From the NCBI GenBank assembly GCA_021325615.1, contig JAJPGU010000032.1:1-64000 (forward strand): DNA of 64,000 nt. Reading direction: 5' to 3'. This document shows positions 1 through 64,000 of this stretch, one piece after another; the first letter of the stretch is position 1; each line of letters opens with the position of its first letter. A program made the position numbers and the translations under genes. This DNA comes from Nitrososphaerota archaeon. Its GTDB lineage: Archaea > Thermoproteota > Nitrososphaeria > Nitrososphaerales > Nitrosopumilaceae. Under the pieces are notes generated by a model. The model was not told the DNA's origin. It ran no database searches and was given only the letters and a program-made list of their open reading frames with translations.

Positions 1-10
1 CGTAACTTAT

Positions 11-103
11 GCCGGGGTAGCTCAGCCTGGCCTAGAGTGCCAGTCCACATAAAGGGTAATACTCATAATCTGGAGGTCGTGGGTTCGAAACCCACCCCCG
101 GTA
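11..103 (+). tRNA. tRNA-Met(CAT) with a 17-nt noncanonical intron
   Basis: A 7-bp acceptor stem (with G1-U72) closes on discriminator A at 103; CCA is not encoded. The D arm GCTC/GAGT and T arm GTGGG/CCCAC with TTCGAAA loop are intact. The anticodon loop CTCATAA at 62-68 gives CAT. The anticodon stem only forms as CCAGA/TCTGG if 44-60 is removed, placing an intron between tRNA positions 30 and 31 instead of the usual 37/38. Archaeal tRNAs, especially in Thaumarchaeota and Crenarchaeota, are known to carry such introns, cut by the splicing endonuclease. Initiator or elongator identity was not settled. Confidence 0.9.
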
Positions 104-107
104 TACA

Positions 108-115
108 TTTTTTTT
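108..115 (+). terminator. T-run after tRNA-Met
   Basis: Eight consecutive T residues start five bases after the tRNA. Such T-runs are typical archaeal termination signals. Confidence 0.5.
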
Positions 116-523
116 AACTCGGCCATCCCAAACCTCAGTTCAGATTCAATAAATCCATCTCAAATGAGGTGAAAGAGCCCCACCATGCCGGTACCTAGAT
201 GGATGCGATATGGGGCGCCAAATTCTTTGCATGGTCTTTCATTTTCAACCTTTTTCCACAACCGAAAGCCGCCATGCAAGAAAGGGAGTATGCGCTCCTT
301 TTCCGACACCCGGGCTCCGTTCTGGTGCGGATTTTTTGACATGGGTGATATTAGATGAAATTACATATAGAATACCATTCAAATTTTCAAAGCTAAAAAT
401 CAGGAATGAGAAAGGATCCAGATGTTAAATACAACTCCTTGGACTCCAGTTGCCCGCAGAATTTGCCTAAACAATGATTGCCCTTTTCTGTGTTCCACCA
501 TCTTCTCGACTAGATTATGGACA
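116..523. other. Intergenic stretch without a recognised gene
   Basis: Short open frames exist on both strands (for example minus 160-342 and plus 210-428), but they overlap each other, match no family I know and lack a convincing promoter. I see no tRNA-like or strongly structured RNA here. Confidence 0.4.
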
Positions 524-543
524 GATTATCATATTTGATAATC
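524..543 (+). promoter_or_regulatory. ATTATCA-N4-TGATAAT palindrome (site 1)
   Basis: GATTATCA-TATT-TGATAATC, a perfect 16/16 match to the consensus. It ends 41 nt before the chosen start at 585; a TATA-like CTCTTATC lies between. Confidence 0.75.
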
Positions 544-584
544 TTGAATTCCCTCTTATCTTTGTCTGCCCCTTCATATACCGC

Positions 585-965
585 ATGTCAATATCAAGGA
601 GCCTTGAGTACAGGTTCGCCTCAGAGATATCCCTCATTGCCGGGTGTCTGATATTCATAGCTTCGCTGTTTTCATTCCGACACCTGACTTTCTTTCCAGA
701 CGTCAGATGGATGGTGGGTCCACAACTTATGGGTCATCTTTTCATCATGACAGTCCTGGGCCTTGCCAGCGGCATAATAATAATAGTAAGCGCAGTATTG
801 ATGTACGAACAACCCCAACACATTAGAAAATTGGGCGTGTTAATCTGGATTTTCTCAGGTCTTAGCTTTTTTGGAAGTGCTGGTTTTATCATAGGAGGAG
901 TTCTCGGGGTAATAGGCGGATTCCTTGCCGTTACAAAGGGGATCACCTTTTTCGGTTCAAAATAG
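585..965 (+). CDS. Small integral membrane protein
   Basis: 126 aa with about four hydrophobic segments (near residues 13-30, 45-70, 82-100 and 100-118) and a Gly-rich last helix. I do not recognise a family; small polytopic proteins of this kind are frequent in archaea. The frame is open back to 474, but I chose the ATG at 585 because a perfect regulatory palindrome (524-543) and a TATA-like box sit at the spacing seen for other genes here. It ends 2 nt before the convergent USP gene. Function unknown. Confidence 0.65.
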   Translation: MSISRSLEYRFASEISLIAGCLIFIASLFSFRHLTFFPDVRWMVGPQLMGHLFIMTVLGLASGIIIIVSAVLMYEQPQHIRKLGVLIWIFSGLSFFGSAGFIIGGVLGVIGGFLAVTKGITFFGSK

Positions 966-967
966 GG

Positions 968-1393
968 CTACTTTACTACAAGTACTGGAATCTTAGACCT
1001 ATGCACAACCATGTTGGTAACGCTGCCGAGGAATGCCTCCTTAATCGCGCTCATGCCTCTTGAGCTCATTACAATGAGGTCAAATTTCTTATAAGAGGCA
1101 AATTCAGTTATCTCCCAAGCCTCGTTCCCATACAAGATTTTTTCATAGAACACAATACCATTTTGCGCAGAGATTGTTTTTGCGCGTAGCATGAATTTTT
1201 TTGCCTCCTTTTCACTCTCCTGTTTTAGCGATGTCAGAAGCCTCCCGAGATTAATGGTGTAAAGCGGTATCACGCACAAGCCGGTAACTGTAGCGTTACA
1301 TTGTCTGGCCAAGTATATGGCCTCATTGAGACCTTTGAACGAATTCTTGGAGCCGTCAAGAGGGACAAGTATTTTTTTAATTTTAGTCTGCAT
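968..1393 (-). CDS. Universal stress protein, UspA family
   Basis: 141 aa, a single Usp domain of typical length. It opens with the KILVPLDGS strand and P-loop-like turn and ends VPVLVVK. The ATP-binding pattern G-2x-G-9x-G(S) reads S-SR-G-nine residues-GS near residue 110, so the first Gly is Ser; nucleotide binding is therefore uncertain. Usp proteins are cytoplasmic homodimers that often bind ATP or AMP and aid stress survival. It is divergent from the USP at 1541, with palindrome site 2 between them. Confidence 0.93.
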   Translation of the reverse strand: MQTKIKKILVPLDGSKNSFKGLNEAIYLARQCNATVTGLCVIPLYTINLGRLLTSLKQESEKEAKKFMLRAKTISAQNGIVFYEKILYGNEAWEITEFASYKKFDLIVMSSRGMSAIKEAFLGSVTNMVVHRSKIPVLVVK

Positions 1394-1482
1394 CGCTGAT
1401 ACCTTCTGTGGTTTGTTTTTTCAAGTCTATAATGTTTTTCATATGTGCCATTTCCCAGCATATTCCTTAAAAACCCACATTT

Positions 1483-1502
1483 AGTTATCAGAAATGGAAT
1501 TC
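1483..1502. promoter_or_regulatory. Palindrome site 2 between divergent USP genes
   Basis: AGTTATCA-GAAA-TGGAATTC, 11/16 match. It ends 38 nt before the GTG start at 1541, with CTTTAAATG as TATA-like box. The minus gene starts 89 nt away on the other side. Confidence 0.5.
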
Positions 1503-1540
1503 AAAGTTCGCTTTAAATGAATTGACGATAATTTTTCACT

Positions 1541-1966
1541 GTGTTTGATCATATCATGGTACCCTATGATAAATCCGAGCCTGCAACCAGGGCATTAGAA
1601 ATTGCGAAGGATTTGGCAAAAAAATACAGTTCAAAACTTAGCGTCATTACCTGCATTCCCCTGAATTTTGATTATTCCGGCGATGGAATACCGTATGTTG
1701 AAACCATAAAGCTTCTAAAGCAATCCGCGTCATATTCGCTCTCCAAGCTGGAAGAAGGAATGAGGGAAGAGAAGATCCCCTACGATTTGAAGGTGATAGA
1801 GGGGTTTTCCGTTATCGAAGCCCTCATTTCATACGCAGAAATGCACCATGTAGACCTAATAGTAATGGGATCTCGCGGCCTTGGAGGGTTTAAGAAATTG
1901 CTTCTTGGAAGCATCGCAAGCGGTGTATCACAGCATTCCAATTGTCCGCTTTTGATAGTAAAATAG
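1541..1966 (+). CDS. Universal stress protein, UspA family
   Basis: 141 aa from a GTG start. The N-terminal HIMVPYDKSEPA segment is the Usp beta1 and loop. The full ATP motif G-SR-G-LGGFKKLLL-GS lies near residues 111-125, followed by the usual CPLLIVK end. It closely resembles the USP at 44861, with the same DKSEPA/DQSEPA and LGGFKKLLL/LGGFRKLLL segments, so the two are recent paralogues. The intact motif predicts ATP/AMP binding. The promoter is probably leaderless and carries palindrome site 2. Confidence 0.93.
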   Translation: MFDHIMVPYDKSEPATRALEIAKDLAKKYSSKLSVITCIPLNFDYSGDGIPYVETIKLLKQSASYSLSKLEEGMREEKIPYDLKVIEGFSVIEALISYAEMHHVDLIVMGSRGLGGFKKLLLGSIASGVSQHSNCPLLIVK

Positions 1967-1988
1967 GGAAGCGCCCTCGCGCATGGAT

Positions 1989-2008
1989 TGTTATCATGAA
2001 TGATATTC
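1989..2008 (+). promoter_or_regulatory. Palindrome site 3
   Basis: TGTTATCA-TGAA-TGATATTC, 13/16 match, 40 nt before the ATG at 2049. TATA-like ATAAATTAAAAG lies between. Confidence 0.65.
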
Positions 2009-2048
2009 TACCTCCCGGATAAATTAAAAGGAAGAGTAATCTACTTTC

Positions 2049-2816
2049 ATGCCCAGAAATCAAAAGATTTCTCCAGAGGATGCCAAGAATAGCAAGGGAT
2101 TGACGGAAGCACCTCAGGTTATACTGCGGGTCGAAAATTTGACAAAGGTTTACCCATCTGTTTCTGGGAAGGTGTTGGCATTATCTAATATCAACCTCGT
2201 TGTGAGGGGAGGCGAGTTTGTTTCCATCCTAGGTCCCTCCGGAAGCGGCAAGTCTACTCTGCTTTACATGATAGGGGCGTTAGACAGGCCCACCACCGGC
2301 AAGGTATACATCAACGGCGTCGACATATTTTCACTCAGTGATTCTGAGATTGCAACCGTAAGGAACAGGATGATAGGTTATATCTTCCAGTCTTACAACC
2401 TCATAAACAGGTCTCCCGTCCTGAAGAACGTAGAAATGCCTGAGATAATAGCAGGCATGTCTCATGCCGAGGCGGATCTTAGGGCGTTGAGGATAATGAA
2501 GGCATTGGGAATTGACGAGAAGGCGCAGCAGAAGGCTGTAAACCTGAGTGGCGGGCAACAGCAAAGAGTTGCCATTGCAAGGGCCCTTTCAAACAATCCC
2601 TCCATAATTCTTGCGGACGAGCCCACTGGAAACCTCGATACAAAGACCGGTGGCGAGGTTTTTGACCTTCTAAGGCGTCTCTCACGGGAGTTTGGGAGGA
2701 CAATAATAGTTGTGACTCACGATCCGGAACTTGCGGAAAGGACTGACAGGTCCATCTTCATAAGAGATGGAAGGGTTGAGAGGGAGACATACCACAGGCA
2801 AGATTCATCTAACTAG
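2049..2816 (+). CDS. ABC transporter ATP-binding protein, MacB/LolD type
   Basis: 255 aa. Walker [10 protein letters not shown] is near residue 63, the signature [15 protein letters not shown] near 158, Walker [13 protein letters not shown] near 178, and the switch His in VVTHD. The sequence style ([21 protein letters not shown]) is that of the LolD/MacB/FtsE branch, which couples to FtsX-like permeases for export or membrane extraction. No permease is adjacent, so its partner is encoded elsewhere. The 3' end overlaps the convergent USP gene by 12 bp. It has its own regulatory palindrome. Confidence 0.93.
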
Positions 2817-3218
2817 CATCACTGCAATCTTTGATTTCTGCAGTACATAGTTTGACACACTCCCAAGGAATATCTTTTTAAAAGTTCCAAGACCTCTAGC
2901 TCCTATCACAATCAGGTCTATGTTTCGCATATTTGAGTAATCCAAGATAGAGTGCCCGGGATCACCTTCCAAAATCCTACTGTGAAACTGGACACCGTTC
3001 CTTTCAGCAAGTTTTCTTGCCCGAAGGATGAAGGGAGGCTCTTTCCCTTCCTGTTTACGAGTTGTTCTCGGAGCCTTTTGATGGGAGTGGATTACATGAA
3101 TTGCAGTAAGCGTCGCCTCATGCTCTCTTGCAAGATGGATGGCGGTATCCAAGCTCCGCTGTGAATTGCTAGAGCCGTCAAGCGGAGCCAGGATGTTCTT
3201 GATGGGTCTTTCGCTCAT
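2805..3218 (-). CDS. Universal stress protein, UspA family
   Basis: 137 aa with KNILAPLDGSSNS at the N-terminus and an intact G-AR-G-LGTFKKIFL-GS nucleotide motif. It starts 1 nt after the end of the FMN-binding gene at 3220-3705, so the two are almost certainly one transcript. Co-transcription with a PNPOx-like flavoprotein suggests an oxidative or general stress role, which is inference. Confidence 0.92.
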   Translation of the reverse strand: MSERPIKNILAPLDGSSNSQRSLDTAIHLAREHEATLTAIHVIHSHQKAPRTTRKQEGKEPPFILRARKLAERNGVQFHSRILEGDPGHSILDYSNMRNIDLIVIGARGLGTFKKIFLGSVSNYVLQKSKIAVMLVR

Positions 3219-3219
3219 C

Positions 3220-3705
3220 TCAACATGTTATCCTTCCAAAAAAAGCAACCGTCTCACCATCTTTGTCACATCGCAATGGTTTTCCCGACTCTTCCTCGGG
3301 TGAAAGAGAATATACCACCTTCGGATGAAATTCTATGACATCTGGTTTCTTGTTCTGGCTTAGGCGCTCAAAAACCTTTGAGGAGGTCTTACCCGTTACT
3401 GAGCGAGATATTGATTCAGTTATCCTTTTTTTGCGTAACTCATCGGTTATGGTGCTTACCTTTCCCTTCATCTGGAAACCTAGCAGTTTTTCTTTGTCAA
3501 ACACCGCCACGCTAATCCAAGGTATGACTTGAAAATTTCCCTGTGACTTGTGCTTGAAAAAGTCAAGCCAGTAGACTACATCGTCGGCGAAGTAAAAGGC
3601 AGTCCTTGGAGAGACATTTGCTACTCCATTTGGGTCGACTGATCCTATCACTATGAACTTTTGGTCTTTGAGCATCTTGCGTAAATCCTCTGGTATTGTT
3701 ACCAT
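3220..3705 (-). CDS. Pyridoxamine 5'-phosphate oxidase-like FMN-binding protein
   Basis: 161 aa with the split-barrel flavin fold: a start of the MVTIPEDLRKML kind, the strand KFIVIGSVDPNGVANVSPR, YWLDFFKHKSQ, then ISVAVFDKEKLLGFQMKG. This family uses FMN (sometimes F420 or heme) in small redox or binding proteins; true PdxH activity cannot be assumed. It is the first gene of a two-gene unit with the USP at 2805. It diverges from the cupredoxin gene at 3804, and palindrome site 4 sits 39 nt from both start codons. Confidence 0.85.
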   Translation of the reverse strand: MVTIPEDLRKMLKDQKFIVIGSVDPNGVANVSPRTAFYFADDVVYWLDFFKHKSQGNFQVIPWISVAVFDKEKLLGFQMKGKVSTITDELRKKRITESISRSVTGKTSSKVFERLSQNKKPDVIEFHPKVVYSLSPEEESGKPLRCDKDGETVAFFGRITC

Positions 3706-3744
3706 GTTTTCCCTTCCAACCCTTTCAATTAAAACATAATGTGT

Positions 3745-3764
3745 GATTCTCTTGGTTGATAATC
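3745..3764. promoter_or_regulatory. Palindrome site 4, shared by a divergent pair
   Basis: GATTCTCT-TGGT-TGATAATC, 14/16 match. The gap is exactly 39 nt to the minus start at 3705 and 39 nt to the plus start at 3804. TATA-like boxes flank it on both sides (TTTTAATTG minus, TTATTATATAAG plus). Confidence 0.75.
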
Positions 3765-3803
3765 TTCATTTTTATTATATAAGATAGAATGGACTAGAAT
3801 TAT

Positions 3804-4559
3804 GTGAAAATAGTTTTAGCGATTCTGGTTACGTTTTTTACAATTTCTGCGCTCTGCAGTATTTCCTATGCAAGTGCTGCCTTTGACATGTCAGGCAGTG
3901 GTGCCGCGGTGACCGGCGGCAATTCTCCCCAAGTCTACCAATCCATCATGAGGTTGTCACTTGGGGGTACATCCACAATCGAAAGAGGGACGTTCCTCAT
4001 CTATGGGAACGATACATTTCTCCACGCATTTATGGTGCCACAGCAGTGGTCTTTTTCTTACGGTCCCGACGGTTCCTTCCATGGCCAAGGTCCTATCAAA
4101 ACGATGGGGGGACAGTACTTTAACTTGACACTTGACGGCAACAGGGCATACGCCACAAACACGTCATCCCTTTGGAAGGTCAGCGCCGACATGCAAGGCC
4201 CCAACGTAGACATGATACTCAATTACTTGGCAATTGGCAGGGATCCGCTTCCCACAGTTGATGTAACCCAAAATGCCACGGTAATCATCCCAAACGGCAA
4301 CTCTGCCATTGCCAACAAGGCCTTCTACCTCCCGCTAAACTTGGAGGTTATGAGGGGGACCACCGTGACATGGCAAAACGAGGACAACATCGGCCATGTC
4401 ATACAGAGTCAGGACGGGCACGGCAACCTTGTATCTCTCTACAATAGCGGGATACTGAATACTGGCGATACATTCAGCTACAAGTTCGTAAAACCCGGCA
4501 CCTACTATTATTTCTGCACCATCCACCCCTGGAGAACGGGCGTGGTAACGGTTTCCTAG
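3804..4559 (+). CDS. Secreted cupredoxin (blue-copper-like) protein
   Basis: 251 aa with a Sec-type signal peptide in residues 1-24. The first half is a beta-rich domain without a known name; a plastocyanin-like domain occupies about 155-251. Copper ligands visible are H198, C238 and H241. Where thaumarchaeal relatives usually have Met in HPWMxG, this protein has R244, so the axial ligand is missing. Thaumarchaeota use many small copper proteins for extracellular electron transfer. An ATG or GTG near 3804 fits the leaderless promoter. Confidence 0.85.
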   Translation: MKIVLAILVTFFTISALCSISYASAAFDMSGSGAAVTGGNSPQVYQSIMRLSLGGTSTIERGTFLIYGNDTFLHAFMVPQQWSFSYGPDGSFHGQGPIKTMGGQYFNLTLDGNRAYATNTSSLWKVSADMQGPNVDMILNYLAIGRDPLPTVDVTQNATVIIPNGNSAIANKAFYLPLNLEVMRGTTVTWQNEDNIGHVIQSQDGHGNLVSLYNSGILNTGDTFSYKFVKPGTYYYFCTIHPWRTGVVTVS

Positions 4560-4685
4560 GAACTCTTTTCATGCCTTTTTCGAAAGTGAAAACATCCGCC
4601 CTGTATCCGTGGTCAGATTAGCCGAGTTCCATCACTGAAAATTAACTTTATCTAATATATGCAGTGACCATAGTAGTGGCTTTAG

Positions 4686-6227
4686 TTGTTCCTTAAGGCA
4701 GATATTCTAGGCATTGAATCGGGGGGAAAACCCATCGTATTCCTCAACAAGTCTGATGCTGACGAAATAGGGATAAGGGCATCAGGCAGAATTACCATAA
4801 CCTTCAAGAAAAAACCGGTAACTTCCATAGTCAATACCACGACATCAGTCAAGCGTGGAATCATAGGGGTAAACGAGGAAGTAAGACAGACCCTGGGCAT
4901 AAAGCAGAACTCCCTAGTGGATGTCGATATTGCGCCATTTCCAAAATCCCTGCAATACATACACAACAAATTGACCGGTAGAAGGCTTGGGTTTGACGAG
5001 ATTTCCGAGATTGTGAGGGACGTCGTACAGGGAAACTTGAATGAGAATGAAATCTCGGCTTTTGTTACCGCACTCAGCATGCAAGGGCTTGACCTTGATG
5101 AGGCTACGGGGCTTGCCCTATCAATGGTTGATACCGGAAAACAGCTCAACCTAAGGAAGAAGATGATAGTCGACAAACACAGTATTGGGGGAGTACCGGG
5201 CGACAAAACCACGCTTTTAGTTGTTCCCATCATAGCATCACTAGGCCTTACGATCCCAAAAGTTTCATCTAGAGCGATTACTTCAGCCGGTGGAACAGCA
5301 GACAGGGCGGAAGCCCTGATGCCCGTAGATCTCAAAATATCAGAGATGGAACGCGTCGTCCGAAGGAGCAACGGATGCATAATCTGGGGAGGCTCACTTG
5401 AGCTCGCACCGGCAGACGACATTTTTGTTAGGAGTGAATATTCCCTCTACATAGACCCCTTATTACTGCCCTCCATCATGAGCAAAAAGAAGGCAGTCAA
5501 CACTAAGCATCTTGTCATCGACATTCCAACTGGCAGGGGTGCCAAAATGCAGACGGTTGGAGAGTCGGACTTTCTGGCCAAGGAACTTATCGAAGTAGGA
5601 AGAAGGCTTGGGATTCACACCCAGTGCGTGCTAACAAATGGTGACAAGCCCATAGGATATGCAATCGGACCGTCGCTCGAGGCTAGGGAGGCATTGTCAG
5701 TGCTCATGAACCGCGCAGTTGTGCCTGATTTGACGGACAAGGTCTGCCACATTGCAGGTAGCATACTTGAGATGGCTGGGAGGAGGAATGGTTACCAACT
5801 AGCAAGAGAGGCCCTCCGCTCTGGAAGGGCCGAGGCAAAGATGCGAGAAATAATAGGATTGCAGGGAGGCAACACGAAGATAAGAATCGATGACTTTGCA
5901 ATAGGCCAAGAACGGGAGAAGATCATGGCTGGAAAGACAGGACATGTCTTATGGATGGACAATGTTGCGTTGATTGAGCTTGCACGGGCTGCAGGGGCTC
6001 CCAAAGACAAGGGTGCAGGGATATTCTTCAACAAGAAGGTTGGCGACAAGGTAAGATCAGGTGATGTCATATACACCGTATTTTCGGAAAAGGCTCGCAA
6101 GTTGTCAAGGGCCCTAGAGATTGTCAAGGATTCAGCGCCCATTGGGATTGGCGAATATCATGAGATGTTCATTCACAAGGTAAAAGAACCTTCACCGGTG
6201 AAGAGATCCTTCGTGATGGAAAGGTAG
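4686..6227 (+). CDS. deoA: AMP phosphorylase (archaeal DeoA family)
   Basis: 513 aa. An N-terminal domain of about 85 residues, characteristic of the archaeal enzyme, precedes the nucleoside phosphorylase core. In the core, DKHSIGGVPGDKTT (near 158) binds phosphate and SSRAITSAGGTADRAEAL follows. It splits AMP (also CMP/UMP) with phosphate into the base and ribose 1,5-bisphosphate. It is the first gene of the AMP pathway operon, 7 nt before the isomerase. The start is TTG at 4686, with TATA-like TTATCTAATATA about 30 nt upstream. Confidence 0.93.
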   Translation: MFLKADILGIESGGKPIVFLNKSDADEIGIRASGRITITFKKKPVTSIVNTTTSVKRGIIGVNEEVRQTLGIKQNSLVDVDIAPFPKSLQYIHNKLTGRRLGFDEISEIVRDVVQGNLNENEISAFVTALSMQGLDLDEATGLALSMVDTGKQLNLRKKMIVDKHSIGGVPGDKTTLLVVPIIASLGLTIPKVSSRAITSAGGTADRAEALMPVDLKISEMERVVRRSNGCIIWGGSLELAPADDIFVRSEYSLYIDPLLLPSIMSKKKAVNTKHLVIDIPTGRGAKMQTVGESDFLAKELIEVGRRLGIHTQCVLTNGDKPIGYAIGPSLEAREALSVLMNRAVVPDLTDKVCHIAGSILEMAGRRNGYQLAREALRSGRAEAKMREIIGLQGGNTKIRIDDFAIGQEREKIMAGKTGHVLWMDNVALIELARAAGAPKDKGAGIFFNKKVGDKVRSGDVIYTVFSEKARKLSRALEIVKDSAPIGIGEYHEMFIHKVKEPSPVKRSFVMER

Positions 6228-6234
6228 TTTTTGA

Positions 6235-7056
6235 TTGAAGACAATAGTGCAGATAACAGAGGATATAGAGAATTTTAAGGTTCAGGGGGCAAACCAGATC
6301 GCCCTTTACGGATTATCGTTCCTAAGGAAGGTAGCAGTCAGAGAGGGATTTGGTCCCAGGTTCTCCGCCGCGACCAAACGCCTTGAGAAGACAAGATCCA
6401 CGGCAGTTGTCCTTCATAACTGCCTTGAGATCATCAAATCGTCCCCAAAAATTTCAACTATAGATTCGCTCATTGATACGCTAACGACTGCAGGTAAAAG
6501 GGAGTCGATATATTCGGATAAAATAATCAAGCCAGGTTCAAAAATCATGACATATTGTCATTCTGGGGAGGCAATGTCTTTTATCAAACATGCACGGACT
6601 GCCCATAAGAATAAGATCTCCGTGATTGCATGCAAGACAGAGCCCCTTGAACAGGGAGTCACTACCGCAAAAGAGTTGTCTGCAGTAGGCATACCCGTAA
6701 CCCTGATTGATGACAACGCAGCGGGGTTTTTCATAAACGAGGTGGACATGGTCATAGTTGGCGCAGATGCCCTCAGAAGGGAGGGAGTAGTAAACAAGAT
6801 AGGAACCTCGCTTCTTGCGCAGGCAGCGGCCGGAGCATCAACACCGCTATATGTTGTAGCAAATTCGCTCAAAATCGACCACAGAAGGTCGTTTAGAATA
6901 GAGGAAAGGCCTGCAACCGAGGTGCTGCCAAAGAAAGGACTGAGGAAGATAAAGGTACGAAACCCCGCCTTTGATATCACCCCATGGCAATTTGTAACGA
7001 TGCTTGTAAATGAAAATGGTATTTTTACAGGAAAACAATTTGTGATCTTATTATGA
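6235..7056 (+). CDS. Ribose 1,5-bisphosphate isomerase
   Basis: 273 aa, eIF2B-like fold, from a TTG start. Signature segments are TYCHSGE with the catalytic-type C108, a TEPLEQGVTTAKEL sugar-binding stretch, GIPVTLIDDNAA, VGADAL with D178, and NKIGTSLLA. C108 and D178 match the Cys/Asp pair described for the Thermococcus enzyme. It converts ribose 1,5-bisphosphate into ribulose 1,5-bisphosphate for the RuBisCO encoded next. The 3' end overlaps the RuBisCO start by 4 nt (ATGA), indicating translational coupling. Confidence 0.92.
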   Translation: MKTIVQITEDIENFKVQGANQIALYGLSFLRKVAVREGFGPRFSAATKRLEKTRSTAVVLHNCLEIIKSSPKISTIDSLIDTLTTAGKRESIYSDKIIKPGSKIMTYCHSGEAMSFIKHARTAHKNKISVIACKTEPLEQGVTTAKELSAVGIPVTLIDDNAAGFFINEVDMVIVGADALRREGVVNKIGTSLLAQAAAGASTPLYVVANSLKIDHRRSFRIEERPATEVLPKKGLRKIKVRNPAFDITPWQFVTMLVNENGIFTGKQFVILL

Positions 7057-8342
7057 AAACAGACTGGTATCGCGATTTTGTGGATTTGAAATACAGACCA
7101 AGCAGCACAGATCTTGTCTGCCTCTTCAGGTTTGAACCTTCCAATGTGTCGCGCACCGAGGCTGCAGGCAGGATAGCCTCCGAGAGCTCAGCAGGCACTT
7201 GGACGACCCTTTCCAAACTTCCGCGTAAGATTGAGGGCGTAATGGCAAGATCGTTTGAAATCATGGGAAACCATGTGAAGGTCGCGTACCCTCTAGAAAT
7301 ATGGGAGCCGGGGAATGTTCCCCAGTTGCTCAGCGGCATTGCTGGCAACATTTTTGGCATGAAGGCTCTCGAAAATCTGAGGCTTGTGGATGTATCGCTT
7401 CCTGCTAGATATACCAGCCACTTCAGGGGTCCGGAATTTGGCATAGAGGGACTACGAAGAATCCTGAAGGTGAGAAGAAGGCCGATAACAGGAGCGGTGG
7501 CAAAACCCAAGATAGGCTGGAGTGCCGAGGAGCACGCCAGAATTGCCTATGAGACATGGGTGGGAGGATTTGACCTAGTCAAGGACGACGAGAACCTTAC
7601 CTCAGCGTCGTTTAACAGATTCGAAAACCGCGTAAGATTATGCTCCAGAATGCGCGACAGGGCCGAAAAGGAAACGGGTCTGAGAAAGTCCGCCCTCATA
7701 AACATAACGGGTGAAACGAATACAATGGTCGGCCGCGCCAGATTTCTCCATGATCATGGTTTTGAGTATGCCATGATAGACGTTGTTACGGTAGGATTTG
7801 CCGCACTGCAGACCTTGCGCGAAATATGCCATGATTACAAAATGGCAATACATGCCCACAGGGCGATGCATGCCGCTCTAGACAGAAACCCAGAGCATGG
7901 CGTCTCAATGTTAGTGCTTGCCAAGGTTTGTCGCATGATAGGCGTGGATCAGATCCATGTGGGGACCGTCCTAGGAAAACTTGTTGGAAGCCGGAAGGAG
8001 ATCATAGACATTCGGGACGGAATTACTAGAACACGCATTTCTTCTCGTCGCAACGAGATACTGAAACAGAATTGGGGGATGACAAAGGCTACCTTACCCG
8101 TATCCTCTGGAGGGTTACATCCGGGTATTATTCCAGATGTCCTGAAAATAATGGGAAATGATATTGCGTTATTAGTAAGCGGCGGAATACATGGACATCC
8201 CAGTGGAACACGTGCAGGAGCAACGGCTGCGATGCAGGCCATCAATGCAACAATGCAAAACACACCATTAAGAGAATATGCCACAGCCCATAAAGAATTG
8301 AGGGAGGCTCTGGAAAAGTGGGGCAGGCTCAGGCCACAATGA
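7053..8342 (+). CDS. rbcL: RuBisCO large subunit, form III
   Basis: 429 aa. Active-site elements are retained: E44 in ESSAGTWTT, N99 in GNIFGMKAL, K151 in KPKIGWS, the carbamylated-type K177 with D179 and E180 in GGFDLVKDDE, H267 in AIHAHRAMHA, H302, loop-6 K309 in GTVLGKL, then SSGG and SGGIHGHPSGT. So it should be a true carboxylase and not a RuBisCO-like protein. In form III organisms it turns ribulose 1,5-bisphosphate plus CO2 into two 3-phosphoglycerate, completing AMP breakdown. No small subunit and no phosphoribulokinase are present. Confidence 0.94.
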   Translation: MKTDWYRDFVDLKYRPSSTDLVCLFRFEPSNVSRTEAAGRIASESSAGTWTTLSKLPRKIEGVMARSFEIMGNHVKVAYPLEIWEPGNVPQLLSGIAGNIFGMKALENLRLVDVSLPARYTSHFRGPEFGIEGLRRILKVRRRPITGAVAKPKIGWSAEEHARIAYETWVGGFDLVKDDENLTSASFNRFENRVRLCSRMRDRAEKETGLRKSALINITGETNTMVGRARFLHDHGFEYAMIDVVTVGFAALQTLREICHDYKMAIHAHRAMHAALDRNPEHGVSMLVLAKVCRMIGVDQIHVGTVLGKLVGSRKEIIDIRDGITRTRISSRRNEILKQNWGMTKATLPVSSGGLHPGIIPDVLKIMGNDIALLVSGGIHGHPSGTRAGATAAMQAINATMQNTPLREYATAHKELREALEKWGRLRPQ

Positions 8343-8401
8343 TTTCCCTCAAGATGGTACAGATCCCCCTAAAGAGGTTCCGAGAATGATTCGTTTACGA
8401 A

Positions 8402-8605
8402 TTAATCCATATCCAAATGAAGTTCCAATTTGGACGCGGCGTCATATATCCTTCTTGCATTCTTGAGAAAATCCTGCTGATTCCCATATTTGGCGTTCTT
8501 CAGCATAACGTTCACAGTTTCTTTTATCACAAATATCTGCCTCTTCAAGAAATCCTTATCGGAGACAGATTTTTCCTTGTCCTTTCTTGGTTCGACATGT
8601 ACCAT
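8402..8605 (-). CDS. Small conserved-looking hypothetical protein
   Basis: 67 aa if started at the Met at 8605 (an in-frame ATG at 8620 also exists). Lys/Asp rich N-terminus, then an amphipathic helical stretch (DFLKRQIFVIKETVNVML and similar) without Cys or membrane segments. No family recognised. The 8605 start places it 40 nt from palindrome site 5, the standard spacing in this window, with a TTTTTTAATATC TATA-like box between. Confidence 0.55.
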   Translation of the reverse strand: MVHVEPRKDKEKSVSDKDFLKRQIFVIKETVNVMLKNAKYGNQQDFLKNARRIYDAASKLELHLDMD

Positions 8606-8645
8606 GGGTTTACTCACCATTTTCAGATATTAAAAAAGACATTAC

Positions 8646-8665
8646 GATTGTCAGTAATGAGAACA
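8646..8665 (-). promoter_or_regulatory. Palindrome site 5
   Basis: GATTGTCA-GTAA-TGAGAACA on the plus strand, 12/16. It lies 40 nt before the 8605 start of the minus gene. Confidence 0.5.
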
Positions 8666-8688
8666 TTTTAGGAAAAATGGTTTTGTTC

Positions 8689-9030
8689 CTAATTTTTCTG
8701 CTCTGAATTAGGAACTATTTCGACATCAAGTGTGCCATTTCCAAAACATGTTACAATGGACTTGACCTTAGCCTTGTACAGAAAGTACTTTTTTCCATCT
8801 TGGCTGATTGAACCTGAGATGCCAAGCAGCTTGTTGTGGTGCAGGAACTGTATCCTCCTATACGTGGTGCTTATCGGAATGCCGCATTCTGCGCTCAGAT
8901 CGATTGTTGATTTTGGCATTTCAAGTGTTGACTCCAGTATGGCACGGGAATACTTGTCCGCAAGGACCTCGAGGAGGACGTCTTTTGCCGTATCTTCTTG
9001 TACGGGTCTTGTTTGTAGTAAGACTTGCAT
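8689..9030 (-). CDS. Winged-HTH transcriptional regulator, paralogue 1
   Basis: 113 aa from the MQVLLQTRPVQE start at 9030; the frame opens further, but the two paralogues (30197 and 43521) begin at exactly this Met. The wHTH covers roughly 20-80: ILADKYSRAIL-type helix, recognition region GIPISTTYRRI, and a wing around SISQDGKKYFLY. A short C-terminal beta segment (DVEIVPN) may be for dimerisation or ligand sensing. Its upstream element is shared with the two paralogues and differs from the 8-4-8 palindrome. Confidence 0.88.
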   Translation of the reverse strand: MQVLLQTRPVQEDTAKDVLLEVLADKYSRAILESTLEMPKSTIDLSAECGIPISTTYRRIQFLHHNKLLGISGSISQDGKKYFLYKAKVKSIVTCFGNGTLDVEIVPNSEQKN

Positions 9031-9050
9031 ACCAGTAGTATCCAAGTGAT

Positions 9051-9088
9051 TGTTATAACCAGTAGGAATACGTTGCACGGCAGTGCAT
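9051..9088 (-). promoter_or_regulatory. Shared wHTH promoter element, copy 1
   Basis: Read on the minus strand: ATGCACTGCCGTGCAACG, then TATTCCTACTG, then GGTTATAAC as TATA box about 25 nt before the ATG at 9030. It aligns with the elements before the other two wHTH genes. Confidence 0.65.
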
Positions 9089-9118
9089 GTGAATGGAGCC
9101 AGATTCGTGCCTGATGCC

Positions 9119-9547
9119 TTATTTTACGACCAAAACGTTGGTCCTTGACGTGTGCAGGACTCCCATGGAAATGCTGCCTAGCAACATTTCCCTGAAGGGG
9201 CCCAGCCCACGGGCTCCCATGACGACCAGGTCAAACCTTCCTTGCCTTATAGATTCGCCAATCACAGATTTTGGTTCCCCATAGACTATTTTTTTGTGGA
9301 ACAATATGCCCCTTTTTGCGCAGGCACTCTCCGCCGTGTCCATCAGACTGTCGGCATCCTTAAACAGCCTAGTTTTAAGTGGGATAATCATCTCAGCAAG
9401 GGTCCTAGGATAGGCGGAAATGACATGCAGACCGGTTATCGTTGCATGGCATTGCCTGGCTAGCAAGATTGCCTCCTCTAGTGCCCTAAAGGACGATTTA
9501 GAACCATCGAATAGCACGAGAATTTTTTGGATTTTCTTCCTTGTCAC
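9119..9547 (-). CDS. Universal stress protein, UspA family
   Basis: 142 aa; KILVLFDGSKSSF at the N-terminus and the full G-AR-G-LGPFREMLL-GS motif near residue 110, so nucleotide binding is likely. It belongs to the subgroup with KILVPLDGS-like starts and an NVLVVK end (968, 2805, 25578, 38765). No clear palindrome lies close to its start; site 6 is 100 bp upstream and better placed for the plus gene. Confidence 0.93.
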   Translation of the reverse strand: MTRKKIQKILVLFDGSKSSFRALEEAILLARQCHATITGLHVISAYPRTLAEMIIPLKTRLFKDADSLMDTAESACAKRGILFHKKIVYGEPKSVIGESIRQGRFDLVVMGARGLGPFREMLLGSISMGVLHTSRTNVLVVK

Positions 9548-9646
9548 ACACCGTTTTGGTCTGCTATGGATTTAAGATTCTGCCACATTCCCATGCATGG
9601 TAACAAAACTCGTTCGCTGCCGGGTTTTCCTAATTAAGCATGGCGT

Positions 9647-9666
9647 AATTATCATGCCTAAAATTC
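9647..9666 (+). promoter_or_regulatory. Palindrome site 6
   Basis: AATTATCA-TGCC-TAAAATTC, 12/16, upstream of TATA-like CTTTTATAG and 53 nt before the ATG at 9720. It falls inside the longer open frame, which argues against the upstream start at 9597. Confidence 0.45.
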
Positions 9667-9719
9667 ACGGATTGTCTTTTATAGTGATGCCAACAAGAGG
9701 TACTGAGAAGAGTGTCAAG

Positions 9720-10886
9720 ATGAGTTCAAGCCAAATAATGTATGAGAAGCTGAAAAATGTCAGAGAGGCAAAAATAAAATCAATTCTAAGACCTGCCGCT
9801 ACCGTGGATCCCAGCTCGTCCATATCAAAAACTATTGACATGATGCTATCCACTAACTCCTATGACGTCTTTAGTTCGAAAGGAAAGGACGTGTTGACTG
9901 CAAATGCCAGGGACATGTTAAACGTAAGAGATGTTTCAAATCCCGTATCGGCCATGTTGTACAAAACCAGAAAAATATCGAGAAACGACACGGTAGGAAG
10001 TGCGGCCACAATCATATCACACTATAGAACTCGATCCGTCCCCGTAATAGAGGACGGCGAACTGGTAGGACAGGTATATGCAAAGGACATTGTTTCACTC
10101 TTAGGTAAACAGGAACTCGACTGGGTCGCTGCAAACAGCATCCTAGTACCGAATCCAATCACAGTTAAGAGTAGTGATCCCCTTGCCACCGCGAGGAAGA
10201 CCATGATGACGATGAGAATCGACCACCTCCCAGTTGTACGCTCAGGAAAGGTTTCACAGGTATTGACCTCCATGCATCTCCTGCAAGCACTCAAACCCGG
10301 ACAGAGGATCGGCATGGGCCTAAGGGGTCTCAACATCCTGAAAAGGTTTGAATCCCCCATAGGAAACCTCGGGAGTACACGCGTGCCCAACCTCGCAACG
10401 AATGCCCCTCTAAGTCAAGTGGTAGATAACATGCTTAAGGCGGATTCGACCTGCTGCCTACTGACCCTATGGGACGACCTCCATGGAATAATCACCTACA
10501 AGGATTTGGTGAACCTCCTCGAGATGAGGATCGAAAGCGAGGTTCCACTGTATTTCATCGGAATGCCAGAGGACATGCCAAATTCCAGCATTGTGAGATC
10601 AAAGTTCACAAAGATAATTCAAAACTTGAGGAAGGTATATCCTGAAGTCCAAGAGGCAAAGGCATCGATTAAAACCATACACAACCCCGTCAGTAACAGA
10701 AACCACTACCAGGTAATGGTAAGAATCATCACGCCTTACCACAGCCACAGCTACGTTGAACTTGGCTGGGATCTTTCCAAAGTGTTTGACACCCTCGGAA
10801 GCCGAATAGTGCGAAACCTGTCAAAACGAAGCAAGAAACGCTGGAAAACATCCATTCGAAAGCTCGACAAGCGTGAAATCTTCTAG
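9720..10886 (+). CDS. CBS-domain protein with C-terminal extension
   Basis: 388 aa from the ATG at 9720 (open to 9597, but a TATA-like box and palindrome lie inside that part). Four CBS motifs are suggested: SILRPAATVDPSSS, SAMLYKTRKISRNDTVG ending SVPVIEDGELVGQVYAKDIV, NPITVKSSDPLATA ending LPVVRSG, and a weaker one ending LHGIITYKDLV. Residues about 290-388 form a separate beta/alpha region (SYVELGWDLSKVFD) like a small RNA- or ribosome-associated fold, not identified. CBS pairs usually sense adenine nucleotides. Confidence 0.85.
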   Translation: MSSSQIMYEKLKNVREAKIKSILRPAATVDPSSSISKTIDMMLSTNSYDVFSSKGKDVLTANARDMLNVRDVSNPVSAMLYKTRKISRNDTVGSAATIISHYRTRSVPVIEDGELVGQVYAKDIVSLLGKQELDWVAANSILVPNPITVKSSDPLATARKTMMTMRIDHLPVVRSGKVSQVLTSMHLLQALKPGQRIGMGLRGLNILKRFESPIGNLGSTRVPNLATNAPLSQVVDNMLKADSTCCLLTLWDDLHGIITYKDLVNLLEMRIESEVPLYFIGMPEDMPNSSIVRSKFTKIIQNLRKVYPEVQEAKASIKTIHNPVSNRNHYQVMVRIITPYHSHSYVELGWDLSKVFDTLGSRIVRNLSKRSKKRWKTSIRKLDKREIF

Positions 10887-11014
10887 CGCCATAGCCAAAC
10901 CAAAAGTAAATACATCTTACTTTTTATAAAGCAGTGAAGAGCGAGACGCAAACATTACTGAAGAAATTTCCGAATCCAAAATGAACTGCTTTTCCGCGTT
11001 TATAACATGTCGGT

Positions 11015-11034
11015 AAATACCAACGATGATAATC
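11015..11034 (+). promoter_or_regulatory. Palindrome site 7
   Basis: AAATACCA-ACGA-TGATAATC, 13/16, 53 nt before the ATG at 11088. TATA-like GTTATTTTTAATG lies between. Confidence 0.55.
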
Positions 11035-11087
11035 ACAGATAGTAATTTTCATCATGTTATTTTTAATGAGATGGCGAATAAGGGTCA

Positions 11088-11828
11088 ATGATGAAAAGAA
11101 ATTCAATCAAAAGCTCCAAAAGGATCCCAAGCAAGCCATCCGTTCTAATAATTGGCATCCCCGGACCAAGCCTCATAGGTACGCTTGCAGTTTCATACCT
11201 TGTTCATGCACTGGACATGGAGATTGTGGGCGAGATTGAAAACATGGAGGCCACGCCAGTAGTATTCATAGACAGCGGAGAGATTTTCGGACCCATCAGG
11301 ATTTACAGGAGCGGGTCCACCTATGCCGTCCTTTCGGACCTACCCATAGACTATGAAATGGCGGTAAGCTTTTCCCAGTCTGTAATCGATTTTGCTGAAA
11401 AAAACGGAATTGATATGATATTGCTTCCCAATGGAATACAGGCGGTTTCAAAGGAGCCTGGAAACATCAAGACCTTCGGGCTTAGCACTGATGAGAAGCT
11501 AGACAGTGTGATGTACGAGAATGAAATCCCGAAGTTTCTTACAGGCATGATAGCAGGTCCGGATGCGACCATCCTCACAAACCTGAAAAACTCCACTGTC
11601 CCATCGCTAATCCTGCTCACACAGTGCAACTTCTTCTTCCCTGATCCTGAATCTGCAATGCAATCCATAAAGGTGATTTCTTCCATCATAAAACGCGATG
11701 TAGACCTTACTGAGTTTAAGACCCAGATGAACTACCTAAGGCTTCAGGGAAGACAGCTGATGGAGGATACGCTAAACATACTACAACAAGAGCGAGAGCC
11801 GCAAACGCCACCACAGATTTACAAGTGA
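11088..11828 (+). CDS. PAC2-family protein (proteasome assembly chaperone-like)
   Basis: 246 aa. PAC2 fold segments: VLIIGIPGPSLIGTLAVSYL at the N-terminus, EIENMEATPVVFIDSGEI, YAVLSDLPIDYEMAVSFSQ, and a Gly/Pro-rich FLTGMIAGPDATILTNL. The archaeal family (often called ATP-grasp-like PAC2 or PbaB relatives) is linked to proteasome assembly or protein quality control. The Hsp20 gene follows after 1 nt, which supports a proteostasis operon. Confidence 0.85.
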   Translation: MMKRNSIKSSKRIPSKPSVLIIGIPGPSLIGTLAVSYLVHALDMEIVGEIENMEATPVVFIDSGEIFGPIRIYRSGSTYAVLSDLPIDYEMAVSFSQSVIDFAEKNGIDMILLPNGIQAVSKEPGNIKTFGLSTDEKLDSVMYENEIPKFLTGMIAGPDATILTNLKNSTVPSLILLTQCNFFFPDPESAMQSIKVISSIIKRDVDLTEFKTQMNYLRLQGRQLMEDTLNILQQEREPQTPPQIYK

Positions 11829-11829
11829 C

Positions 11830-12222
11830 ATGGCCACCAATTTTATTCCCTCATTTAAAAAAGGCGGAAAACCCGTCGTAGAACACCATCCAGAGGATGA
11901 TTTCTTGTTAAAGGAGCTTGTCCCTCTTTCCTGCCTTCTTGAAAAGAATTCCAAGTGGGTTCTGCAGATTGATCTTCCCGGCGTTGAGAAGCGCAACATA
12001 GAGGTAAACATAACACATGGCCACGTAATGATAAAGGCAAAACTCAAGGAAGCATATACCGTCTCAAATCACGGTCATGTCATAAGATTTGAGACCATGA
12101 AAAAAGTGGTCTCGATCCCACCCCACGCAGATATCAAGAGGGTTTCAGCCAAGTTCAGGGACGGAATACTTACCGTTACAATTCCAAGAACAGACGCTGG
12201 AAAGAGGATTCCAATAGGGTAG
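11830..12222 (+). CDS. Small heat shock protein, Hsp20/alpha-crystallin
   Basis: 130 aa. The alpha-crystallin domain is about residues 35-125: WVLQIDLPGVEKRNIEVNI, HGHVMIKAKL, then VSIPPHADIKRVSAKFRDGI with LTVTIPR. It ends with KRIPIG, an I-x-I-like tail used for oligomer assembly. It is an ATP-independent holdase, co-transcribed with the PAC2 gene 1 nt upstream. Confidence 0.93.
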   Translation: MATNFIPSFKKGGKPVVEHHPEDDFLLKELVPLSCLLEKNSKWVLQIDLPGVEKRNIEVNITHGHVMIKAKLKEAYTVSNHGHVIRFETMKKVVSIPPHADIKRVSAKFRDGILTVTIPRTDAGKRIPIG

Positions 12223-12292
12223 CCTCCCTTGCTCAGTTTTAGTCATCTATTTGTAATAGATATGTCGGAAAATACCACGTAGAGATCCAGCC

Positions 12293-13120
12293 TTGAATAA
12301 CAAAAACACCTACGTCATAAAGTCCGACGGATCAAGAACCCCATTTGATTACCACAAAGTTATGCGGACATGCGTGAGAGCTGGAGCGTCAAGAAAGACT
12401 GCACGAATGATTGCAAATAGAATTTCAAAACAAATCCACCCCGAGATCAGGACCAGTGAAATATACAAGATGGTCCTCAAAGCGCTGTCCCTCGGTGAGG
12501 ACGGACAGGCGGTCAGGCACAGGTACAGGTTGAAGGAGTCAATAATGCGCATGGGCCCGGCTGGATTTCTTTTTGAGGACTATGTCTCTCGAATACTTGA
12601 GAATACAGGCTACAAGGTGGACTCCCTGAGACTAAAAATTGATGGCAGGTGCGTCAGGCATGAGGTAGACATTTCCGCCCTCCACATAGGGGACAACAAG
12701 AGGTACATGGTAGAATGCAAATATCACAACATGGCAGGGATTGTTACAGGGATTAAGGACTCGCTCTATACCCATGCAAGATTTTTGGATCTAGGTCCCA
12801 ATTTTGACGCCGAATTGCTAGTTACCAACACAAAAGTCTCCCAAGACGTGATAACTTACGCGGGATGCATAGGACAAAAAGTAATCTCATGGAGGTTCCC
12901 CGCCGACGGAAGTCTTGAGAGGCTTATCGAATCACGCGGTCTTTACCCCCTGACAATACTCCCCCTGTCCAAAAAAGAGATCGTCCTGCTCTACCATAAC
13001 GGGATAGAGATGGCAAAAGATCTGCTGTTAAAGAACCCCCAGCAAATCTCAATGAATACTGGCATTCCCGAAAGACGGATACGGAATCTCCAGGACCTTA
13101 CCAGGCAGATAATATCCTAG
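12293..13120 (+). CDS. ATP-cone domain fused to Mrr-like PD-(D/E)xK nuclease
   Basis: 275 aa from a TTG start. Residues 5-90 form an ATP-cone (YVIKSDGSRTPFDYHKV, RVGA-like RAGAS, TSEIYKMVL), the nucleotide sensor of ribonucleotide reductase and NrdR. Residues 95-215 are a restriction-endonuclease-like fold: GFLFEDYVSRIL, EVDISA with the acidic residue, and YMVECKYHN with E-x-K. The C-terminus resembles a helix-hairpin-helix (ISMNTGIPERRIRNLQDL). Likely a nucleotide-gated nuclease; substrate unknown. It overlaps the convergent USP by 4 bp. Confidence 0.85.
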   Translation: MNNKNTYVIKSDGSRTPFDYHKVMRTCVRAGASRKTARMIANRISKQIHPEIRTSEIYKMVLKALSLGEDGQAVRHRYRLKESIMRMGPAGFLFEDYVSRILENTGYKVDSLRLKIDGRCVRHEVDISALHIGDNKRYMVECKYHNMAGIVTGIKDSLYTHARFLDLGPNFDAELLVTNTKVSQDVITYAGCIGQKVISWRFPADGSLERLIESRGLYPLTILPLSKKEIVLLYHNGIEMAKDLLLKNPQQISMNTGIPERRIRNLQDLTRQIIS

Positions 13121-13563
13121 TGCACTATTGTGACAGGACATGGAGCATGTTCTGAGACGTACCTTGCCGTACTCCCCATACGCCTAATCGATGATAATCC
13201 AGTCATCCTCCTGCTTCCCATTATTATCAAATCCGCCTTGCCCCTTTTTGCTTCCTTTATGATAGCCTCTGAAACGTCATCGCTAACTACCTTGTAATTG
13301 GCCTTTACTCCTTCTTCCCTACACCTCTCCGTCACCTCTTCCACTTTCTTCTCCCCTTCTTCTTGGAGTCGGTTGAGCATCTTCCTGTAGTTTGACGCTG
13401 ATACGCCGGAAAAAATCGAGTCGCTAATTGGGTAATAAACTGGGATCACCATCAAAATTGTTAGGTCTGCATTGAAATTACGTGTGATGTCCTTCCCCAT
13501 TTCTAGTGCTTTCCTTGACAGTTTAGATCCATCGAAGGGAAGGAGAATCCTCTTGAGTATCAT
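13117..13563 (-). CDS. Universal stress protein, divergent nucleotide motif
   Basis: 148 aa with KRILLPFDGSKLSRKALEM. The motif reads GSRR-MTGLSSIRRM-GS: the second Gly is Arg and the spacer is ten residues instead of nine. It ends CPVTIVH. It shares the ten-residue spacer and ending style with the USPs at 19062 and 40696, so these form a subfamily. Last gene of a three-gene minus-strand unit beginning at 14039. Confidence 0.9.
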   Translation of the reverse strand: MILKRILLPFDGSKLSRKALEMGKDITRNFNADLTILMVIPVYYPISDSIFSGVSASNYRKMLNRLQEEGEKKVEEVTERCREEGVKANYKVVSDDVSEAIIKEAKRGKADLIIMGSRRMTGLSSIRRMGSTARYVSEHAPCPVTIVH

Positions 13564-13827
13564 TTAGAACAGGCCTTTTACCTTTTCCCGGTATGGCTCC
13601 ACTATCATGCCAAATTCGGCAAAATCCTTCTCGTTTGGGCTTTTCATACTCATGGCATGTTGTGAAAGGAAGGTTGACAACGCATTTCCTACCATGAGAT
13701 TATAGCAAAACTCAGAAAGATTGGATACTGCCGGGAATGCTACCTTCAGAAATGGGCCATAGACCTTGGTCTGCGTCAGCATCAGGTCCATGTTTCTTTC
13801 AATCGCTTCTTTGATTTTAGGATCCAT
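13564..13827 (-). CDS. Hypothetical helical protein
   Basis: 87 aa from the Met at 13827 (open frame back to 13884). Predominantly helical with a hydrophobic centre (FLKVAFPAVSNLSEFCYNLM), no recognised domain. It sits between a small Cys protein gene (5 nt gap) and a USP gene (0 nt gap), so it is part of one operon. Function unknown. Confidence 0.6.
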   Translation of the reverse strand: MDPKIKEAIERNMDLMLTQTKVYGPFLKVAFPAVSNLSEFCYNLMVGNALSTFLSQHAMSMKSPNEKDFAEFGMIVEPYREKVKGLF

Positions 13828-13832
13828 TATTT

Positions 13833-14039
13833 TCACCTTACAGATAGAAGCGTCTTGGGATCTATCTTCATGTGCAAAGGGCACAAAAATACCGTTCTTC
13901 CATTTATGACCCTAGCGGTAATGGTTGCCCCACTCTGCTCTTTTTTGCATATCATACATGTTAGCGACTTCACGGCTGAGTGGATAACTGCCTTATGGTT
14001 TGGCAAATAAACATCTTGGATAATAAATTGGTCCCCCAT
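13833..14039 (-). CDS. Small Cys/His protein, putative zinc binding
   Basis: 68 aa. CMICKKEQ and FLCPLHMK give a C-x2-C...C-x2-H arrangement suited to a single zinc ion. No family recognised. First gene of the 14039-13117 unit, whose start codon is 40 nt from palindrome site 8. Confidence 0.65.
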   Translation of the reverse strand: MGDQFIIQDVYLPNHKAVIHSAVKSLTCMICKKEQSGATITARVINGRTVFLCPLHMKIDPKTLLSVR

Positions 14040-14079
14040 GTTCGATGAATAACTGGCTACCCTATTAAAGAATAAACCA

Positions 14080-14099
14080 CATTCTCAGGATTGATTTCT
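14080..14099 (-). promoter_or_regulatory. Palindrome site 8
   Basis: CATTCTCA-GGAT-TGATTTCT, only 10/16, but 40 nt from the minus start at 14039 with TATA-like GTTTATTC (minus) between. It is paired with site 9, five bases away, for the divergent gene. Confidence 0.4.
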
Positions 14100-14103
14100 A
14101 CCT

Positions 14104-14123
14104 AATTATCACGCGTGATAATT
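14104..14123 (+). promoter_or_regulatory. Palindrome site 9
   Basis: AATTATCA-CGCG-TGATAATT, symmetric over all 20 bp, including the centre. It lies 39 nt before the ATG at 14163; TATA-like CATATTTTATAT lies between. Confidence 0.75.
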
Positions 14124-14162
14124 TTGCCGGCATATTTTATATCAAACCAGACAACCTTCCAC

Positions 14163-14612
14163 ATGGCAACAGCACGCGACATCATGTCAAAAAAAGTTAT
14201 CACCATAGAATCTGACGTCCCTGCATCGGACATCGCAAAACTAATGGATCGAAATAAGGTAAGTAGCATAATAGTTACAAAGGACAACAAACCTTTTGGC
14301 ATAATCTCAGAGAGAGATATGGTGTCAAAGGTAGTGGCTCAGAACAAGAGGCCTGCTGAAATCAAGACCACGGAGCTAATGACTCATCCCGTTGTGATGG
14401 TAGGCCCGCATACGCCCATCGAGGAGGTGGCGGAAAAAATGATCCTGAACAAAGTAAGGAGGATAGTAGTAACGGACGACGCCCAAGCTCTAGGCATAGT
14501 GACAGTGACGGATTTCGTAAAACATTTCCATGCTCTTCTTGAGGCCGAGGAGGGAATCAATACAAAAGCTTACCAAGACATGATTGAAGACTGGGAATAC
14601 TGGGCTTCATAA
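14163..14612 (+). CDS. Two-CBS-domain protein
   Basis: 149 aa, a single CBS pair (Bateman module): MATARDIMSKKVITIESD to FGIISERDMVSKV, then ELMTHPVVMVGPH to LGIVTVTDFVKHF. Both carry the SERD/TVTD adenosine-ribose contact type of ending. A 29-residue acidic/aromatic C-terminal tail follows. I chose the ATG at 14163 because TATA and palindrome lie inside the longer frame. Followed after 1 nt by the MgtC-like gene, so the CBS protein may sense nucleotides for transport control (inference). Confidence 0.92.
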   Translation: MATARDIMSKKVITIESDVPASDIAKLMDRNKVSSIIVTKDNKPFGIISERDMVSKVVAQNKRPAEIKTTELMTHPVVMVGPHTPIEEVAEKMILNKVRRIVVTDDAQALGIVTVTDFVKHFHALLEAEEGINTKAYQDMIEDWEYWAS

Positions 14613-14613
14613 A

Positions 14614-15060
14614 ATGGCGTTAGACCACACCCTTTTTCTAGACCCAGAGAATATCCTCCGTTTACTCGTGTCGCTTGCCCTGGGAGCCGTCATAGGTCTC
14701 GAAAGACAGATCAAAAGGAGGCCTGCGGGTTTGAGGACCCACATGTTGGTGAGCATGGGCTCCGCAGTTTTTACAATAGTTGGTCTTTCACTTGAACCAA
14801 ATACATCAAGAATAGCAGAGGCGATTGTTACTGGGATAGGGTTCCTAGGAGCGGGGGCAATAATCGCCCAAGGCGGAAGGTTAAGAGGAATCACAAGTGC
14901 CGCCACCCTCTGGGTGGTTGCGGGCATTGGCCTCGTGGTGGGGATCGGCGACATATTAACAGCGGCGGTTATCACGGCCTTAGTTTTTGGCACCTTGCAG
15001 ATCGACCGCATCAAAAGACTTTCGGAAAGCGGTACCTACTTTGGACAAGACCAAGAGTAG
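14614..15060 (+). CDS. MgtC/SapB family membrane protein
   Basis: 148 aa with four hydrophobic segments. The family core is visible: LLVSLALGAVIGLERQIKRRPAGLRTH (read as separate parts), LVSMGSAVFTIVG, TGIGFLGAGAIIAQGGRLRGIT, and AATLWVVAGIGLVVGIG. MgtC-like proteins act in the cytoplasmic membrane in magnesium-limited or acid stress and modulate ATP synthase or transporters rather than carrying ions. Coupled to the CBS gene upstream (1 nt gap). Confidence 0.9.
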   Translation: MALDHTLFLDPENILRLLVSLALGAVIGLERQIKRRPAGLRTHMLVSMGSAVFTIVGLSLEPNTSRIAEAIVTGIGFLGAGAIIAQGGRLRGITSAATLWVVAGIGLVVGIGDILTAAVITALVFGTLQIDRIKRLSESGTYFGQDQE

Positions 15061-15094
15061 CAACCGAATGACAACATGGTGCTCTGGAGATCTC

Positions 15095-15958
15095 TTACTT
15101 GCCAACGCTTGCGATGGCTTTTACAATATCGGTCTTTGTCACAATGCCTACAAGCACCGAGTTCCTTACTACTGGCAGTCCACTGATGCCATTTCTTACC
15201 ATGAGTAGGGAAGCCTCAGACACATCGTCCGTAGCAGCAACTGTGACAGGGTTTGGGGTCATGATGTCGGCCGCTATGAATGTGTTCAGGTAGCTCAACT
15301 GGTTGAGGCCCAGTTCTTGTGGTCTTTCCGCCATTCGGTATCGTTCCACCTCCCGGGCATCACCGGATTGTCTCAGCCACAAAGGGACTTTGGCAGGTAT
15401 AAAATCTCGGTGAGTGATAATTCCCACGGGTTTTCCGTCCCTCTCCACTACGACCCTGGAGATCCTATTTCTCACAAGCACGTTTTCAACATACAGCAGC
15501 GAATCGGCGGGCTTTACTGTGATCACGCGCTTGGTCATTATCTTCGAGACTTGAAGAGGGGTGCTTGATTGCGTAAGGAAAACCGAGGCAAGGTCAGTTT
15601 TTGTTATGATTCCTGCAAGCCTTCCATCATTTTTAAGGATGATTATGGAGCTTATCTTGTTATCCAGCATCATCCTAGCACAGTCGTACAACGTGGCGGC
15701 CTCCGTTGCTGTGACTAGTCTAGTGGTCATCAGATCCGAGACCCTGACCCTGTCAATAGGCCTGTCTCCCAGGTTGTAGATCCCCTTTACGATATCTTTC
15801 TCGGTTATAATGCCAATGGGACGTTCATTCTCGGCAACAACCATCCTGCTGATTTTATAGCGAAGTATGATAGATCTGGCCTCTAGTAGGGTGGTCTTTT
15901 TCGGAACGGTTACCGTCTTTTTTATAATCTGGTCAAGCCCATAATTCCGTAATCTCAA
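15095..15958 (-). CDS. Four-CBS-domain protein
   Basis: About 287 aa (291 if started at the ATG at 15970). Four CBS repeats in two pairs: VTVPKKTTLLEA, DLMTTRLVTATEA, KIMTKRVITVKPAD and DIMTPNPVTVAATD, each closing with GIITEKD, GIITKTD, GIITHRD or GIVTKTD. An insert of about 40 residues (KVPLWLRQSGDAREVERY) separates repeats three and four. It is a paralogue of the protein at 26295, with the same insert and order. TTG at 15958 lies 41 nt from palindrome site 10. Predicted cytoplasmic nucleotide sensor. Confidence 0.9.
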   Translation of the reverse strand: MRLRNYGLDQIIKKTVTVPKKTTLLEARSIILRYKISRMVVAENERPIGIITEKDIVKGIYNLGDRPIDRVRVSDLMTTRLVTATEAATLYDCARMMLDNKISSIIILKNDGRLAGIITKTDLASVFLTQSSTPLQVSKIMTKRVITVKPADSLLYVENVLVRNRISRVVVERDGKPVGIITHRDFIPAKVPLWLRQSGDAREVERYRMAERPQELGLNQLSYLNTFIAADIMTPNPVTVAATDDVSEASLLMVRNGISGLPVVRNSVLVGIVTKTDIVKAIASVGK

Positions 15959-15999
15959 TTGACTATGCATTGAGCGGCGCCAAATAAGAAAGCTAGTTC

Positions 16000-16019
16000 A
16001 AATATCAAAGGTGATAACC
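16000..16019 (-). promoter_or_regulatory. Palindrome site 10
   Basis: AAATATCA-AAGG-TGATAACC, 13/16. It is 29 nt from the ATG at 15970 and 41 nt from the in-frame TTG at 15958. Confidence 0.6.
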
Positions 16020-16060
16020 ACTTGCTTCCTCGGCTACACGTAGATTGTATATTTCCTGGG

Positions 16061-17359
16061 TCACGTCGTCATTTTTTGGAGGAACAAAATGGCCAGCATT
16101 GCCACTAATGACGCGCTCATAATTACTAGCGTAACACACCCCAATATGTTCGACAGCAGCCCGTTTGTTCTACTCCCAAGAATCCTCCTGTCATTTGAGA
16201 TCTTGAGGATGACAAACAACATTGGGACTGTAACAATCCCGCTGATTACCGAGGCGTATACAAGCATCATGATTGGGTCCAAGTGGATGAGGTTTATCCA
16301 CAGGCCTAATACGGTTGAGGCTACAATTACAAGATAGAACCCTTTTGCCTGCCCCGGTTTCTTGCTTAGTCCCTGCTTCCATCCCAAGCCTTCCGAAATT
16401 GCATATGCCGAGGAGCCTGCAAGTACCGGGATTGCCAGAAGACCAGTCCCTATTATACCCAGAGCGAAGAGCGCCTCGGCAATCTTTCCTGCGTTTGCAA
16501 AGTTGTGAACAAGCGGCTCAAGAGCTCTTGCGGCCTGGTCGGCGGTTTGTATCTCTAACACATTATTTGCATGAAGCGTGTTTGCCATGACTATTATTAT
16601 GAACCACATTATCACCTGCGAAAAAACCATCCCAAGAACACTGTCTGCCCTCATCACTCGGATGTCGCGTTGTGTTATCCTTGGCCGTCCTGTGCCAATT
16701 TCTGGGATTTTTTTCTTGGCAAGGTCCTCCTCTGCCTCTTCCGATGCCTGCCAGAAGAACGCATACGGCGATATCGTCGCCCCAAAAAAGGCCAGAAACA
16801 TTAGTAGAAAATTTTCATTGAACTCAAAGTGGGGGATGAGCGTAGAGAGCGCCACTTGGCTCCAGTCGGTGTTTACAGCAAAGGCGGCAGCAACGTATGC
16901 AAATAGCACCAGAGTGGTGTACTTGAGCATTCTCGCGTACCTGGCATATGAGAAGAAAACCTCCGTAAACAGGACGAATGCAGAAAATGCCACGGTGACA
17001 AGAACGGCTGGTATGCCAGGAAAAAAAATCTGAACCGAGGATCCCATGACGCCAAGATCAGCACCTATCGTTATGCAGTTTGATACCAAGAGAAGGCCCA
17101 CGATTGGCAAAACTCCTTTTCTCGAATACTTTTTACCCACGGCACCGATAATCCCACCGCCCGTGGTCAGCCCTATTCTCCCACACATCTCCTGTATTGC
17201 AGTCATTAACGGCAACTGGAAAAGGGCAAGCCATGAGAGCCCCAGTCCGAATTGGGCTCCACCCTGGGCATACGTCCCTATTCCGGAGGGGTCATCATCT
17301 GAGGCACCGCTTATCAATCCCGGTCCCAAGAATCTAGAGAGATAGTCACGAATTTTCAT
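16061..17359 (-). CDS. Nramp-family divalent metal transporter
   Basis: 432 aa from MKIRDYLSRFLGPGL at 17359 (448 aa from 17407, which would overlap the upstream gene). Eleven or so transmembrane segments. The metal-site motif of helix 1 reads ISGASDDDPSGIGTY, matching the D-P-x-x-x-G pattern. In helix 6 the usual M-P-H is replaced by a different segment near GATISPYAFFWQASEE. Proton-driven Mn2+/Fe2+ uptake is the family role, but the changed helix 6 also occurs in Mg-type NRMT proteins. Last gene of a minus-strand unit with 17382-18860. Confidence 0.88.
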   Translation of the reverse strand: MKIRDYLSRFLGPGLISGASDDDPSGIGTYAQGGAQFGLGLSWLALFQLPLMTAIQEMCGRIGLTTGGGIIGAVGKKYSRKGVLPIVGLLLVSNCITIGADLGVMGSSVQIFFPGIPAVLVTVAFSAFVLFTEVFFSYARYARMLKYTTLVLFAYVAAAFAVNTDWSQVALSTLIPHFEFNENFLLMFLAFFGATISPYAFFWQASEEAEEDLAKKKIPEIGTGRPRITQRDIRVMRADSVLGMVFSQVIMWFIIIVMANTLHANNVLEIQTADQAARALEPLVHNFANAGKIAEALFALGIIGTGLLAIPVLAGSSAYAISEGLGWKQGLSKKPGQAKGFYLVIVASTVLGLWINLIHLDPIMMLVYASVISGIVTVPMLFVILKISNDRRILGSRTNGLLSNILGCVTLVIMSASLVAMLAILFLQKMTT

Positions 17360-17381
17360 GACGGGGCACCTTAGCCTTTGT

Positions 17382-18026
17382 TCAGGAACCGCCTGCCTTG
17401 TGGCCATATTGCCTAAGAATTTCCATTACCTGAATATCCTCGACCTGGTCAAATTCATTGTAAAATTCCCCCACCGCACTGAAAAATTCCGGAGCCTCCA
17501 GAACTACCACCTCCACCATCTGCGATAGCTTTTCAATCGTTTCTCTTGGCCCCACTGGGACTGCGGCTATCAGCTTTTTCGGGTGCTGCTTTTTGAGCCA
17601 CATAATGGCGGCAAACATGGTAGCCCCTGTAGCGATGCCGTCATCCACCACTATGACAGTCTTGCCCTCCAAATCATATTTGATGTTTCCCCGGAATTTC
17701 ATGAGGCGGCGCTCGATTTCCCTAAGTTCTGACTTGATTTCCGACTCGATGTACTGCTGGGGGACGTTCAACGCACTTATGATGTCAGTATTTGGAAAAA
17801 AACTTCCATCATGCATTACCGCGCCAATAGCTAGCTCCTTGTTGTATGGGGCTCCGATCTTCCGTGAAACGATAATGTCCAACTTGGCGCCGAGCTCTTT
17901 GGCAATGACATCCCCTGTTACCACCCCTCCCCGGGGGATTGCAAGTATGACGGGTTTTTCATCACGAATCGTTTCCAGCCTTTTCGCAAGCTTGTATGCA
18001 GCGTCAATCCTGTCCTGAAATGTCAT
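17382..18026 (-). CDS. Phosphoribosyltransferase-domain protein
   Basis: 214 aa from an ATG at 18026 that overlaps the stop of the hydrolase (ATGA). Type I PRTase fold: PVILAIPRGGVVTGDVIA, a KIGAPYNKELAIGAV flap, and the PRPP loop VIVVDDGIATGATM. The family is widespread as a PRTase/alpha-beta hydrolase pair in archaea and some bacteria; its base substrate is unknown. Translational coupling with the hydrolase supports joint function. Confidence 0.88.
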   Translation of the reverse strand: MTFQDRIDAAYKLAKRLETIRDEKPVILAIPRGGVVTGDVIAKELGAKLDIIVSRKIGAPYNKELAIGAVMHDGSFFPNTDIISALNVPQQYIESEIKSELREIERRLMKFRGNIKYDLEGKTVIVVDDGIATGATMFAAIMWLKKQHPKKLIAAVPVGPRETIEKLSQMVEVVVLEAPEFFSAVGEFYNEFDQVEDIQVMEILRQYGHKAGGS

Positions 18027-18703
18027 TTCTTTTTTGGCCCCAAGTATTTCAAGAACCAATCGCAGGCATACCGCGCAACCTCCTCCAGTTTACCCCGTTC
18101 TTCAAAAAGATGGGTTGCTCCAGGCACAATCACCAGCTTCTTTTCAGAGGTGAGTATAGAAAGGGCATTCCTGTTCAATTCAATTACGGGTTCATCATTT
18201 CCGCCCACAATCAAAAGTGTGGGGCATCTTACCTTTGCCAGACTATCTCCTGCAAGGTCTGGTCTTCCCCCGCGAGAAACCACCGCCTTTACCACATCAG
18301 GCCTTTCCGAGGCGGCAACAAGTGCTGCCCCACCCCCTGTGCTTGCCCCAAAATATCCTATACCGAGTCCTGCAAGATCAGGGGCTTTGATTACCCAATC
18401 CGTCGCATCAGCCAGCCTTCTGGCAAGGAGCTGGATGTCGAACCTCAGGTAACCCGTCTCGGAATCTTGTGCTTCCTCCTCTAGAGTAAGGAGGTCGAAA
18501 AGTAGCGTTGCAATACCATTTTTGTTAAGCTCCTCGGCTACAAATCGGTTTCTTGGACTTTGCCTACTGCTTCCACTGCCATGGGCAAAAAGGACAATCC
18601 CGATGGCGCCCTCCGGTACGGCAATGTTTCCCGCCAATTCCACCCGTCCCGCCTTTATAGAGACGTTATCGGCGTTCCTTCGACTTCTTGTGTACGTCTC
18701 CAT
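18023..18703 (-). CDS. Alpha/beta hydrolase (dienelactone hydrolase-like)
   Basis: 226 aa. GIVLFAHGSGSSRQSPRN forms the oxyanion region; the nucleophile elbow is GYFGASTGGGAAL (G-x-S-x-G with Ser near 117), the acid is in LIVGGNDEPV, and the His in PGATHLFEE. So the catalytic triad looks complete. Cytoplasmic, substrate unknown; a dienelactone-hydrolase-like esterase is the usual label. It is in one unit with the PRTase (ATGA overlap) and the Cys-rich gene upstream (38-bp overlap). Confidence 0.9.
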   Translation of the reverse strand: METYTRSRRNADNVSIKAGRVELAGNIAVPEGAIGIVLFAHGSGSSRQSPRNRFVAEELNKNGIATLLFDLLTLEEEAQDSETGYLRFDIQLLARRLADATDWVIKAPDLAGLGIGYFGASTGGGAALVAASERPDVVKAVVSRGGRPDLAGDSLAKVRCPTLLIVGGNDEPVIELNRNALSILTSEKKLVIVPGATHLFEERGKLEEVARYACDWFLKYLGPKKK

Positions 18704-18860
18704 ACCCTATCATTCCATCCAGAACCATATTGTGGTCATATTTTTTGCAACAAGTGCATCGAAGTTTGAGGCAGTCCCTTGCCAGGCCATGGTTGCAATT
18801 CTTGCAGGAACACACGGTGTCCCTGGATATCTCATCAAGCCCGCTAGTTTTGTCCGACAT
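18666..18860 (-). CDS. Small Cys-rich protein, putative zinc binding
   Basis: 64 aa from the Met at 18860 (frame open to 18908). CSCKNC and CTCCKKYDH give two closely spaced Cys clusters that could bind one zinc. No named family. It overlaps the hydrolase start by 38 bp in another frame, and palindrome site 11 with a TTAAAATAATT TATA-like box lies upstream, so it is probably the first gene of the 18860-16061 unit. Confidence 0.6.
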   Translation of the reverse strand: MSDKTSGLDEISRDTVCSCKNCNHGLARDCLKLRCTCCKKYDHNMVLDGMIGYGDVHKKSKERR

Positions 18861-18966
18861 ATTCCAAGCAAAAAACCCGCTCCACGGCCTTACAAAAACT
18901 ATATCCACTCAAAAAAAACACGGTCATACAGAAAAAGGACCATGAAATTATTTTAATAGGGACTCC

Positions 18967-18986
18967 GATTATCAGCGGTGATAATC
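18967..18986 (-). promoter_or_regulatory. Palindrome site 11
   Basis: GATTATCA-GCGG-TGATAATC, 16/16. TATA-like CTATTAAAATAA lies on its minus-strand side, so it most likely serves the minus unit starting at 18860; site 12 is 35 bp away. Confidence 0.75.
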
Positions 18987-19001
18987 TACTGCCTAGCGCA
19001 G

Positions 19002-19021
19002 GATTATCAGTTTTGAGATTC
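19002..19021 (+). promoter_or_regulatory. Palindrome site 12
   Basis: GATTATCA-GTTT-TGAGATTC, 14/16, 40 nt before the ATG at 19062. TATA-like CTTAATTACG lies between. Confidence 0.7.
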
Positions 19022-19061
19022 AGGAGTTGTCTTAATTACGATTTCCCATAATCCCATAATA

Positions 19062-19517
19062 ATGACAAATGACACCTACAGATCCCTGCTTGTTCCCTAT
19101 GACGGCTCGGTTTTCTCACAACGAGCGTTAGTGAGAGCCAAGGATCTTGCAAAGTCATTTGGCTCCGTCCTTACCATAGCCTCAATTGTTGACATTAGCA
19201 GTGTTCCATCCCCGGGCCTGATACGATCCGGGGAGAGAAAGGCCCTTGAGAGGATAAGGCAATCTGTCATGCAGTCTGTAAGGGGCGCCTTGGAGAAAAT
19301 CCAGAAAGGATGCATCGAAGAGGGGATCAAAACCAAGATTTTAGTCATGGAGGGGTCGGCCGCAGCCTCGTTATTGAAAATAATATCTGAAAACAAGATA
19401 GACATGGTCATAATTGGAAGCAGAGGTCTCTCTGGCATATCAAGAGTCAAGGCCTTAGGAAGCGTAAGCAGGAAAATTTCCGAGGTCGCCGATTGCCCTG
19501 TGATGATTATAAGGTAG
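19062..19517 (+). CDS. Universal stress protein, ten-residue-spacer subfamily
   Basis: 151 aa. RSLLVPYDGSVFSQRAL opens the domain; the nucleotide motif is G-SR-G-LSGISRVKAL-GS, one residue longer than the classical nine, as in 13117 and 40696. Ends CPVMIIR. Monocistronic as far as visible, with the operator and TATA spacing typical of the window. Confidence 0.92.
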   Translation: MTNDTYRSLLVPYDGSVFSQRALVRAKDLAKSFGSVLTIASIVDISSVPSPGLIRSGERKALERIRQSVMQSVRGALEKIQKGCIEEGIKTKILVMEGSAAASLLKIISENKIDMVIIGSRGLSGISRVKALGSVSRKISEVADCPVMIIR

Positions 19518-19592
19518 GCTGGCGTCGCTTGCTTTCAGAGCCTTCGCCGCTGGATATTTCTCACGATGTCACATCCAACCATCATAGGGATC

Positions 19593-19612
19593 GAATTTCA
19601 TGGGTGATAATC
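19593..19612 (+). promoter_or_regulatory. Palindrome site 13
   Basis: GAATTTCA-TGGG-TGATAATC, 14/16, 66 nt before the TTG at 19679. Confidence 0.6.
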
Positions 19613-19678
19613 AGACCTGGAAATCTAAACCTGACTTAAAGTCCTTCAATCCCCCTGCCTTATCTAGGAGGAATCAAT

Positions 19679-20131
19679 TTGGCATTGGATTTACAAGGCA
19701 CGTTGAGCCTTGCCCAGACGATAGGCATCGTTGGATCGCTTGTGATTGCATTTTATTATTCCAGGATTGAAACAAACCACTTTTACCGCGAATTTCGAAC
19801 CCATGTGATAAGTGAGCTTACTGAAAAGATGCACCGTATAGGGGAGATAATAATCGAGCATCCCGAGCTTGCCAAAATAGTAAATCAGGTAGATCCACCC
19901 GAGCAGGTTTTCGCAATTTACATCTTATCAGTATACAACCAAGCCTTTAACATGTACAGGAGGGACCTGCTAAATGAGGCGATTTGGTCTGGTTGGACCC
20001 AGATGATGAGAAGCAGCTTCCGCGATGGTACCATTGGAGATTACTGGAAAAAATTTAATGCAGATAGTAGGTTTAGCCCCGGGTTTAGGGAGTTTGTCAA
20101 CAGCGTGATAATTGCAAGACAAGACCCATGA
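19679..20131 (+). CDS. Membrane-anchored hypothetical protein
   Basis: 150 aa from a TTG start. One N-terminal hydrophobic helix (about residues 9-25, IGIVGSLVIAFYYS) followed by a soluble helical domain with Trp-rich EAIWSGWTQMM and a FREFVN segment. This resembles small membrane-anchored proteins with a C-terminal four-helix region found across archaea and bacteria, without known function. A possible AGGAGG-like ribosome site (taggaggaatc) lies just before the start, which is unusual in this mostly leaderless genome. Confidence 0.7.
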   Translation: MALDLQGTLSLAQTIGIVGSLVIAFYYSRIETNHFYREFRTHVISELTEKMHRIGEIIIEHPELAKIVNQVDPPEQVFAIYILSVYNQAFNMYRRDLLNEAIWSGWTQMMRSSFRDGTIGDYWKKFNADSRFSPGFREFVNSVIIARQDP

Positions 20132-20261
20132 CATCGTTTGCTGTTTCAGGAGAAATGGAACCATCTTGACCGTGGTTGGTCCTTTATTTCATGTTGATAA
20201 AGAAGCCATTTGTAAAATTATGATTACCGGCCGCAGGATTGACCGCCCGTTGATTCCTAGT

Positions 20262-21035
20262 TTAGACAGCCTTCATTCTTTTGAATGAGAATATTCCCGC
20301 CGCCCCAAGGATTATAGTGAAACCAAGCAAAATCAGGATGTCGACTTCAAAAGGTCGGTCTCCCACGCCCAACAATGCAGACCTCATCGCACTAACAGCG
20401 TAGGTGGCAGGGTCTATGGAAGTTAGTATCGAGAGCCATGCGGGCAACTTGTCAAGAGGAAACAGAGCACCGCTTAAGAAAAAGAGTGGAAACACGACGA
20501 AGCTTGCTATCATCTGAAAGCCTTCCAAACTCTGCATGTAGCTTCCCAAGGCAAGGCCCAACGATGTGAGGGTAAAGGAGAGAAGGATGACTATTACGGT
20601 GGCCTCAATCACTCCCACGAATGAATATGGGATGCCAATCAAGGCGCCCACACAAAGGAGGATTGCAGCCTGGATAAGGGAGCTTGTCATGCCTCCAAGG
20701 GCCTTCCCTACAAAGATTGTACCCCTGCTCACCGGGGCCACCATGACGCTTTTTAGAAAATCAAACTTTCTGTCCCATATTATGTAAGAGCCAAAAAATA
20801 TGGAGGTAAAGATTACCGACATGCATACAATTCCTGGAAAGATGAATTTCTGGTATCCTACTGATTCCCCGCCAGGGAGCATTGCCACCGATCCGAAGCC
20901 AATTCCAATCACGAAAAGCCATAGAAGTGGCGTGAAAGTCGATGCAACAAGCCTGCTCCTTTCCCTCAGGAATACCTTGAATTCCCTCAGCCAAAGGGCA
21001 TACATCTTTTCAAACAGAGTTATCCTACCTGCCAT
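20262..21035 (-). CDS. ABC-2 type transporter permease
   Basis: 257 aa from the Met at 21035. Six hydrophobic segments in the ABC-2 arrangement: LWLREFKVFLRERSRL amphipathic start, then helices, and the hallmark FPLFFLSGALFPLDKLPAWL loop. Partner of the ATPase at 21025-21978, overlapping it by 11 bp. Drug/lipid/polysaccharide exporter class; substrate unknown. Confidence 0.92.
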   Translation of the reverse strand: MAGRITLFEKMYALWLREFKVFLRERSRLVASTFTPLLWLFVIGIGFGSVAMLPGGESVGYQKFIFPGIVCMSVIFTSIFFGSYIIWDRKFDFLKSVMVAPVSRGTIFVGKALGGMTSSLIQAAILLCVGALIGIPYSFVGVIEATVIVILLSFTLTSLGLALGSYMQSLEGFQMIASFVVFPLFFLSGALFPLDKLPAWLSILTSIDPATYAVSAMRSALLGVGDRPFEVDILILLGFTIILGAAGIFSFKRMKAV

Positions 21036-21978
21036 ACTGCGCATACCTCTCCATATATCCCCCCTCACCCTGTTCCTTGATGGTTTTCGAGGCTAACTTT
21101 ATGAAAACATCATTCAGGTCCGGCGACCTGAATTCTACAGAATCTGCGTCTACATGCCTTAAAATGTCCGGGATGTTTTCTCTGGCATTATCAACATACA
21201 TCATTATTTCTCCCTCTACAAGTTCTATTCTCCTAATGTAGATCAATTTTCTCAGCGATTCCAAGTCTGGGAAAGACTTTGGCCGTAACTTGACAATGTC
21301 GCCCCCGATGGATTTCTTCAGGTTGCTCGGGGTATCAAGGGCTATTACCCTCCCCTCGTCTATTATCCCAATTCGGTTGCAGAGATGATCAGCTTCCTCC
21401 ATGTAATGTGTTGTAAGTATCAGTGTTACCTCTTTTTCCTTGACAAGTTTTTTGATATAATCCCACATCATTCCTCGGCTGCTCGGATCAAGCCCCAATG
21501 TAGGCTCGTCAAGGAACATCACAGTTGGCTCGTGCAAGAGGCCTCTTGCGATTTCAAGCCTCCTCCTCATCCCTCCCGAGTATTTTTTTACCTGGTCGTG
21601 CTGCCTCTCGCCAAGCCCCACAAGATCCAACACGGATTGAATTCTTTTCTCCCTTTCAAATGATGGGACCCCATAGAGGAAGGCGTGGATCTTCAGGTTC
21701 TCGTACCCCGTAAGCATGTCATCGCTGCTAGGGGTCTGAAAAACAATGCCTATTGATGCCCTAACCTTTGCCGGCTGGGAGATTATATCATAGCCATTCA
21801 CGATTGCGGTACCTGAGCTAGGCTTGAGCAGCGTGGCCAGCATGTGAATCACGGTAGTCTTTCCTGCGCCATTAGGACCAAGCAGTCCAAACACCTCGTT
21901 TTTACCAATTTCGAGATTCACGTTGTCGACCGCTAGAAGGTTCTCATACTTTTTTGTGAGATTACGTATCTTTATCAA
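21025..21978 (-). CDS. ABC transporter ATP-binding protein, DrrA/CcmA type
   Basis: 317 aa. Walker A GPNGAGKTT near residue 35, signature KYSGGMRRRLEIARGL near 135, Walker B VMFLDEPTLGLD, switch His in TTHYMEEAD. A C-terminal domain (from about 220) of the DrrA kind follows. First gene of the exporter pair; start at 21978 is 41 nt from palindrome site 14. Confidence 0.94.
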   Translation of the reverse strand: MIKIRNLTKKYENLLAVDNVNLEIGKNEVFGLLGPNGAGKTTVIHMLATLLKPSSGTAIVNGYDIISQPAKVRASIGIVFQTPSSDDMLTGYENLKIHAFLYGVPSFEREKRIQSVLDLVGLGERQHDQVKKYSGGMRRRLEIARGLLHEPTVMFLDEPTLGLDPSSRGMMWDYIKKLVKEKEVTLILTTHYMEEADHLCNRIGIIDEGRVIALDTPSNLKKSIGGDIVKLRPKSFPDLESLRKLIYIRRIELVEGEIMMYVDNARENIPDILRHVDADSVEFRSPDLNDVFIKLASKTIKEQGEGGYMERYAQYGR

Positions 21979-22019
21979 TTATATCAATTGGTACGCAGAC
22001 GATATTATATTTTGGATGG

Positions 22020-22039
22020 TATTATCAGGACTGGATTTC
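22020..22039. promoter_or_regulatory. Palindrome site 14
   Basis: TATTATCA-GGAC-TGGATTTC, 11/16. The gap is 41 nt to the ABC ATPase start at 21978; on the plus side TATA-like GCCTTAAATG and a small GTG frame at 22073 follow. Confidence 0.5.
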
Positions 22040-22072
22040 GGTATCCGCCTTAAATGGCAGAAATTTGCAAAG

Positions 22073-22183
22073 GTGTCTCATCGACGGCCAGAAGCCTTCA
22101 CAGAAATGAATACCTTCCTCGAGAGGAAACCAAATATCTACCGCTCGCAGGATTTGCACAAGGCGGAGGGAAGAGAGGATTAG
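22073..22183 (+). CDS. Possible small leaderless ORF
   Basis: 36 aa from GTG. Polar, charged (EAFTEMNTFLERKPNIY), no Cys. Support is positional only: a palindrome and a TATA-like GCCTTAAATG at 22047-22056 place a transcription start near the GTG. No family recognised; it may be non-coding. Confidence 0.35.
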   Translation: MSHRRPEAFTEMNTFLERKPNIYRSQDLHKAEGRED

Positions 22184-22266
22184 CATCCCTATGCCAAAAA
22201 TGATCTGGGAACTTCCCTTCCTATGAATTGAGGCGGTTTTGTTTCATTTAGCCAATTCTTCGAATA

Positions 22267-22506
22267 TCAAACATGAGAAGCATCGTCGGGATTCGAGTCA
22301 ATTTTCAATTCTGCGAAGAGGCATTCATCCGAACAGTGAGTAAGTTGTCCATCTTTGAGGCCTTGCCCACAGTAGCTACAAATTTTGGTCAACTTGTTCA
22401 CCAGACTCCGTTTTCGGAAACCTGTTTCCTCTGTTTTCATAAAATTTTTCCCATTCGCATCGTTCGAATTCTGGCTGTGTCCCACTGCAGATGATGCCTT
22501 CCACAT
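22267..22506 (-). CDS. Small zinc-finger-like protein
   Basis: 79 aa, or 57 aa from the second Met at 22440. C-terminal half has ICSYCGQGL and LTHCSDECLF: C-x2-C then C-x3-C, a treble-clef-like zinc site. No family name. Predicted transcription start from its TATA-like GGCTTTAAAGC and palindrome site 15 is near 22545. Confidence 0.65.
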   Translation of the reverse strand: MWKASSAVGHSQNSNDANGKNFMKTEETGFRKRSLVNKLTKICSYCGQGLKDGQLTHCSDECLFAELKIDSNPDDASHV

Positions 22507-22582
22507 TCTCCTGATGTATGTCCCTCTTCCCGTTCAACTCGCCAGACTTTTTTTCCTACAGATTGCTTTAAAGCCAAAGTCT

Positions 22583-22602
22583 GATTATCAGAGTTGATAA
22601 CA
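22583..22602 (-). promoter_or_regulatory. Palindrome site 15
   Basis: GATTATCA-GAGT-TGATAACA, 14/16. It lies 76 nt before the ATG at 22506, with TATA-like GGCTTTAAAGC next to it on the minus strand. Confidence 0.65.
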
Positions 22603-22607
22603 ATCGT

Positions 22608-23015
22608 TTATTTTGCCTTCTGAATAGCATTTACAAGTTTTTCCTCGATTTCTAACCCCATATCGAAAAATTTCGGCGAGCCGGAGAGTGATAAGAGCGA
22701 CGTAGGTTTGGCCAAGCTTATCCAGTTTTCTCCGTTTTTTTCATATACCGCTATGGTGCATGGCAGCAAGAGTCCGATTTCGGGCGAGGATTCCAAAACC
22801 TCCCTTGCCGCATTGGGATTGCAGACCTCAAGAAGCTTGTATTCCCCCCCAAGTGCAAGTCCTTTCTTATGCAAAATCTCCTTAAAATCCAGAGTCTCAA
22901 TCACCCCGAATCCAGCCTCTTTTAGGCTTGTTGTCATATCCTCCAGTACTTGGCTGATTCCCTTTATGGTTCGTACAGAATAGCTGAAATTGGATGGCTC
23001 CACCTTTCGTTTCAC
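22608..23015 (-). CDS. DUF302-family protein
   Basis: 135 aa. TLDFKEILHKKGL, YKLLEVCNPNAAREVL, EIGLLLPCTIAVYEKNG and a SPKFFDMG tail match the DUF302 layout. The single LLPC cysteine is a family feature. These dimeric proteins often accompany sulfur or stress genes; no enzymatic activity is established. Start at 23015 is 57 nt from palindrome site 16. Confidence 0.85.
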   Translation of the reverse strand: MKRKVEPSNFSYSVRTIKGISQVLEDMTTSLKEAGFGVIETLDFKEILHKKGLALGGEYKLLEVCNPNAAREVLESSPEIGLLLPCTIAVYEKNGENWISLAKPTSLLSLSGSPKFFDMGLEIEEKLVNAIQKAK

Positions 23016-23072
23016 TCCGGATTTTCCCTCATCATCATAAAGAGCATTAACATAAATTTAACAGACCTATGT

Positions 23073-23092
23073 GAATCCCACGAGTGATAATC
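23073..23092 (-). promoter_or_regulatory. Palindrome site 16
   Basis: GAATCCCA-CGAG-TGATAATC, 13/16. It is 57 nt before the DUF302 start; the region also holds site 17 for the opposite gene. Confidence 0.55.
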
Positions 23093-23140
23093 GCGTCAGG
23101 TTAGCCCCGTTTTAAAATATACACGGTCACAGGCCCGTTC

Positions 23141-23160
23141 AAATATCAATGATGATAATC
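23141..23160 (+). promoter_or_regulatory. Palindrome site 17
   Basis: AAATATCA-ATGA-TGATAATC, 14/16. TATA-like CATTTATTAAAATG follows at once, placing the transcript start near 23203 and favouring the ATG at 23216. Confidence 0.7.
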
Positions 23161-23215
23161 TCTGTTCACATTTATTAAAATGAGAAGCGGTAGATGGCAC
23201 AGGAAGAAACTCCAA

Positions 23216-23434
23216 ATGACTAATCCAGACCATAGGACTTTTCATGTAGACGAGGCGGACCGCGGTTTATGCTACTATTGTGGCAAGCCAGCATCATTCA
23301 AGGTGGGCTTGTGGTCCCAAGGATCAGAAGACTCTGATCAGGGCTGGCGGGCCATACTCATTTGTAAAAACTGCAATGAAAAACACAGGTGGGTGGATGA
23401 ACAAGAATTACCAGATACTTATCTAGGATATTAG
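23216..23434 (+). CDS. Small zinc-ribbon protein upstream of ribonucleotide reductase
   Basis: 72 aa from the ATG at 23216 (an upstream ATG at 23180 would overlap the TATA box). CYYCGK and ICKNCNEKH form a zinc ribbon. It is 15 nt before the reductase gene and surely co-transcribed. Possibly an accessory or redox factor for the reductase; this is inference from position only. Confidence 0.75.
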   Translation: MTNPDHRTFHVDEADRGLCYYCGKPASFKVGLWSQGSEDSDQGWRAILICKNCNEKHRWVDEQELPDTYLGY

Positions 23435-23449
23435 GAACTAAGATATCCA

Positions 23450-25264
23450 ATGTCCAAATCAAGAATTTTTGGCGTAAAAAACGACCTAGGTTTAGGCATA
23501 AACGCGGTGAAAGTACTCCAACGGAGGTATCTCCTACAAAACGAAAAGGGCGAGATTCAGGAGACTCCGATGCAGCTTTTCCGGAGGGTTGCTCGATCAG
23601 TAGCCTCCGTTGAAACAAAGTACGGTAGCAGGCCAGAGGCAAAGAGGGTGGAAAATGACTTTTACAAGGCAATGTCACGGCTTGAGTTTCTACCCAATAC
23701 TCCAACCCTGATGAATGCAGGAACCAAAATCGGTCAGCTGTCTGCATGCTTTGTGATCCCGGTGGAAGACTCTCTGGCAGGTATTTTCGAGGCTGTCAAA
23801 TGGACCGCCATAATACACCAAAGTGGAGGGGGAACGGGGTTTGATTTCAGCCACCTGAGGCCTCAGGGGGATCCCGTCAAATCTACTGGAGGTGTCGCAT
23901 CAGGACCTGTTAGATTTATGACGATTTTTGACAGGACGACCGAGGTCATAAGACAGGGCGGCAAGCGCAGGGGTGCAAACATGGGCATACTTCGAGTAGA
24001 TCATCCGGACATCCTAGAATTTATCGTGTGCAAGTCAAATGAAGGGTTTCTTTCCAATTTTAACATCTCCGTGGCTGTAACCGAGGATTTTATGAAGGCG
24101 GTCAAGCGTAATCTCGACTATTGCCTTGTCAACCCGAGGAATAAGCAAGTTGTAAAAAAGGTCAATGCAAAAAAGGTGTTCGAACTTCTCATTGCAAATG
24201 CGTGGAAAACAGGCGACCCCGGAATAATTTTTATCGATGAAATAAATCGCCAAAACCCCACTCCGAACCAAGGCCATATTGAGGCCACCAACCCCTGCGG
24301 GGAACAGCCTCTTCTTCCATGGGAGGCCTGCAATCTGGGCTCAATCAACTTGTCAAAGGTGGTAAAGAACCGCACCGTAGATTGGGAAAAACTTCGATTT
24401 CTAGTACGTCTCGGCGTCAGATTCTTGGATAATGTGATAGATATAAACAAGTATCCAGCACCGCAGATAGAACGGATTACGCTAGCAAATAGGAAGATCG
24501 GGCTTGGAGTCATGGGGTACGCCGATGCCCTTATCAAACTGAAAATCCCTTACAACTCAGAAAAATCCCTCAATCTGGCTGAAAAGATAATGCGATTCAT
24601 CCAAGTTGAGGGACACAAGATGTCCGAGGAGTTGGGGGCAGAAAGAGGAGACTTTCCCAACTTTGCCCAGAGCTTATTGAACAAAAAGTACAAAAACATG
24701 AGGAATGCCACGGTTACAACAATCGCCCCTACCGGGACAATCTCCATAATTGCCGGGTGCTCTTCGGGCATAGAGCCACTCTTTGCGGTATCCTATGTAA
24801 GAAACGTAATGGAGGGTATGAGGTTACTTGAATCGAATCCGGATTTCGTGAAGGCGGTGAAGGGGTTAGGAGTGCGTTCAGACGAATTAGTAAAGGAGAT
24901 TTCAAAGACTGGCTCCGTGCAGAACATCGACCAAATTCCAAGGAGAATAAAAAAGATTTTTGTCACGGCACTTGATATTGCACCTGATTTTCACATACGC
25001 ATGCAATCTGCCTTCCAGAAGTACACCGACAACGCCGTAAGCAAAACCGTCAACCTTCCACAGAGCGCAACTCCAGAGGATGTAAAATCAGCCTACCTGT
25101 TAGCCTACCGTCTCAGGTCTAAAGGCGTCACCGTTTATAGATACAACAGCAAGCCCCACCAGGTGCTGACAATAGAAATTCCTGAGAAAGGCTCGGATGA
25201 AAAGACCGTGGTTGCAGATTCGGAGTTTGGTGGCGGTTGTGAAGGGATAGTTTGCCCCCACTAA
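23450..25264 (+). CDS. nrdJ: Adenosylcobalamin-dependent (class II) ribonucleotide reductase
   Basis: 604 aa. Catalytic residues: the redox pair C in QLSACFVIP (near 98) and C in LPWEACNLGSINLS; the N-x-C-x-E triad as NPCGEQ; the radical barrel GCSSGIEPLFAVSY; and a C-terminal redox tail C597-x4-C602 one residue pair from the end. It makes deoxyribonucleotides anaerobically or aerobically using B12. There is no ATP-cone at the N-terminus, so allosteric overall control by dATP is absent or uses another protein. Operon with the zinc-ribbon gene. Confidence 0.95.
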   Translation: MSKSRIFGVKNDLGLGINAVKVLQRRYLLQNEKGEIQETPMQLFRRVARSVASVETKYGSRPEAKRVENDFYKAMSRLEFLPNTPTLMNAGTKIGQLSACFVIPVEDSLAGIFEAVKWTAIIHQSGGGTGFDFSHLRPQGDPVKSTGGVASGPVRFMTIFDRTTEVIRQGGKRRGANMGILRVDHPDILEFIVCKSNEGFLSNFNISVAVTEDFMKAVKRNLDYCLVNPRNKQVVKKVNAKKVFELLIANAWKTGDPGIIFIDEINRQNPTPNQGHIEATNPCGEQPLLPWEACNLGSINLSKVVKNRTVDWEKLRFLVRLGVRFLDNVIDINKYPAPQIERITLANRKIGLGVMGYADALIKLKIPYNSEKSLNLAEKIMRFIQVEGHKMSEELGAERGDFPNFAQSLLNKKYKNMRNATVTTIAPTGTISIIAGCSSGIEPLFAVSYVRNVMEGMRLLESNPDFVKAVKGLGVRSDELVKEISKTGSVQNIDQIPRRIKKIFVTALDIAPDFHIRMQSAFQKYTDNAVSKTVNLPQSATPEDVKSAYLLAYRLRSKGVTVYRYNSKPHQVLTIEIPEKGSDEKTVVADSEFGGGCEGIVCPH

Positions 25265-25577
25265 AAACTCCGTGTTACCTGATTTTGAGAGATTATCCTT
25301 GCAACCGGGAAAATGAGTCTTGACTTTTGTTCTTGTTGCAATACTACTCTCCGCCTCGCCAGACTAATTTGTTGCCTTGGGTTTTCGCCAGTCCCTCTTC
25401 CTATGCCAAGGAATTGTTTCGTCTTGTGAAAATGCACATTCCAGAAGCGAGGGCTACTTTCGGGTCAGCCCTTCAGAATTTGTTACGCATGCCAAGCGAC
25501 GATGACCACAGGGGCGACAACATGGACAATTTTTACGCATCTTCCTGTTTAGATTATGAAATACCAGGTTTCCGTCT
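25265..25577. other. Intergenic stretch without a recognised gene
   Basis: 313 bp between the reductase and the convergent USP. A plus frame (25327-25842) runs through here into the USP antisense; it is low-complexity and I reject it. I see no structured RNA or palindrome. Confidence 0.4.
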
Positions 25578-26009
25578 TTACTTTACGATTAGTACGGGAA
25601 TCTTTGATTCGTGGAGAATTCCATTTGCTACGCTTCCCAGATATTCCGCGTGCGGAGATCCTTCTCCCCTGGAACCTATCACGATTACGTCGGACTTGCT
25701 TGATTTGGCAAAGGCAGATATTGTTTTTACAACGTCTCCTGACACGGCAATCTTTTCTGCGAATGAAATACCATGTCTTGCAGCGCTTGTTTCGGCCTGT
25801 AACATCATCTCTCGGGCCTTTTTCCCAATCTCCGCCCTATAGGATTTCAATATCCTTGCCACGGTTGGCGAGAAATTTGGCATCACGTGTATTCCTATTA
25901 TAGTGCCCTCGCTCTGCCTTGCAAGAGATATGGCTTCGTTTAGGCCCCGTATAGAATTCAGAGACCCGTCCAGTGGGACTAGGATCTTCTTAAAACGGTT
26001 TTGCAGCAT
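25578..26009 (-). CDS. Universal stress protein, UspA family
   Basis: 143 aa from MLQNRFKKILVPLDGS at 26009 (frame open to 26078). The motif is G-SR-G-EGSPHAEYL-GS, with all Gly present. Ends VPVLIVK. Start is 39 nt from palindrome site 18, with a GTAATATACGG TATA-like box between, which supports the 26009 start. Confidence 0.92.
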   Translation of the reverse strand: MLQNRFKKILVPLDGSLNSIRGLNEAISLARQSEGTIIGIHVMPNFSPTVARILKSYRAEIGKKAREMMLQAETSAARHGISFAEKIAVSGDVVKTISAFAKSSKSDVIVIGSRGEGSPHAEYLGSVANGILHESKIPVLIVK

Positions 26010-26048
26010 GCGTTCCCTAGCCACATGCCGTATATTACGGATGAGCCA

Positions 26049-26068
26049 GATTCTCAGTGTTGAAAAAA
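26049..26068 (-). promoter_or_regulatory. Palindrome site 18
   Basis: GATTCTCA-GTGT-TGAAAAAA on the plus strand, 12/16, 39 nt before the USP start at 26009. Confidence 0.55.
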
Positions 26069-26090
26069 GGCAAATCATGATTCGGTTTTC

Positions 26091-26210
26091 TCAGTCGGTA
26101 TGAAGGTGTTTTCCAAGCCTACATCTTGAGCATATGTATTTCCCGTCCTTGTCCACCTTGAAAAGTTGTGAGGTACACTCACATTCCGTGCACTGGCATT
26201 TCACGGTCAC
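26091..26210 (-). CDS. Tiny Cys-rich protein, putative zinc binding
   Basis: 39 aa from GTG at 26210. KCQCTECECTS supplies four cysteines within eight residues and ICSRC two more after a short basic/aromatic turn (FKVDKDGKY). The spacing suits one or two zinc ions. No family name known to me. TATA-like TTGATATAG is just upstream but close, so the exact start is uncertain. It is too short for most gene callers. Confidence 0.55.
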   Translation of the reverse strand: MTVKCQCTECECTSQLFKVDKDGKYICSRCRLGKHLHTD

Positions 26211-26294
26211 ACTATATCAAACTCGCTATCCCTGCATTCCTCATAAGGTTTGTTCTTGTTTTTATTTCAGAATGTACGGGTTATCCTCCAAGCC

Positions 26295-27158
26295 TTATCC
26301 TTCAGCCAACCCGCCTACTATGTCCGATTTTGTGATAATTCCGACCAACAGATTGTTATTTACCACGGGAAGCCCGCTTATCTGATGACGAATCATCAGT
26401 AAAGCGGCTTTGAAAATGAATTCATTTTTGTTAATCACGACGGGGTTTGGCGTCATTATGTCCTCTGCCCGGAAGGTAAGACTGCGATCAAGCCTGCTTG
26501 CATTAAACTCGTTGGGCCTTGGCTGGTTTTTCAGTTCCGCCAAATCTTCTGTCTCGTAATACTCCTGTATCCAGTTTGGAGTTTTTGCGGGAAGAAAGTC
26601 CCTATATGTTATGATTCCAACAGGCTTCTTTTCCCTCGTCACCACTACCCTAGAAATCTTGTTGTTTATCAGGACGCTCTCTGCTACCAGCAGTAAATCC
26701 TTCGGATCGACTGTGACAACTTTACGGGTCATAAACTTTGACACTTCCTCGTTTGCCACCCCGTTAATCAGAAATGCGCCAACGAGATCCGTCTTGGTCA
26801 CAATTCCCGTAAGTGATTTGTCCTCATTTAGCACAATTACCGAACTTATGTTATTGTTTTTCATCAGTTTAGCACACTCGGGGATGGTTCCATTCCTCTT
26901 GATGGTTACAAGATCCCCCGACATTACGTCCTTTACACTAATTTCTCCGATGTCGCGACCGTTAAAAACTGACGTGGCCCTAGCCATGTCTTTTTCCGTA
27001 ACAATGCCCACCGGTACATTGCCGTCCCTAGTTACAACCAAACGCTTAATCCCATACCTTGCTAGCAGCCCAATGGCATCTACCAAGCTAGTCCTCGGTG
27101 TAACGCTAATGGGTTTCTTCAGGATGGAGGTCAAGAGAACCGGGTATTCTAATCGCAT
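26295..27158 (-). CDS. Four-CBS-domain protein
   Basis: 287 aa. Repeats: ISVTPRTSLVDA, DVMSGDLVTIKRNG, KFMTRKVVTVDPKD and DIMTPNPVVINKNE, ending GIVTEKD, GIVTKTD, GIITYRD and GIITKSD. The insert FLPAKTPNWIQEYYETEDL lies between repeats three and four. It is a clear paralogue of the protein at 15095. Start at 27158 is 41 nt from palindrome site 19 with GTATTTATC between. Nucleotide sensing is the usual role. Confidence 0.92.
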   Translation of the reverse strand: MRLEYPVLLTSILKKPISVTPRTSLVDAIGLLARYGIKRLVVTRDGNVPVGIVTEKDMARATSVFNGRDIGEISVKDVMSGDLVTIKRNGTIPECAKLMKNNNISSVIVLNEDKSLTGIVTKTDLVGAFLINGVANEEVSKFMTRKVVTVDPKDLLLVAESVLINNKISRVVVTREKKPVGIITYRDFLPAKTPNWIQEYYETEDLAELKNQPRPNEFNASRLDRSLTFRAEDIMTPNPVVINKNEFIFKAALLMIRHQISGLPVVNNNLLVGIITKSDIVGGLAEG

Positions 27159-27199
27159 TGCCTTGCACTCCGCGGTTTCTCGATAAATACATCTATGAA

Positions 27200-27219
27200 G
27201 AATATCAGCCGTGATAATA
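27200..27219 (-). promoter_or_regulatory. Palindrome site 19
   Basis: GAATATCA-GCCG-TGATAATA, 14/16, 41 nt before the CBS start at 27158. Confidence 0.7.
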
Positions 27220-27283
27220 CCATCTTGGGAGATGCCCCTTTAGAATCCCCAGATTCCCTGCGGTTTCCTGCCTGCAAAACTCC

Positions 27284-27303
27284 CGATCTCACCAGTGATA
27301 TTC
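27284..27303 (+). promoter_or_regulatory. Palindrome site 20 (weak)
   Basis: CGATCTCA-CCAG-TGATATTC, 11/16, 81 nt before the NAPRTase ATG. Spacing departs from the norm. Confidence 0.35.
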
Positions 27304-27384
27304 ATGTTTTGAGGTTAATACAGCTAAAGAACAACACGGATTTAGCCCTATTTGGGCTGCAAAATACAAATGGTTTGATCTGAA

Positions 27385-28764
27385 ATGGGCATAAGAAATG
27401 ACAAGAATCTTGTAATCTACCCCGATGAGTTTGGGTTAGCCACTGACTATTACGAACTCACTATGGCTGCGGCATACTTCAATTCAAAACAGGTTCAAAG
27501 AAGGGGGGTCTTCGAGCTGTTCGTCAGGAAACTACCTCGGAACAGAGCATACATGGTGGTTGCAGGTCTGGAACAGGCATTATCCTATCTTACAGACCTG
27601 AAATTCAGTGAGGACGTCATTTCTTTTTTGAGGAAAGAAAAATCTTTTTCGAAAATGGAGGATGATTTCTTTGAATATCTTAGAAGATTTGAATTTACGG
27701 GAGATGTATGGGCGGTACCAGAAGGGTCAATTCTTTTCCCTAACGAACCCCTCATAAGGGTTGAAGCGCCCATCATAGAGGCCCAGGTTGTTGAAACGTT
27801 CCTTTTGTCCACGATTAATTTTCAAAGCCTTATTGCTACAAAGGCATCCAGAATAACTGCCGCCGCGGGAAATAAGCAAGTCATCGAATTCGGGTTTAGA
27901 AGAGCCCATGGTCCTCAAGCAGCACTTCTTGGAGCTCGGGCAAGCTATATCGGCGGATGTGCCGGCACCTCAAATACACTCGCAGGCTACAAGATGGGGA
28001 TTCCGATTTTTGGCACGATGGCGCATTCCTACATCATGAGCTTTGAAAGAGAGGCGGATGCATTTTTAGAATTTTCCAAGGTATTTCCTGAGGGAATGCT
28101 CCTAGTGGACACTTATGACACCTTAGACGCTGTGAGAAAGATAGCAAAATCCGGGCTTGAGACCAGTGGAATAAGGCTAGATAGCGGCGACCTTTACGCA
28201 TTGAGCGTAGAATCCCGCAAGATTCTCGATGAGGCAGGTTATAGAGGCACCAAAATAATGGCCAGCGGTGATCTCAACGAATACATTGTTAACGATCTGG
28301 TACAACGCCATGCACCCATCGACGTGTTCGGCGTCGGGACGGAGCTTGCCACTTCAAGGGACGACCCGGCAATGAATGGAGTATACAAACTGGTCGCAGT
28401 AAAGGACCCTGCCGAGAATGGAAGTTACCGCATTATTTATAAGCTCAAGACCAGTCCCGGAAAAAAGACCTATGCAGGACCAAAACAGGTTTTTCGTTTT
28501 TATGAGGATGGTTTGGTAAATTTCGACATAATAGGTCTTGACAACGAATCCTTTAGCGATGGAATCCCCCTCATGAACATGGTCATGGAAAAAGGAGTGG
28601 TAAAATCTAGGCTTCCGACCCTAGATGAGATAAAGGGATTCCATGCCTCCCAGATGGAGACGCTGCCGTTGCAATTTAGGAAGATTGATCTTGTCCCTGA
28701 GAAATTCCCGGTAAAATACAGTGACAAATTGGAGAAAATTACGAGCACGTTTAGGCCGCAATGA
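27385..28764 (+). CDS. pncB: Nicotinate phosphoribosyltransferase
   Basis: 459 aa. GLATDYYELTMAAAYF at the N-terminus, EFGFRRAHGPQAAL around the phosphorylated-His-type region, SNTLAGYKMGIPIFGTMAHSY (in parts), IRLDSGDL, and the PRPP/phosphate end GVGTELATSRDDPA. It converts nicotinate and PRPP into nicotinate mononucleotide in the Preiss-Handler NAD salvage route. The following gene (49-nt gap) encodes a nicotinamidase-like enzyme that would supply nicotinate. Confidence 0.95.
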   Translation: MGIRNDKNLVIYPDEFGLATDYYELTMAAAYFNSKQVQRRGVFELFVRKLPRNRAYMVVAGLEQALSYLTDLKFSEDVISFLRKEKSFSKMEDDFFEYLRRFEFTGDVWAVPEGSILFPNEPLIRVEAPIIEAQVVETFLLSTINFQSLIATKASRITAAAGNKQVIEFGFRRAHGPQAALLGARASYIGGCAGTSNTLAGYKMGIPIFGTMAHSYIMSFEREADAFLEFSKVFPEGMLLVDTYDTLDAVRKIAKSGLETSGIRLDSGDLYALSVESRKILDEAGYRGTKIMASGDLNEYIVNDLVQRHAPIDVFGVGTELATSRDDPAMNGVYKLVAVKDPAENGSYRIIYKLKTSPGKKTYAGPKQVFRFYEDGLVNFDIIGLDNESFSDGIPLMNMVMEKGVVKSRLPTLDEIKGFHASQMETLPLQFRKIDLVPEKFPVKYSDKLEKITSTFRPQ

Positions 28765-28813
28765 AACCCCATGTGCTAGAATGCCTTTTTAACGACGGCG
28801 AGAAAGGTGCGTA

Positions 28814-29425
28814 ATGGTCCGGCATCCCCTTCCAAAAGATACAAGGAGGGTTGCAAGGAAACGATATGCCATCCTAGTCGTAGACATGCTAAATGATTTT
28901 GTTTATGGCAAACTAAAATGCCCTAGCGCAAAAAAGATAATCCCCCAAATCCAAGCACTGCTCAAGACTGCCAAGGAAAGTGGAATGCCAGTTTTCTTCT
29001 GCAATGATGCACATCTCAGAGGAGACCACTACGAATTCAACCTGTGGGGGCCACACGCCCTAAAGGGGACAAAGGGCGCCAAGATAATAGACGATTTGAG
29101 GCCCTCGGATCACGATTACATCATACCCAAGCGTACCTACAGCGCATTTTATCAAACCAATCTCGAAGGCATGTTAGAGAAGGAATTTGGAAAGATGGGC
29201 CCTGACGGCATCATAATACTTGGAATTCACACAAACATCTGCGCAGAACATACTGCCTATGATGCTTTTGTGAGGGGTTTTGAGGTCATAATAGCGGAGG
29301 ATGGGGTTACTGCCTTCACCAAAAAGGACCATGTGTCAGGATTGAATTACATGAGGCGTAACTACGGTGCAAAGGTTCTCAAGACGGGGCAAATAGCTCG
29401 CATGTTCCTTGACCCCAAGGGCTAG
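28814..29425 (+). CDS. pncA: Isochorismatase-family hydrolase, probable nicotinamidase
   Basis: 203 aa. YAILVVDMLNDFVYG holds the catalytic Asp, IIPKRTYSAFYQTNLE the Lys, and GIHTNICAEHTAYDAFVRGF the nucleophile Cys. The cis-peptide and fold segments follow the cysteine hydrolase family. The neighbour pncB points to nicotinamide to nicotinate conversion; the metal-binding D-x-H typical of PncA is not clear (AHLRGDHYEF could supply it), so another amide substrate is possible. It overlaps the convergent gene by 4 bp. Confidence 0.85.
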   Translation: MVRHPLPKDTRRVARKRYAILVVDMLNDFVYGKLKCPSAKKIIPQIQALLKTAKESGMPVFFCNDAHLRGDHYEFNLWGPHALKGTKGAKIIDDLRPSDHDYIIPKRTYSAFYQTNLEGMLEKEFGKMGPDGIIILGIHTNICAEHTAYDAFVRGFEVIIAEDGVTAFTKKDHVSGLNYMRRNYGAKVLKTGQIARMFLDPKG

Positions 29426-29865
29426 GACATCCCAACTCCTCTGTTTCCATGCCTATGGGATTTCCCCTCATTTCTTATCTTTTCGAGTATTTTCAGTAGC
29501 GACTTGCCGTCCCTTGCGATATAGTCCGCATATTTGACAGGCCAAGGGCTCGGGATTTTCCCTTCAGAGAAAAAGACGGTTCTTTTTCCGAGTTCCTTTG
29601 CAAAGTACATCTCCATAGCCGCTCCGAAACTTGGAGTGGCAAGGACGACCAGCACGTCGGATTTACTGACCAGCCCGAGGTCGTGCCGTACAATCGCGTT
29701 CGAAAGTTTTTTCTTACCTGCAAAGTCTCTGATTCTGGAGTAGTCCCTATCCCTTGAGCAAAACTGGTCAACCACCGAGAAGCCGTTTTTTACCAAGAAT
29801 TGACTTACGTTCTTGATCCTCTCAATCCCCTTGTTTCCAATCGGCCCGCAGACCATCAGTTTCAC
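29422..29865 (-). CDS. Nucleoside 2-deoxyribosyltransferase-like protein
   Basis: 147 aa. LMVCGPIGNKGIERI and SDVLVVLATPSFGAAMEMYFA with the Glu of the catalytic type (GAAMEM), then KRTVFFSEG, follow the Rossmann-like NDT/TIR-related fold. The C-terminus is basic (KSHRHGNRG). Substrate not assigned; this family cleaves or transfers nucleoside/nucleotide N-glycosidic bonds. Possibly preceded by the small ORF at 29950. Confidence 0.7.
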   Translation of the reverse strand: MKLMVCGPIGNKGIERIKNVSQFLVKNGFSVVDQFCSRDRDYSRIRDFAGKKKLSNAIVRHDLGLVSKSDVLVVLATPSFGAAMEMYFAKELGKRTVFFSEGKIPSPWPVKYADYIARDGKSLLKILEKIRNEGKSHRHGNRGVGMS

Positions 29866-29949
29866 GCAGTTCAGACAATCGAATTGGCTATAACGATTTC
29901 TTCAAGCCAGGTGCGGAGGCATAGCTTGCAATCCCCCAACGGCCAAAAA

Positions 29950-30078
29950 TTAAAAAAAAGGACGCAAACGTTCCAAGATTCGGATCGTGGTGATCCTTTG
30001 GTCATCCGTTGTCCTGAAAACTAGAACCTCAAGGGCTCCGTTTTTTCCGGGTTCGCTTACGTCCGCTACTATTACCAC
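29950..30078 (-). CDS. Possible small ORF
   Basis: 42 aa from GTG, hydrophobic strand then a mixed alpha/beta stretch (ALEVLVFRTTDDQRI) with a protein-like composition; an in-frame stop precedes the GTG. A strong TATA-like TTTTATAAG (minus) at 30084-30093 lies too near for a leaderless start here, so coding status is uncertain. Confidence 0.3.
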   Translation of the reverse strand: MVIVADVSEPGKNGALEVLVFRTTDDQRITTIRILERLRPFF

Positions 30079-30102
30079 TTCGTCTTATAAAAGAGCGCCA
30101 TT

Positions 30103-30122
30103 GATTATCAGGGATGGTTGGC
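30103..30122 (-). promoter_or_regulatory. Palindrome site 21 (one strong half)
   Basis: GATTATCA-GGGA-TGGTTGGC, 12/16 with a perfect left half. It adjoins a strong TATA box readable on both strands (CTTATAAAAG, 30084-30093); the operator-TATA order fits a minus-strand transcript starting near 30062. Confidence 0.45.
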
Positions 30123-30137
30123 AGGTAAATGACTAGT

Positions 30138-30174
30138 ATGCACTGTCGTGCAACGCAGTCCTGCCAGTTATATC
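30138..30174 (+). promoter_or_regulatory. Shared wHTH promoter element, copy 2
   Basis: TATGCACTGTCGTGCAACG, then CAGTCCTGCCA and GTTATATCA as TATA box, about 25 nt before the ATG at 30197. It aligns with copies 1 and 3. Confidence 0.65.
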
Positions 30175-30196
30175 ATTCGGTAACGACATCAAAGAC

Positions 30197-30541
30197 ATGC
30201 AAGTACTACAGCAGGGAAGACCGGTTGAAGAGGAAGTTGCCAGGGATTTCCTTCTTGAGATCCAGGCAGACAGGTATTGCCGTGCAATCCTTGAATCTGC
30301 AAGCGACCTTCCAAAATCGGCAAAACAGATTAGCCATGAATGCGGAGTTCCAATAAGCACTGCCTACAGGAGAATACAGCAGATGCATGACCACAAACTC
30401 TTGTCCATCTCAGGCACAATAAACGAGGATGGAAAAAAGTTCTTCCTCTACAAGAGCAAGATAAGGGCTATTGTGTCCTTTTTTGACGCAGGAGTAGTAA
30501 AGGTAGAGATTGTCCCAAATACTGGAAAGCTAGATGTTTAG
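30197..30541 (+). CDS. Winged-HTH transcriptional regulator, paralogue 2
   Basis: 114 aa. Starts MQVLQQGRPVEEE like its paralogues. The wHTH spans about 20-80 with LPKSAKQISHECG, recognition helix VPISTAYRRIQQM and wing INEDGKKFFLYKSK. The tail VVKVEIVPN is conserved among the three. DNA-binding regulator of unknown target; leaderless promoter with the shared element suggests common or mutual control of the three paralogues. Confidence 0.88.
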   Translation: MQVLQQGRPVEEEVARDFLLEIQADRYCRAILESASDLPKSAKQISHECGVPISTAYRRIQQMHDHKLLSISGTINEDGKKFFLYKSKIRAIVSFFDAGVVKVEIVPNTGKLDV

Positions 30542-30639
30542 GACACCCTTTCCATTTTTCTAATATTTTTCCCGCCATAGTCTTGAACCTTAGGATTCCA
30601 GACAGAGACCCAAAAAAACGCCTCACAAGGAGGAAGAGA

Positions 30640-30659
30640 TCTTATCATTCCTGATAATT
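30640..30659 (+). promoter_or_regulatory. Palindrome site 22
   Basis: TCTTATCA-TTCC-TGATAATT, 13/16. It is 39 nt before the TTG at 30699; TTTGTTTATTACG lies between. Confidence 0.65.
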
Positions 30660-30698
30660 TGGATTTTGTTTATTACGCAAGATTTCGATCATTTCTTG

Positions 30699-31484
30699 TT
30701 GGCAATCAAGACGACTTCGCTTCTAGTGGCCGATTACATGACGCCAAGGCCCATTACGGCAAAAAGCACGGATACATTAACAGACGCCGTTGCCCTAATG
30801 GCAGAGCGCGGGATAGGAAACCTAGTAGTTGAGAAGAGACGTAGGCCTGTCGGACTCGTGACAGAAAGGGAAATCCTCGCCAGTCTAGTTGGTCACACGA
30901 AGATCCAAAGCATCCCCCTCGGCGAAATAAAACTGAGCAAATTTGTGACCGTAGGCCTGCAAGACAGAGTAATAGATGCTGCAAAACTCATGATATCTCA
31001 AAAATCGAGACTGCTTGTTTTTGAGCCGGCCAATAGACTGGCAGGCATAATAACTGCCACAGACATGGTTCGGGCATTTCGGCGAACGGCAAACAATCCC
31101 GAACTAGGTAAAGTCATGAGCAAAAGGATCTATTCAGTAAAATATGACGACAGCATACTGCGGGCCTGCAAAGTAATGAACTCCAAAAGGATCGGAAGCG
31201 TAATAGTCGAAAGGGACGGGATCCCGTATGGGATATTCACCGAGCGGGATCTTCTAGTCAATGTTCTTCTAAATGATTCAGACGTACACAATCCAGTGGG
31301 TGGATATTGCACCTCGCCTCTGATTACCGCCAAAGCAGGAATAAAGGGGGGCGATGCTGCACGAATAATGTCTAAGAATAAAATCAAAAGGCTAGCTCTA
31401 ACCAAGTCGGGAAGGTTGTTTGCCTTAATCACCGCAAGAGACATTGTCGATGCATTCCAGATGAGTTTTGGCGACGAGTTCTAA
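30699..31484 (+). CDS. Four-CBS-domain protein
   Basis: 261 aa from TTG at 30699 (also TTG 30696; the ATT/ATG-like frame opens at 30666 but overlaps the TATA box). CBS repeats: DYMTPRPITAKSTD to GLVTEREIL, KFVTVGLQDRV to GIITATDMV, KVMSKRIYSVKYDD to GIFTERDLL, and a fourth to ALITARDIV. It is paralogous to 31640 and 34211, all ending with ITARDIVDAF or similar. No effector domain. Predicted cytoplasmic nucleotide sensor. Confidence 0.9.
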   Translation: MAIKTTSLLVADYMTPRPITAKSTDTLTDAVALMAERGIGNLVVEKRRRPVGLVTEREILASLVGHTKIQSIPLGEIKLSKFVTVGLQDRVIDAAKLMISQKSRLLVFEPANRLAGIITATDMVRAFRRTANNPELGKVMSKRIYSVKYDDSILRACKVMNSKRIGSVIVERDGIPYGIFTERDLLVNVLLNDSDVHNPVGGYCTSPLITAKAGIKGGDAARIMSKNKIKRLALTKSGRLFALITARDIVDAFQMSFGDEF

Positions 31485-31580
31485 AGTATCCCCAGTCTAG
31501 AAATCCCCGAAGGCGGCAACTTAACAAGGCGCAACGGTGGAAAAGGCTGGTCCCGGCACGGTTTCGGCCCCATGCTTACT

Positions 31581-31600
31581 GATTCTCACCCATGATATTC
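31581..31600 (+). promoter_or_regulatory. Palindrome site 23
   Basis: GATTCTCA-CCCA-TGATATTC, 14/16, 39 nt before the ATG at 31640. TATA-like GTAAAATAG lies between. Confidence 0.7.
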
Positions 31601-31639
31601 TATTTTCACAGTAAAATAGTGGCCCCGCCATGTAGCTAT

Positions 31640-32407
31640 ATGGTCCTCGATGCAGTAAAACTCAAGGTTAGGGACTACATGACTCCTGACCCAATTTCCA
31701 TCGACGAGACTGCCACCCTCTCAGACGCAGTGACCATAATGGCAAGAGAGAACATAGGTAACTTGGTAATAGAAAAGAGTGGAACGCCCTCAACCGTGCT
31801 GACCGAGCGCGAGATCTTGTCATATGTGGTGAAAGTAGGGGAAATTCCAGACATAAGAATGTCCGAGGTCCCTACCAAAAGATTTGCGAAAGTTACACCA
31901 GATGAACTCGTATTAGATGCGGCTAGATCCATGTTAGAAGCCAAAAGGCGCCTACTTGTTTTTGATGGCGAGAAACTGGCAGGCATCATTACTATCTCAG
32001 ACATGCTACGCGGACTGCTTGCAACAGGTGGCAATCCCCCACTTGACGGCGTGATGAGAAAGAATGTCCACCGTTGCCAGCATCACGATTCTATTTTCAA
32101 AGGTGTAAAAACAATGTATTCTAAAAAGGCTGGCAGCGTATTATTGTCAAAAAACGGCGTTGACTCGGGGATTTTCACCGAGCGGGACCTCCTCACGCGA
32201 GTGCTTGCCAAGGGTATCGACCCGCAGGAAAAACTTTGGGATTATTCATCGGCGCCACTCATCACGGCACATTTTGGGATACGGGGCAACGATGCCGCGG
32301 AAACAATGTCGGTAAACAAGATAAAAAGGCTACCGCTCACAAAAGATGACAGGGTCATAGGGATCGTGACAGCACGCGACATAGTGGATGCGTTTAGGAG
32401 ACTTTAG
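31640..32407 (+). CDS. Four-CBS-domain protein
   Basis: 255 aa from the ATG at 31640, where the aligned paralogues begin. Repeats: DYMTPDPISIDETA to VLTEREIL, RFAKVTPDELV to GIITISDML, VMRKNVHRCQHHD to GIFTERDLL, then the last to GIVTARDIVDAF. It is 18 nt before the TIR gene, so the two form an operon; the CBS protein could gate or inform the TIR enzyme through adenine nucleotides, which is inference. Confidence 0.92.
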   Translation: MVLDAVKLKVRDYMTPDPISIDETATLSDAVTIMARENIGNLVIEKSGTPSTVLTEREILSYVVKVGEIPDIRMSEVPTKRFAKVTPDELVLDAARSMLEAKRRLLVFDGEKLAGIITISDMLRGLLATGGNPPLDGVMRKNVHRCQHHDSIFKGVKTMYSKKAGSVLLSKNGVDSGIFTERDLLTRVLAKGIDPQEKLWDYSSAPLITAHFGIRGNDAAETMSVNKIKRLPLTKDDRVIGIVTARDIVDAFRRL

Positions 32408-32425
32408 ATCTTTCAAATTAACGGA

Positions 32426-33010
32426 ATGACCCACAAGATATTCGTCGGGTATGCAAAGGGCGATGAGGCCGGCGCGGCTGAAGTCTTTAACGCTCTGAGG
32501 AGGATCAAGGGAGTCACCCCCTACATTCCAGGCCTGTTGGAAACAGCAGATGAGAATTTGCCCATAAAAATCAGGAATGGACTTCAAGAGTCTGATCTTG
32601 CCGTCTTTCTTATAACATTTAACAGTACCAACACCATCTGGTTGAACCAAGAAATCGGATATGCCAGTGCAAGACAAATACCGATTATTTCCATAGTAGA
32701 AAAGGGAATAGATGTAAGGGGATTCCTTGAGAAAAAAGAATACATGGTATTCCAGAGGGCTGACTTTGGTCACAACGTGTACCAGTTAATTTCGAAGATT
32801 CGTGAGGAATTTGCAAGGCTGGGGGATCCGTTGACACTGTTCCAAGTTACCTGTCCCTCCTGCGACACTATGTATCTGGAACCTCTGCCGAGCAAAAACA
32901 TTGTTGATGAGGCAGTAGAAAGGCGCCAGCACCTGCGATATCAATGCCCATCATGCTCCCACCACTTCCTTGTTGACCCAAAGACGTTAGACGTCAAAGT
33001 CGATTCTTGA
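32426..33010 (+). CDS. TIR-domain protein with C-terminal zinc ribbon
   Basis: 194 aa. A TIR-like fold covers 1-125: KIFVGYAKGDEAGAAEVF, SDLAVFLITFNSTNT, and IWLNQEIGYA with E76 at the position of the catalytic Glu of NAD-cleaving TIR domains. C143-x2-C146 and C174-x2-C177 form a zinc ribbon. Bacterial and archaeal TIRs cleave NAD in immunity or make signal nucleotides. It is downstream of a CBS gene and within 4 kb of NAD salvage genes. NADase activity is not shown. Confidence 0.8.
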   Translation: MTHKIFVGYAKGDEAGAAEVFNALRRIKGVTPYIPGLLETADENLPIKIRNGLQESDLAVFLITFNSTNTIWLNQEIGYASARQIPIISIVEKGIDVRGFLEKKEYMVFQRADFGHNVYQLISKIREEFARLGDPLTLFQVTCPSCDTMYLEPLPSKNIVDEAVERRQHLRYQCPSCSHHFLVDPKTLDVKVDS

Positions 33011-33018
33011 TGCCACGG

Positions 33019-34170
33019 CTACGCCTGTCTCATGGTCTGGAGATATTTCTGCCTCTCCCCTGCCAGTTCGATGATGTCACTCTTGCTTATAACACCTAGA
33101 AGCCTTCCATCATCGCCGCAAACGAAAATTTTTCCAACTCTCTTCTGCACCATTTCCATAAGTGCCTTTTCCAAATCTGTGTCAGGGGATACTATGGCTA
33201 ATGATTTAGGCGAGTGCATGACATTTCTAACGGTGGTTGTTCCCCTCTGGCTTTCCGGAATGCCCATTGTCTCCCTTAATGATATCATGCCGATGAGCCT
33301 CCCTTCCTCATCCGTCACGGGAAATTCGCTTTTCATGCTGGTAGCAAAATAGTTCCTCATTACAAGGTCAATCGGCAAGTCTTCCTTTACAGAAATAGTC
33401 CTAGTGTTCATTATTGTTCTTGCGACAATCCCCCTCAGCACTGCCATCAGATCAAACTGCGACATATATGACTGGGCCCCAGCATGCAGGAACCATCCCA
33501 CCAGGACTATCCATATACCTCCCACGTAGTCCCCACCCAGAAGATAAAGAAAACCGAAACCCATGAAGATGTATGAAATTATTATTCCAATGTTTGTCGC
33601 AATCCGTGTTGCCTCCCGATAATCATGTTTCCACCTTACTAATGCCGCCCTAAGAACCCGACCCCCATCAAGTGGGAAGGCAGGAATTAGGTTAAAGGCA
33701 CCAAGTGCCAAGTTAGCAATCAGGCCGTAGTACAATATTCCCTTTGCCTGCATGTAAACGAGACTGCCTGATCCAAAGCCGCTTACCGCCCAGAAGAAAA
33801 GGGCGATTACCGCAGATATGGCAAAACTGGACAGCGGTCCTGCAATCGACATCTTGAATTCCTGGTGAAAATCCTCTGGTTCTTTTGAAATATCCGACAC
33901 TCCCCCGAAGATAAACAGGGTAATGCTTTTGACTGGAATGCGGTATCTCCTAGCAACTACGGAGTGGGAAAGCTCATGAAGCAGTATTGAGAAGAACAAA
34001 AGCCCCGTTCCAATTGAGCCCATCAGCCAATAGTCTATTTGGGAAAGCCCCTTGACATAGTCCGGCATGAAATAAGACGAGAGCGTCCAATCTATGAGAA
34101 AGAACGTGATTATCAGCGTGAAGTGCAGCCGTATGCTGATTCCCTTTATGTGGCCTACTTGAAGAGACAT
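33019..34170 (-). CDS. Site-2-type metalloprotease (M50) with CBS pair
   Basis: 383 aa. Six hydrophobic segments; the zinc motif HELSH near residue 65 and the second site NLIPAFPLDGGRV near 165 are complete. Residues about 250-380 are two CBS domains (TRTISVKEDLPID to GMISLRETM; SPKSLAIVSPDTD to GVISKSDII). It is a typical membrane protease for intramembrane cleavage of regulators, with CBS likely sensing nucleotides. It is convergent with the TIR gene (8-nt gap). Confidence 0.93.
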   Translation of the reverse strand: MSLQVGHIKGISIRLHFTLIITFFLIDWTLSSYFMPDYVKGLSQIDYWLMGSIGTGLLFFSILLHELSHSVVARRYRIPVKSITLFIFGGVSDISKEPEDFHQEFKMSIAGPLSSFAISAVIALFFWAVSGFGSGSLVYMQAKGILYYGLIANLALGAFNLIPAFPLDGGRVLRAALVRWKHDYREATRIATNIGIIISYIFMGFGFLYLLGGDYVGGIWIVLVGWFLHAGAQSYMSQFDLMAVLRGIVARTIMNTRTISVKEDLPIDLVMRNYFATSMKSEFPVTDEEGRLIGMISLRETMGIPESQRGTTTVRNVMHSPKSLAIVSPDTDLEKALMEMVQKRVGKIFVCGDDGRLLGVISKSDIIELAGERQKYLQTMRQA

Positions 34171-34210
34171 ATCATCACTAACTCTGGCTCATGCGGCCCA
34201 GAATTTCCAA

Positions 34211-34987
34211 TCAGGGCTTCGCCGCCTGAAACGCATCAACAAGGTCCCTTGCTGTAACGATCCCTGCAATGGAAACGCCCTCAGTCAGCCCGAGCCTCTT
34301 GATGCTTTGTGAAGCCATGATTGCCGCCGCCTCGGTTGCAGAGGTTCCCATCTTTGCCGTAACAAGGGGAAATGAGGAATACGTGCCAACCTGGTCTGAA
34401 AGGCGCGCATCCTTGGAAAGGGCCCTTACAAGGTCCCTCTGAGTGAAGATTCCAAACTCGGAATCCCTTTCCACCAGAATGCTTCCGATGTTTTTTTCTT
34501 CCATTAGCTTTGACGCATCCAGAATCGAGGTGTCATAGGGACAGTGGTAAACCTTTTTGCTTACCACATCCTCTAAAGGCGGTGATTTCTTGGTCTGACT
34601 GAACGCCTTGAGCATGTCAGATGCCGTAATTGTCCCGACTAGTTTATCCCCATCTGCAAAGACCAGGACCCTTGCCCTTTTTGAAATCATAAGTCTGGCA
34701 GCGCCTAATACGGTGGTGTCAGGCGTGACGGAGACGAATTGACGGAGTGTAATGTCCCCGATTTTCTTCCCCTTCCAGTCAGCCCCTGATGCGATCTGGT
34801 GCAGGATCTCCCTTTCAGTAAGTATTCCCAGGGGGGTTGTGCCTTCCTCTTCCATAACAATCAGCGTCGCAAACCTGTTATCCGCCATGAAGTCAATGGC
34901 CTCTTTGAGTGATACGTCTGGTTTTACAGATATCGGATATTCCGACATGTATTTGCCCACCAGTAGGTCTTCCATTTTTAATTCCAT
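34211..34987 (-). CDS. Four-CBS-domain protein
   Basis: 258 aa from MELKMEDLLVGKYMSEYP at 34987; the frame runs to 35035 but crosses the palindrome. Repeats: KYMSEYPISVKPD to GILTEREIL, FVSVTPDTTVL to GTITASDML, VVSKKVYHCPYD to GIFTQRDLV and a fourth to GIVTARDLV. Paralogue of 30699 and 31640. Divergent from the USP at 35087; both start codons sit 39-40 nt from site 24. Confidence 0.92.
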   Translation of the reverse strand: MELKMEDLLVGKYMSEYPISVKPDVSLKEAIDFMADNRFATLIVMEEEGTTPLGILTEREILHQIASGADWKGKKIGDITLRQFVSVTPDTTVLGAARLMISKRARVLVFADGDKLVGTITASDMLKAFSQTKKSPPLEDVVSKKVYHCPYDTSILDASKLMEEKNIGSILVERDSEFGIFTQRDLVRALSKDARLSDQVGTYSSFPLVTAKMGTSATEAAAIMASQSIKRLGLTEGVSIAGIVTARDLVDAFQAAKP

Positions 34988-35026
34988 AGGATTGTTTTCA
35001 GAACTTGGTATTTTACTCTGGTAACT

Positions 35027-35046
35027 AGATATCAAGGATGATATTC
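35027..35046. promoter_or_regulatory. Palindrome site 24, shared by a divergent pair
   Basis: AGATATCA-AGGA-TGATATTC, 12/16. Gap 40 nt to the USP ATG at 35087 and 39 nt to the CBS start at 34987. TATA-like boxes are TTTTAATAAATT (plus) and GTAAAATACC (minus). Confidence 0.65.
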
Positions 35047-35086
35047 AGCAACCTGTTTTAATAAATTAGCAACTATAGCATCTGCA

Positions 35087-35533
35087 ATGTCGAATGAAAA
35101 ATTCGCAAACATTGTTGTGGCAATAGACGGCTCGGATCTTTCAAAGAGGGCAGCAGATTACGCAATTTCCCTAGCCAAGGAACAGAACGCCAAAGTGTCA
35201 GCAGTGGCAGTAGTGAAATTTCACCAGACTGACGCGTTTCGGGGATCAACTGCCACCCTTGAAAAGTTCGTGAGAAAGCAGGCCGAAATTGCACAAAGGT
35301 GGCTTGACTCGGCAAGAAACAAGGCAGAAAAGGAGAACGTAAGGTTCGAGTCGCGAGTGATAAAAACAAGAACGAACATTCCAGAAGAGATCATCAAATA
35401 TGCAATGGACAAAAGGTCAGACCTCATAATCATGGGAACAAGGGGCAGAACAGGCTTCAAGAAAGTCCTCCTAGGCAGCGTGGCCTCTGCGGTGGTCACC
35501 CATGCCGGATGCCCCGTAATGGTCATAAGATAG
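35087..35533 (+). CDS. Universal stress protein, UspA family
   Basis: 148 aa. NIVVAIDGSDLSKRAADYA opens the domain; the motif G-TR-G-RTGFKKVLL-GS is intact, ending CPVMVIR. This is the classical ATP-binding type. Leaderless promoter with the shared palindrome. Confidence 0.94.
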   Translation: MSNEKFANIVVAIDGSDLSKRAADYAISLAKEQNAKVSAVAVVKFHQTDAFRGSTATLEKFVRKQAEIAQRWLDSARNKAEKENVRFESRVIKTRTNIPEEIIKYAMDKRSDLIIMGTRGRTGFKKVLLGSVASAVVTHAGCPVMVIR

Positions 35534-35618
35534 GTCTTTTACTTGGGGTCTGATCAAGTTTTGACCCACTTTTTTTCCTACTCGCCAATGACAGAAGTCA
35601 GCATGAGGCAGGCCCATA

Positions 35619-37078
35619 ATGCCCAAACTTGCTAGCCTAGACAACGCCGCCCGGACCGTAGTTTTTGGCTCTTGGTTTGGATGGGCCCTTGACGGCTACG
35701 ACCTAGTCCTAATGCTTTTTGTCATTTCATCAGTAAGCCAGCTTTTTTTCCCTGCATCTGACCAACGGCTGAGTCTCCTTGCGACCTTTGCCACTTATGC
35801 GGCAACCCTTGTAGTCAGACCCCTCGGCGGAGCCTTGTTCGGCGTCTTTGGGGACAAGGTGGGCAGGAAAAGGGCCATGCTGATTACTATCATCGGTTTC
35901 TCCTGTGCAACCTTTGCAACAGGTCTCCTTCCGACTTGGCAGTCTGTTGGAATTCTATCCCCAATAATGCTAGTATTCTTGAGGATTTCCCAAGGTCTTT
36001 TTGCTGGAGGAGAATGGGGTAGTGGCGCAGTAATATCCATGGAGTCTGTATCAAAACCACTTAGGGGGATCACGTCTGGGTTCATTCAGAGCGGGTTCCC
36101 ATTCGGCTTCCTTATTGCCTCTTTGGCCTTCTGGGTGGTTTCAACATATTATCATGATAAATCATTTCTGGAAATCGGCTGGCGCATAATGTTTTTCACT
36201 GGGATTGTTCCTAGCCTCCTTGCCCTGATACTCCGCCTCAAGATGAACGAGTCCGGGCTTTGGAAGGAAAAGATGGTGCGTCAAGAGCTGGAAAGGGCGC
36301 CATTGAAAAAAATTGTAACTGGCGTAAACAGAAGGCCATTTTTTTGTCCCTCTTGGTAACATCGGGTTTGATGTATTCATATTACGCATCCATAGGGTTC
36401 ATGCCTACCTTACTCTCACAGTACGTCGGTCTTGGAGAGTCAGAAACCGCGATCATAATGGCTGCATCAACATTCTCATCCATGATGGGCTATATCTTCT
36501 GCGGATGGCTCAGCCAAAAAATTGGCAGGATTCGTGCAATTGGCGTATTTTCCCTCGCATCGTTGATTCTTGCCCTTCCTTTGCTTGTTGGCCTTTTCCA
36601 CGCATCATCTACTGCGGAGAGGGCAGTCTATTCGTCCGTGCTGATAATGGTGGCCACGAGCGGTTTTGGTCCCATACCGGCATTTTTGTCGGAACGTTTC
36701 CCAACAGCCATCAGGAATACCGCGTCAGGTTTTGTCTTTAATGGCGGATTGATTGTAGGTGCGTGGGCTCCTTTGCTAGCAGTAGAGGCGGCGTCCGGAT
36801 CCGCCGCATTAGAGCCCGTATTGTTTGCCGCAAATCTGATGGCGGGGTGTCTTTTGACGATAACAGGCTTGAGGCTAAATCCTGAAACACGGAATGTTGA
36901 TTTGCGGACAGGTTCGGCAGACTCCTGGTCCGCGGGTATTCTCGAACCTGACGTGGAAGTCTCAGGGCTTGTATCGCTCGGCTGGCTTGCAGATGTGATC
37001 ACCGCAGATCTGCACAGCGGAGTGTCCCGCAGTGGTATGCACGTGTGCATAGCTCTCATCTATCTGCCATTGGCTTGA
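35619..37078 (+). pseudogene. MFS transporter interrupted by a 1-nt frameshift
   Basis: Two overlapping frames together make one MHS-type major facilitator. The first (35619-36359) has about six helices and the signature GDKVGRKRAML; it fails after GVNRRPFF. The second frame resumes with LSLLVTSGLMYSYYASIGFM and carries the other helices. The break is in a run of seven T at 36340-36346; eight T would restore one reading frame. It could be a sequencing error, a real mutation or slippage. The last about 50 codons overlap a minus-strand gene and look unlike an MFS tail. Confidence 0.8.
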
Positions 37079-37153
37079 TTCCTGCGCTCCATATGCAGAC
37101 GCAAAGGCAAGAAGTGGCAACAGTGCCAAGGCGGCGTAAATCATTGGGTCCAT
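36962..37153 (-). CDS. Small secreted Cys protein
   Basis: 63 aa from the Met at 37153 (79 aa from 37201). A signal peptide (MIYAALALLPLLAFASAYG) precedes a short polar domain with VQICGDHICKPAE, two Cys four residues apart suited to metal or disulfide. I recall similar ICGDHIC-type secreted proteins in thaumarchaea but cannot check. It overlaps the end of the MFS frame by 117 bp antisense. Confidence 0.6.
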   Translation of the reverse strand: MDPMIYAALALLPLLAFASAYGAQESSQWQIDESYAHVHTTAGHSAVQICGDHICKPAERYKP

Positions 37154-37219
37154 ACCACCAATATGCCCCCAGAGTTCTTTAAGACTGGGTTTGCTTACCA
37201 AGTGTGAGAATCATCTGCC

Positions 37220-37239
37220 CGTTACCAATCTTGATAATT
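37220..37239 (+). promoter_or_regulatory. Palindrome site 25
   Basis: CGTTACCA-ATCT-TGATAATT, 12/16, 38 nt before the ATG at 37278. TATA-like GCTTTTTATGG lies between. Confidence 0.6.
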
Positions 37240-37277
37240 AAAACCCGCTTTTTATGGATCTTTCATGTAAAAAGCTC

Positions 37278-37715
37278 ATGGATGAATACTTTGCAAGGGA
37301 CATTATGAAAGAGGATGTGATTACAATTGAACATTCGGCCGCTGTCACCGAGGCGGCAAGAAAGATGGCTGAAAAAGAGATTGGCTGCGTGATAGTAACT
37401 AATCAAGGCAGGCCTATCGGCATATTGACAGAAAGAGACATTGTGAGATTGGTGTCACTCAATAAAAGCCCCATGTCGTCAAGCGTATCGGAAGTCATGT
37501 CATCACCCCTCATATCCCTGAGCCCCGACGACTCAATCTGGGAGTTGGCGGAGGAGATGAAGATTAGGAAGATCCATAAAATGCCAATAGTCCATGAAAA
37601 CAAGGTTGTCGGGATCGTAACGACATCTGATATTACCCGCCTATGCAGCATAGGCTCAGATTCAGAAATGCGGTTGGTATGCCAGCAGATATTGCAGAGA
37701 CTAAACCAGCCTTGA
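37278..37715 (+). CDS. Two-CBS-domain protein
   Basis: 145 aa from MDEYFARDIMKEDV at 37278; the frame opens at 37254, which would put the start inside the TATA box. CBS1 runs to GILTERDIV, CBS2 (EVMSSPLISLSPDD) to GIVTTSDIT. A short C-terminal helix follows. A single Bateman module, likely a dimer that binds adenine nucleotides. No partner domain. Confidence 0.9.
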   Translation: MDEYFARDIMKEDVITIEHSAAVTEAARKMAEKEIGCVIVTNQGRPIGILTERDIVRLVSLNKSPMSSSVSEVMSSPLISLSPDDSIWELAEEMKIRKIHKMPIVHENKVVGIVTTSDITRLCSIGSDSEMRLVCQQILQRLNQP

Positions 37716-37769
37716 CAAACTTAACCTGACGCGGCCCGCCTTGACGATATCACTGGAGATTGCATCGAC

Positions 37770-38612
37770 CTAGCAGACCAGGTTTTCTGAACGTAGGCCC
37801 ATTACAACATCCCAAGGCGTTACCACTCCCCTCGGTAACAAGAGATATGGCGACTCCATCCCATAGAGGAGCCTGCACCCTTTTTCCAATGAATCCGTTT
37901 CAGAGGCCCTCATCGCCGTGTCCAGTTTAAATTGCCCTCCATCTGTCTCCAGAAAGTCGTCCACCCCATCGAGGCAGTTGAGATCACGAGATATCCTTTG
38001 GATGATTATTCTGTCGCTTATGAATTCCGATGTGCCTGACAACACGAGTTTTCTGGTCTTGTTTTCCAGCATGGATTTGATTATTTCCCTCACCTTCTGG
38101 CTTTTTGTGAAGGTAAGAATTCCCCCCCTAGAAACCTCCCCAATCTTCATGCTAGTTTTACAAGTCATGCCCACTTCGAGGAGCCTTCTGGCTGAAATCG
38201 CCGAGTAGCCATGATACTTATTCGGCAGTATCGCAAATGCCCTTCCCGTGTGCAACCACGTGTCTATCACCTCGCCCAATGTAGTTTCGGGATTCAAAAT
38301 CACTAGGTTCCTCCGCATTATTTCCCCTATCCTTCGCTTTCCAAAAAAATTCTCCCGGGGGCGTTCCAGCAGCGTCTCAAGGATCTCCGACCCGCCTATA
38401 AGGCCTACTGGGACCTCGCCGCGTACGACTACAAGTGAATCGGTAAAGGTTTCAAGGTTGTGTGGGAGCAGGTTAACCGCCTCCTTGACCGGGTCATCCT
38501 CGGACACGGTTACAATCGGGGATGACAGCAGGGATGTTTTCAGCAGGATACTGAGAGGATATTGCAAAATCCCAGTCTTACGCCCCTGTCCAAGGTTTGA
38601 ATTCCCCTCCAC
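37770..38612 (-). CDS. Divergent CBS-domain protein
   Basis: 280 aa. CBS-like repeats are recognisable (SPIVTVSEDDPVKEA, GEIMRRNLVILNPETTLGEV, KIGEVSRGGILTFTKSQKV) but the closing G-I-I/V-T-x-x-D motifs are weak (GLIGGSEIL, SAISARRLL). The C-terminus ends VTPWDVVMGLRSENL, a degenerate last repeat. Ligand binding may be altered. Start 43 nt from palindrome site 26. Confidence 0.75.
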   Translation of the reverse strand: MEGNSNLGQGRKTGILQYPLSILLKTSLLSSPIVTVSEDDPVKEAVNLLPHNLETFTDSLVVVRGEVPVGLIGGSEILETLLERPRENFFGKRRIGEIMRRNLVILNPETTLGEVIDTWLHTGRAFAILPNKYHGYSAISARRLLEVGMTCKTSMKIGEVSRGGILTFTKSQKVREIIKSMLENKTRKLVLSGTSEFISDRIIIQRISRDLNCLDGVDDFLETDGGQFKLDTAMRASETDSLEKGCRLLYGMESPYLLLPRGVVTPWDVVMGLRSENLVC

Positions 38613-38655
38613 CAGCTTTAATTTTAAAAAATCTCAGTATATTTACACAGAGCCT

Positions 38656-38675
38656 GATTACCAACGGTGATTTTT
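38656..38675. promoter_or_regulatory. Palindrome site 26
   Basis: GATTACCA-ACGG-TGATTTTT, 12/16. The gap is 43 nt to the minus CBS start at 38612 with a TTTTTTAAAATTAAAG box; the plus USP start is 89 nt away. Confidence 0.55.
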
Positions 38676-38764
38676 GCGGGCAATTTGTCCCCTTACCGCA
38701 TTTAAGGAGTACCCTTTGGTGAAAATCAACAGGCATGGTTATTAGTAAAATCCGAGCCTGAAAA

Positions 38765-39193
38765 GTGATGCAAAAGATAAAGAAGATACTTGTACCGCTT
38801 GACGGTTCCAAAAACTCGTTCAGGGCCCTAGACATGGCCATCACTCTGGCAAAGCAATTTGAATCGTCCATAGTCGGCCTCTGTGCCATACCTCTTGAGC
38901 CTCCCATCTACATGCCGGGCATGTCCAGCCACTTTAAGAAGAAGATCACTGAGGAGGCGGAGAAGTTCATGGAACAGGCGAGAAAGGTTGCGGAAGAAAA
39001 TGGCGTGGACTTTAAGTATTATATTGCATACGAAAACCCCACAAAGTATATTTCCGAATTTGCGAACAATCGGGATTTCGACCTGATAGTTGTCGGCTCC
39101 CACGGGCACGGTGCCATAAGGGAGGTGCTTCTTGGAAGCGTTGCCCATTCAACGGTCCACAGGGCAAAGACTGCCGTGCTGGTTGTCAAGTAG
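38765..39193 (+). CDS. Universal stress protein, UspA family
   Basis: 142 aa (GTG at 38765 or ATG at 38768). KKILVPLDGSKNSFRALDMA, then the motif G-SH-G-HGAIREVLL-GS, ending TAVLVVK. It is close to the USP at 968 (KILVPLDGSKNSF), but keeps the first Gly that 968 lacks. Likely ATP/AMP-binding. Confidence 0.93.
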   Translation: MMQKIKKILVPLDGSKNSFRALDMAITLAKQFESSIVGLCAIPLEPPIYMPGMSSHFKKKITEEAEKFMEQARKVAEENGVDFKYYIAYENPTKYISEFANNRDFDLIVVGSHGHGAIREVLLGSVAHSTVHRAKTAVLVVK

Positions 39194-39256
39194 GAACACC
39201 AAAATTTTTAACGTGATTTTTTTATCAATGTCGGCGGAATGGACGGATTTGAGGCC

Positions 39257-39276
39257 CTTTACTAGTTTTGATAATC
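39257..39276 (+). promoter_or_regulatory. Palindrome site 27 (one strong half) with strong TATA box
   Basis: CTTTACTA-GTTT-TGATAATC, 12/16 with a perfect right half. TATA-like CTTATATAATTT follows at 39287-39298. By the window's usual spacing, transcription should begin at about 39313-39318, where a hairpin begins. Confidence 0.55.
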
Positions 39277-39315
39277 ATAATCTGCTCTTATATAATTTGC
39301 AGTGGAATGAATAGT

Positions 39316-39395
39316 GACGGAAACGCGGGGTAATCACCCTGGACGAGATGTACTTAGGTATGTAACGTTTACACGTTTCCGTCGTTTCTTTTTCT
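39316..39395 (+). ncRNA. Candidate small structured RNA
   Basis: A perfect 10-bp stem, GACGGAAACG (39316-39325) with CGTTTCCGTC (39374-39383), encloses 48 nt that include an inner GGGGT/ACCCT hairpin (39327-39331 with 39336-39340). A T-rich GTTTCTTTTTC end follows. It starts where the promoter with site 27 predicts. A 27-codon frame from GTG 39314 to 39397 also exists, so a tiny leaderless ORF is the alternative. I recognise no known RNA class, and box C/D or H/ACA motifs are not evident. Confidence 0.45.
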
Positions 39396-39547
39396 AAGTA
39401 GGTTCTTGACCTCCAAGTTAATTGTTAGAAAAAAAGTTCTAGGCAGCGATCCGCCTCAAGAGATCCTCAAACAAATTACAACGGCCTAGATCAAATCCAA
39501 GCGCGAAAAGTAAAGCATAGTTATTCGTGCGCCAAAAACCCTTGGCA
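39396..39547. other. Intergenic remainder
   Basis: No gene seen between the candidate RNA and the stop of the convergent alcohol dehydrogenase. Confidence 0.4.
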
Positions 39548-40579
39548 CTAGGGGACGAGTATTGCCCTGCCATCAATTTTGCCGTTTGCAAGTGTTTCTG
39601 TGGCCTTGTTGACTTCCATTAGGTTGAACTGGTTTATCGGAGTCTTCAGCTTTTGCTTCCGAGCAAGTGCTATTACCTCGGCCAATTCATTGTAGTTGCC
39701 CCACAGCGAGCCGATTACCTTATGCTCGTTAATCACAGACTGCATTATAGGGACATTGAGTGTCTCACCCATAAGGCCCACGAGTACCAGCGTGCCCTTC
39801 TTTCCAAGGCTTGCAAAGCCTACGTCCAGCGTATCTCTAGAGGCTACGATATCAAGGGAGACATCCACGCCCCGGTTTTCAGTTATTTTTCTAATGGCGG
39901 AAATTACATCCTCCGTCTTTGAGTTGATTACATGGTCTGCCCCCATCTCCCTTGCAAGCCTTGCCTTCCCTTCGTTTCTGACGACAGCTATCACGTTGGT
40001 GGGAGACATTAATTTCAGGTACTGTATCGCATAGCATCCAAGCCCCCCCACTCCAAACAATAGGGTGTAACTGCCAGGGTTGAGCATACGTCGAATCTTT
40101 TTTACTGCCCGGTAAGGCGTCAGGCCCGCATCAGTTAAAGGGGCCAGCATCTTTGGGTCCATCCCGTTTGCCCTAATTAGAAACCTGTATGATGGGATGT
40201 GCATGTATTCTGCATATCCCCCGTCGAATTGTGAAAGCCCCGGCCACCTGGCATGCATGCAGAGTTGCTCATCTCCCCCCTTACAGTTGATACAAACTCC
40301 GCATCCCCACCCCCCAAAGACCGCCACAACATCGCCCTTTGCAAGTCCCTTAACTGACTCGCCTACCTCTTCCACATAGCCCGCAGTCTCATGTCCTACC
40401 GTGAGGGGAAGCTTTACTGGGAGTGTTTTCTGCCATTCGCCATGCATGAAGTGGATATCGCTGTGGCATACTCCTGCTGCGCCCACTTTTATTATCACTT
40501 CCTCCCCTTTGGGTTTCGGCAAATTTACTTCATCAATTTGTAGCGGCTCACTGTACCTGTGCAATCGTGCTGCCTTCAA
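39548..40579 (-). CDS. Zinc-dependent alcohol dehydrogenase, MDR family
   Basis: 343 aa. Catalytic zinc: C38 in GVCHSDIHFM and the HE of VGHETAGYVEEVG. Structural zinc: four Cys in GCGVCINCKGGDEQLC. Rossmann signature FGVGGLGCYAIQ near 180. It oxidises alcohols or reduces aldehydes with NAD(P)H in the cytoplasm; substrate not predictable. Palindrome site 28 is 47 nt from the start with CTTAATACTGG between. Confidence 0.94.
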   Translation of the reverse strand: MKAARLHRYSEPLQIDEVNLPKPKGEEVIIKVGAAGVCHSDIHFMHGEWQKTLPVKLPLTVGHETAGYVEEVGESVKGLAKGDVVAVFGGWGCGVCINCKGGDEQLCMHARWPGLSQFDGGYAEYMHIPSYRFLIRANGMDPKMLAPLTDAGLTPYRAVKKIRRMLNPGSYTLLFGVGGLGCYAIQYLKLMSPTNVIAVVRNEGKARLAREMGADHVINSKTEDVISAIRKITENRGVDVSLDIVASRDTLDVGFASLGKKGTLVLVGLMGETLNVPIMQSVINEHKVIGSLWGNYNELAEVIALARKQKLKTPINQFNLMEVNKATETLANGKIDGRAILVP

Positions 40580-40626
40580 GATATCTCAGCATAACCAATA
40601 TCCCACCAGTATTAAGGTCAGGTCCA

Positions 40627-40646
40627 GATTATCAGCACTGGAAACG
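40627..40646 (-). promoter_or_regulatory. Palindrome site 28
   Basis: GATTATCA-GCAC-TGGAAACG on plus, 12/16 with a perfect half, 47 nt before the dehydrogenase start. Confidence 0.55.
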
Positions 40647-40695
40647 CATCGAATCACAGAACAGGAACCGGGCAAATTTGCAAAAAAGTAGATGC

Positions 40696-41169
40696 CTAGT
40701 GCACGATCATTACAGCACATGGAGAGAGTTCAGACACCCTTCTGCTTACACTCCCAAGCACCTTGAGCTTGCCAAGGCCCCTCAAGCCCTGGCTGCCGAT
40801 AACTATCAGGTCTGCCTTTTTGCCCCTTGCATATTTGAGTATCATTTCCACGGGCTTGCCCGATAAGATGTCATAAACCGCATCAACGCCTTCTGCCTTG
40901 CAGATTGCAACCTCTGCCAGCGCTTCTCTGCGCGCCTGGGTCTTTACTGCAGCCATAAACTTTGCAATTGATTCCTGTAAAACCCCGTCCTTTTGTAAAA
41001 GGCCAAGGAACATTCCCGGTGGAAATTCCTCAGGATCAACCACTATAATCACGTGTATTTTTGATTCCAGTCTCTTTGCCATCTTTATCGCATGAAAAAG
41101 TGCCTTCCTTGAAAATTTCGATCCGTCCGTGGGCACCAATATCTTTGAGAGTTTTGCCCCGTTGCTCAT
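40696..41169 (-). CDS. Universal stress protein, ten-residue-spacer subfamily
   Basis: 157 aa. SKILVPTDGSKFSRKAL; motif G-SQ-G-LRGLGKLKVL-GS with ten residues between Gly and GS, as in 13117 and 19062. Ends CAVMIVH. Start is 39 nt from palindrome site 29; divergent from the Hsp20 gene, which has its own site 30. Confidence 0.92.
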   Translation of the reverse strand: MSNGAKLSKILVPTDGSKFSRKALFHAIKMAKRLESKIHVIIVVDPEEFPPGMFLGLLQKDGVLQESIAKFMAAVKTQARREALAEVAICKAEGVDAVYDILSGKPVEMILKYARGKKADLIVIGSQGLRGLGKLKVLGSVSRRVSELSPCAVMIVH

Positions 41170-41208
41170 AGATAGGGTCGCCCTTTACAATACTTAAAAC
41201 CGATTCAT

Positions 41209-41228
41209 AAATTTCAGGCCTGATATTG
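41209..41228 (-). promoter_or_regulatory. Palindrome site 29
   Basis: AAATTTCA-GGCC-TGATATTG, 11/16, 39 nt before the USP start at 41169; TATA-like GTTTTAAGTATTG (minus) lies between. Confidence 0.5.
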
Positions 41229-41244
41229 AGTCATTTAGAGGATC

Positions 41245-41264
41245 GATTCTCAATCCTGGTAATC
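41245..41264 (+). promoter_or_regulatory. Palindrome site 30
   Basis: GATTCTCA-ATCC-TGGTAATC, 14/16, 38 nt before the Hsp20 ATG at 41303; TTAAATTATAATTA lies between. Confidence 0.7.
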
Positions 41265-41302
41265 TGCAAAAGACTGTTAAATTATAATTAGTATCATAGC
41301 GC

Positions 41303-41791
41303 ATGGATAAACCCAGAAAGCACGACATGCCAGACAGCCTTCCCGTACCGTTCTGGCGCCATGGCTGGACGGATATTGACAGGCTTTTCGACAACATGCG
41401 CAGGGATTTTGAGAGGTCACTTTCAACACTGCCAATGCTGCCTGTCCCACCATTCCACGTATCGCAGCTCTCATGCGACATAGTTGATGAGGGAGACAGA
41501 TTTGTAGTGAGCGCGGAATTGCCCGGAGTTTCAAAGGAGGAGGTAAAAATCGAGGTTTCAGACAACCAGCTGGAAATCTCGGCAGAGCACGGGGAACGCG
41601 AGGAGGAAAAAGGGAAAAACTACGTACGAAAGGAACGGAGGTTCCTTTCTTACCACAGGACTCTCCCACTGCCCGAGAAGGTAGACTCGACCAAGACAAA
41701 GGCCACATTGAACAATGGCATTTTGGCACTTGAACTTCCCAAGATCAGCCCCACGCCAAAGCCAAAAACCACCAAAGTCCCAATCCAGTAA
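41303..41791 (+). CDS. Small heat shock protein, Hsp20/alpha-crystallin
   Basis: 162 aa. N-terminal arm with WRHGWTDIDRLFDNMRRDFE, alpha-crystallin domain about 60-150: FVVSAELPGVSKEEVKIEV, EISAEHGEREEEKGKNY, FHRTLPLP-like YHRTLPLPEKV, and LNNGILALELPK. C-terminal IxI-like KVPIQ. It is a holdase; longer and more acidic than the one at 11830. Monocistronic with a strong leaderless promoter and operator. Confidence 0.94.
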   Translation: MDKPRKHDMPDSLPVPFWRHGWTDIDRLFDNMRRDFERSLSTLPMLPVPPFHVSQLSCDIVDEGDRFVVSAELPGVSKEEVKIEVSDNQLEISAEHGEREEEKGKNYVRKERRFLSYHRTLPLPEKVDSTKTKATLNNGILALELPKISPTPKPKTTKVPIQ

Positions 41792-41815
41792 TTCCCTCTT
41801 TTTTTTGAATTATGG

Positions 41816-41835
41816 CATTATCAGTCCTGAGAAAC
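41816..41835 (+). promoter_or_regulatory. Palindrome site 31
   Basis: CATTATCA-GTCC-TGAGAAAC, 13/16, 38 nt before the ATG at 41874; TAAAAATAAATC lies between. Confidence 0.65.
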
Positions 41836-41873
41836 ACCCCTAAAAATAAATCCAAATGGTGTTATCGTAAGAC

Positions 41874-42386
41874 ATGGCGCTAGAACTCCTCAATGAGCCG
41901 GTTTCAAGGTTTACCAACCCGAAAATGACCACTGTTGAGAGCAACCTTACCATCCAGGATACAGCGCAGGCAATGGTAGAGTCAAAGGTTGACAGCATAT
42001 TGGTTTTTGAGAACAGCAAGATAATTGGGATTGTCACCGAAAAGGACATCCTCTATGACGTGGTGGCAAAGGGCCTTGATCCTACAAGGACCACGCTAAA
42101 GCAAATCACCAAGAGCCCCCTCATAACGATTCAAAAGAACGCCCCCGTGAGGGAGGCGCTGGATCTTATGAAAAAGCACGACATACGCAGGCTTGTTGTT
42201 ATGGACAGGAGGCCAATCGGCCTCATAACCCAGAAGATGGTTTGCGGCAACTTGGAGGGGCACGACCTCCTCCTACCCGAGCTTGAGACTGGCGATAAGA
42301 CGTTTTGTCCCTATTGCTCCATGCAGTTCAAGGACACAAGGCTTGTCTGCGAACACATAGACAAGGTGCATATAAAAAATGACTAG
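41874..42386 (+). CDS. CBS pair fused to a C2H2-like zinc finger
   Basis: 170 aa. CBS1 (KMTTVESNLTIQDT to GIVTEKDIL) and CBS2 (SPLITIQKNAPVREA to GLITQKMV) cover 15-125. Then comes FCPYCSMQFKDTRLVCEHID with KVH (about 143-166), a C-x2-C...H-x4-H zinc finger of the C2H2 layout. The combination suggests that nucleotide state is passed to DNA, RNA or protein binding. Operator and TATA spacing are standard. Confidence 0.88.
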   Translation: MALELLNEPVSRFTNPKMTTVESNLTIQDTAQAMVESKVDSILVFENSKIIGIVTEKDILYDVVAKGLDPTRTTLKQITKSPLITIQKNAPVREALDLMKKHDIRRLVVMDRRPIGLITQKMVCGNLEGHDLLLPELETGDKTFCPYCSMQFKDTRLVCEHIDKVHIKND

Positions 42387-42435
42387 CAGGTTTCGTATAG
42401 TTATATAAGATAGCATACTGTCAGATAGTCATTCA

Positions 42436-43014
42436 ATGGTAGTTAAGAGGAAGCCCCACCCCCCAAAACACGAGGATACCAGAAGCATAAGTTACAGGTT
42501 GCCTTCACACATAGTTACTGAGCTTGAAACAGAGGCTATGCAAAGGAAGATTTCTCAGAACGTGCTTGTAAGGCAGATTTTGGAAAAATACGTCAACTGG
42601 GACAGGTTTGCAGAAAACATCGGAATGGTTCCAGTACCGAAGGACATACTGAAGACCCTTGGCGAGGAGATGGAGGGTGACACCATCAACAGGATAATCG
42701 AGGTCATGATCCCCCTTGTAAAGGACTGGGTAATGTTCATGAAGGGCAACTATGACCTCAAGCGAGCGATCGAGGCCTTTGAGGACTACATGAAGGCCTC
42801 AGGGATGACATCTGACCACAGGATAGAAGGGGAGGTTCACCACTTCATCGTGCAACACAATTTGGGCATAAAATGGTCCCTTTTTACAGAAATGCTTCTA
42901 AAGCAGATATTCTACCAGTTTCTTCCAAACCTTGCAGTCAAGTCCCGCACAACCCCGAACACGGCAATTGTTAGCAGTGCCCTAGGGGCAGACTTTAGCG
43001 AGCACGAATATTAA
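42436..43014 (+). CDS. Protein with N-terminal ribbon-helix-helix-like segment
   Basis: 192 aa. Residues 12-50 (RSISYRLPSHIVTELETEA, then SQNVLVRQILEKYV) look like a ribbon-helix-helix/CopG-type DNA-binding motif. The remainder is helical (INRIIEVMIPLVKDWVMF, GIKWSLFTEMLLKQIFY) with no known name. TATA-like GTTATATAAG stands about 25 nt upstream, without palindrome. A candidate DNA-binding regulator; not certain. Confidence 0.65.
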   Translation: MVVKRKPHPPKHEDTRSISYRLPSHIVTELETEAMQRKISQNVLVRQILEKYVNWDRFAENIGMVPVPKDILKTLGEEMEGDTINRIIEVMIPLVKDWVMFMKGNYDLKRAIEAFEDYMKASGMTSDHRIEGEVHHFIVQHNLGIKWSLFTEMLLKQIFYQFLPNLAVKSRTTPNTAIVSSALGADFSEHEY

Positions 43015-43042
43015 GGGAAATTAAAAAAATGAGCTGTGCAGC

Positions 43043-43372
43043 CTAGTAGGACGCACAGGTTGCGAATCCTTCAATTCCTTCTATGTCAGGATCCTTTGAC
43101 AGTTCCACGAGGTCGGAAAGGGATGCAAGGCCTACCGCCCTGATTCCGTGTTTACCCTCGAGGGCAACCATGTAATCTGCCTCCAGTTCGTACTTTTTCT
43201 TGGCCAGATTGGTGCCTTCCTTGTAGTGGATTTCCAGCTCAACCTTTGGTTCCACGTCTTGGAACTTCCTCTCATAGTACATCACGTCTGTAGCTAATTT
43301 GAGGTCTATCTTGCCAAGTTTGCTGAGGAGCTGTCCGATAAAACTGTCGTATTGTGTCTCCGCGCTTTGTGA
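43043..43372 (-). CDS. Hypothetical protein
   Basis: 109 aa from MSQSAETQYDSF at 43372 (frame open to 43393). Mixed alpha/beta: KLATDVMYYERKFQDVEPKV (strand), ELEIHYKEGT, EADYMVALEGKHGI. No family recognised. Start chosen to fit TATA-like GTTTTAAATAAC; palindrome site 32 is 44 nt from it. Confidence 0.65.
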   Translation of the reverse strand, partial: SQSAETQYDSFIGQLLSKLGKIDLKLATDVMYYERKFQDVEPKVELEIHYKEGTNLAKKKYELEADYMVALEGKHGIRAVGLASLSDLVELSKDPDIEGIEGFATCASY

Positions 43373-43416
43373 CATGAGAAGAAAAAGGGCCAATTTGTTA
43401 TTTAAAACGAAAATAG

Positions 43417-43436
43417 CATTATCATCACTGGCAAAA
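43417..43436 (-). promoter_or_regulatory. Palindrome site 32
   Basis: CATTATCA-TCAC-TGGCAAAA, 11/16, 44 nt before the 43372 start. Confidence 0.45.
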
Positions 43437-43463
43437 AACCTCCTCGGACGCGCCTAAGTTGTA

Positions 43464-43500
43464 TGCATTGCATGGCAATGCAGTCCTACTGGTTATATCA
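43464..43500 (+). promoter_or_regulatory. Shared wHTH promoter element, copy 3
   Basis: The first 19 bp are a palindrome, TGCATTGC-ATG-GCAATGCA. CAGTCCTACT and the TATA box GGTTATATC follow, about 25 nt before the ATG at 43521. It aligns with copies 1 and 2. Confidence 0.7.
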
Positions 43501-43520
43501 AAAAGGGCCGAATAGAAGCC

Positions 43521-43865
43521 ATGCAAGTATTACAACACGGAAAACAAGTCCAAGAACAAACAACAAAGGACACCCTGCTTGAGATATTGGCTGACAAGTA
43601 CTCACGCACAATACTCGAGTCCACGATCGATATGCCAAAGTCTGCAATCGATCTGAGTAACGAGTGCGGGATCCCCATCAGCACTGCCTACCGCCGAGTC
43701 CAGAGACTCCACGCTCACAAGCTTCTCGGCATTTCAGGATCCATAAGTCAAGACGGCAAAAAGTACTTCCTCTACAAGTCCAAGGTAAAATCCATAATGA
43801 CCTGCTTCAACAACGGGTCAGTGGAGGTGGAAATCTTTCCTAATTCTGCACAATTGGAGAATTAG
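43521..43865 (+). CDS. Winged-HTH transcriptional regulator, paralogue 3
   Basis: 114 aa. MQVLQHGKQVQEQ start; wHTH about 20-80 with MPKSAIDLSNECG, recognition helix IPISTAYRRVQRL and wing ISQDGKKYFLYKSK; tail VEVEIFPN. Nearest to paralogue 1 (8689) in sequence. The palindrome in its own promoter is a candidate autoregulatory site. Confidence 0.88.
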   Translation: MQVLQHGKQVQEQTTKDTLLEILADKYSRTILESTIDMPKSAIDLSNECGIPISTAYRRVQRLHAHKLLGISGSISQDGKKYFLYKSKVKSIMTCFNNGSVEVEIFPNSAQLEN

Positions 43866-43893
43866 GAACTTCGAAATTTTTCTCTACAAAGAT

Positions 43894-43913
43894 GATAATC
43901 ATGAATGAAAATG
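43894..43913 (+). promoter_or_regulatory. Palindrome site 33
   Basis: GATAATCA-TGAA-TGAAAATG, 13/16, 39 nt before the 43953 start; TATA-like CTTTAAATCG lies between. Last site before the window's housekeeping part. Confidence 0.6.
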
Positions 43914-43952
43914 GTATTTGCACTTTAAATCGAATAGTGAGCAAGATGATGC

Positions 43953-44813
43953 ATGATGGCTAAGGTTCACCGCTTTACATCACCTGTAGTAACCCTTGGA
44001 ATGGATGCAACAGTGTATGATGCATTGTTTCTGATGCAGAAAAATGACATCAAGAGGATCGTAGTCGTAAGAGAAAACTATCCAGTAGGCATCGTAACTG
44101 AACGGGATATTGGAAGGTTCCTAAAGGAGGACAGGACCACCAAACCGCTCGACAAGATACCCGTCCAGAATGTGATGACCAGAAACCTTGTAACCATCCC
44201 TGCAGACGACGAGGACATACCTACCCAGTCCGCCATCAGAATGGACACCTTCCAGATTAGTTCGGTCATAATTGTTGACAACGATGGCAAGCTGGTTGGC
44301 ATAGTTACAAAATCCGACCTTGCGAGAAATTTCTCCGCCTTGTATAGCAGAGTCTACAGGGTTGAGGACTATATGACAAAGAAGATAATCACATGCCGCA
44401 AGTCGGATTCCCTCTATTTTGCCTTAGACATGTTAAACAAGAACAAGATCTCAAGGTTGGTTGTTACGGACAACGATGGAAAGCCTGTTGGTGTCATTAC
44501 CTACGACACTTTCCTGAGAAACAGTGGCTTTTTCAAGGCGGGAAAGAGTACCCGTGACTACCTATTGCCCAGCAAAAACGCCAAGGACATGAAGGTTGGA
44601 GACCTCATTGCCAATGAGCTGCTTACAGTAGAGATGGAAGATGACTTGGCCGAGGCTGCAAAGATAATGACTCATTACAAGGTAAGCGGCATCCCAGTTG
44701 TCGACAGTAATGGCTCCCTAGAGGGAATAATAAGTGCCACCGATATCGCAAAGGCATATTCAGAGGTTGAGACCCACTTTCGCCTCATAAAAAAAGACAC
44801 CCATTTTGCCTAA
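43953..44813 (+). CDS. Four-CBS-domain protein
   Basis: 286 aa (first of two ATG/ATG codons). Repeats: FTSPVVTLGMDATV to GIVTERDIG, NVMTRNLVTIPADD to GIVTKSDLA, DYMTKKIITCRKSD to GVITYDTFL, and LLTVEMEDDLAEA to GIISATDIA. The order and insert resemble 15095 and 26295. The USP at 44861 follows after 47 nt; they may be one transcript since no operator is present between them. Confidence 0.92.
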   Translation: MMAKVHRFTSPVVTLGMDATVYDALFLMQKNDIKRIVVVRENYPVGIVTERDIGRFLKEDRTTKPLDKIPVQNVMTRNLVTIPADDEDIPTQSAIRMDTFQISSVIIVDNDGKLVGIVTKSDLARNFSALYSRVYRVEDYMTKKIITCRKSDSLYFALDMLNKNKISRLVVTDNDGKPVGVITYDTFLRNSGFFKAGKSTRDYLLPSKNAKDMKVGDLIANELLTVEMEDDLAEAAKIMTHYKVSGIPVVDSNGSLEGIISATDIAKAYSEVETHFRLIKKDTHFA

Positions 44814-44860
44814 GTGTGGATCCCTGAGAGGTTTTTATTGAATTGGTTCAGAGAACAGGC

Positions 44861-45289
44861 ATGATAAAACACATCATGGTTCCATATGACCAGTCGGAAC
44901 CGGCAGGCCGCGCTTTTGAGTTTGCAATGGATCTTGCAAAAAAATACGGCGCCAGAATCAGCATTGTATCCTGCATCGTACCCCAGTCTCCCATGGATCC
45001 GACGTTTGCCACCGCCTACGGCGAGACCCTCATACTTATGCGCAAGGCCGCAACTGCAGCACTTGCAAAGCTGGAAGTCAAGATCAAGGAGGCGGGCATT
45101 CCTGACAAGGCAGATGTGCTCGAAGGCCTTTCAATAACAGATGAACTTATGTCGTATGCAGATGCCCACCAAGTCGACCTTATTGTCATGGGTTCGCGAG
45201 GCCTTGGGGGTTTCAGGAAACTGCTGCTTGGCAGTGTTGCTAGCGGAGTGATACAACATGCAAAATGCCCGGTACTGATAATTAAATAG
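44861..45289 (+). CDS. Universal stress protein, UspA family
   Basis: 142 aa from MIKHIMVPYDQSEPAGRAF at 44861 (TTG at 44843 also in frame). Motif G-SR-G-LGGFRKLLL-GS intact; ends CPVLIIK. Recent paralogue of the USP at 1541. Probably co-transcribed with the CBS gene upstream, giving a CBS-USP pair. Confidence 0.93.
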   Translation: MIKHIMVPYDQSEPAGRAFEFAMDLAKKYGARISIVSCIVPQSPMDPTFATAYGETLILMRKAATAALAKLEVKIKEAGIPDKADVLEGLSITDELMSYADAHQVDLIVMGSRGLGGFRKLLLGSVASGVIQHAKCPVLIIK

Positions 45290-45391
45290 ACTTTCGGCCC
45301 CCGGGTAGACGTTCTTGCCAGACACGTTAAAGAAGATCTTCCTCCATGTACTACTGATACGAAGGACATAATTCCTCGGGGAAACATCGCA

Positions 45392-46600
45392 GTGCTGATT
45401 ATTGCGACGTCCATTTCTGGGGCAAGCAATATCGCGCTGGCTTTCCTTCCCATCTATTTCACCTCGCTTGGCGGAACCGTCCTGCAGTACGGCGTAGTAA
45501 TGACATTTACCACGTTGGTTGCCATGCCTGCAACGGTTGTGGGAGGTACCATGACTGGGAGATACGATCTCAAAAGGATTGCCGTACTTACCTCATGGAT
45601 TGGGCCTGCCATACTTGCGGGCTATTACCTCTCGAACAGCTGGTCCGTGCTCACAATCCCATTACTCGCCGGTGGCTTGGGCTCCCTCGGCTCCATTGCG
45701 TGGAGACAGCTTGTTGCAGATGCGACTACAAACAGGAGTAGGACTGCTCAGCTCTCGGTTTACCAGACCCTCACCAGCATCCCTTCTATGCTTGCTCCTC
45801 TTGCCGGAGGGTTTCTTGTTCATGCATTTGGGATCATAGACGGGTTCAGGGACGGAATCCTAATTTCACTGGCACTATCGCCAATTTCCACGGTAATTTT
45901 AATCAGGCTGCTGCGTGAGAATGCTTCTGAACCTTTCCAGGAAGGCGTTGTACCAGACCAGCCTCATCCCAGCCATCGAATGTTCCGACAATTAAGGGAA
46001 TTTGGTTCTAACATCACGTCTCTCCCAAGGACCCTCCTGCCGCTACTTCTGGCCTATGTCTTGGTTTCCCTTGCAAATTCCACTACAAACCCCTACATGA
46101 TATTTTATGCCACAGCCATAGCGAAGCTTGACACATTCCAGTGGGGGATTATACTTAGCCTGCAGATGGTACTTGCAAACCTCATCAGGATCCCCCTTGG
46201 GGTTGTTTCAGACAGATTGGACAAACGGAAGGTGCTCCTTTTCTCTCTTGTCACAACGGCACCCCTTTCAACATTACTAGTCTTTGAGAGGTCCTTTCTT
46301 GCAATACTCGGAGTATTGCTTGCAATGGTTGCCACCGGAATTAATTACACTCCTACCCATGAGGCATTACAGATCGAGCTTACTCCAAGATCGAAGAGGC
46401 CGGCATTGTTTGCTGTTTATGACGTGCTGCGGGGCGCCTCCGCCTCCGCAGGAACTGCCATCGGGGCTTTTCTTTTCACATCAGGCTATGCACTCCCCTT
46501 TTTTGGATATACGGCGCTAGAAGCCTGCGCCTGCGCGATAATTGGCTTCCACTTCTTTCTAAAGCCTGGAAGAAATTCGCTGAGGATCCCCTCCCGATAG
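45392..46600 (+). CDS. Major facilitator superfamily transporter
   Basis: 402 aa from GTG. Twelve hydrophobic segments; the loop-2/3 motif appears as GGTMTGRYDLKRIA and the second-half equivalent as GVVSDRLDKRKVLL. Proton-linked efflux or uptake with unknown substrate. It is convergent with the peptide:N-glycanase-like gene (9-nt gap). Confidence 0.9.
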   Translation: MLIIATSISGASNIALAFLPIYFTSLGGTVLQYGVVMTFTTLVAMPATVVGGTMTGRYDLKRIAVLTSWIGPAILAGYYLSNSWSVLTIPLLAGGLGSLGSIAWRQLVADATTNRSRTAQLSVYQTLTSIPSMLAPLAGGFLVHAFGIIDGFRDGILISLALSPISTVILIRLLRENASEPFQEGVVPDQPHPSHRMFRQLREFGSNITSLPRTLLPLLLAYVLVSLANSTTNPYMIFYATAIAKLDTFQWGIILSLQMVLANLIRIPLGVVSDRLDKRKVLLFSLVTTAPLSTLLVFERSFLAILGVLLAMVATGINYTPTHEALQIELTPRSKRPALFAVYDVLRGASASAGTAIGAFLFTSGYALPFFGYTALEACACAIIGFHFFLKPGRNSLRIPSR

Positions 46601-46609
46601 TTCCCTCCG

Positions 46610-47371
46610 TCAGGTTCCATACATCGATGGGATCTTCGTGTATAGATATCCAAGGTCGGAAATTGACGCCATGTCAAGGTTTCCCACCCTTCCCAATGCC
46701 CTCCTCCTTGAAAGGACGGCCTGCCACTGTTCAGTATACCTTTCGGTCACGTCCTCAATATTTTCGCTTGAGAAGCCCAAGATGTAGACATATTGCTTTT
46801 TCCAGTTGCGCTCATAGTAGTGCGGGTTGTCAAGAGAGTGTGGATACTGGAAGGTGGGATCCACGTGTACCCATCTTCCTCCAAGATGCGCCTCGTTCCA
46901 GCAATGGTCGAGATAGTCGTAGGCGATACGAGATTCGATTGAAAGTGAGTTCAACATGGCTCCAAAAAGTATGGACCACTCCCCGCACCTGCCGTATCTG
47001 GTCTCTGCAATTTTAAGAACGTCGCTGTACCTCGGGATTACCACTTCTGCGCCACACCTTCCACAGGTGTGAACCTCTGTCTTTCTTACCTGCCAGGACT
47101 TGCCCGTTATGACGCTTGCCTGCATAAAGCATGGGTTGCTTTTCATACTGCACCTTTCGCAGGCAACCTGGTTTGGAGTCCATGTCATGAATCCCTTGTA
47201 CCACTTCAGGAGGTGTGGTATGACTTCACCCTCCAGAACTTCCTTTGGCACGAGCCTCCTTACCGTGTCGAGAACCTTCGGGTCCCGGTATTGGCTTGTT
47301 ATGGTCTTGTAGAAGAGGAAAGAATTTTTGATTGCCTCAAAGTCTATTTGGTGATTCCCTTCCTGCATCAC
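46610..47371 (-). CDS. Eukaryote-type peptide:N-glycanase (Png1) homologue
   Basis: 253 aa. The transglutaminase-like core matches Png1 along its length: zinc ligands C71-x2-C74 and C103-x2-C106 before the core, YGRCGEW with nucleophile C129, YDYLDHCWNE with H156, and VHVDP with D171, then WKKQYVYILGFSSENIEDVT as in the eukaryotic enzyme. PNGase removes N-glycans from misfolded glycoproteins in eukaryotic cytosol. The eukaryotic PUB and PAW domains are absent. Substrate in an archaeon is unknown; a protease or other amidase role is possible. Confidence 0.88.
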   Translation of the reverse strand: MMQEGNHQIDFEAIKNSFLFYKTITSQYRDPKVLDTVRRLVPKEVLEGEVIPHLLKWYKGFMTWTPNQVACERCSMKSNPCFMQASVITGKSWQVRKTEVHTCGRCGAEVVIPRYSDVLKIAETRYGRCGEWSILFGAMLNSLSIESRIAYDYLDHCWNEAHLGGRWVHVDPTFQYPHSLDNPHYYERNWKKQYVYILGFSSENIEDVTERYTEQWQAVLSRRRALGRVGNLDMASISDLGYLYTKIPSMYGT

Positions 47372-47409
47372 AGATAATTGTCATCACGGAAAGATATCCT
47401 TTTTCAGCA

Positions 47410-48390
47410 TTAAACGGTGAACATGTCCTTGTTCGGCTTGGGCAGGATTGTAACCTGCTTGTTCATGAGTTCCTTTGTAGGGATGACGACGCTTTCGTTT
47501 TTCTCATTTGCGACTATGATATGAAGCAGTTCAACAGCGGTTATGGTTCCCGAGATGTCCCCCACGCGTATCTTTTGCCCAATCTTGAAAACTGTCTTTT
47601 GTGTAGACGCCCCTGCAATCGCAGAAGGCAGAACATCTTTGAGTGTAAACCCAAGGCCCACCGCTATCGCGGCGCCCACCGCTATCGCTATGCTCCATGA
47701 AAATGCCGATACGAGGGTCGGTATTACAGACTGCCCTATACCTATCTGCGTAAGCCCGACAGCAAAGACGATGCTGTAGACTACGGCCTTTACACCCACG
47801 CCGACGTACCTAGTACCGCCATAGTGCCTGACCATAAGTTCGTGGTTTACCCACTTTATCACGTAGTTCGCAATTATTGATCCTATAAGGACGATTATCA
47901 CAAATGCCAAAAGGTTTGGGATCCAAAGCCACAACGAAGTCATTGCCGAGGTCAACTGTTCCAACTGGAGCGCGTTTATTGCCGCCACCACGAAGAAGAG
48001 GTAAACAAACCACTTTATTGTGGAGCCTATGAGTCGTACGGAATCAAACTTTCCTACAGTTTCCTCAACCATGTGTACTTCTGGAATGTTTTCTACGTTT
48101 GCCTTCTGAATGATTTTTCGTGCCGTCTTCTCTACAATTCTCCCCACTATTTTTCCGGCTATAAGACCCACTGCCAGCAGGACGCCTGCCGCGATTATTT
48201 TAGGAGCAGCGCTTGCAACCGAGTTTGCAAATGTGGTAATCGCAGTCTCCTCCGGAGTGTAAAACTTGTCAATTGAGGTGTCAGTCTGGGCATATGCGGA
48301 GTGCGCCCCGACCACAAACGTGATTACTAACAACATAACGATGCCGAAAACTGGCATTAATTTCGCCCTAGTCAACTGGTCTGAAACCAA
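47410..48390 (-). CDS. mscS: MscS-family mechanosensitive channel
   Basis: 326 aa. A possible signal sequence or first helix at the N-terminus, then transmembrane helices and the pore helix with Gly/Ala repeats (SIAIAVGAAIAVGLGFTLKD). The beta domain begins at FKIGQKIRVGDISGTI and ends VVIPTKELMNKQ. It releases solutes on osmotic downshock. Size is typical of archaeal MscS. Confidence 0.92.
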   Translation of the reverse strand: MVSDQLTRAKLMPVFGIVMLLVITFVVGAHSAYAQTDTSIDKFYTPEETAITTFANSVASAAPKIIAAGVLLAVGLIAGKIVGRIVEKTARKIIQKANVENIPEVHMVEETVGKFDSVRLIGSTIKWFVYLFFVVAAINALQLEQLTSAMTSLWLWIPNLLAFVIIVLIGSIIANYVIKWVNHELMVRHYGGTRYVGVGVKAVVYSIVFAVGLTQIGIGQSVIPTLVSAFSWSIAIAVGAAIAVGLGFTLKDVLPSAIAGASTQKTVFKIGQKIRVGDISGTITAVELLHIIVANEKNESVVIPTKELMNKQVTILPKPNKDMFTV

Positions 48391-48981
48391 CGTTCTGTTT
48401 CATCAGAAGATGCCTATTTCTACATAGACGCAATGATACTCCTTACAGCCGACTAAAATCTTCTCAACCTTTCATTTTGGGCGTGATTTTTTGCAGATTT
48501 GGCAATGTATGTAGAGATTAAATCTGCTCCACCCACCTAGCTGAAAAAAATATTTTAACCTGATGGATTCCTTTAGAAAAATAATTCAATCGTCCAGTTT
48601 TATGGCAAATTTTTTATGAATGGTTTTTGGGCAGAAGACCCGAATTTCACACATTTTGCAAAAATTATTTTTGTTTTGGCGGCATTTTTTGAATTTTTAC
48701 AGATTTTATCCCCTGAACCCCAGCCTAGAAGGTAAAACCGGGTCGAAGTTGCAGCGGAAATCAAACTGATGAGCACGGCAGGCTGGTTGGTCGGCTGGAA
48801 ATTAGCAACCTTGGCTTCTAGGGTACGTTTGCCTAAAGGAAGGACGAGATGGTGCAGGCATACCCCATAGACAAACTCATCAAAATTCCAGGCGATGTAG
48901 TGAAGAGGCATTCGTAACGTCCCTTGGGTAACAAGGCGTGACAACTTAACTGTTAAATGGCTTTCTTCCCTCTAGTGTGAG
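48391..48981. other. Long intergenic stretch with RNA-like pairing
   Basis: 591 bp without a convincing gene. A minus frame at 48600-48944 is likely spurious. The part around 48724-48822 can form a long stem (see next entry). AT-rich at both ends, consistent with promoters. Confidence 0.4.
48724..48822. ncRNA. Possible structured RNA
   Basis: CCTAGAAG (48724-48731) pairs perfectly with CTTCTAGG (48815-48822), and inside it AAGTTGC (48746-48752) pairs with GCAACCTT (48805-48812) with one bulge. The enclosed part holds a CTGATGA resembling a C box. No match to RNase P, SRP or 5S RNA that I can recognise. Strand unknown. Confidence 0.25.
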
Positions 48982-50169
48982 ATGGATGAGTTCGAGGAGT
49001 TTGCATTCGCCCTTTTGGACCAGATATCAGTAGAATTAGGCGAGGAGAAGACAATAACAGAGGCACGGGCCAAGGCATCGGAGGCTTTCGGAACAAGAAT
49101 AACTTTTGACGACATCAGAACCATATCAGAGCAGGTCGCGCCAGAGAGCGCAAGGAATGCATCCAAGTTTACCGGCATAGCAGTGCCTCCAAGTAAGATG
49201 GAGTTTCCAGACCTTGCAGATTTTAAGCATCTAAAGGGTCGCAAGGTTTTTCCCGCAAAGGGTTCCGAGGGCTTTGTTGACGAGCTCTTCAGGGCATTAG
49301 CCCTGGAGGATGCAGGCAAGATAGCACAGCTTGCAAAATCCGACATTGGCAGGTTTCTGGTCTATTCGACCTATGCCAAGGGCTACATCTCGCAGATCTC
49401 CACCACATATGGCGATTTTTACGAATCCACGATATACCTAAACAGGTTTGTCCTTTCCAGCTACCCCCAGATAATCCTGCACAAGTTCGGCCCCCCTTAC
49501 GAATCCAACTTTGGGCGCGTGAATTCTGGGTATCGAGGAGCTCTGAAAATGACAATCCTCGAGGAACAGGTTCATTCGATTCAAAAAAACCTCTATAGCA
49601 TAAACAAGGCTGCCGTCACCCAGGTTAACGAAATAAACGAGGAACTTGCAAAGATAATCCTAGACCTGGACGTCACCAAGATAAATGGTCTTTACGAGTA
49701 TCTCCAGATTCCTGCTGTGCCTGAGGATTACCCCGCCGCGCAGCGTGCAAACCTCTTTTTCACACTAAACCCTGACAACTTCATCGTAAGAGTCCTCGGC
49801 CCAGATGTCATGACGTTTACCAAAGTTACCGTGGATCCAAAGATACTGGATTTCGTTCCGGAGTTACTTGACATCTACCAGCGCTGGTTAAAACCAATCC
49901 AGTCCCACCACGCGGCCTTTACAACAATGGAGGGCATGGCAGAATTTGCGGTAAGGCACATGCTTAGGGATGATGCAGACTTCCACAACTATCTTGTTAC
50001 CTTTGCCAATACGGACATTTCCACCTACCAGATAAGAAAGAGCATTGGAATGGATTTCACGGAGCATATCGTTTCAAAAATCGGCGGCAAGGCATATGGA
50101 ACTATGATCGAAAATCCCCCAACTACCCGAGAGCTCAAAAATCCCGAGATTTACCTGAAAAGAATATGA
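48982..50169 (+). CDS. Hypothetical protein of about 400 residues
   Basis: 395 aa, acidic, no membrane segments. LEEQVHSIQKNLYSINKAA (near 193) and FTTMEGMAEFAVRHML (near 313) are the most distinctive parts; an E-x-x-H followed by a distant Glu could be a metallopeptidase-like site, but I would not assert it. The SirB1-like gene overlaps its stop by 4 nt (ATGA), so the two are translationally coupled and perhaps functionally linked. Confidence 0.8.
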   Translation: MDEFEEFAFALLDQISVELGEEKTITEARAKASEAFGTRITFDDIRTISEQVAPESARNASKFTGIAVPPSKMEFPDLADFKHLKGRKVFPAKGSEGFVDELFRALALEDAGKIAQLAKSDIGRFLVYSTYAKGYISQISTTYGDFYESTIYLNRFVLSSYPQIILHKFGPPYESNFGRVNSGYRGALKMTILEEQVHSIQKNLYSINKAAVTQVNEINEELAKIILDLDVTKINGLYEYLQIPAVPEDYPAAQRANLFFTLNPDNFIVRVLGPDVMTFTKVTVDPKILDFVPELLDIYQRWLKPIQSHHAAFTTMEGMAEFAVRHMLRDDADFHNYLVTFANTDISTYQIRKSIGMDFTEHIVSKIGGKAYGTMIENPPTTRELKNPEIYLKRI

Positions 50170-50987
50170 GCGATTTTGATCCGTTTGTAGAAGAATGGGT
50201 CGCGTATGCAAGGAACCCCCGATACACTCTTGTTGAAAAATGCCTGAAACTTTCCCAGACCTTGGAAAATCCCGACCTTGTCCTTGACAAATATGTCGAG
50301 AAGATGAACTCCTTCGGGCGGGACTTGCGAGCCTCGGTGGCTGATGTAAAAAACCCAACCTACCGGATTTCCATGCTTAACGAATACATGTTTGAGACCC
50401 TCGGTTTTGAGGGAAATCGGGACGATTACTACAACCCGCAAAACAATTTCTTGGACAAGGTAATCGAGTCCAAGAAAGGCATTCCCATCACCCTTTCCAT
50501 AATTTACATCCAGCTAGGGGGCTTCCTCGGCCTTGACCTCCGGCCAGTTGGATTTCCAGGCCACTTCCTTGTAAAACTGTCAGAGGAAATGATACTTGAC
50601 CCGTTCAATGGTGGGAGGTTGGTGGGGGTAGAGGACCTGGATGAAATGCTTAGCGGTATCTATGGGCCGGGGTTTCCCTTCAGGCCGGAATTTCTCAACG
50701 AGATAGGGCCAGAAATGATCCTCATCAGGCTTGCAAGGAATTTGAAGAACTCATACATGCAATCTTTCAATTACAAAAAAGCCCTCCACTGCATAAACAT
50801 GGTGCTAGGCCTTGTGCCTGACGAGCCTGACGAAGTCAGGGATACAGGCATCATAATGTCAAGGATGCTTCAAAACGACCGGGCCCTGCGGGCACTGGAG
50901 AGGTATCTCGAACTTGCCCCGGATGCAGATGATGTAGATAATGTTCTTGAGATGATAAGAGGCATAAAGGAAAAGTCTAGTCGATGA
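50166..50987 (+). CDS. SirB1-family protein (transglutaminase-like plus TPR)
   Basis: 273 aa. The core NFLDKVIESKKGIPITLSIIY, LDLRPVGFPGHFLVK and LDPFNGG are the SirB1 pattern; the usual nucleophile Cys is absent, replaced by the ITLS type. The C-terminus (about 190-265) is TPR-like (KALHCINMVLGLVPDEP, RALRALERYLELAPDA). Bacterial SirB1 function is unclear; may be a non-catalytic transglutaminase-like fold. Coupled to the upstream gene by ATGA. Confidence 0.88.
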   Translation: MSDFDPFVEEWVAYARNPRYTLVEKCLKLSQTLENPDLVLDKYVEKMNSFGRDLRASVADVKNPTYRISMLNEYMFETLGFEGNRDDYYNPQNNFLDKVIESKKGIPITLSIIYIQLGGFLGLDLRPVGFPGHFLVKLSEEMILDPFNGGRLVGVEDLDEMLSGIYGPGFPFRPEFLNEIGPEMILIRLARNLKNSYMQSFNYKKALHCINMVLGLVPDEPDEVRDTGIIMSRMLQNDRALRALERYLELAPDADDVDNVLEMIRGIKEKSSR

Positions 50988-51150
50988 TTGACTTGACATC
51001 GGTCCCCTTCTTGATTAGCTTGTGCTCGTATCTCACAATCTTGTTTCTCATGGTACCCTTCATTATATCGACCTCGTGGCGCAGCATGGCCACCTCATCC
51101 TCGAGTCTTGCGACCCGCTCATAGATGGATTCTTCCGCACCCTCAGCCAT
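50977..51150 (-). CDS. Small coiled-coil protein
   Basis: 57 aa. A heptad pattern (YERVARLEDEVAMLRHEVDIM) indicates a short coiled coil; basic C-terminal half. No family name. It overlaps the convergent SirB1-like gene by 11 bp. Too short for many gene callers, but the reading frame is clean from ATG 51150 to TAG. Confidence 0.65.
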   Translation of the reverse strand: MAEGAEESIYERVARLEDEVAMLRHEVDIMKGTMRNKIVRYEHKLIKKGTDVKSIID

Positions 51151-51221
51151 ATACCCAATCTGCGCTAGATCTTACCTTAAAAATTTATGGTTCATTTTGT
51201 TGAGGGTTTTGTCAGTATTTG

Positions 51222-51383
51222 CTATAGGTCGAACTCGCCATTGCATGCTTGGCACTTGCCTTTCTCGCTGCCAATCATGCCTATAATCAGAATCTTCCCT
51301 ATGGTGCCACATTTCGGGCACAGCCCCGTAGTGATGTTCTTTGGACCACTCGCTCTTGGCTTTACGGTTTTTCTCCTTACCAT
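51222..51383 (-). CDS. Small zinc-ribbon protein
   Basis: 53 aa. A basic N-terminus (MVRRKTVKPRASGPKN) and a zinc ribbon GLCPKCGTIGK and KGKCQACNG. Basic arm plus ribbon suggests nucleic-acid or ribosome binding. Not in any family I can name. It follows the coiled-coil gene in the same direction (71-nt gap). Confidence 0.75.
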   Translation of the reverse strand: MVRRKTVKPRASGPKNITTGLCPKCGTIGKILIIGMIGSEKGKCQACNGEFDL

Positions 51384-51559
51384 TAATGGAAAGAATCTCA
51401 AAGTCGGTTTATTAAGTCTAAGGGATCGGCTTTGCCTTCCAGAGGGTCGATCTATGCCACCCCAGACCGCCCGCTCTGCTTCCTGCAGATCGCCCGGGCT
51501 GACACCATGGCGCCAGGTATTTCGGGGTTTATTTTTAAAAAGAAAGAGAGGGGATCTGC

Positions 51560-52633
51560 TTACTGATAAGCAGCCGCGATGGATTGGTACAATGTTGAAT
51601 AGGCTTGATCAATTGCCTGGTCCCTTGCAGCAGCCGCATTGCCCATTGCCGTTGTTAGGGCAGCATTGGCTTGCGATATAGAGCTGTCCTCCGTCTGGAT
51701 GAGCGGTGCTACTGTTGACCAATACGTTTGCAGATCGGCGTTCCAAGTCTTGGCGTTGTTTGTGTAGCCATTGTCAAGCGTTACTCGAGCGTTGTCTTCC
51801 GCGGTAACATAGGTGGTTTCCGCAGTACCAACCGCCGAATCCCTTGTAACGGTCGCGTTTCCTGCCGCGTTTATCCTAGTCTGCCTTGCTTGCAGGATAG
51901 AGTTGTCCGCAGTCACATGGGCCTGGCCAATTGTCTGTGCCCTTGTTGCAAGGGTAGAGTTTCCAATTGCAGTATAGTACGCTGCCTGGGCAGTTCCATC
52001 TGCACCATCACGTGATGCAAGGGCTCCATAAACTGCAGTCTGGTGGGCATACCATGCTGAATACACCGCCTTGTCGTGTGCTACATCTGCCGTTACTGAT
52101 GCATTTATCTTTGAAATCTGGGCATCGGCTATTGTCTTGTCCCTCGTAGCCATTGCCTGACTGATGATGCTTGCATTTCCGTGTACTCCCTTTACTGCGG
52201 CATTGTATGCTTCACGGGCCTGCTGTACTGCTTGGTTGTAGGCCGTAGTAGCATTCTGGACTGCCTGAGATTGTGCGGTATTGGCCGCCTGTACAGCCTG
52301 TTTGTAGGCATTATCTGCCTGCTGTACTGCCTGCGCATAGGCCTGCGCGTCTGCTTGGTCTGTCTGTCGTAGTGTTTGCCTTGCCTGCCTGGTTGCATTC
52401 TGTTCCTGCTGCAACGCCTGCCTGTACTGGTTTTGATCCTGCTGTATCTGCTGCTTCAACTGCTGCAGGTTGGGTTGATTGTTTGCGTTTGTAGAGTTGC
52501 CGTTGTCCGCCAAGGCTGGAACCATGATCATATGCCCAGCAAAGGCGCCAAGAAGGACTGCCACAATTGCAAATGTTCCGCCCGTCTTCGCCAATCTTTC
52601 CGTGCTTTTCATTGGTTTTGATGAGTAATTCAT
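51560..52633 (-). CDS. Secreted Ala/Gln-rich coiled-coil protein
   Basis: 357 aa from the ATG at 52633. One hydrophobic signal or anchor helix (FAIVAVLLGAFAGHMIMVP, about 20-40). Residues 69-149 are an almost regular 11-residue repeat of the A-Y-x-Q-A-V-Q-x-A-x-x type; the rest is Ala/Thr-rich with further quasi-repeats (VTADNSI, VTRDSAV, VTAEDNA, VTLDNGY). No Cys. Likely an extended surface fibre or stalk. TATA-like CTATTATATC stands about 30 nt upstream. Confidence 0.8.
   Translation of the reverse strand: MNYSSKPMKSTERLAKTGGTFAIVAVLLGAFAGHMIMVPALADNGNSTNANNQPNLQQLKQQIQQDQNQYRQALQQEQNATRQARQTLRQTDQADAQAYAQAVQQADNAYKQAVQAANTAQSQAVQNATTAYNQAVQQAREAYNAAVKGVHGNASIISQAMATRDKTIADAQISKINASVTADVAHDKAVYSAWYAHQTAVYGALASRDGADGTAQAAYYTAIGNSTLATRAQTIGQAHVTADNSILQARQTRINAAGNATVTRDSAVGTAETTYVTAEDNARVTLDNGYTNNAKTWNADLQTYWSTVAPLIQTEDSSISQANAALTTAMGNAAAARDQAIDQAYSTLYQSIAAAYQ
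52187..52342 (-). repeat. Hendecad (11-residue) protein repeat
   Basis: Encodes residues about 98-149 of the preceding protein: AYAQAVQQADN, AYKQAVQAANT, AQSQAVQNATT, AYNQAVQQARE, AYNAAV. Five units of 33 bp. Hendecads favour right-handed coiled coils. Confidence 0.8.
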
Positions 52634-52771
52634 CTCAATTCTTGTGAGGGGTTGCACATTCTAGATATAATAGGTTACGAAACTTTGTGCCTTAACATTG
52701 TAGAGTGACTTTCCTGCGCGTCCCTTATATCGCAAAGGAAGTCTTAATTATCCCCAAGACTGCGCTCCCTC

Positions 52772-53257
52772 ATGCAGGGCTTGGGTTTCAGAGTATTTGT
52801 CATGTCCGCCCTTATTCTTGCAGCCTCTGGCGTTATTTCTTCAAGCGATAATCTTTCAGGATTTTCTTTTCAAAATAACGCATATGCACAGTTACCCCCC
52901 GGTGCGAGTCCCGGTCCTGACATGGGGAATCCTGGTGACAACATGACAGGTCCCGGTAGTGTTCCAGGGGCTCCGGGTGCAGACTTGGGTCCGCCTGGAG
53001 ACAACACGACGGATCTTGGCAGCCCCGGCGGCCTTGGCATTCCAAGCGACAATGCCACGGATCTTGGACCTGGACCCGATGTTGGAAACTCTACAGGCAT
53101 TCCTGCCACAGGTGCTCCTGCCTCATCCACAGCCGGTCAGGCTTCAAATCCAGCATCCAGCACGGTTCCAGAGTTTGGATCATTGGCGTCTGCGATACTG
53201 GTGCTCTCAGTGACGTCAATCATAATACTTTCAGCAAAAACCAGAATCAGGTTTTAA
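52772..53257 (+). CDS. Secreted Gly/Pro/Asn-rich protein with PEFG-CTERM tail
   Basis: 161 aa. Signal peptide about 1-38; a low-complexity middle with collagen-like PGDNMTGPGSVPGAPGADLG units; a C-terminal VPEFGS followed by a hydrophobic helix and basic end (KTRIRF). This is the PEFG-CTERM signal, processed by an archaeosortase in thaumarchaea. Likely a surface-attached or exopolymer-linked protein with many N-glycosylation-type N-x-T sites (NMT, NTT, NAT). Confidence 0.88.
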   Translation: MQGLGFRVFVMSALILAASGVISSSDNLSGFSFQNNAYAQLPPGASPGPDMGNPGDNMTGPGSVPGAPGADLGPPGDNTTDLGSPGGLGIPSDNATDLGPGPDVGNSTGIPATGAPASSTAGQASNPASSTVPEFGSLASAILVLSVTSIIILSAKTRIRF

Positions 53258-53426
53258 ACTAGATTTTTTCAACTGCAAAACTGGTAGCTAGTTTTTCTGC
53301 TTTCAAGTTTGCATGCAGTAGTTTGCACCACACCATCCCCCTAATGTTCAGCATTTCCTCACCAGGCCACAAAGGTTCCAAATCATTGCAGGTTGTCCTT
53401 TGCCTTGGCGTGGGAACAGGAAAAAG

Positions 53427-53510
53427 CGCGGGGAGTGGGATTTGAACCCACGGGTCCTTACGGACATGGGATTAGCAATCCCACGCCCTACCAGGCTAGG
53501 CGACCCCCGC
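53427..53510 (-). tRNA. tRNA-Ser(GCT)
   Basis: On the minus strand: acceptor GCGGGGG/TCCCCGC, anticodon loop with GCT in TTGCTAAT between GTGGGA and TCCCA halves, a long variable arm (GTCCGTAAGGAC) as in class II tRNAs, and T loop TTCAAAT. Discriminator G73; CCA not encoded; no intron. A TATA-like GATTAATTAAC lies about 27 nt upstream. Confidence 0.93.
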
Positions 53511-53562
53511 ACAGATGTTGCTGAAAATCGAACTGTTAATTAATCTTGGTCAGGCGATTTGC

Positions 53563-54309
53563 CTACATCTCATCAAACCGCTTGTAGTTTTCCACAAGAT
53601 CCTTTAGAGGCATCCTTTCCCCACCCACTATCTTCAGGTCCACCTTTATCTTCCCTTTCTCTACGTTGATTATGTTGTAGGTGTTCTCAAATAGCCCTCT
53701 GACTCTTTCCGATGAGGCAGTTCCTGCGTTCGCGATAGTGAGGTGTCCAAAGTGCCAGAACCAGGGCCTGTGTTTGTGCCCGCATATGACAAGGTCTATC
53801 TTGCTTGCAAGGGCGGTACGGAGGACGTCTCCTGAATCAATCACCGTCACCCTGTCAGTGCCGGTATCAGGCACTCCTATGAGGTGGTGGTGCATGGCAA
53901 GGATCTTTATCCTGTCTTCGTATTTTTTCATGGTGCGTTCAAGCCAGAGGTTCTGCCTATAGCCAACCTCCCCTTCATCCCTGTCAGGCCTCGCTGTTCC
54001 TATTGTCACAAGAACGGTGTTCTCATCCAGTTCGTTTACCGAATCGATCGGGAAGAATTTTTTGAAGAGAAGATATCCCGTATTTCGGTAATCATGGTTG
54101 CCGCTGATGGCTATAATTTTGTCTGTATCAAATTCTGCGAATTTTTTCTTGCATTTTTCATATTCTTTTAGCAGTCCTTCATTTGTGAGATCCCCGGTGA
54201 CAACAATTGCGGACGGCCTTAGTTCGTTAACCTCGCTGATTACCTGGTCGAATACCTCCTCCCTAAATTGTGCTCCAACGTGGATATCAGAAAGTTGTAC
54301 TATTCTCAC
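53563..54309 (-). CDS. Calcineurin-like metallophosphoesterase
   Basis: 248 aa from GTG at 54309 (TTG at 54354 possible). All phosphoesterase motifs: LSDIHVG, VTGDLTNEG, SGNHDYRN, MHHHLIG and CGHKHRP. Two metal ions expected. Acts on cyclic nucleotides, other phosphodiesters or nucleic acid; substrate unknown. Divergent from the dehydrogenase at 54414. Confidence 0.92.
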   Translation of the reverse strand: MRIVQLSDIHVGAQFREEVFDQVISEVNELRPSAIVVTGDLTNEGLLKEYEKCKKKFAEFDTDKIIAISGNHDYRNTGYLLFKKFFPIDSVNELDENTVLVTIGTARPDRDEGEVGYRQNLWLERTMKKYEDRIKILAMHHHLIGVPDTGTDRVTVIDSGDVLRTALASKIDLVICGHKHRPWFWHFGHLTIANAGTASSERVRGLFENTYNIINVEKGKIKVDLKIVGGERMPLKDLVENYKRFDEM

Positions 54310-54413
54310 AGAGAAACCTTTGGAATGGATTTGTTTAAGGATTAGGATTTTCAAAGTTGGGTCTGAAAAATCCCAGTTAGAGTTAAATTACTGGATCTGA
54401 AAGCTCGCCTGTT

Positions 54414-55442
54414 TTGGCCAAAAAAGCTGCCGTGATAAGGGGGGATGGCATAGGACCCGAAATTGTGGATGCCATGTTATGCGTTTTAAAGGAGTGCAAC
54501 ACCCAGGCGGAGCTCATCTTGTGCGATGCTGGATCCGAACAGTGGGAAAAACATGGGGGCGAGACCTATATCCCCGAGTCTACGATGAGGATCTTAGAGG
54601 GGTCAGACGCCTGCTTCAAGGGTCCCACCACGACAATACCAAGACCGAATGCGCCAAGAAGCGTAGCCGTCACCCTAAGGCAAAAGTTTGAACTTTACTC
54701 CAACATCAGGCCCATCAAGACATACCAGAGGATAACCCCCAACAGGAACCTCGATTTTGTCTGCTTTAGGGAAGCCACGGAGGGACTTTACACCGGCATT
54801 GAATTCAAGATATCTGATGATGCTGCCATAGCAATCAGAAAGGTCACGAGGAAGGGATCCGGTAGGTTCATCAACTCAGCATTTGCTTGGGCTAAAAGGT
54901 ACAAGATGGGCAAGGTGGTTGCAATAACAAAGCGAAACATACTCAAGGTAACTGACGGGATTTTCTGGGAGGAGGTAGAAAGGGCCTCAGGGGAAAACCC
55001 CGGGATAACGGCAGAGGAGATCTACATAGACAACATGACACAGCAGCTTGTCATAAGGCCCGAACAGTTCAATGGAGCGGTCCTTATCAGTACCAATCTT
55101 TTCATGGACATAATTTCGGAACTTGCCTCTGGAATCATAGGCTCAATAGGGCTGGTTTATTCAGCCAACATGGGAGACTCTTTTGCAATGTTCGAGGCAG
55201 CACATGGAAGTGCACCGTCCTTTAAGGGTCAGAACAAGGTAAACCCCACCGCCGCCATCCTCTCGGGTGCTTGGATGGCCGAGTACCTAGGGGAGACGCA
55301 CATTAAGGAGGCCATCTTTGCCGCCACAGAACAAGTGATTAACGAGGGCAAGTATGTGACGTTTGACATAGGAGGAAACGCCACCACCACAAGGATGGCA
55401 GAGGCAATCTCCGAATTAGCAAAGCAGCATCTGCGAAAGTAG
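54414..55442 (+). CDS. Isocitrate/isopropylmalate dehydrogenase family protein
   Basis: 342 aa from TTG. RGDGIGPEIVDAML at the N-terminus, the substrate loop RSVAVTLRQKFELYSNIRP, MTQQLVIRPEQF for the catalytic Lys/Asp region, and NMGDSFAMFEAAHGSAP with IGGNATTTRM at the end. In thaumarchaea this gene type is usually called NAD- or NADP-dependent isocitrate dehydrogenase, but 3-isopropylmalate or homoisocitrate cannot be excluded. Decarboxylating, TCA cycle. TATA-like GTTAAATTAC about 28 nt upstream. Confidence 0.88.
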   Translation: MAKKAAVIRGDGIGPEIVDAMLCVLKECNTQAELILCDAGSEQWEKHGGETYIPESTMRILEGSDACFKGPTTTIPRPNAPRSVAVTLRQKFELYSNIRPIKTYQRITPNRNLDFVCFREATEGLYTGIEFKISDDAAIAIRKVTRKGSGRFINSAFAWAKRYKMGKVVAITKRNILKVTDGIFWEEVERASGENPGITAEEIYIDNMTQQLVIRPEQFNGAVLISTNLFMDIISELASGIIGSIGLVYSANMGDSFAMFEAAHGSAPSFKGQNKVNPTAAILSGAWMAEYLGETHIKEAIFAATEQVINEGKYVTFDIGGNATTTRMAEAISELAKQHLRK

Positions 55443-56360
55443 CTAGTCCATCCTTATTACTTTAGGCCTAATTGATAGTCCGATTACTGATGCCATTGAA
55501 AGTAACAGAGCTGCCATCACGGCACCGCCAAATTCCGGAACAGCAGAACTTGCGCCATTTATCTTGTAGTTGTTTTCTATTATCGGTTGAAGGCTCCCCG
55601 AGGTTGTGTTGGAAACGGTGATTAGGTCAGACGAAACCTCATTGTTCTCGTTCTCCTGTTTTGCAAGATTGTCGGCCTCAAAGTTCAGCACATATTTTCC
55701 CGGCAGCGGGCTGTCCCATGTAAAACTCTCCGTCGAGTTCTGCCTTGCCGGAACGCTTCCGGTGGCAATCTTGTCATAGAACAGGAAGCCGGTGGAATTG
55801 ATAATCCTTAGCCTGAAGATCACCGAGCTGGCATCCGCGATTCCTGTGTTTTCGATCTGCTTTCTTACCACTAGTGCCTGCGAAGGGCCAGAGCCTTCCC
55901 TTGCGACAGAGAGCGAGCCTTCCACCCAGCCAATCTCCGCACGGGTCTGATTCTGGGTGCTGACCACCACAATACCAGAGGGCCACATGTCGACCTTGTC
56001 ATAGTATGGAAATTTCCCGTTGGTTCCAAAAAACTGCGTGTACGATTGACCCGGGGGCACTGGCCCGCTGTCAAACATCCCAACCGGGCCATAGTTCGGC
56101 GTCCCAGCAGTCACGGTGTGTGTCCTATTGTCGTCGTTTACCCATGTAACAGTATCCCCGGGCCTCACATCCACCTCATATGGTTTGTAGCATGAAGGAT
56201 ATGGAAGGCAGTGGTTTGCTGATCCATTAACAATTACCACCTGCAAGTTTGCGGCATAGGCGGTAGTTCCGATTGAAAAGAGAAGGGCGGCAATTCCAAA
56301 ACCACAGGCTAGGAGAGCCGACTTCATGATGCAACTTGGTTTCATTCCAGACATAAACAC
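55443..56360 (-). CDS. Cupredoxin-like secreted protein with PEFG-CTERM tail
   Basis: 305 aa (an inner Met at 56345 is also possible). Signal peptide; a cupredoxin fold about 30-140: YEVDVRPGDTVTWVNDDNRTHTVT keeps one ligand-like His (in separate parts DTVTWVN and RTHTVT), but the usual C/H/M cluster is replaced by YYDKVDMWPSGIV. So type 1 copper is unlikely. A CARDB-like beta domain follows, then VPEFGGA, a hydrophobic helix and a basic end. The stop is directly beside the dehydrogenase stop. Confidence 0.85.
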   Translation of the reverse strand: MFMSGMKPSCIMKSALLACGFGIAALLFSIGTTAYAANLQVVIVNGSANHCLPYPSCYKPYEVDVRPGDTVTWVNDDNRTHTVTAGTPNYGPVGMFDSGPVPPGQSYTQFFGTNGKFPYYDKVDMWPSGIVVVSTQNQTRAEIGWVEGSLSVAREGSGPSQALVVRKQIENTGIADASSVIFRLRIINSTGFLFYDKIATGSVPARQNSTESFTWDSPLPGKYVLNFEADNLAKQENENNEVSSDLITVSNTTSGSLQPIIENNYKINGASSAVPEFGGAVMAALLLSMASVIGLSIRPKVIRMD

Positions 56361-56403
56361 CTCTTAGTTTTCCTGCGCAATCTTTATCCCATCCTTTCGT
56401 GTT

Positions 56404-56937
56404 TTAGATTTTTACGCATTCGACTATCACCAGTTCCTCAAAAAACAGTTTCTTCCTTGACACAATTTTTGGCTCGAGTCCCATCTTCATCGTCCTCTTC
56501 ATAAGCTCTTGGTAGTTTGCAAGCGACGATGTTAGGTATATGATCTTGCCATTTTTGCGTACTACCTTGCTTGCTGAATTCAGGATACCAGTAGTCACGC
56601 CAAGTCCCTCACGGAGCCCGTCCACTGTCCGGTCGAGGATTTCTTCTGATGGGAGGTATGGCAGGTTACATACCACTAGATCAAAAACTCCGTTTATCGC
56701 ATCCGCAGAATTGCAGCAAACGCAATTTGGGACCAATTCATGCGCCTTTTTGAGGGCTCCAGAGCTGATATCGGTCGCGACTACGAATTCAAAATTGTTG
56801 GACAAGACATTTGCGAGAAACCCCGACCCCGTCCCAATATCAAGCGCAGAATAACCCTTCTCCTTCCCGATATGGTCCGCGAGAAAGAACGTGTCCTCAG
56901 CTGGCTGATAGTAATCATCGGATAATTTTCTTTGCAA
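56404..56937 (-). CDS. HemK2/Mtq2-like methyltransferase
   Basis: About 177 aa from TTG at 56937 (frame open to 56970). SAM-binding ALDIGTGSGFLANVL; catalytic-type VVCNLPYLPS (N-L-P-Y instead of N-P-P-Y). It corresponds to the archaeal/eukaryotic HemK2 type that methylates Gln of release factor aRF1 with Trm112, here lacking an N-terminal domain. The upstream ksgA stop overlaps its start region, so it is in the 58824-56404 operon. Confidence 0.85.
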   Translation of the reverse strand: MQRKLSDDYYQPAEDTFFLADHIGKEKGYSALDIGTGSGFLANVLSNNFEFVVATDISSGALKKAHELVPNCVCCNSADAINGVFDLVVCNLPYLPSEEILDRTVDGLREGLGVTTGILNSASKVVRKNGKIIYLTSSLANYQELMKRTMKMGLEPKIVSRKKLFFEELVIVECVKI

Positions 56938-57619
56938 TCTCAATAATCTCCGAATCGGAAAGGTCCTCAAGCCTCTTGTCAGAATCTATGTCAATACCAA
57001 ACTGCCTTGCAACACCCCTAACGGTCTTTCTGCGGTATGAAAAAAGCCTGTTGACTGCGGCCACCAAGTTTCCTGGGACGATGTTTTCCTGCTCAAGCAG
57101 CATCACGGTGGAATCCACCTTAGGCGTAGGCTGGAAACTGCCTTTCCCCACATCCATGAGCCTCTCCATATGCAGGCAATACCCCGCCAGCACCGATACC
57201 GCTTTCCTGTCCCGCCCCTTCTTGGCATGTAGTTTTTGGGCAAACTCCTTCTGAAACATTACTACGGCGCGAGAAAACTTCCTCTGGACTAGCCATTCAA
57301 CGGCATTCCGGCTTTCGGAGTAAGGAAGGTTTGTGACAAGGACGTCAAAGTCAAAATCCATTCTAAAGGCATCCCCCTGTTCCAGTTCCAGGTTTTTGAT
57401 GCCTGCAAATCTAGCCTTTGCCTTGTCATAGAGGTCCGGATCTTTCTCGATGGATATTACGGCCTTGGCCTTCTTGCACAGCAGGGGCGTCAGAATTCCC
57501 GTTCCGGTTCCAATCTCTAAGACAATGTCATTTTTTTTGATGTTTGCACAATCAACTATAGACTTCGCGATTTCAGTGGATTTTAGAAAATGTTGCCCAA
57601 GAGCCTGGCGTTTGCTCAT
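56915..57619 (-). CDS. ksgA: 16S rRNA dimethyladenosine transferase
   Basis: 234 aa. GQHFLKSTEIAKSIV, SAM site VLEIGTGTGILTPLL, catalytic VTNLPYSES (N-L-P-Y). It dimethylates two adjacent adenines in helix 45 of 16S rRNA. The start overlaps the upstream DUF655 stop by 4 nt (ATGA). Confidence 0.95.
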   Translation of the reverse strand: MSKRQALGQHFLKSTEIAKSIVDCANIKKNDIVLEIGTGTGILTPLLCKKAKAVISIEKDPDLYDKAKARFAGIKNLELEQGDAFRMDFDFDVLVTNLPYSESRNAVEWLVQRKFSRAVVMFQKEFAQKLHAKKGRDRKAVSVLAGYCLHMERLMDVGKGSFQPTPKVDSTVMLLEQENIVPGNLVAAVNRLFSYRRKTVRGVARQFGIDIDSDKRLEDLSDSEIIEIAKKIIR

Positions 57620-58176
57620 TTTCTGACAAAGAGGTTCATCCTAGTTTCACCGGTAATCTCCTCGATAATCCTTTTCGCGATCTGCTTTGCCGGTTCCTTT
57701 AGCCCCACCCTATCTTGCAAGTCCTTGAAGTCAGAAAACTTTCTTTTTTCCCTCTCCTCTAGCATAGTCTTCATGTAGGTCTTCCCGATTCCCGGAATCA
57801 GTTCCAAGGCATGTATCCTTGGTGTCAGCGGTTGTGCATTGTTAAGATAGTCGACGAACCTTTGTTCGTTGTTTGTCACTATCTTTTCAACTACAGATGC
57901 CAACTCACTCTGAGCGGAAGAGGATGTCTGATTGAATTCCAGCCTGCCAAGCACTGAGAGAATTTTTGTCCTTCCTTCTTTTCCAATATATACCCGCTCA
58001 CCTATCTCAAAAGTAGAATTCGGCATTGCGAGTAACTCAAGAATTGTAAGTCTTTCTTCTCCCAATGCGGTAACAATAATCCCATCTCGTCCCCGCACGG
58101 TAGTCGACTTGCCCCTAACTACAAAATCTAAAACGTATGCGTACTCTTCATACTTTCTAGTTTGAGCTCGCTCCAA
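57616..58176 (-). CDS. DUF655 family RNA-binding-like protein
   Basis: 186 aa. Beta-rich N-terminus (YAYVLDFVVRGKSTTVRG, ERVYIGKEGRTKIL) and a C-terminal helix-hairpin-helix LELIPGIGKTYMKTMLEE. DUF655 is archaea-specific and sits between rpoF and ksgA in many archaea, suggesting a role in RNA metabolism or ribosome biogenesis. Confidence 0.92.
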   Translation of the reverse strand: MERAQTRKYEEYAYVLDFVVRGKSTTVRGRDGIIVTALGEERLTILELLAMPNSTFEIGERVYIGKEGRTKILSVLGRLEFNQTSSSAQSELASVVEKIVTNNEQRFVDYLNNAQPLTPRIHALELIPGIGKTYMKTMLEEREKRKFSDFKDLQDRVGLKEPAKQIAKRIIEEITGETRMNLFVRK

Positions 58177-58195
58177 GAAAACCCTGCTCCTAAGA

Positions 58196-58522
58196 TCAGG
58201 CGTTCTCCTTGATAATCTTTAACATCTTTTCAAGCGTTTCTGCCAGAATCAATTTCTTCCAGCCAAAAGTAAACGCTCTAAGCTCCGCCTCAGTGGATGG
58301 CAAATTGTTAACAATTTCAACCGCTTCCTCGTCGGTTATGTTGCATTCCTTTACCAGTTGTTGTTTGAGCTTCTTTGCGGCCTTTGAGTCTATACTGGCA
58401 AACTTGGTAACATAGTCATATGTCCATCTTTGGATTTGATCCATAGATTCAGGATCAACCTTTTCCATGATTTCCTTAACTTCAGGAATAGAGATTGGTT
58501 GTTTCTTCTTAACTTCTTCCAT
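58196..58522 (-). CDS. rpoF: RNA polymerase subunit F (Rpb4)
   Basis: 108 aa, helical. ISIPEVKEIMEKVDPESM and the HRDC-like LPSTEAELRAFTFGWKK segment are typical. It forms the stalk of archaeal RNA polymerase with subunit E. The start is 2 nt after the L21e stop. Confidence 0.93.
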   Translation of the reverse strand: MEEVKKKQPISIPEVKEIMEKVDPESMDQIQRWTYDYVTKFASIDSKAAKKLKQQLVKECNITDEEAVEIVNNLPSTEAELRAFTFGWKKLILAETLEKMLKIIKENA

Positions 58523-58524
58523 AT

Positions 58525-58824
58525 TTACACACCAAACGGTTTGATATGGTCTAACCTAGTGATTAAGGTTTTTGTCTTGTTGCCTAGTTTGACTGCCAGC
58601 TTTACCGTCCTTCTCCCCACCTCGTTTACGGTGCCCACTTTTCCGTGGTACCTGCGATGTGGCAGGCCTTTGTGTTGTGACGGGTCTATGATTACAAGAA
58701 CCTTGTCTCCTACCTTGTACTCCCTCAGCAGGAAGGATACGCCCCTTTCTGCATCCTTTGTCATCACAGATCGTGCCTTGTGCATAAAGCCATGAGAACG
58801 ACCCTTCGGCTTCTTGGTAGTCAT
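58525..58824 (-). CDS. rpl21e: Ribosomal protein L21e
   Basis: 99 aa. SHGFMHKARSVMTKDAERG, YKVGDKVLVIIDPSQHKGLP and RRYHGKVGTVNEVGRR are the L21e core (SH3-like barrel). First gene of the rpl21e-rpoF-DUF655-ksgA-HemK2 operon common in archaea. Confidence 0.96.
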   Translation of the reverse strand: MTTKKPKGRSHGFMHKARSVMTKDAERGVSFLLREYKVGDKVLVIIDPSQHKGLPHRRYHGKVGTVNEVGRRTVKLAVKLGNKTKTLITRLDHIKPFGV

Positions 58825-58932
58825 TTCGTTGAGACTTTGCCCGTACCTAATTTAACACTTACTGGCTAAAAGACAAGAAAATATGGAATTTTTAGTAATT
58901 TTACAAAAATAAAGGAAAAGAGGTTTTAGAAC

Positions 58933-59931
58933 CTATTCTTCAGGTTCTTCCTTCTTCTTCTTCTTTGTATCGTCTTCTGGATCCGCCACGCCCCCTTCAG
59001 TCACAGTGAAGAGTACTTCCTGTTCCGGGTGGTGCGGACTGTCAACCATTCTGGCAATCCTCTTCTTTCCGGATTTCTTCAAATAGACACGGTAGGTCGA
59101 TGCATGTCCCACGATGTTTCCTCCTATCGGTCTTGTCGGATCTCCGAAGAATGTGTCAGGAGACGCCTGGACTTGGTTGGTAGCTATTATTGCGATGTTG
59201 TATGTTTCTGCGGTTCTCGAAAGCAGGTGCATGAATTTGTTCAGTCGTTGCTGTCTTACAGAAAGAGTTCCCCTGCCAAGATATTCCGATCGGAAGAGCC
59301 CTACTGCCGAGTCGACAACAATTAGTTTTATCTTGTTTTCCTCGATCACTGGACCTACCTCTTGCATAATCAGTTCTTGATGAGAACTATTGTATGCCTT
59401 GGCCACTATGATTCTATCAAGAGCTTTTTCCGGCTCTATGCCCTTTGCTTTTGCAATTGACACGATTCTTTCCGGCCTGAATGTTCCTTCAGTGTCAATA
59501 TACAAGACGCCCCCGTCCAAGCCGCCTTCTTCCTTTGGTTTTTGAACGGTTACACATAGGGTATGGCAAAGCTGCGTCTTTCCAGATCCGAATTCTCCGT
59601 AGACTTCAGTCACCGCCTGCGTCTCGATCCCCCCGTCAAACAAGGTATCAAGCGAGTTAGTCCCAGTCGTAATCTTACCAATATCCTGTCTTCTTTTGTA
59701 GATCTCAGTAGCGCTGACAAATTCTTTCTGGAGTTGACCGCCTTCAACTAGTTGTTGTCTTGCCTTGTTTACTATTTTTATGGCCGTGTCTATATCCATT
59801 CCTGTGATCTCTGATATATCCACAGGACCTCGCACGACAAGATCCAGTATGTTATGCACTCCTGCATCACTAAGCTTCTTGGAAGTTACAGGGCCTACAC
59901 CCTCGAGACTATCTAATCTTAAGTCATCCAT
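58933..59931 (-). CDS. radA: Archaeal recombinase RadA
   Basis: 332 aa from MDDLRLDSLEGVGP at 59931; the open frame to 60090 runs through another gene. N-terminal helix-hairpin-helix (SLEGVGPVTSKKLSDAGV), polymerisation FVSATEIYKRRQD, Walker A YGEFGSGKTQ, Walker B KLIVVDSAV, L2-type SPDTFFGDPTRPIGG. The acidic C-terminus (DDTKKKKKEEPEE) is rich in Lys/Glu. It catalyses strand exchange in homologous repair. Starts 1 nt after the small gene upstream. Confidence 0.96.
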   Translation of the reverse strand: MDDLRLDSLEGVGPVTSKKLSDAGVHNILDLVVRGPVDISEITGMDIDTAIKIVNKARQQLVEGGQLQKEFVSATEIYKRRQDIGKITTGTNSLDTLFDGGIETQAVTEVYGEFGSGKTQLCHTLCVTVQKPKEEGGLDGGVLYIDTEGTFRPERIVSIAKAKGIEPEKALDRIIVAKAYNSSHQELIMQEVGPVIEENKIKLIVVDSAVGLFRSEYLGRGTLSVRQQRLNKFMHLLSRTAETYNIAIIATNQVQASPDTFFGDPTRPIGGNIVGHASTYRVYLKKSGKKRIARMVDSPHHPEQEVLFTVTEGGVADPEDDTKKKKKEEPEE

Positions 59932-59932
59932 C

Positions 59933-60172
59933 TTACCGTATGGTACGGTACCAGTACCTAATAAATGTGTTGATTGAGGGTTCTTTAACCTCTTCGGTTG
60001 TTTTAGTTGATGTATTTTTGACTGGAAAGATGTTTGACCAATCATAACCATGTGACCTGAGGTAGTCATGATAAAAATGCCAACTCCCAACCATTACCAA
60101 GTCGTCCTTTTTGATGCCTCTTACTACCTCCCCCGCTGACTTGACCGTTGAGTTTTTCCGCCTAGTTTTCAC
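59933..60172 (-). CDS. Small hypothetical protein upstream of radA
   Basis: 79 aa from GTG at 60172. Basic N-terminus (MKTRRKNSTVKSAGE), then DLVMVGSWHFYHDYL and a KNTSTKTTEEVKEPS linker. Not a known family. TATA-like GAAAATATGCC lies upstream, and the stop is 1 nt before radA, so radA is probably co-transcribed with it. Confidence 0.6.
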   Translation of the reverse strand: MKTRRKNSTVKSAGEVVRGIKKDDLVMVGSWHFYHDYLRSHGYDWSNIFPVKNTSTKTTEEVKEPSINTFIRYWYRTIR

Positions 60173-60401
60173 TGAGGCATATTTTCAAACTACTGCCACA
60201 TGATACACAAAAGGTTTTGTCGGCCATTAATGGGCCATATCTGATTTTAGATCTTTTAAACCACCTGCAACCATTTGTAAGCATATGCGGATGCCGGAAA
60301 GGCCGGGCACAAATCCTAGATCAAACATCCCCCTATTAGGAGTTGTTTGTCTGTCCAGTACAAACTTAAACTAATATCCCATACCCCGGATAGAGGAACA
60401 A
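60173..60401. other. Intergenic region
   Basis: Divergent promoter region between the radA unit and the CheY-like gene. No palindrome of the 8-4-8 kind was found here. Confidence 0.4.
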
Positions 60402-60788
60402 ATGGAAATTAGGGCATTAGTGGTAGATGACAACAGGGACGTGAGAGGAGTCTTTACCGAACTTCTTCAGCTTGCAAAGATAAGCGTTGTAGGCACAGGC
60501 ATCAATGGAAGGGAGGCAGCCAGCCTTTACGAAAGGTTGCACCCAGATATAGTGTTCATGGATGCCATGATGCCGGAATATGACGGTTTTTACGGTTTGG
60601 ATAAGATAAGGGAGCATGATCCAGGCGCGGTCGTGGTCATCGTCAGCGGTTCTTTCAATGTAGAAGAAAGGCTGGATAAGTGCAACGCCTCGGCAATTCT
60701 TCCAAAACCAATAGACATGGGCAAGGTCATGGCGGTTGTAGACAGGTTATGCCTCGGCAAAAGGAAGGAGATTCCCTACTTGGCTTGA
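60402..60788 (+). CDS. CheY-like response regulator receiver
   Basis: 128 aa, receiver domain only. Acidic pair in VDDNRDVRG, phosphoacceptor Asp in VFMDAMMPEYDG (near 54), conserved Ser/Thr in IVSGS and Lys in ILPKPIDMG. No output domain, so it signals through a protein partner. No histidine kinase in the window. Confidence 0.93.
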   Translation: MEIRALVVDDNRDVRGVFTELLQLAKISVVGTGINGREAASLYERLHPDIVFMDAMMPEYDGFYGLDKIREHDPGAVVVIVSGSFNVEERLDKCNASAILPKPIDMGKVMAVVDRLCLGKRKEIPYLA

Positions 60789-60914
60789 CACGCTAAACAG
60801 GTCAGAACAAATTAAAAATCCAAAATTCAATGTCTGCCCATAGCAGAGAAGCATTTGCTTCATTCTACTTGCCTTTCCCCAAAGACACGGGAAATCAGGT
60901 CCTACGGGACCCTT

Positions 60915-61178
60915 TCACCCGTTCTGAGCCAGTGATGCAGGTTTTATTTCCACATCATCCCTGTTGTATAGAATCTTTTCATGGGTTATGGTAACGGTAC
61001 AGTTTCTTTTGAACTTCATCTCCCTAGCATTTCCTATTGCATCCTTGAAGATGATCCTTGGCTCCTTGGTGGTATCCACGGCATATTGCTTTCCCAGTTT
61101 CGTCAACTTGGGATCCTGGCAGCCCTTTACCTCGATTAGCATGGAACAAGCTATAGAATTTGATTCCAATCCGGACAT
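60915..61178 (-). CDS. Hypothetical protein
   Basis: 87 aa, or about 75 from the Met at 61142 (MLIEVKGCQDPKL). Beta-rich: RIIFKDAIGNAREMKF, NCTVTITHEKILY. Possibly a small beta-barrel; no family recognised. Confidence 0.6.
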   Translation of the reverse strand: MSGLESNSIACSMLIEVKGCQDPKLTKLGKQYAVDTTKEPRIIFKDAIGNAREMKFKRNCTVTITHEKILYNRDDVEIKPASLAQNG

Positions 61179-61199
61179 GGACTTTCCAATCTCTCCACT

Positions 61200-61505
61200 C
61201 TAAAAAAAGATTCGCTTATCACCAAATTGCAAAAGATTACTACGATACTCCAGTTTTGCTGGATTACCTGAAGAATTATTTCCTTCGTCTCTGACCCGGC
61301 TTGTTCTGGCCCGGAACGCGTTTGAGGATGAACCTTTTTCTAAAATTTTCTCGGTTTCTTGCGATGCCAATCTCCCCGTGTCTTTCCCTTGCTTGAACCT
61401 TCGGGGTTTGGCCTCTGACTTTGCCTGCTTTAGTAAGCGATCCGTGAGTTGGCACGAATTGTTTCGGAGTTTAATGCAATTTATGTATTTGGTTTTTCCT
61501 ACCAA
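61200..61505 (-). CDS. Doubtful basic ORF
   Basis: 101 aa, strongly basic, low-complexity (KQAKSEAKPRRFKQGKDTG), no fold visible. It overlaps the end of the radical SAM gene by 7 bp. It may be read-through or a disordered nucleic-acid-binding protein; support is weak. Confidence 0.25.
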   Translation of the reverse strand: MVGKTKYINCIKLRNNSCQLTDRLLKQAKSEAKPRRFKQGKDTGRLASQETEKILEKGSSSNAFRARTSRVRDEGNNSSGNPAKLEYRSNLLQFGDKRIFF

Positions 61506-63223
61506 TACTTGGCCTTGATGGTGTTAATGACGCGCTCATGTTCCGCGCCCTTCTTCCTTGCAAACTTTTCCATGGCGCTCAGCGGTACGCCTCCCAATGA
61601 CTTTGCAAGTCCCGTAAACATCTTTTTCTTCAGCGGGCTGTTGTGGCCAGTCTTGTCCATGAATTTCTGAATTCCATATTTGAAGTTGTGTTGCCACGTC
61701 TTGTACATGACTCCCAGTTGTGCCGCTGTCATCTCATTGCCGATATCGAAAAATTCGGATTTTTCAAGAAGTCCGATTGGGACAAAGGTAAGCGGCGTCG
61801 TGGTAAACATGGATTCTGGTTGCTCCTTCTCAAGTTCACTGATAAGCCTGATGGTTTCCCACGCGTCCTCCTCAGTCTCTGCATTGTCTAGCCCCATGAT
61901 TAGCGTAAATGCTGGAATCCAGTGGTACTCGTTTAGTGTTTTTACTCCCTCCTTTACCACCCAGTGCCACTCCTCTGGCTTGTAGGGTGAAAGTTTTCTA
62001 TCGGCATACTTGCCTATCAATCTAAGGCTACCGGTTTCAAAGCCGCATTGGATACCAATCTTGTTGTCGGGTCCCGAGTGTATTATCTTTGAAATGTTCG
62101 GAATAAGTTTTTCATCAGCTATTGCTCCTGCAAGCGTGCCATGTGTTGGGTTGGTATGCACGATTCCGGTCGACATTACCGCACTGAAGAGCTCCTCCAA
62201 TGCCTCCCTATTTGGCGCCATGTTCTTTGTCTTTCTCGGGTCCAGACCGTAGACAAATATATCATCGCTGTGAAGCCAAGCGTTTCGCTGCCCGCCCTTC
62301 TTTATGTTTACCTCAATTTCCTTCTTTACCTTCTCCGGAGGATAGTACCTCAGGGGGCGCAGCGTGACATCGCAAAACTTACAACCCCTGCCACAACCGC
62401 GCATGACCTCCACCATTCCGTGCATGCTGGGCTCAACAATATCCGGGATATCATCAACCTCTGGCTCGTCCCAATAGTGGATGAACCTTCCATGGAATTT
62501 GCTTTCGTCCTTGCCAAATTCTTTTACCTCAACCTTAAAGTCGCTCTTAACAAAAGGATTCATGTTCTCAAACTCGTTGTTTATCAGCTTGTCAAAGAAG
62601 AGTCCTGCATGACCGTCAATTTCAGGAGCAATGCCCCCAAGCTCTCCCTCGAGCACTGCATACAACCCATATTCCTGAATCTTCTTCGGATCATAGTTGT
62701 ACTGCCAGGTTCCGGATGCTCCTACGATCACCTTGGCTTTGCTGCCGGTCTTTGCCTTCGCCTCTAGGATCTTTTTGTGCAGATAGGCGTTGTAGTATTC
62801 GTCATAGGATATCTGTTTCCTGCCGTAGGTGAAGGTCATGGTTACTGGTCCCATTCCAAGCGGGTCCATCTCATAAGTACCCACGACCTCTGTCTCCGGT
62901 CCTATGAATTTCTCAATATGGTCAGGATGGGCCACTACCACATCTTCCCTCTTGTAGCCGTCCCGGAGCAGAGCAGCCTCCACCTTTCTTAGACCGTACG
63001 GAGCATATGAGGCCACACCATTTGTGTGCTGGATTGGGTTACAGATAAAGTCGAAAAGTATCTTTGGTGTAACTTGGTTTCCTAGAAGGTAGTACCAGAT
63101 GCTGTTTTTTGGCCTGTGGGGATCTATGGCTGGGGCACACCCAAAGAACGTTGCAAGTGATATCCCACGATAGGGAGACATTAATGTGCGATCTGCGCTT
63201 AATACAATTTTCGGATGACCCAA
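61499..63223 (-). CDS. Radical SAM protein with B12-binding-like N-terminus
   Basis: 574 aa. The radical SAM cluster is C277-x3-C281-x2-C284 (MRGCGRGCKFCDVTLRP). The first 200 residues contain a Rossmann-like region (DVVVAHPDHIEKFIG, VIVGASGTWQYN) resembling the cobalamin-binding domain of class B methylases, without a clear D-x-H-x-x-G. The C-terminus follows as LIMGLDNAETEEDAWE and later. It is an oxygen-sensitive enzyme of unknown substrate. Confidence 0.9.
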   Translation of the reverse strand: MGHPKIVLSADRTLMSPYRGISLATFFGCAPAIDPHRPKNSIWYYLLGNQVTPKILFDFICNPIQHTNGVASYAPYGLRKVEAALLRDGYKREDVVVAHPDHIEKFIGPETEVVGTYEMDPLGMGPVTMTFTYGRKQISYDEYYNAYLHKKILEAKAKTGSKAKVIVGASGTWQYNYDPKKIQEYGLYAVLEGELGGIAPEIDGHAGLFFDKLINNEFENMNPFVKSDFKVEVKEFGKDESKFHGRFIHYWDEPEVDDIPDIVEPSMHGMVEVMRGCGRGCKFCDVTLRPLRYYPPEKVKKEIEVNIKKGGQRNAWLHSDDIFVYGLDPRKTKNMAPNREALEELFSAVMSTGIVHTNPTHGTLAGAIADEKLIPNISKIIHSGPDNKIGIQCGFETGSLRLIGKYADRKLSPYKPEEWHWVVKEGVKTLNEYHWIPAFTLIMGLDNAETEEDAWETIRLISELEKEQPESMFTTTPLTFVPIGLLEKSEFFDIGNEMTAAQLGVMYKTWQHNFKYGIQKFMDKTGHNSPLKKKMFTGLAKSLGGVPLSAMEKFARKKGAEHERVINTIKAKYW

Positions 63224-63277
63224 TTTTCAATCTGAATGAATTGCTATTAGCATATTAAAGTTTCCAGTATTCCCTGT

Positions 63278-64000
63278 CTAATAGTTCTCTAAAATGCCGG
63301 ATTTGCTTCTGTGAGTATGACCAAACTCTTTGTTTGTTAGCAAATATTGACCACTGAAAACAGTTCCATCTTTGCATGCAAGGACATCTCCAAAGCAGCA
63401 GCTTCCGCAAAGCCCCATTCCACACTTCATCATCCTTTCAATGCTGGCTTCAGCATAGATTTTACTTTCAATTGCCATCTGAATTACCTTGTACATCATC
63501 TTTTCTGGGCCGCATGTGTAAACGGCGTCATAGGTGTTTTGTTTTAGCAAATTCCCCATTACATCAGTCACCAAGCCAGCCTGGCCGTATGATCCATCCT
63601 CTGTTACCACAATAATTCTGTGACGACTGCGCTTCAGAATATCGCTTGCGTAGTCTTCGAAAAAGACCTCTTCCTTTGTCTTTGCACCCATGAGTATAGT
63701 TACCTCATCCGTTTCCTTGAGAAACGTAGCAAGCCTAACAAGAGGCACAAGCCCTGTACCACCCCCCACGAGCAGTAGCCTACCCTCCTTAATCGTGAAG
63801 GAATTACCATACGGACCCCTTACCCCAATCCTGTCCCCGATCCCGAGAGAGTGCAGGGCCGTAGAGGAGACCCCATGCTTTCGCACGGTAAAGGCGGCTT
63901 TGCCTTTTTCCTTCCTTACCATCACGCTCATTGGAAGTTCGTTTACGCCCGGAATCCAGACCATGGCAAACTGTCCCGGGAGGACCCCCGCCAGCAATTC
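63278..64000 (-). CDS. PyrK-like dihydroorotate dehydrogenase electron transfer subunit (partial)
   Basis: At least 239 aa; the N-terminus lies beyond the window. FAD domain (GVRGPYGNSFTIKEGRLL), NAD part VGGGTGLVPLVRLA and CGPEKMMYKVIQM, and 2Fe-2S cysteines in MKCGMGLCGSCCFGDVLAC. In class 1B dihydroorotate dehydrogenase this subunit passes electrons to NAD; related sulfhydrogenase subunits are possible. The pyrD partner is not in view. Confidence 0.85.
   Translation of the reverse strand, partial: ELLAGVLPGQFAMVWIPGVNELPMSVMVRKEKGKAAFTVRKHGVSSTALHSLGIGDRIGVRGPYGNSFTIKEGRLLLVGGGTGLVPLVRLATFLKETDEVTILMGAKTKEEVFFEDYASDILKRSRHRIIVVTEDGSYGQAGLVTDVMGNLLKQNTYDAVYTCGPEKMMYKVIQMAIESKIYAEASIERMMKCGMGLCGSCCFGDVLACKDGTVFSGQYLLTNKEFGHTHRSKSGILENY

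Follow-up and report, generated by a model that had tools for sequence, protein, structure and literature searches.

A Png1-type peptide:N-glycanase gene predicted in an ammonia-oxidising archaeon of the Nitrosopumilaceae

The DNA analysed here, hereafter the window, is a stretch of 64,000 nucleotides (contig JAJPGU010000032.1) from an archaeon of the family Nitrosopumilaceae. Its minus strand carries an open reading frame at 46613-47371, followed by a stop codon at 46610-46612, which has 253 codons when read from a GTG; the plus-strand reading of the same region is interrupted by stops. An alternative ATG start lies one codon after the GTG, relatives begin at this same ATG, and ATG 47368 is likelier to be the true start than GTG 47371. 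The features of the locus are as follows:

46610-47371, minus strand: candidate Png1-type peptide:N-glycanase gene, 253 amino acids plus stop codon (GTG 47371, ATG 47368), assigned by sequence, profile and fold matches
47189-47341, minus strand: N-terminal helical part, residues 11-61, common to the archaeal relatives, its end also found in mouse Png1 (LLHWFKEEFFRW), from alignments
47054-47161, minus strand: putative zinc-binding insert, residues 71-106, with two CxxC pairs (C71, C74 and C103, C106), equivalent to the zinc ligands Cys129/132/165/168 of yeast Png1 (roles from PMC9102325)
46985-46987, minus strand: predicted catalytic Cys129 codon (GRCGEWS), aligned with the catalytic Cys of yeast and mouse and invariant in both archaeal alignments
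46904-46906, minus strand: predicted catalytic His156 codon (LDHCWNE), invariant in the 28-row and 32-row archaeal alignments
46859-46861, minus strand: predicted catalytic Asp171 codon (WVHVD), likewise invariant in the 28-row and 32-row alignments
46871-46930, minus strand: segment with R148, W158, E160 and W167, equivalent by alignment to the conserved set R229, W239, E241 and W248 of the Dictyostelium enzyme (residue list from PMC3502110)
47410-48390, minus strand: MscS-type mechanosensitive channel gene, directly upstream with a 38 bp gap, a conserved neighbour in close relatives
45392-46600, plus strand: MFS transporter gene, convergent with a 9 bp gap, also convergent in two loci outside the nearest group (L037, L044)

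The genome to which the window belongs is 1.83 Mb in size and has one copy of the Png1-like gene; it encodes an archaeal AmoA, and is thus that of an ammonia-oxidising archaeon. Among named records, those closest by homology are Thaumarchaeota REEA/Centralia and Nitrosopumilaceae JOPF. Elsewhere in the window, an unrelated transglutaminase-like gene (Transglut_core2, PF13369, with TPR) lies 3 kb off at 50166-50987 on the plus strand and, with the gene at 48982-50169, forms a pair of jointly conserved neighbours in the same group. The translations at 4686-8342 (plus strand) read as a tandem trio resembling AMP phosphorylase, ribose-1,5-bisphosphate isomerase and form III RuBisCO, i.e. an AMP pathway, and numerous universal-stress-protein and CBS-domain genes are dispersed over 968-45289.

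Png1, or NGLY1, is a cytosolic eukaryotic enzyme that removes sugar chains from misfolded glycoproteins and is treated as a component of eukaryotic quality control. A sequence-only reading of the locus had matched the archaeal protein to Png1 over both zinc-binding Cys pairs, the C129-H156-D171 triad, the DHxWxE segment and the strand that follows. These residues were correctly identified: DHCWNE occupies residues 155-160 and YVYILGFSSENIEDVT residues 194-209. Searched against the PDB with phmmer, the protein retrieved mouse Png1 (2f4m, 4.9e-27) and yeast Png1 (1x3w, 9.7e-27; 3esw, 1.8e-26), values around 1e-26, the matches spanning about 175 residues (residues 50-225 of the archaeal protein). 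A profile of 28 archaeal sequences retrieved the Png1 chains at 1.8e-42, 1.7e-38 and 1.8e-38 and no significant non-Png1 chain, the next entry being an unrelated zinc protein at 0.011. At the level of sequence comparison, the similarity is far above chance and PNGase-specific, which bears out the proposal that the likeness goes beyond the general transglutaminase fold.

What the protein shares with Png1/NGLY1 (2f4m, 1x3w, 3esw) is the transglutaminase-type core, about 42% identical, with the Cys-His-Asp triad at the Png1 positions, the conserved R, W, E and W around the predicted catalytic His, the two CxxC pairs at the equivalent place by sequence, a WFK..F..W motif ahead of the zinc insert, and the downstream strand with DVT..Y. 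The four zinc-site cysteines, C129, H156, D171, R148, W158, E160 and W167 are invariant in the 32 (and in the 28) aligned archaeal sequences. The spacing from Cys to His is 27 residues in the archaeal protein, as in mouse and Dictyostelium Png1, while that from His to Asp is 15, as in Dictyostelium but not in mouse and yeast Png1, where it is 17 (PMC3502110). The archaeal protein also differs by a three-residue insertion after the catalytic Asp, and lacks the PUB, PAW and Rad23-binding extensions of Png1/NGLY1; yeast Png1, too, is without PUB and PAW, yet binds Rad23.

Pfam assigns the protein to Transglut_core (PF01841, 1.3e-12) and, more weakly, to Rad4 (5.3e-8), with no other domain. The latter match raises the question of whether the gene encodes an XPC/Rad4-like protein, i.e. 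a catalytically dead DNA-repair scaffold, whose transglutaminase-like domain has the same fold. An AlphaFold2 model based on 32 archaeal sequences (mean pLDDT 92.4, pTM 0.90) was compared with known structures using Foldseek. The top four hits of this predicted model are Png1 entries (3.3e-15 to 3.3e-14); XPC comes second among the folds (2e-7), followed by Rad4 (1e-5 to 4e-4), a bacterial cysteine protease (2.6e-4) and TG2 (4e-3), so that XPC/Rad4 trail Png1 by at least some seven orders of magnitude. Png1 is thus the best structural neighbour of the model, with TM-scores of 0.58-0.70 by query length, and the predicted fold gives no sign of the structural mismatch that would have told against the Png1 assignment. 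XPC/Rad4 proteins bind DNA and are catalytically inactive, whereas here the triad is complete and the 253 residues are too few for the DNA-binding beta-hairpin domains, none of which was found. The Pfam Rad4 family moreover includes yeast Png1 itself (PMC10318531), and no Rad4 chain appears among the PDB matches of the archaeal profile. A Rad4/XPC identity was rejected on the profile search and the Foldseek ranking, and we consider it extremely improbable.

A more serious alternative is that the protein is an amidohydrolase of the Png1 fold that catalyses another reaction on substrates without glycans, be it as a peptidase, a deamidase or a transamidase, in the manner of many bacterial and archaeal transglutaminase-like proteins. 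The triad by itself occurs throughout the superfamily (PF01841), and glycan specificity of the window protein is a prediction from sequence. Archaea of other lineages have short relatives that lack the zinc insert. A different class within the phylum has short proteins of 160-200 amino acids (L081-L087, L117-L127) and membrane-bound ones; both keep the motif order (GKCGEF, DHVWTE, HVDPSEKR, DPEMYERDW in the short proteins) but not the insert, and the short proteins reach up to 44% core identity with mouse Png1 in BLAST. Within the Png1 family, filamentous fungi have catalytically dead yet conserved members, and the plant enzyme has transglutaminase activity as well (PMC9102325). Against this, the zinc insert and R148, W158, E160 and W167 are found in 32 of 32 aligned sequences, and phylogeny sets the window protein apart from archaeal transglutaminases of the short and the membrane-bound kind.

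The tree was computed from 118 columns, the zinc insert being left out, and its rows include only two eukaryotic Png1 sequences, both opisthokont, and no bacterial or Asgard ones. A branch supported at 100/100 unites the Nitrososphaeria type, Png1 and one further sequence, L069, and the short (160-200 aa) and membrane-bound archaeal proteins fall outside this clade, L069 excepted. The window protein therefore groups with eukaryotic Png1 and not with the other archaeal transglutaminases; among the rows covered, the placement that would have told against the Png1 assignment was not seen. The archaeal zinc type is monophyletic (97/95) and, together with L069, sister to Png1 at 94/83, which is not decisive. 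Grouping Png1 with the short archaeal proteins was rejected (p-AU 0.0035). A single clade of zinc-type proteins without L069 is not rejected (p-AU 0.167), so that a single gain of the insert fits, whether or not L069 lost it later. The L069 gene itself (L069:2535-3053, from a Thaumarchaeota MAG) resembles the window type in its N-terminal part and in the indels of its core, with a clean absence of the zinc insert; its contig is short, and misbinning is possible. Weighing the invariant residues and the tree against the points above, we regard a different reaction on the Png1 fold as rather unlikely, and a Png1-type peptide:N-glycanase as the preferred assignment. At the level of the superfamily, archaeal transglutaminase-like proteins have already been linked to Png1 and XPC (Makarova 1999 and Anantharaman 2001, cited in PMC10318531). 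Our literature search, in which subscription journals were mostly not covered, found no description of a zinc-type Png1 in Nitrososphaeria, and an earlier one is possible.

The gene is patchily distributed in these ammonia-oxidising soil archaea. It occurs in 33 of 300 genomes of the class; the carriers belong to the window's genus or to family f3, apart from a single broken copy in a further genus of the window's own family. In the remaining listed genera of that family, an intact copy is absent. Full counts give 11 of 37 genomes in the window's genus and 34 of 70 genomes (10 of 12 genera) in f3, which holds most of the other carriers. A scan of named records yielded 42 loci, all from Nitrososphaeria, including Nitrosocosmicus and Nitrosopolaris; its motifs fit yeast Png1 poorly, and hence the scan does not establish absence from Asgard archaea and bacteria. 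No relatives were found in viral contigs. Broken copies are present in three genomes (G242, G766, G272) and two loci (L070, L072). In G106, a genome of the window's genus scored as negative, the first 41 residues survive as a remnant full of stops some 40 bases past MscS (L147:2504-2623), the very place of the gene in the window; this is loss in place. Between close relatives in the nearest group (pairs with unsaturated dS), dN/dS is 0.055-0.133, and the gene is under purifying selection. Together, the patchy spread, purifying selection, broken copies and remnant indicate a gene that is old in these archaea, selected where present and often lost.

The same patchiness, and the restriction of full zinc-type genes to Nitrososphaeria among the prokaryotes searched, could also be taken to suggest eukaryotic DNA contaminating the assembly or a recent gain from a eukaryote. 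However, the order MscS, Png1-like gene, MFS transporter recurs in several independent relatives, the GC and GC3 of the gene are near those of its neighbours, identities of 37-70% inside the archaeal set reflect deep archaeal divergence, and the archaeal zinc type forms a single group in the tree. Contamination or a misassembled eukaryotic gene is excluded by synteny, composition and the presence of about 40 named archaeal loci, and this origin as a whole retains hardly any probability.

In the nearest group, most loci have MscS ahead of the gene and on its strand, the two being possibly co-transcribed, and the MFS transporter follows convergently. At Nitrosocosmicus-type loci (for example L055:2766-5540), the divergent neighbour is instead an M1-type aminopeptidase gene (PF01433), which would fit peptide turnover; neighbouring genes are weak functional hints. 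Reading a function from the MscS and MFS neighbours was dropped, their conservation being mainly local and without a clear functional link.

We conclude that the gene product is probably a Png1/NGLY1-family peptide:N-glycanase (EC 3.5.1.52), soluble and cytosolic, that acts on the cell's own N-glycoproteins or glycopeptides, an activity suggested by sequence and predicted fold. In the proposed mechanism, Cys129, activated by His156 and Asp171, would attack the side-chain amide of a glycosylated Asn in a cleft shaped by the zinc insert, releasing a glycosylamine and converting Asn to Asp. Bacterial PNGase F would share its reaction with the window protein if this prediction holds, but is unrelated and secreted and uses the acidic catalytic residues Asp100, Glu158 and Glu246 (PMC9102325); no match of PNGase F type was seen for the window protein.

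Archaeal N-glycoproteins are assembled on the outer face of the membrane, and a cytosolic substrate therefore needs explaining. The window protein has no membrane-spanning stretch (top 19-residue hydropathy 0.9) and, on reading its sequence, no evident signal peptide, so substrates must reach the cytosol. The probable substrates would be denatured or fragmented N-glycoproteins (S-layer and other surface proteins) of the organism's own AglB pathway, or glycopeptides derived from them, carrying glycans of chitobiose type and encountered in the cytosol ahead of export or following glycopeptide uptake; their deglycosylation would yield peptide and amino sugars for reuse. AglB/STT3 is encoded in the window genome. 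In the related ammonia oxidiser Nitrososphaera viennensis, the N-glycans are nitrogen-rich with a chitobiose core, whereas Nitrosopumilus piranensis showed none (PMC12153357). This glycan pattern and the gene distribution fit, by analogy, a deglycosylase that serves N-glycoproteins made by the cell itself, and the suggestion of archaeal N-glycoprotein recycling is accordingly plausible. Alg14 (PF08660), a marker of chitobiose synthesis, was not detected in the window genome; chitobiose in the window species thus rests on its relative. The linking sugar in the Ns. viennensis glycan is diacetylated rather than plain GlcNAc (PMC12153357) and might not be accepted by a Png1, and Ns. viennensis may itself lack a Png1-like gene. 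The proposed role is accessory, not essential.

A role closer to that in eukaryotes would be a quality control resembling ERAD, in which misfolded N-glycoproteins are returned to the archaeal cytosol, deglycosylated and then digested by the proteasome. Archaea have proteasomes and Cdc48, and the Png1 fold and the cytosolic location suggested by sequence would suit such a pathway. Set against this are the missing PUB, PAW and Rad23-binding parts (by Pfam, in 253 amino acids), the lack of an adjoining retrotranslocation gene, and repeated loss, which marks the gene as dispensable; we judge this version very unlikely. For the same absence of extensions, the patchy and repeatedly lost gene, and a direction of descent or transfer left undecided, the claim that the gene bears on the origin of ERAD found no support.

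The most far-reaching reading is that these ammonia-oxidising archaea have a true cytosolic pathway of N-glycoprotein deglycosylation, whose enzyme is sister to eukaryotic Png1 by descent and hence older than the endoplasmic reticulum, ERAD having taken over an enzyme with which archaea already recycled nitrogen-rich N-glycans. We consider this possible but doubtful. With two opisthokont sequences only, the tree does not separate inheritance from transfer in either direction, and an ancient transfer between archaea and eukaryotes, whichever way it went, is compatible with the peptide:N-glycanase assignment. A complete zinc-type Png1 in an archaeal group able to make chitobiose-type N-glycans offers a small and soluble enzyme for immediate assay, one that could serve as a new tool for N-glycan release. 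It provides a testable link between the turnover of N-glycoproteins in archaea and in eukaryotes, and opens to test whether archaea were the source or the recipients of eukaryotic deglycosylation.
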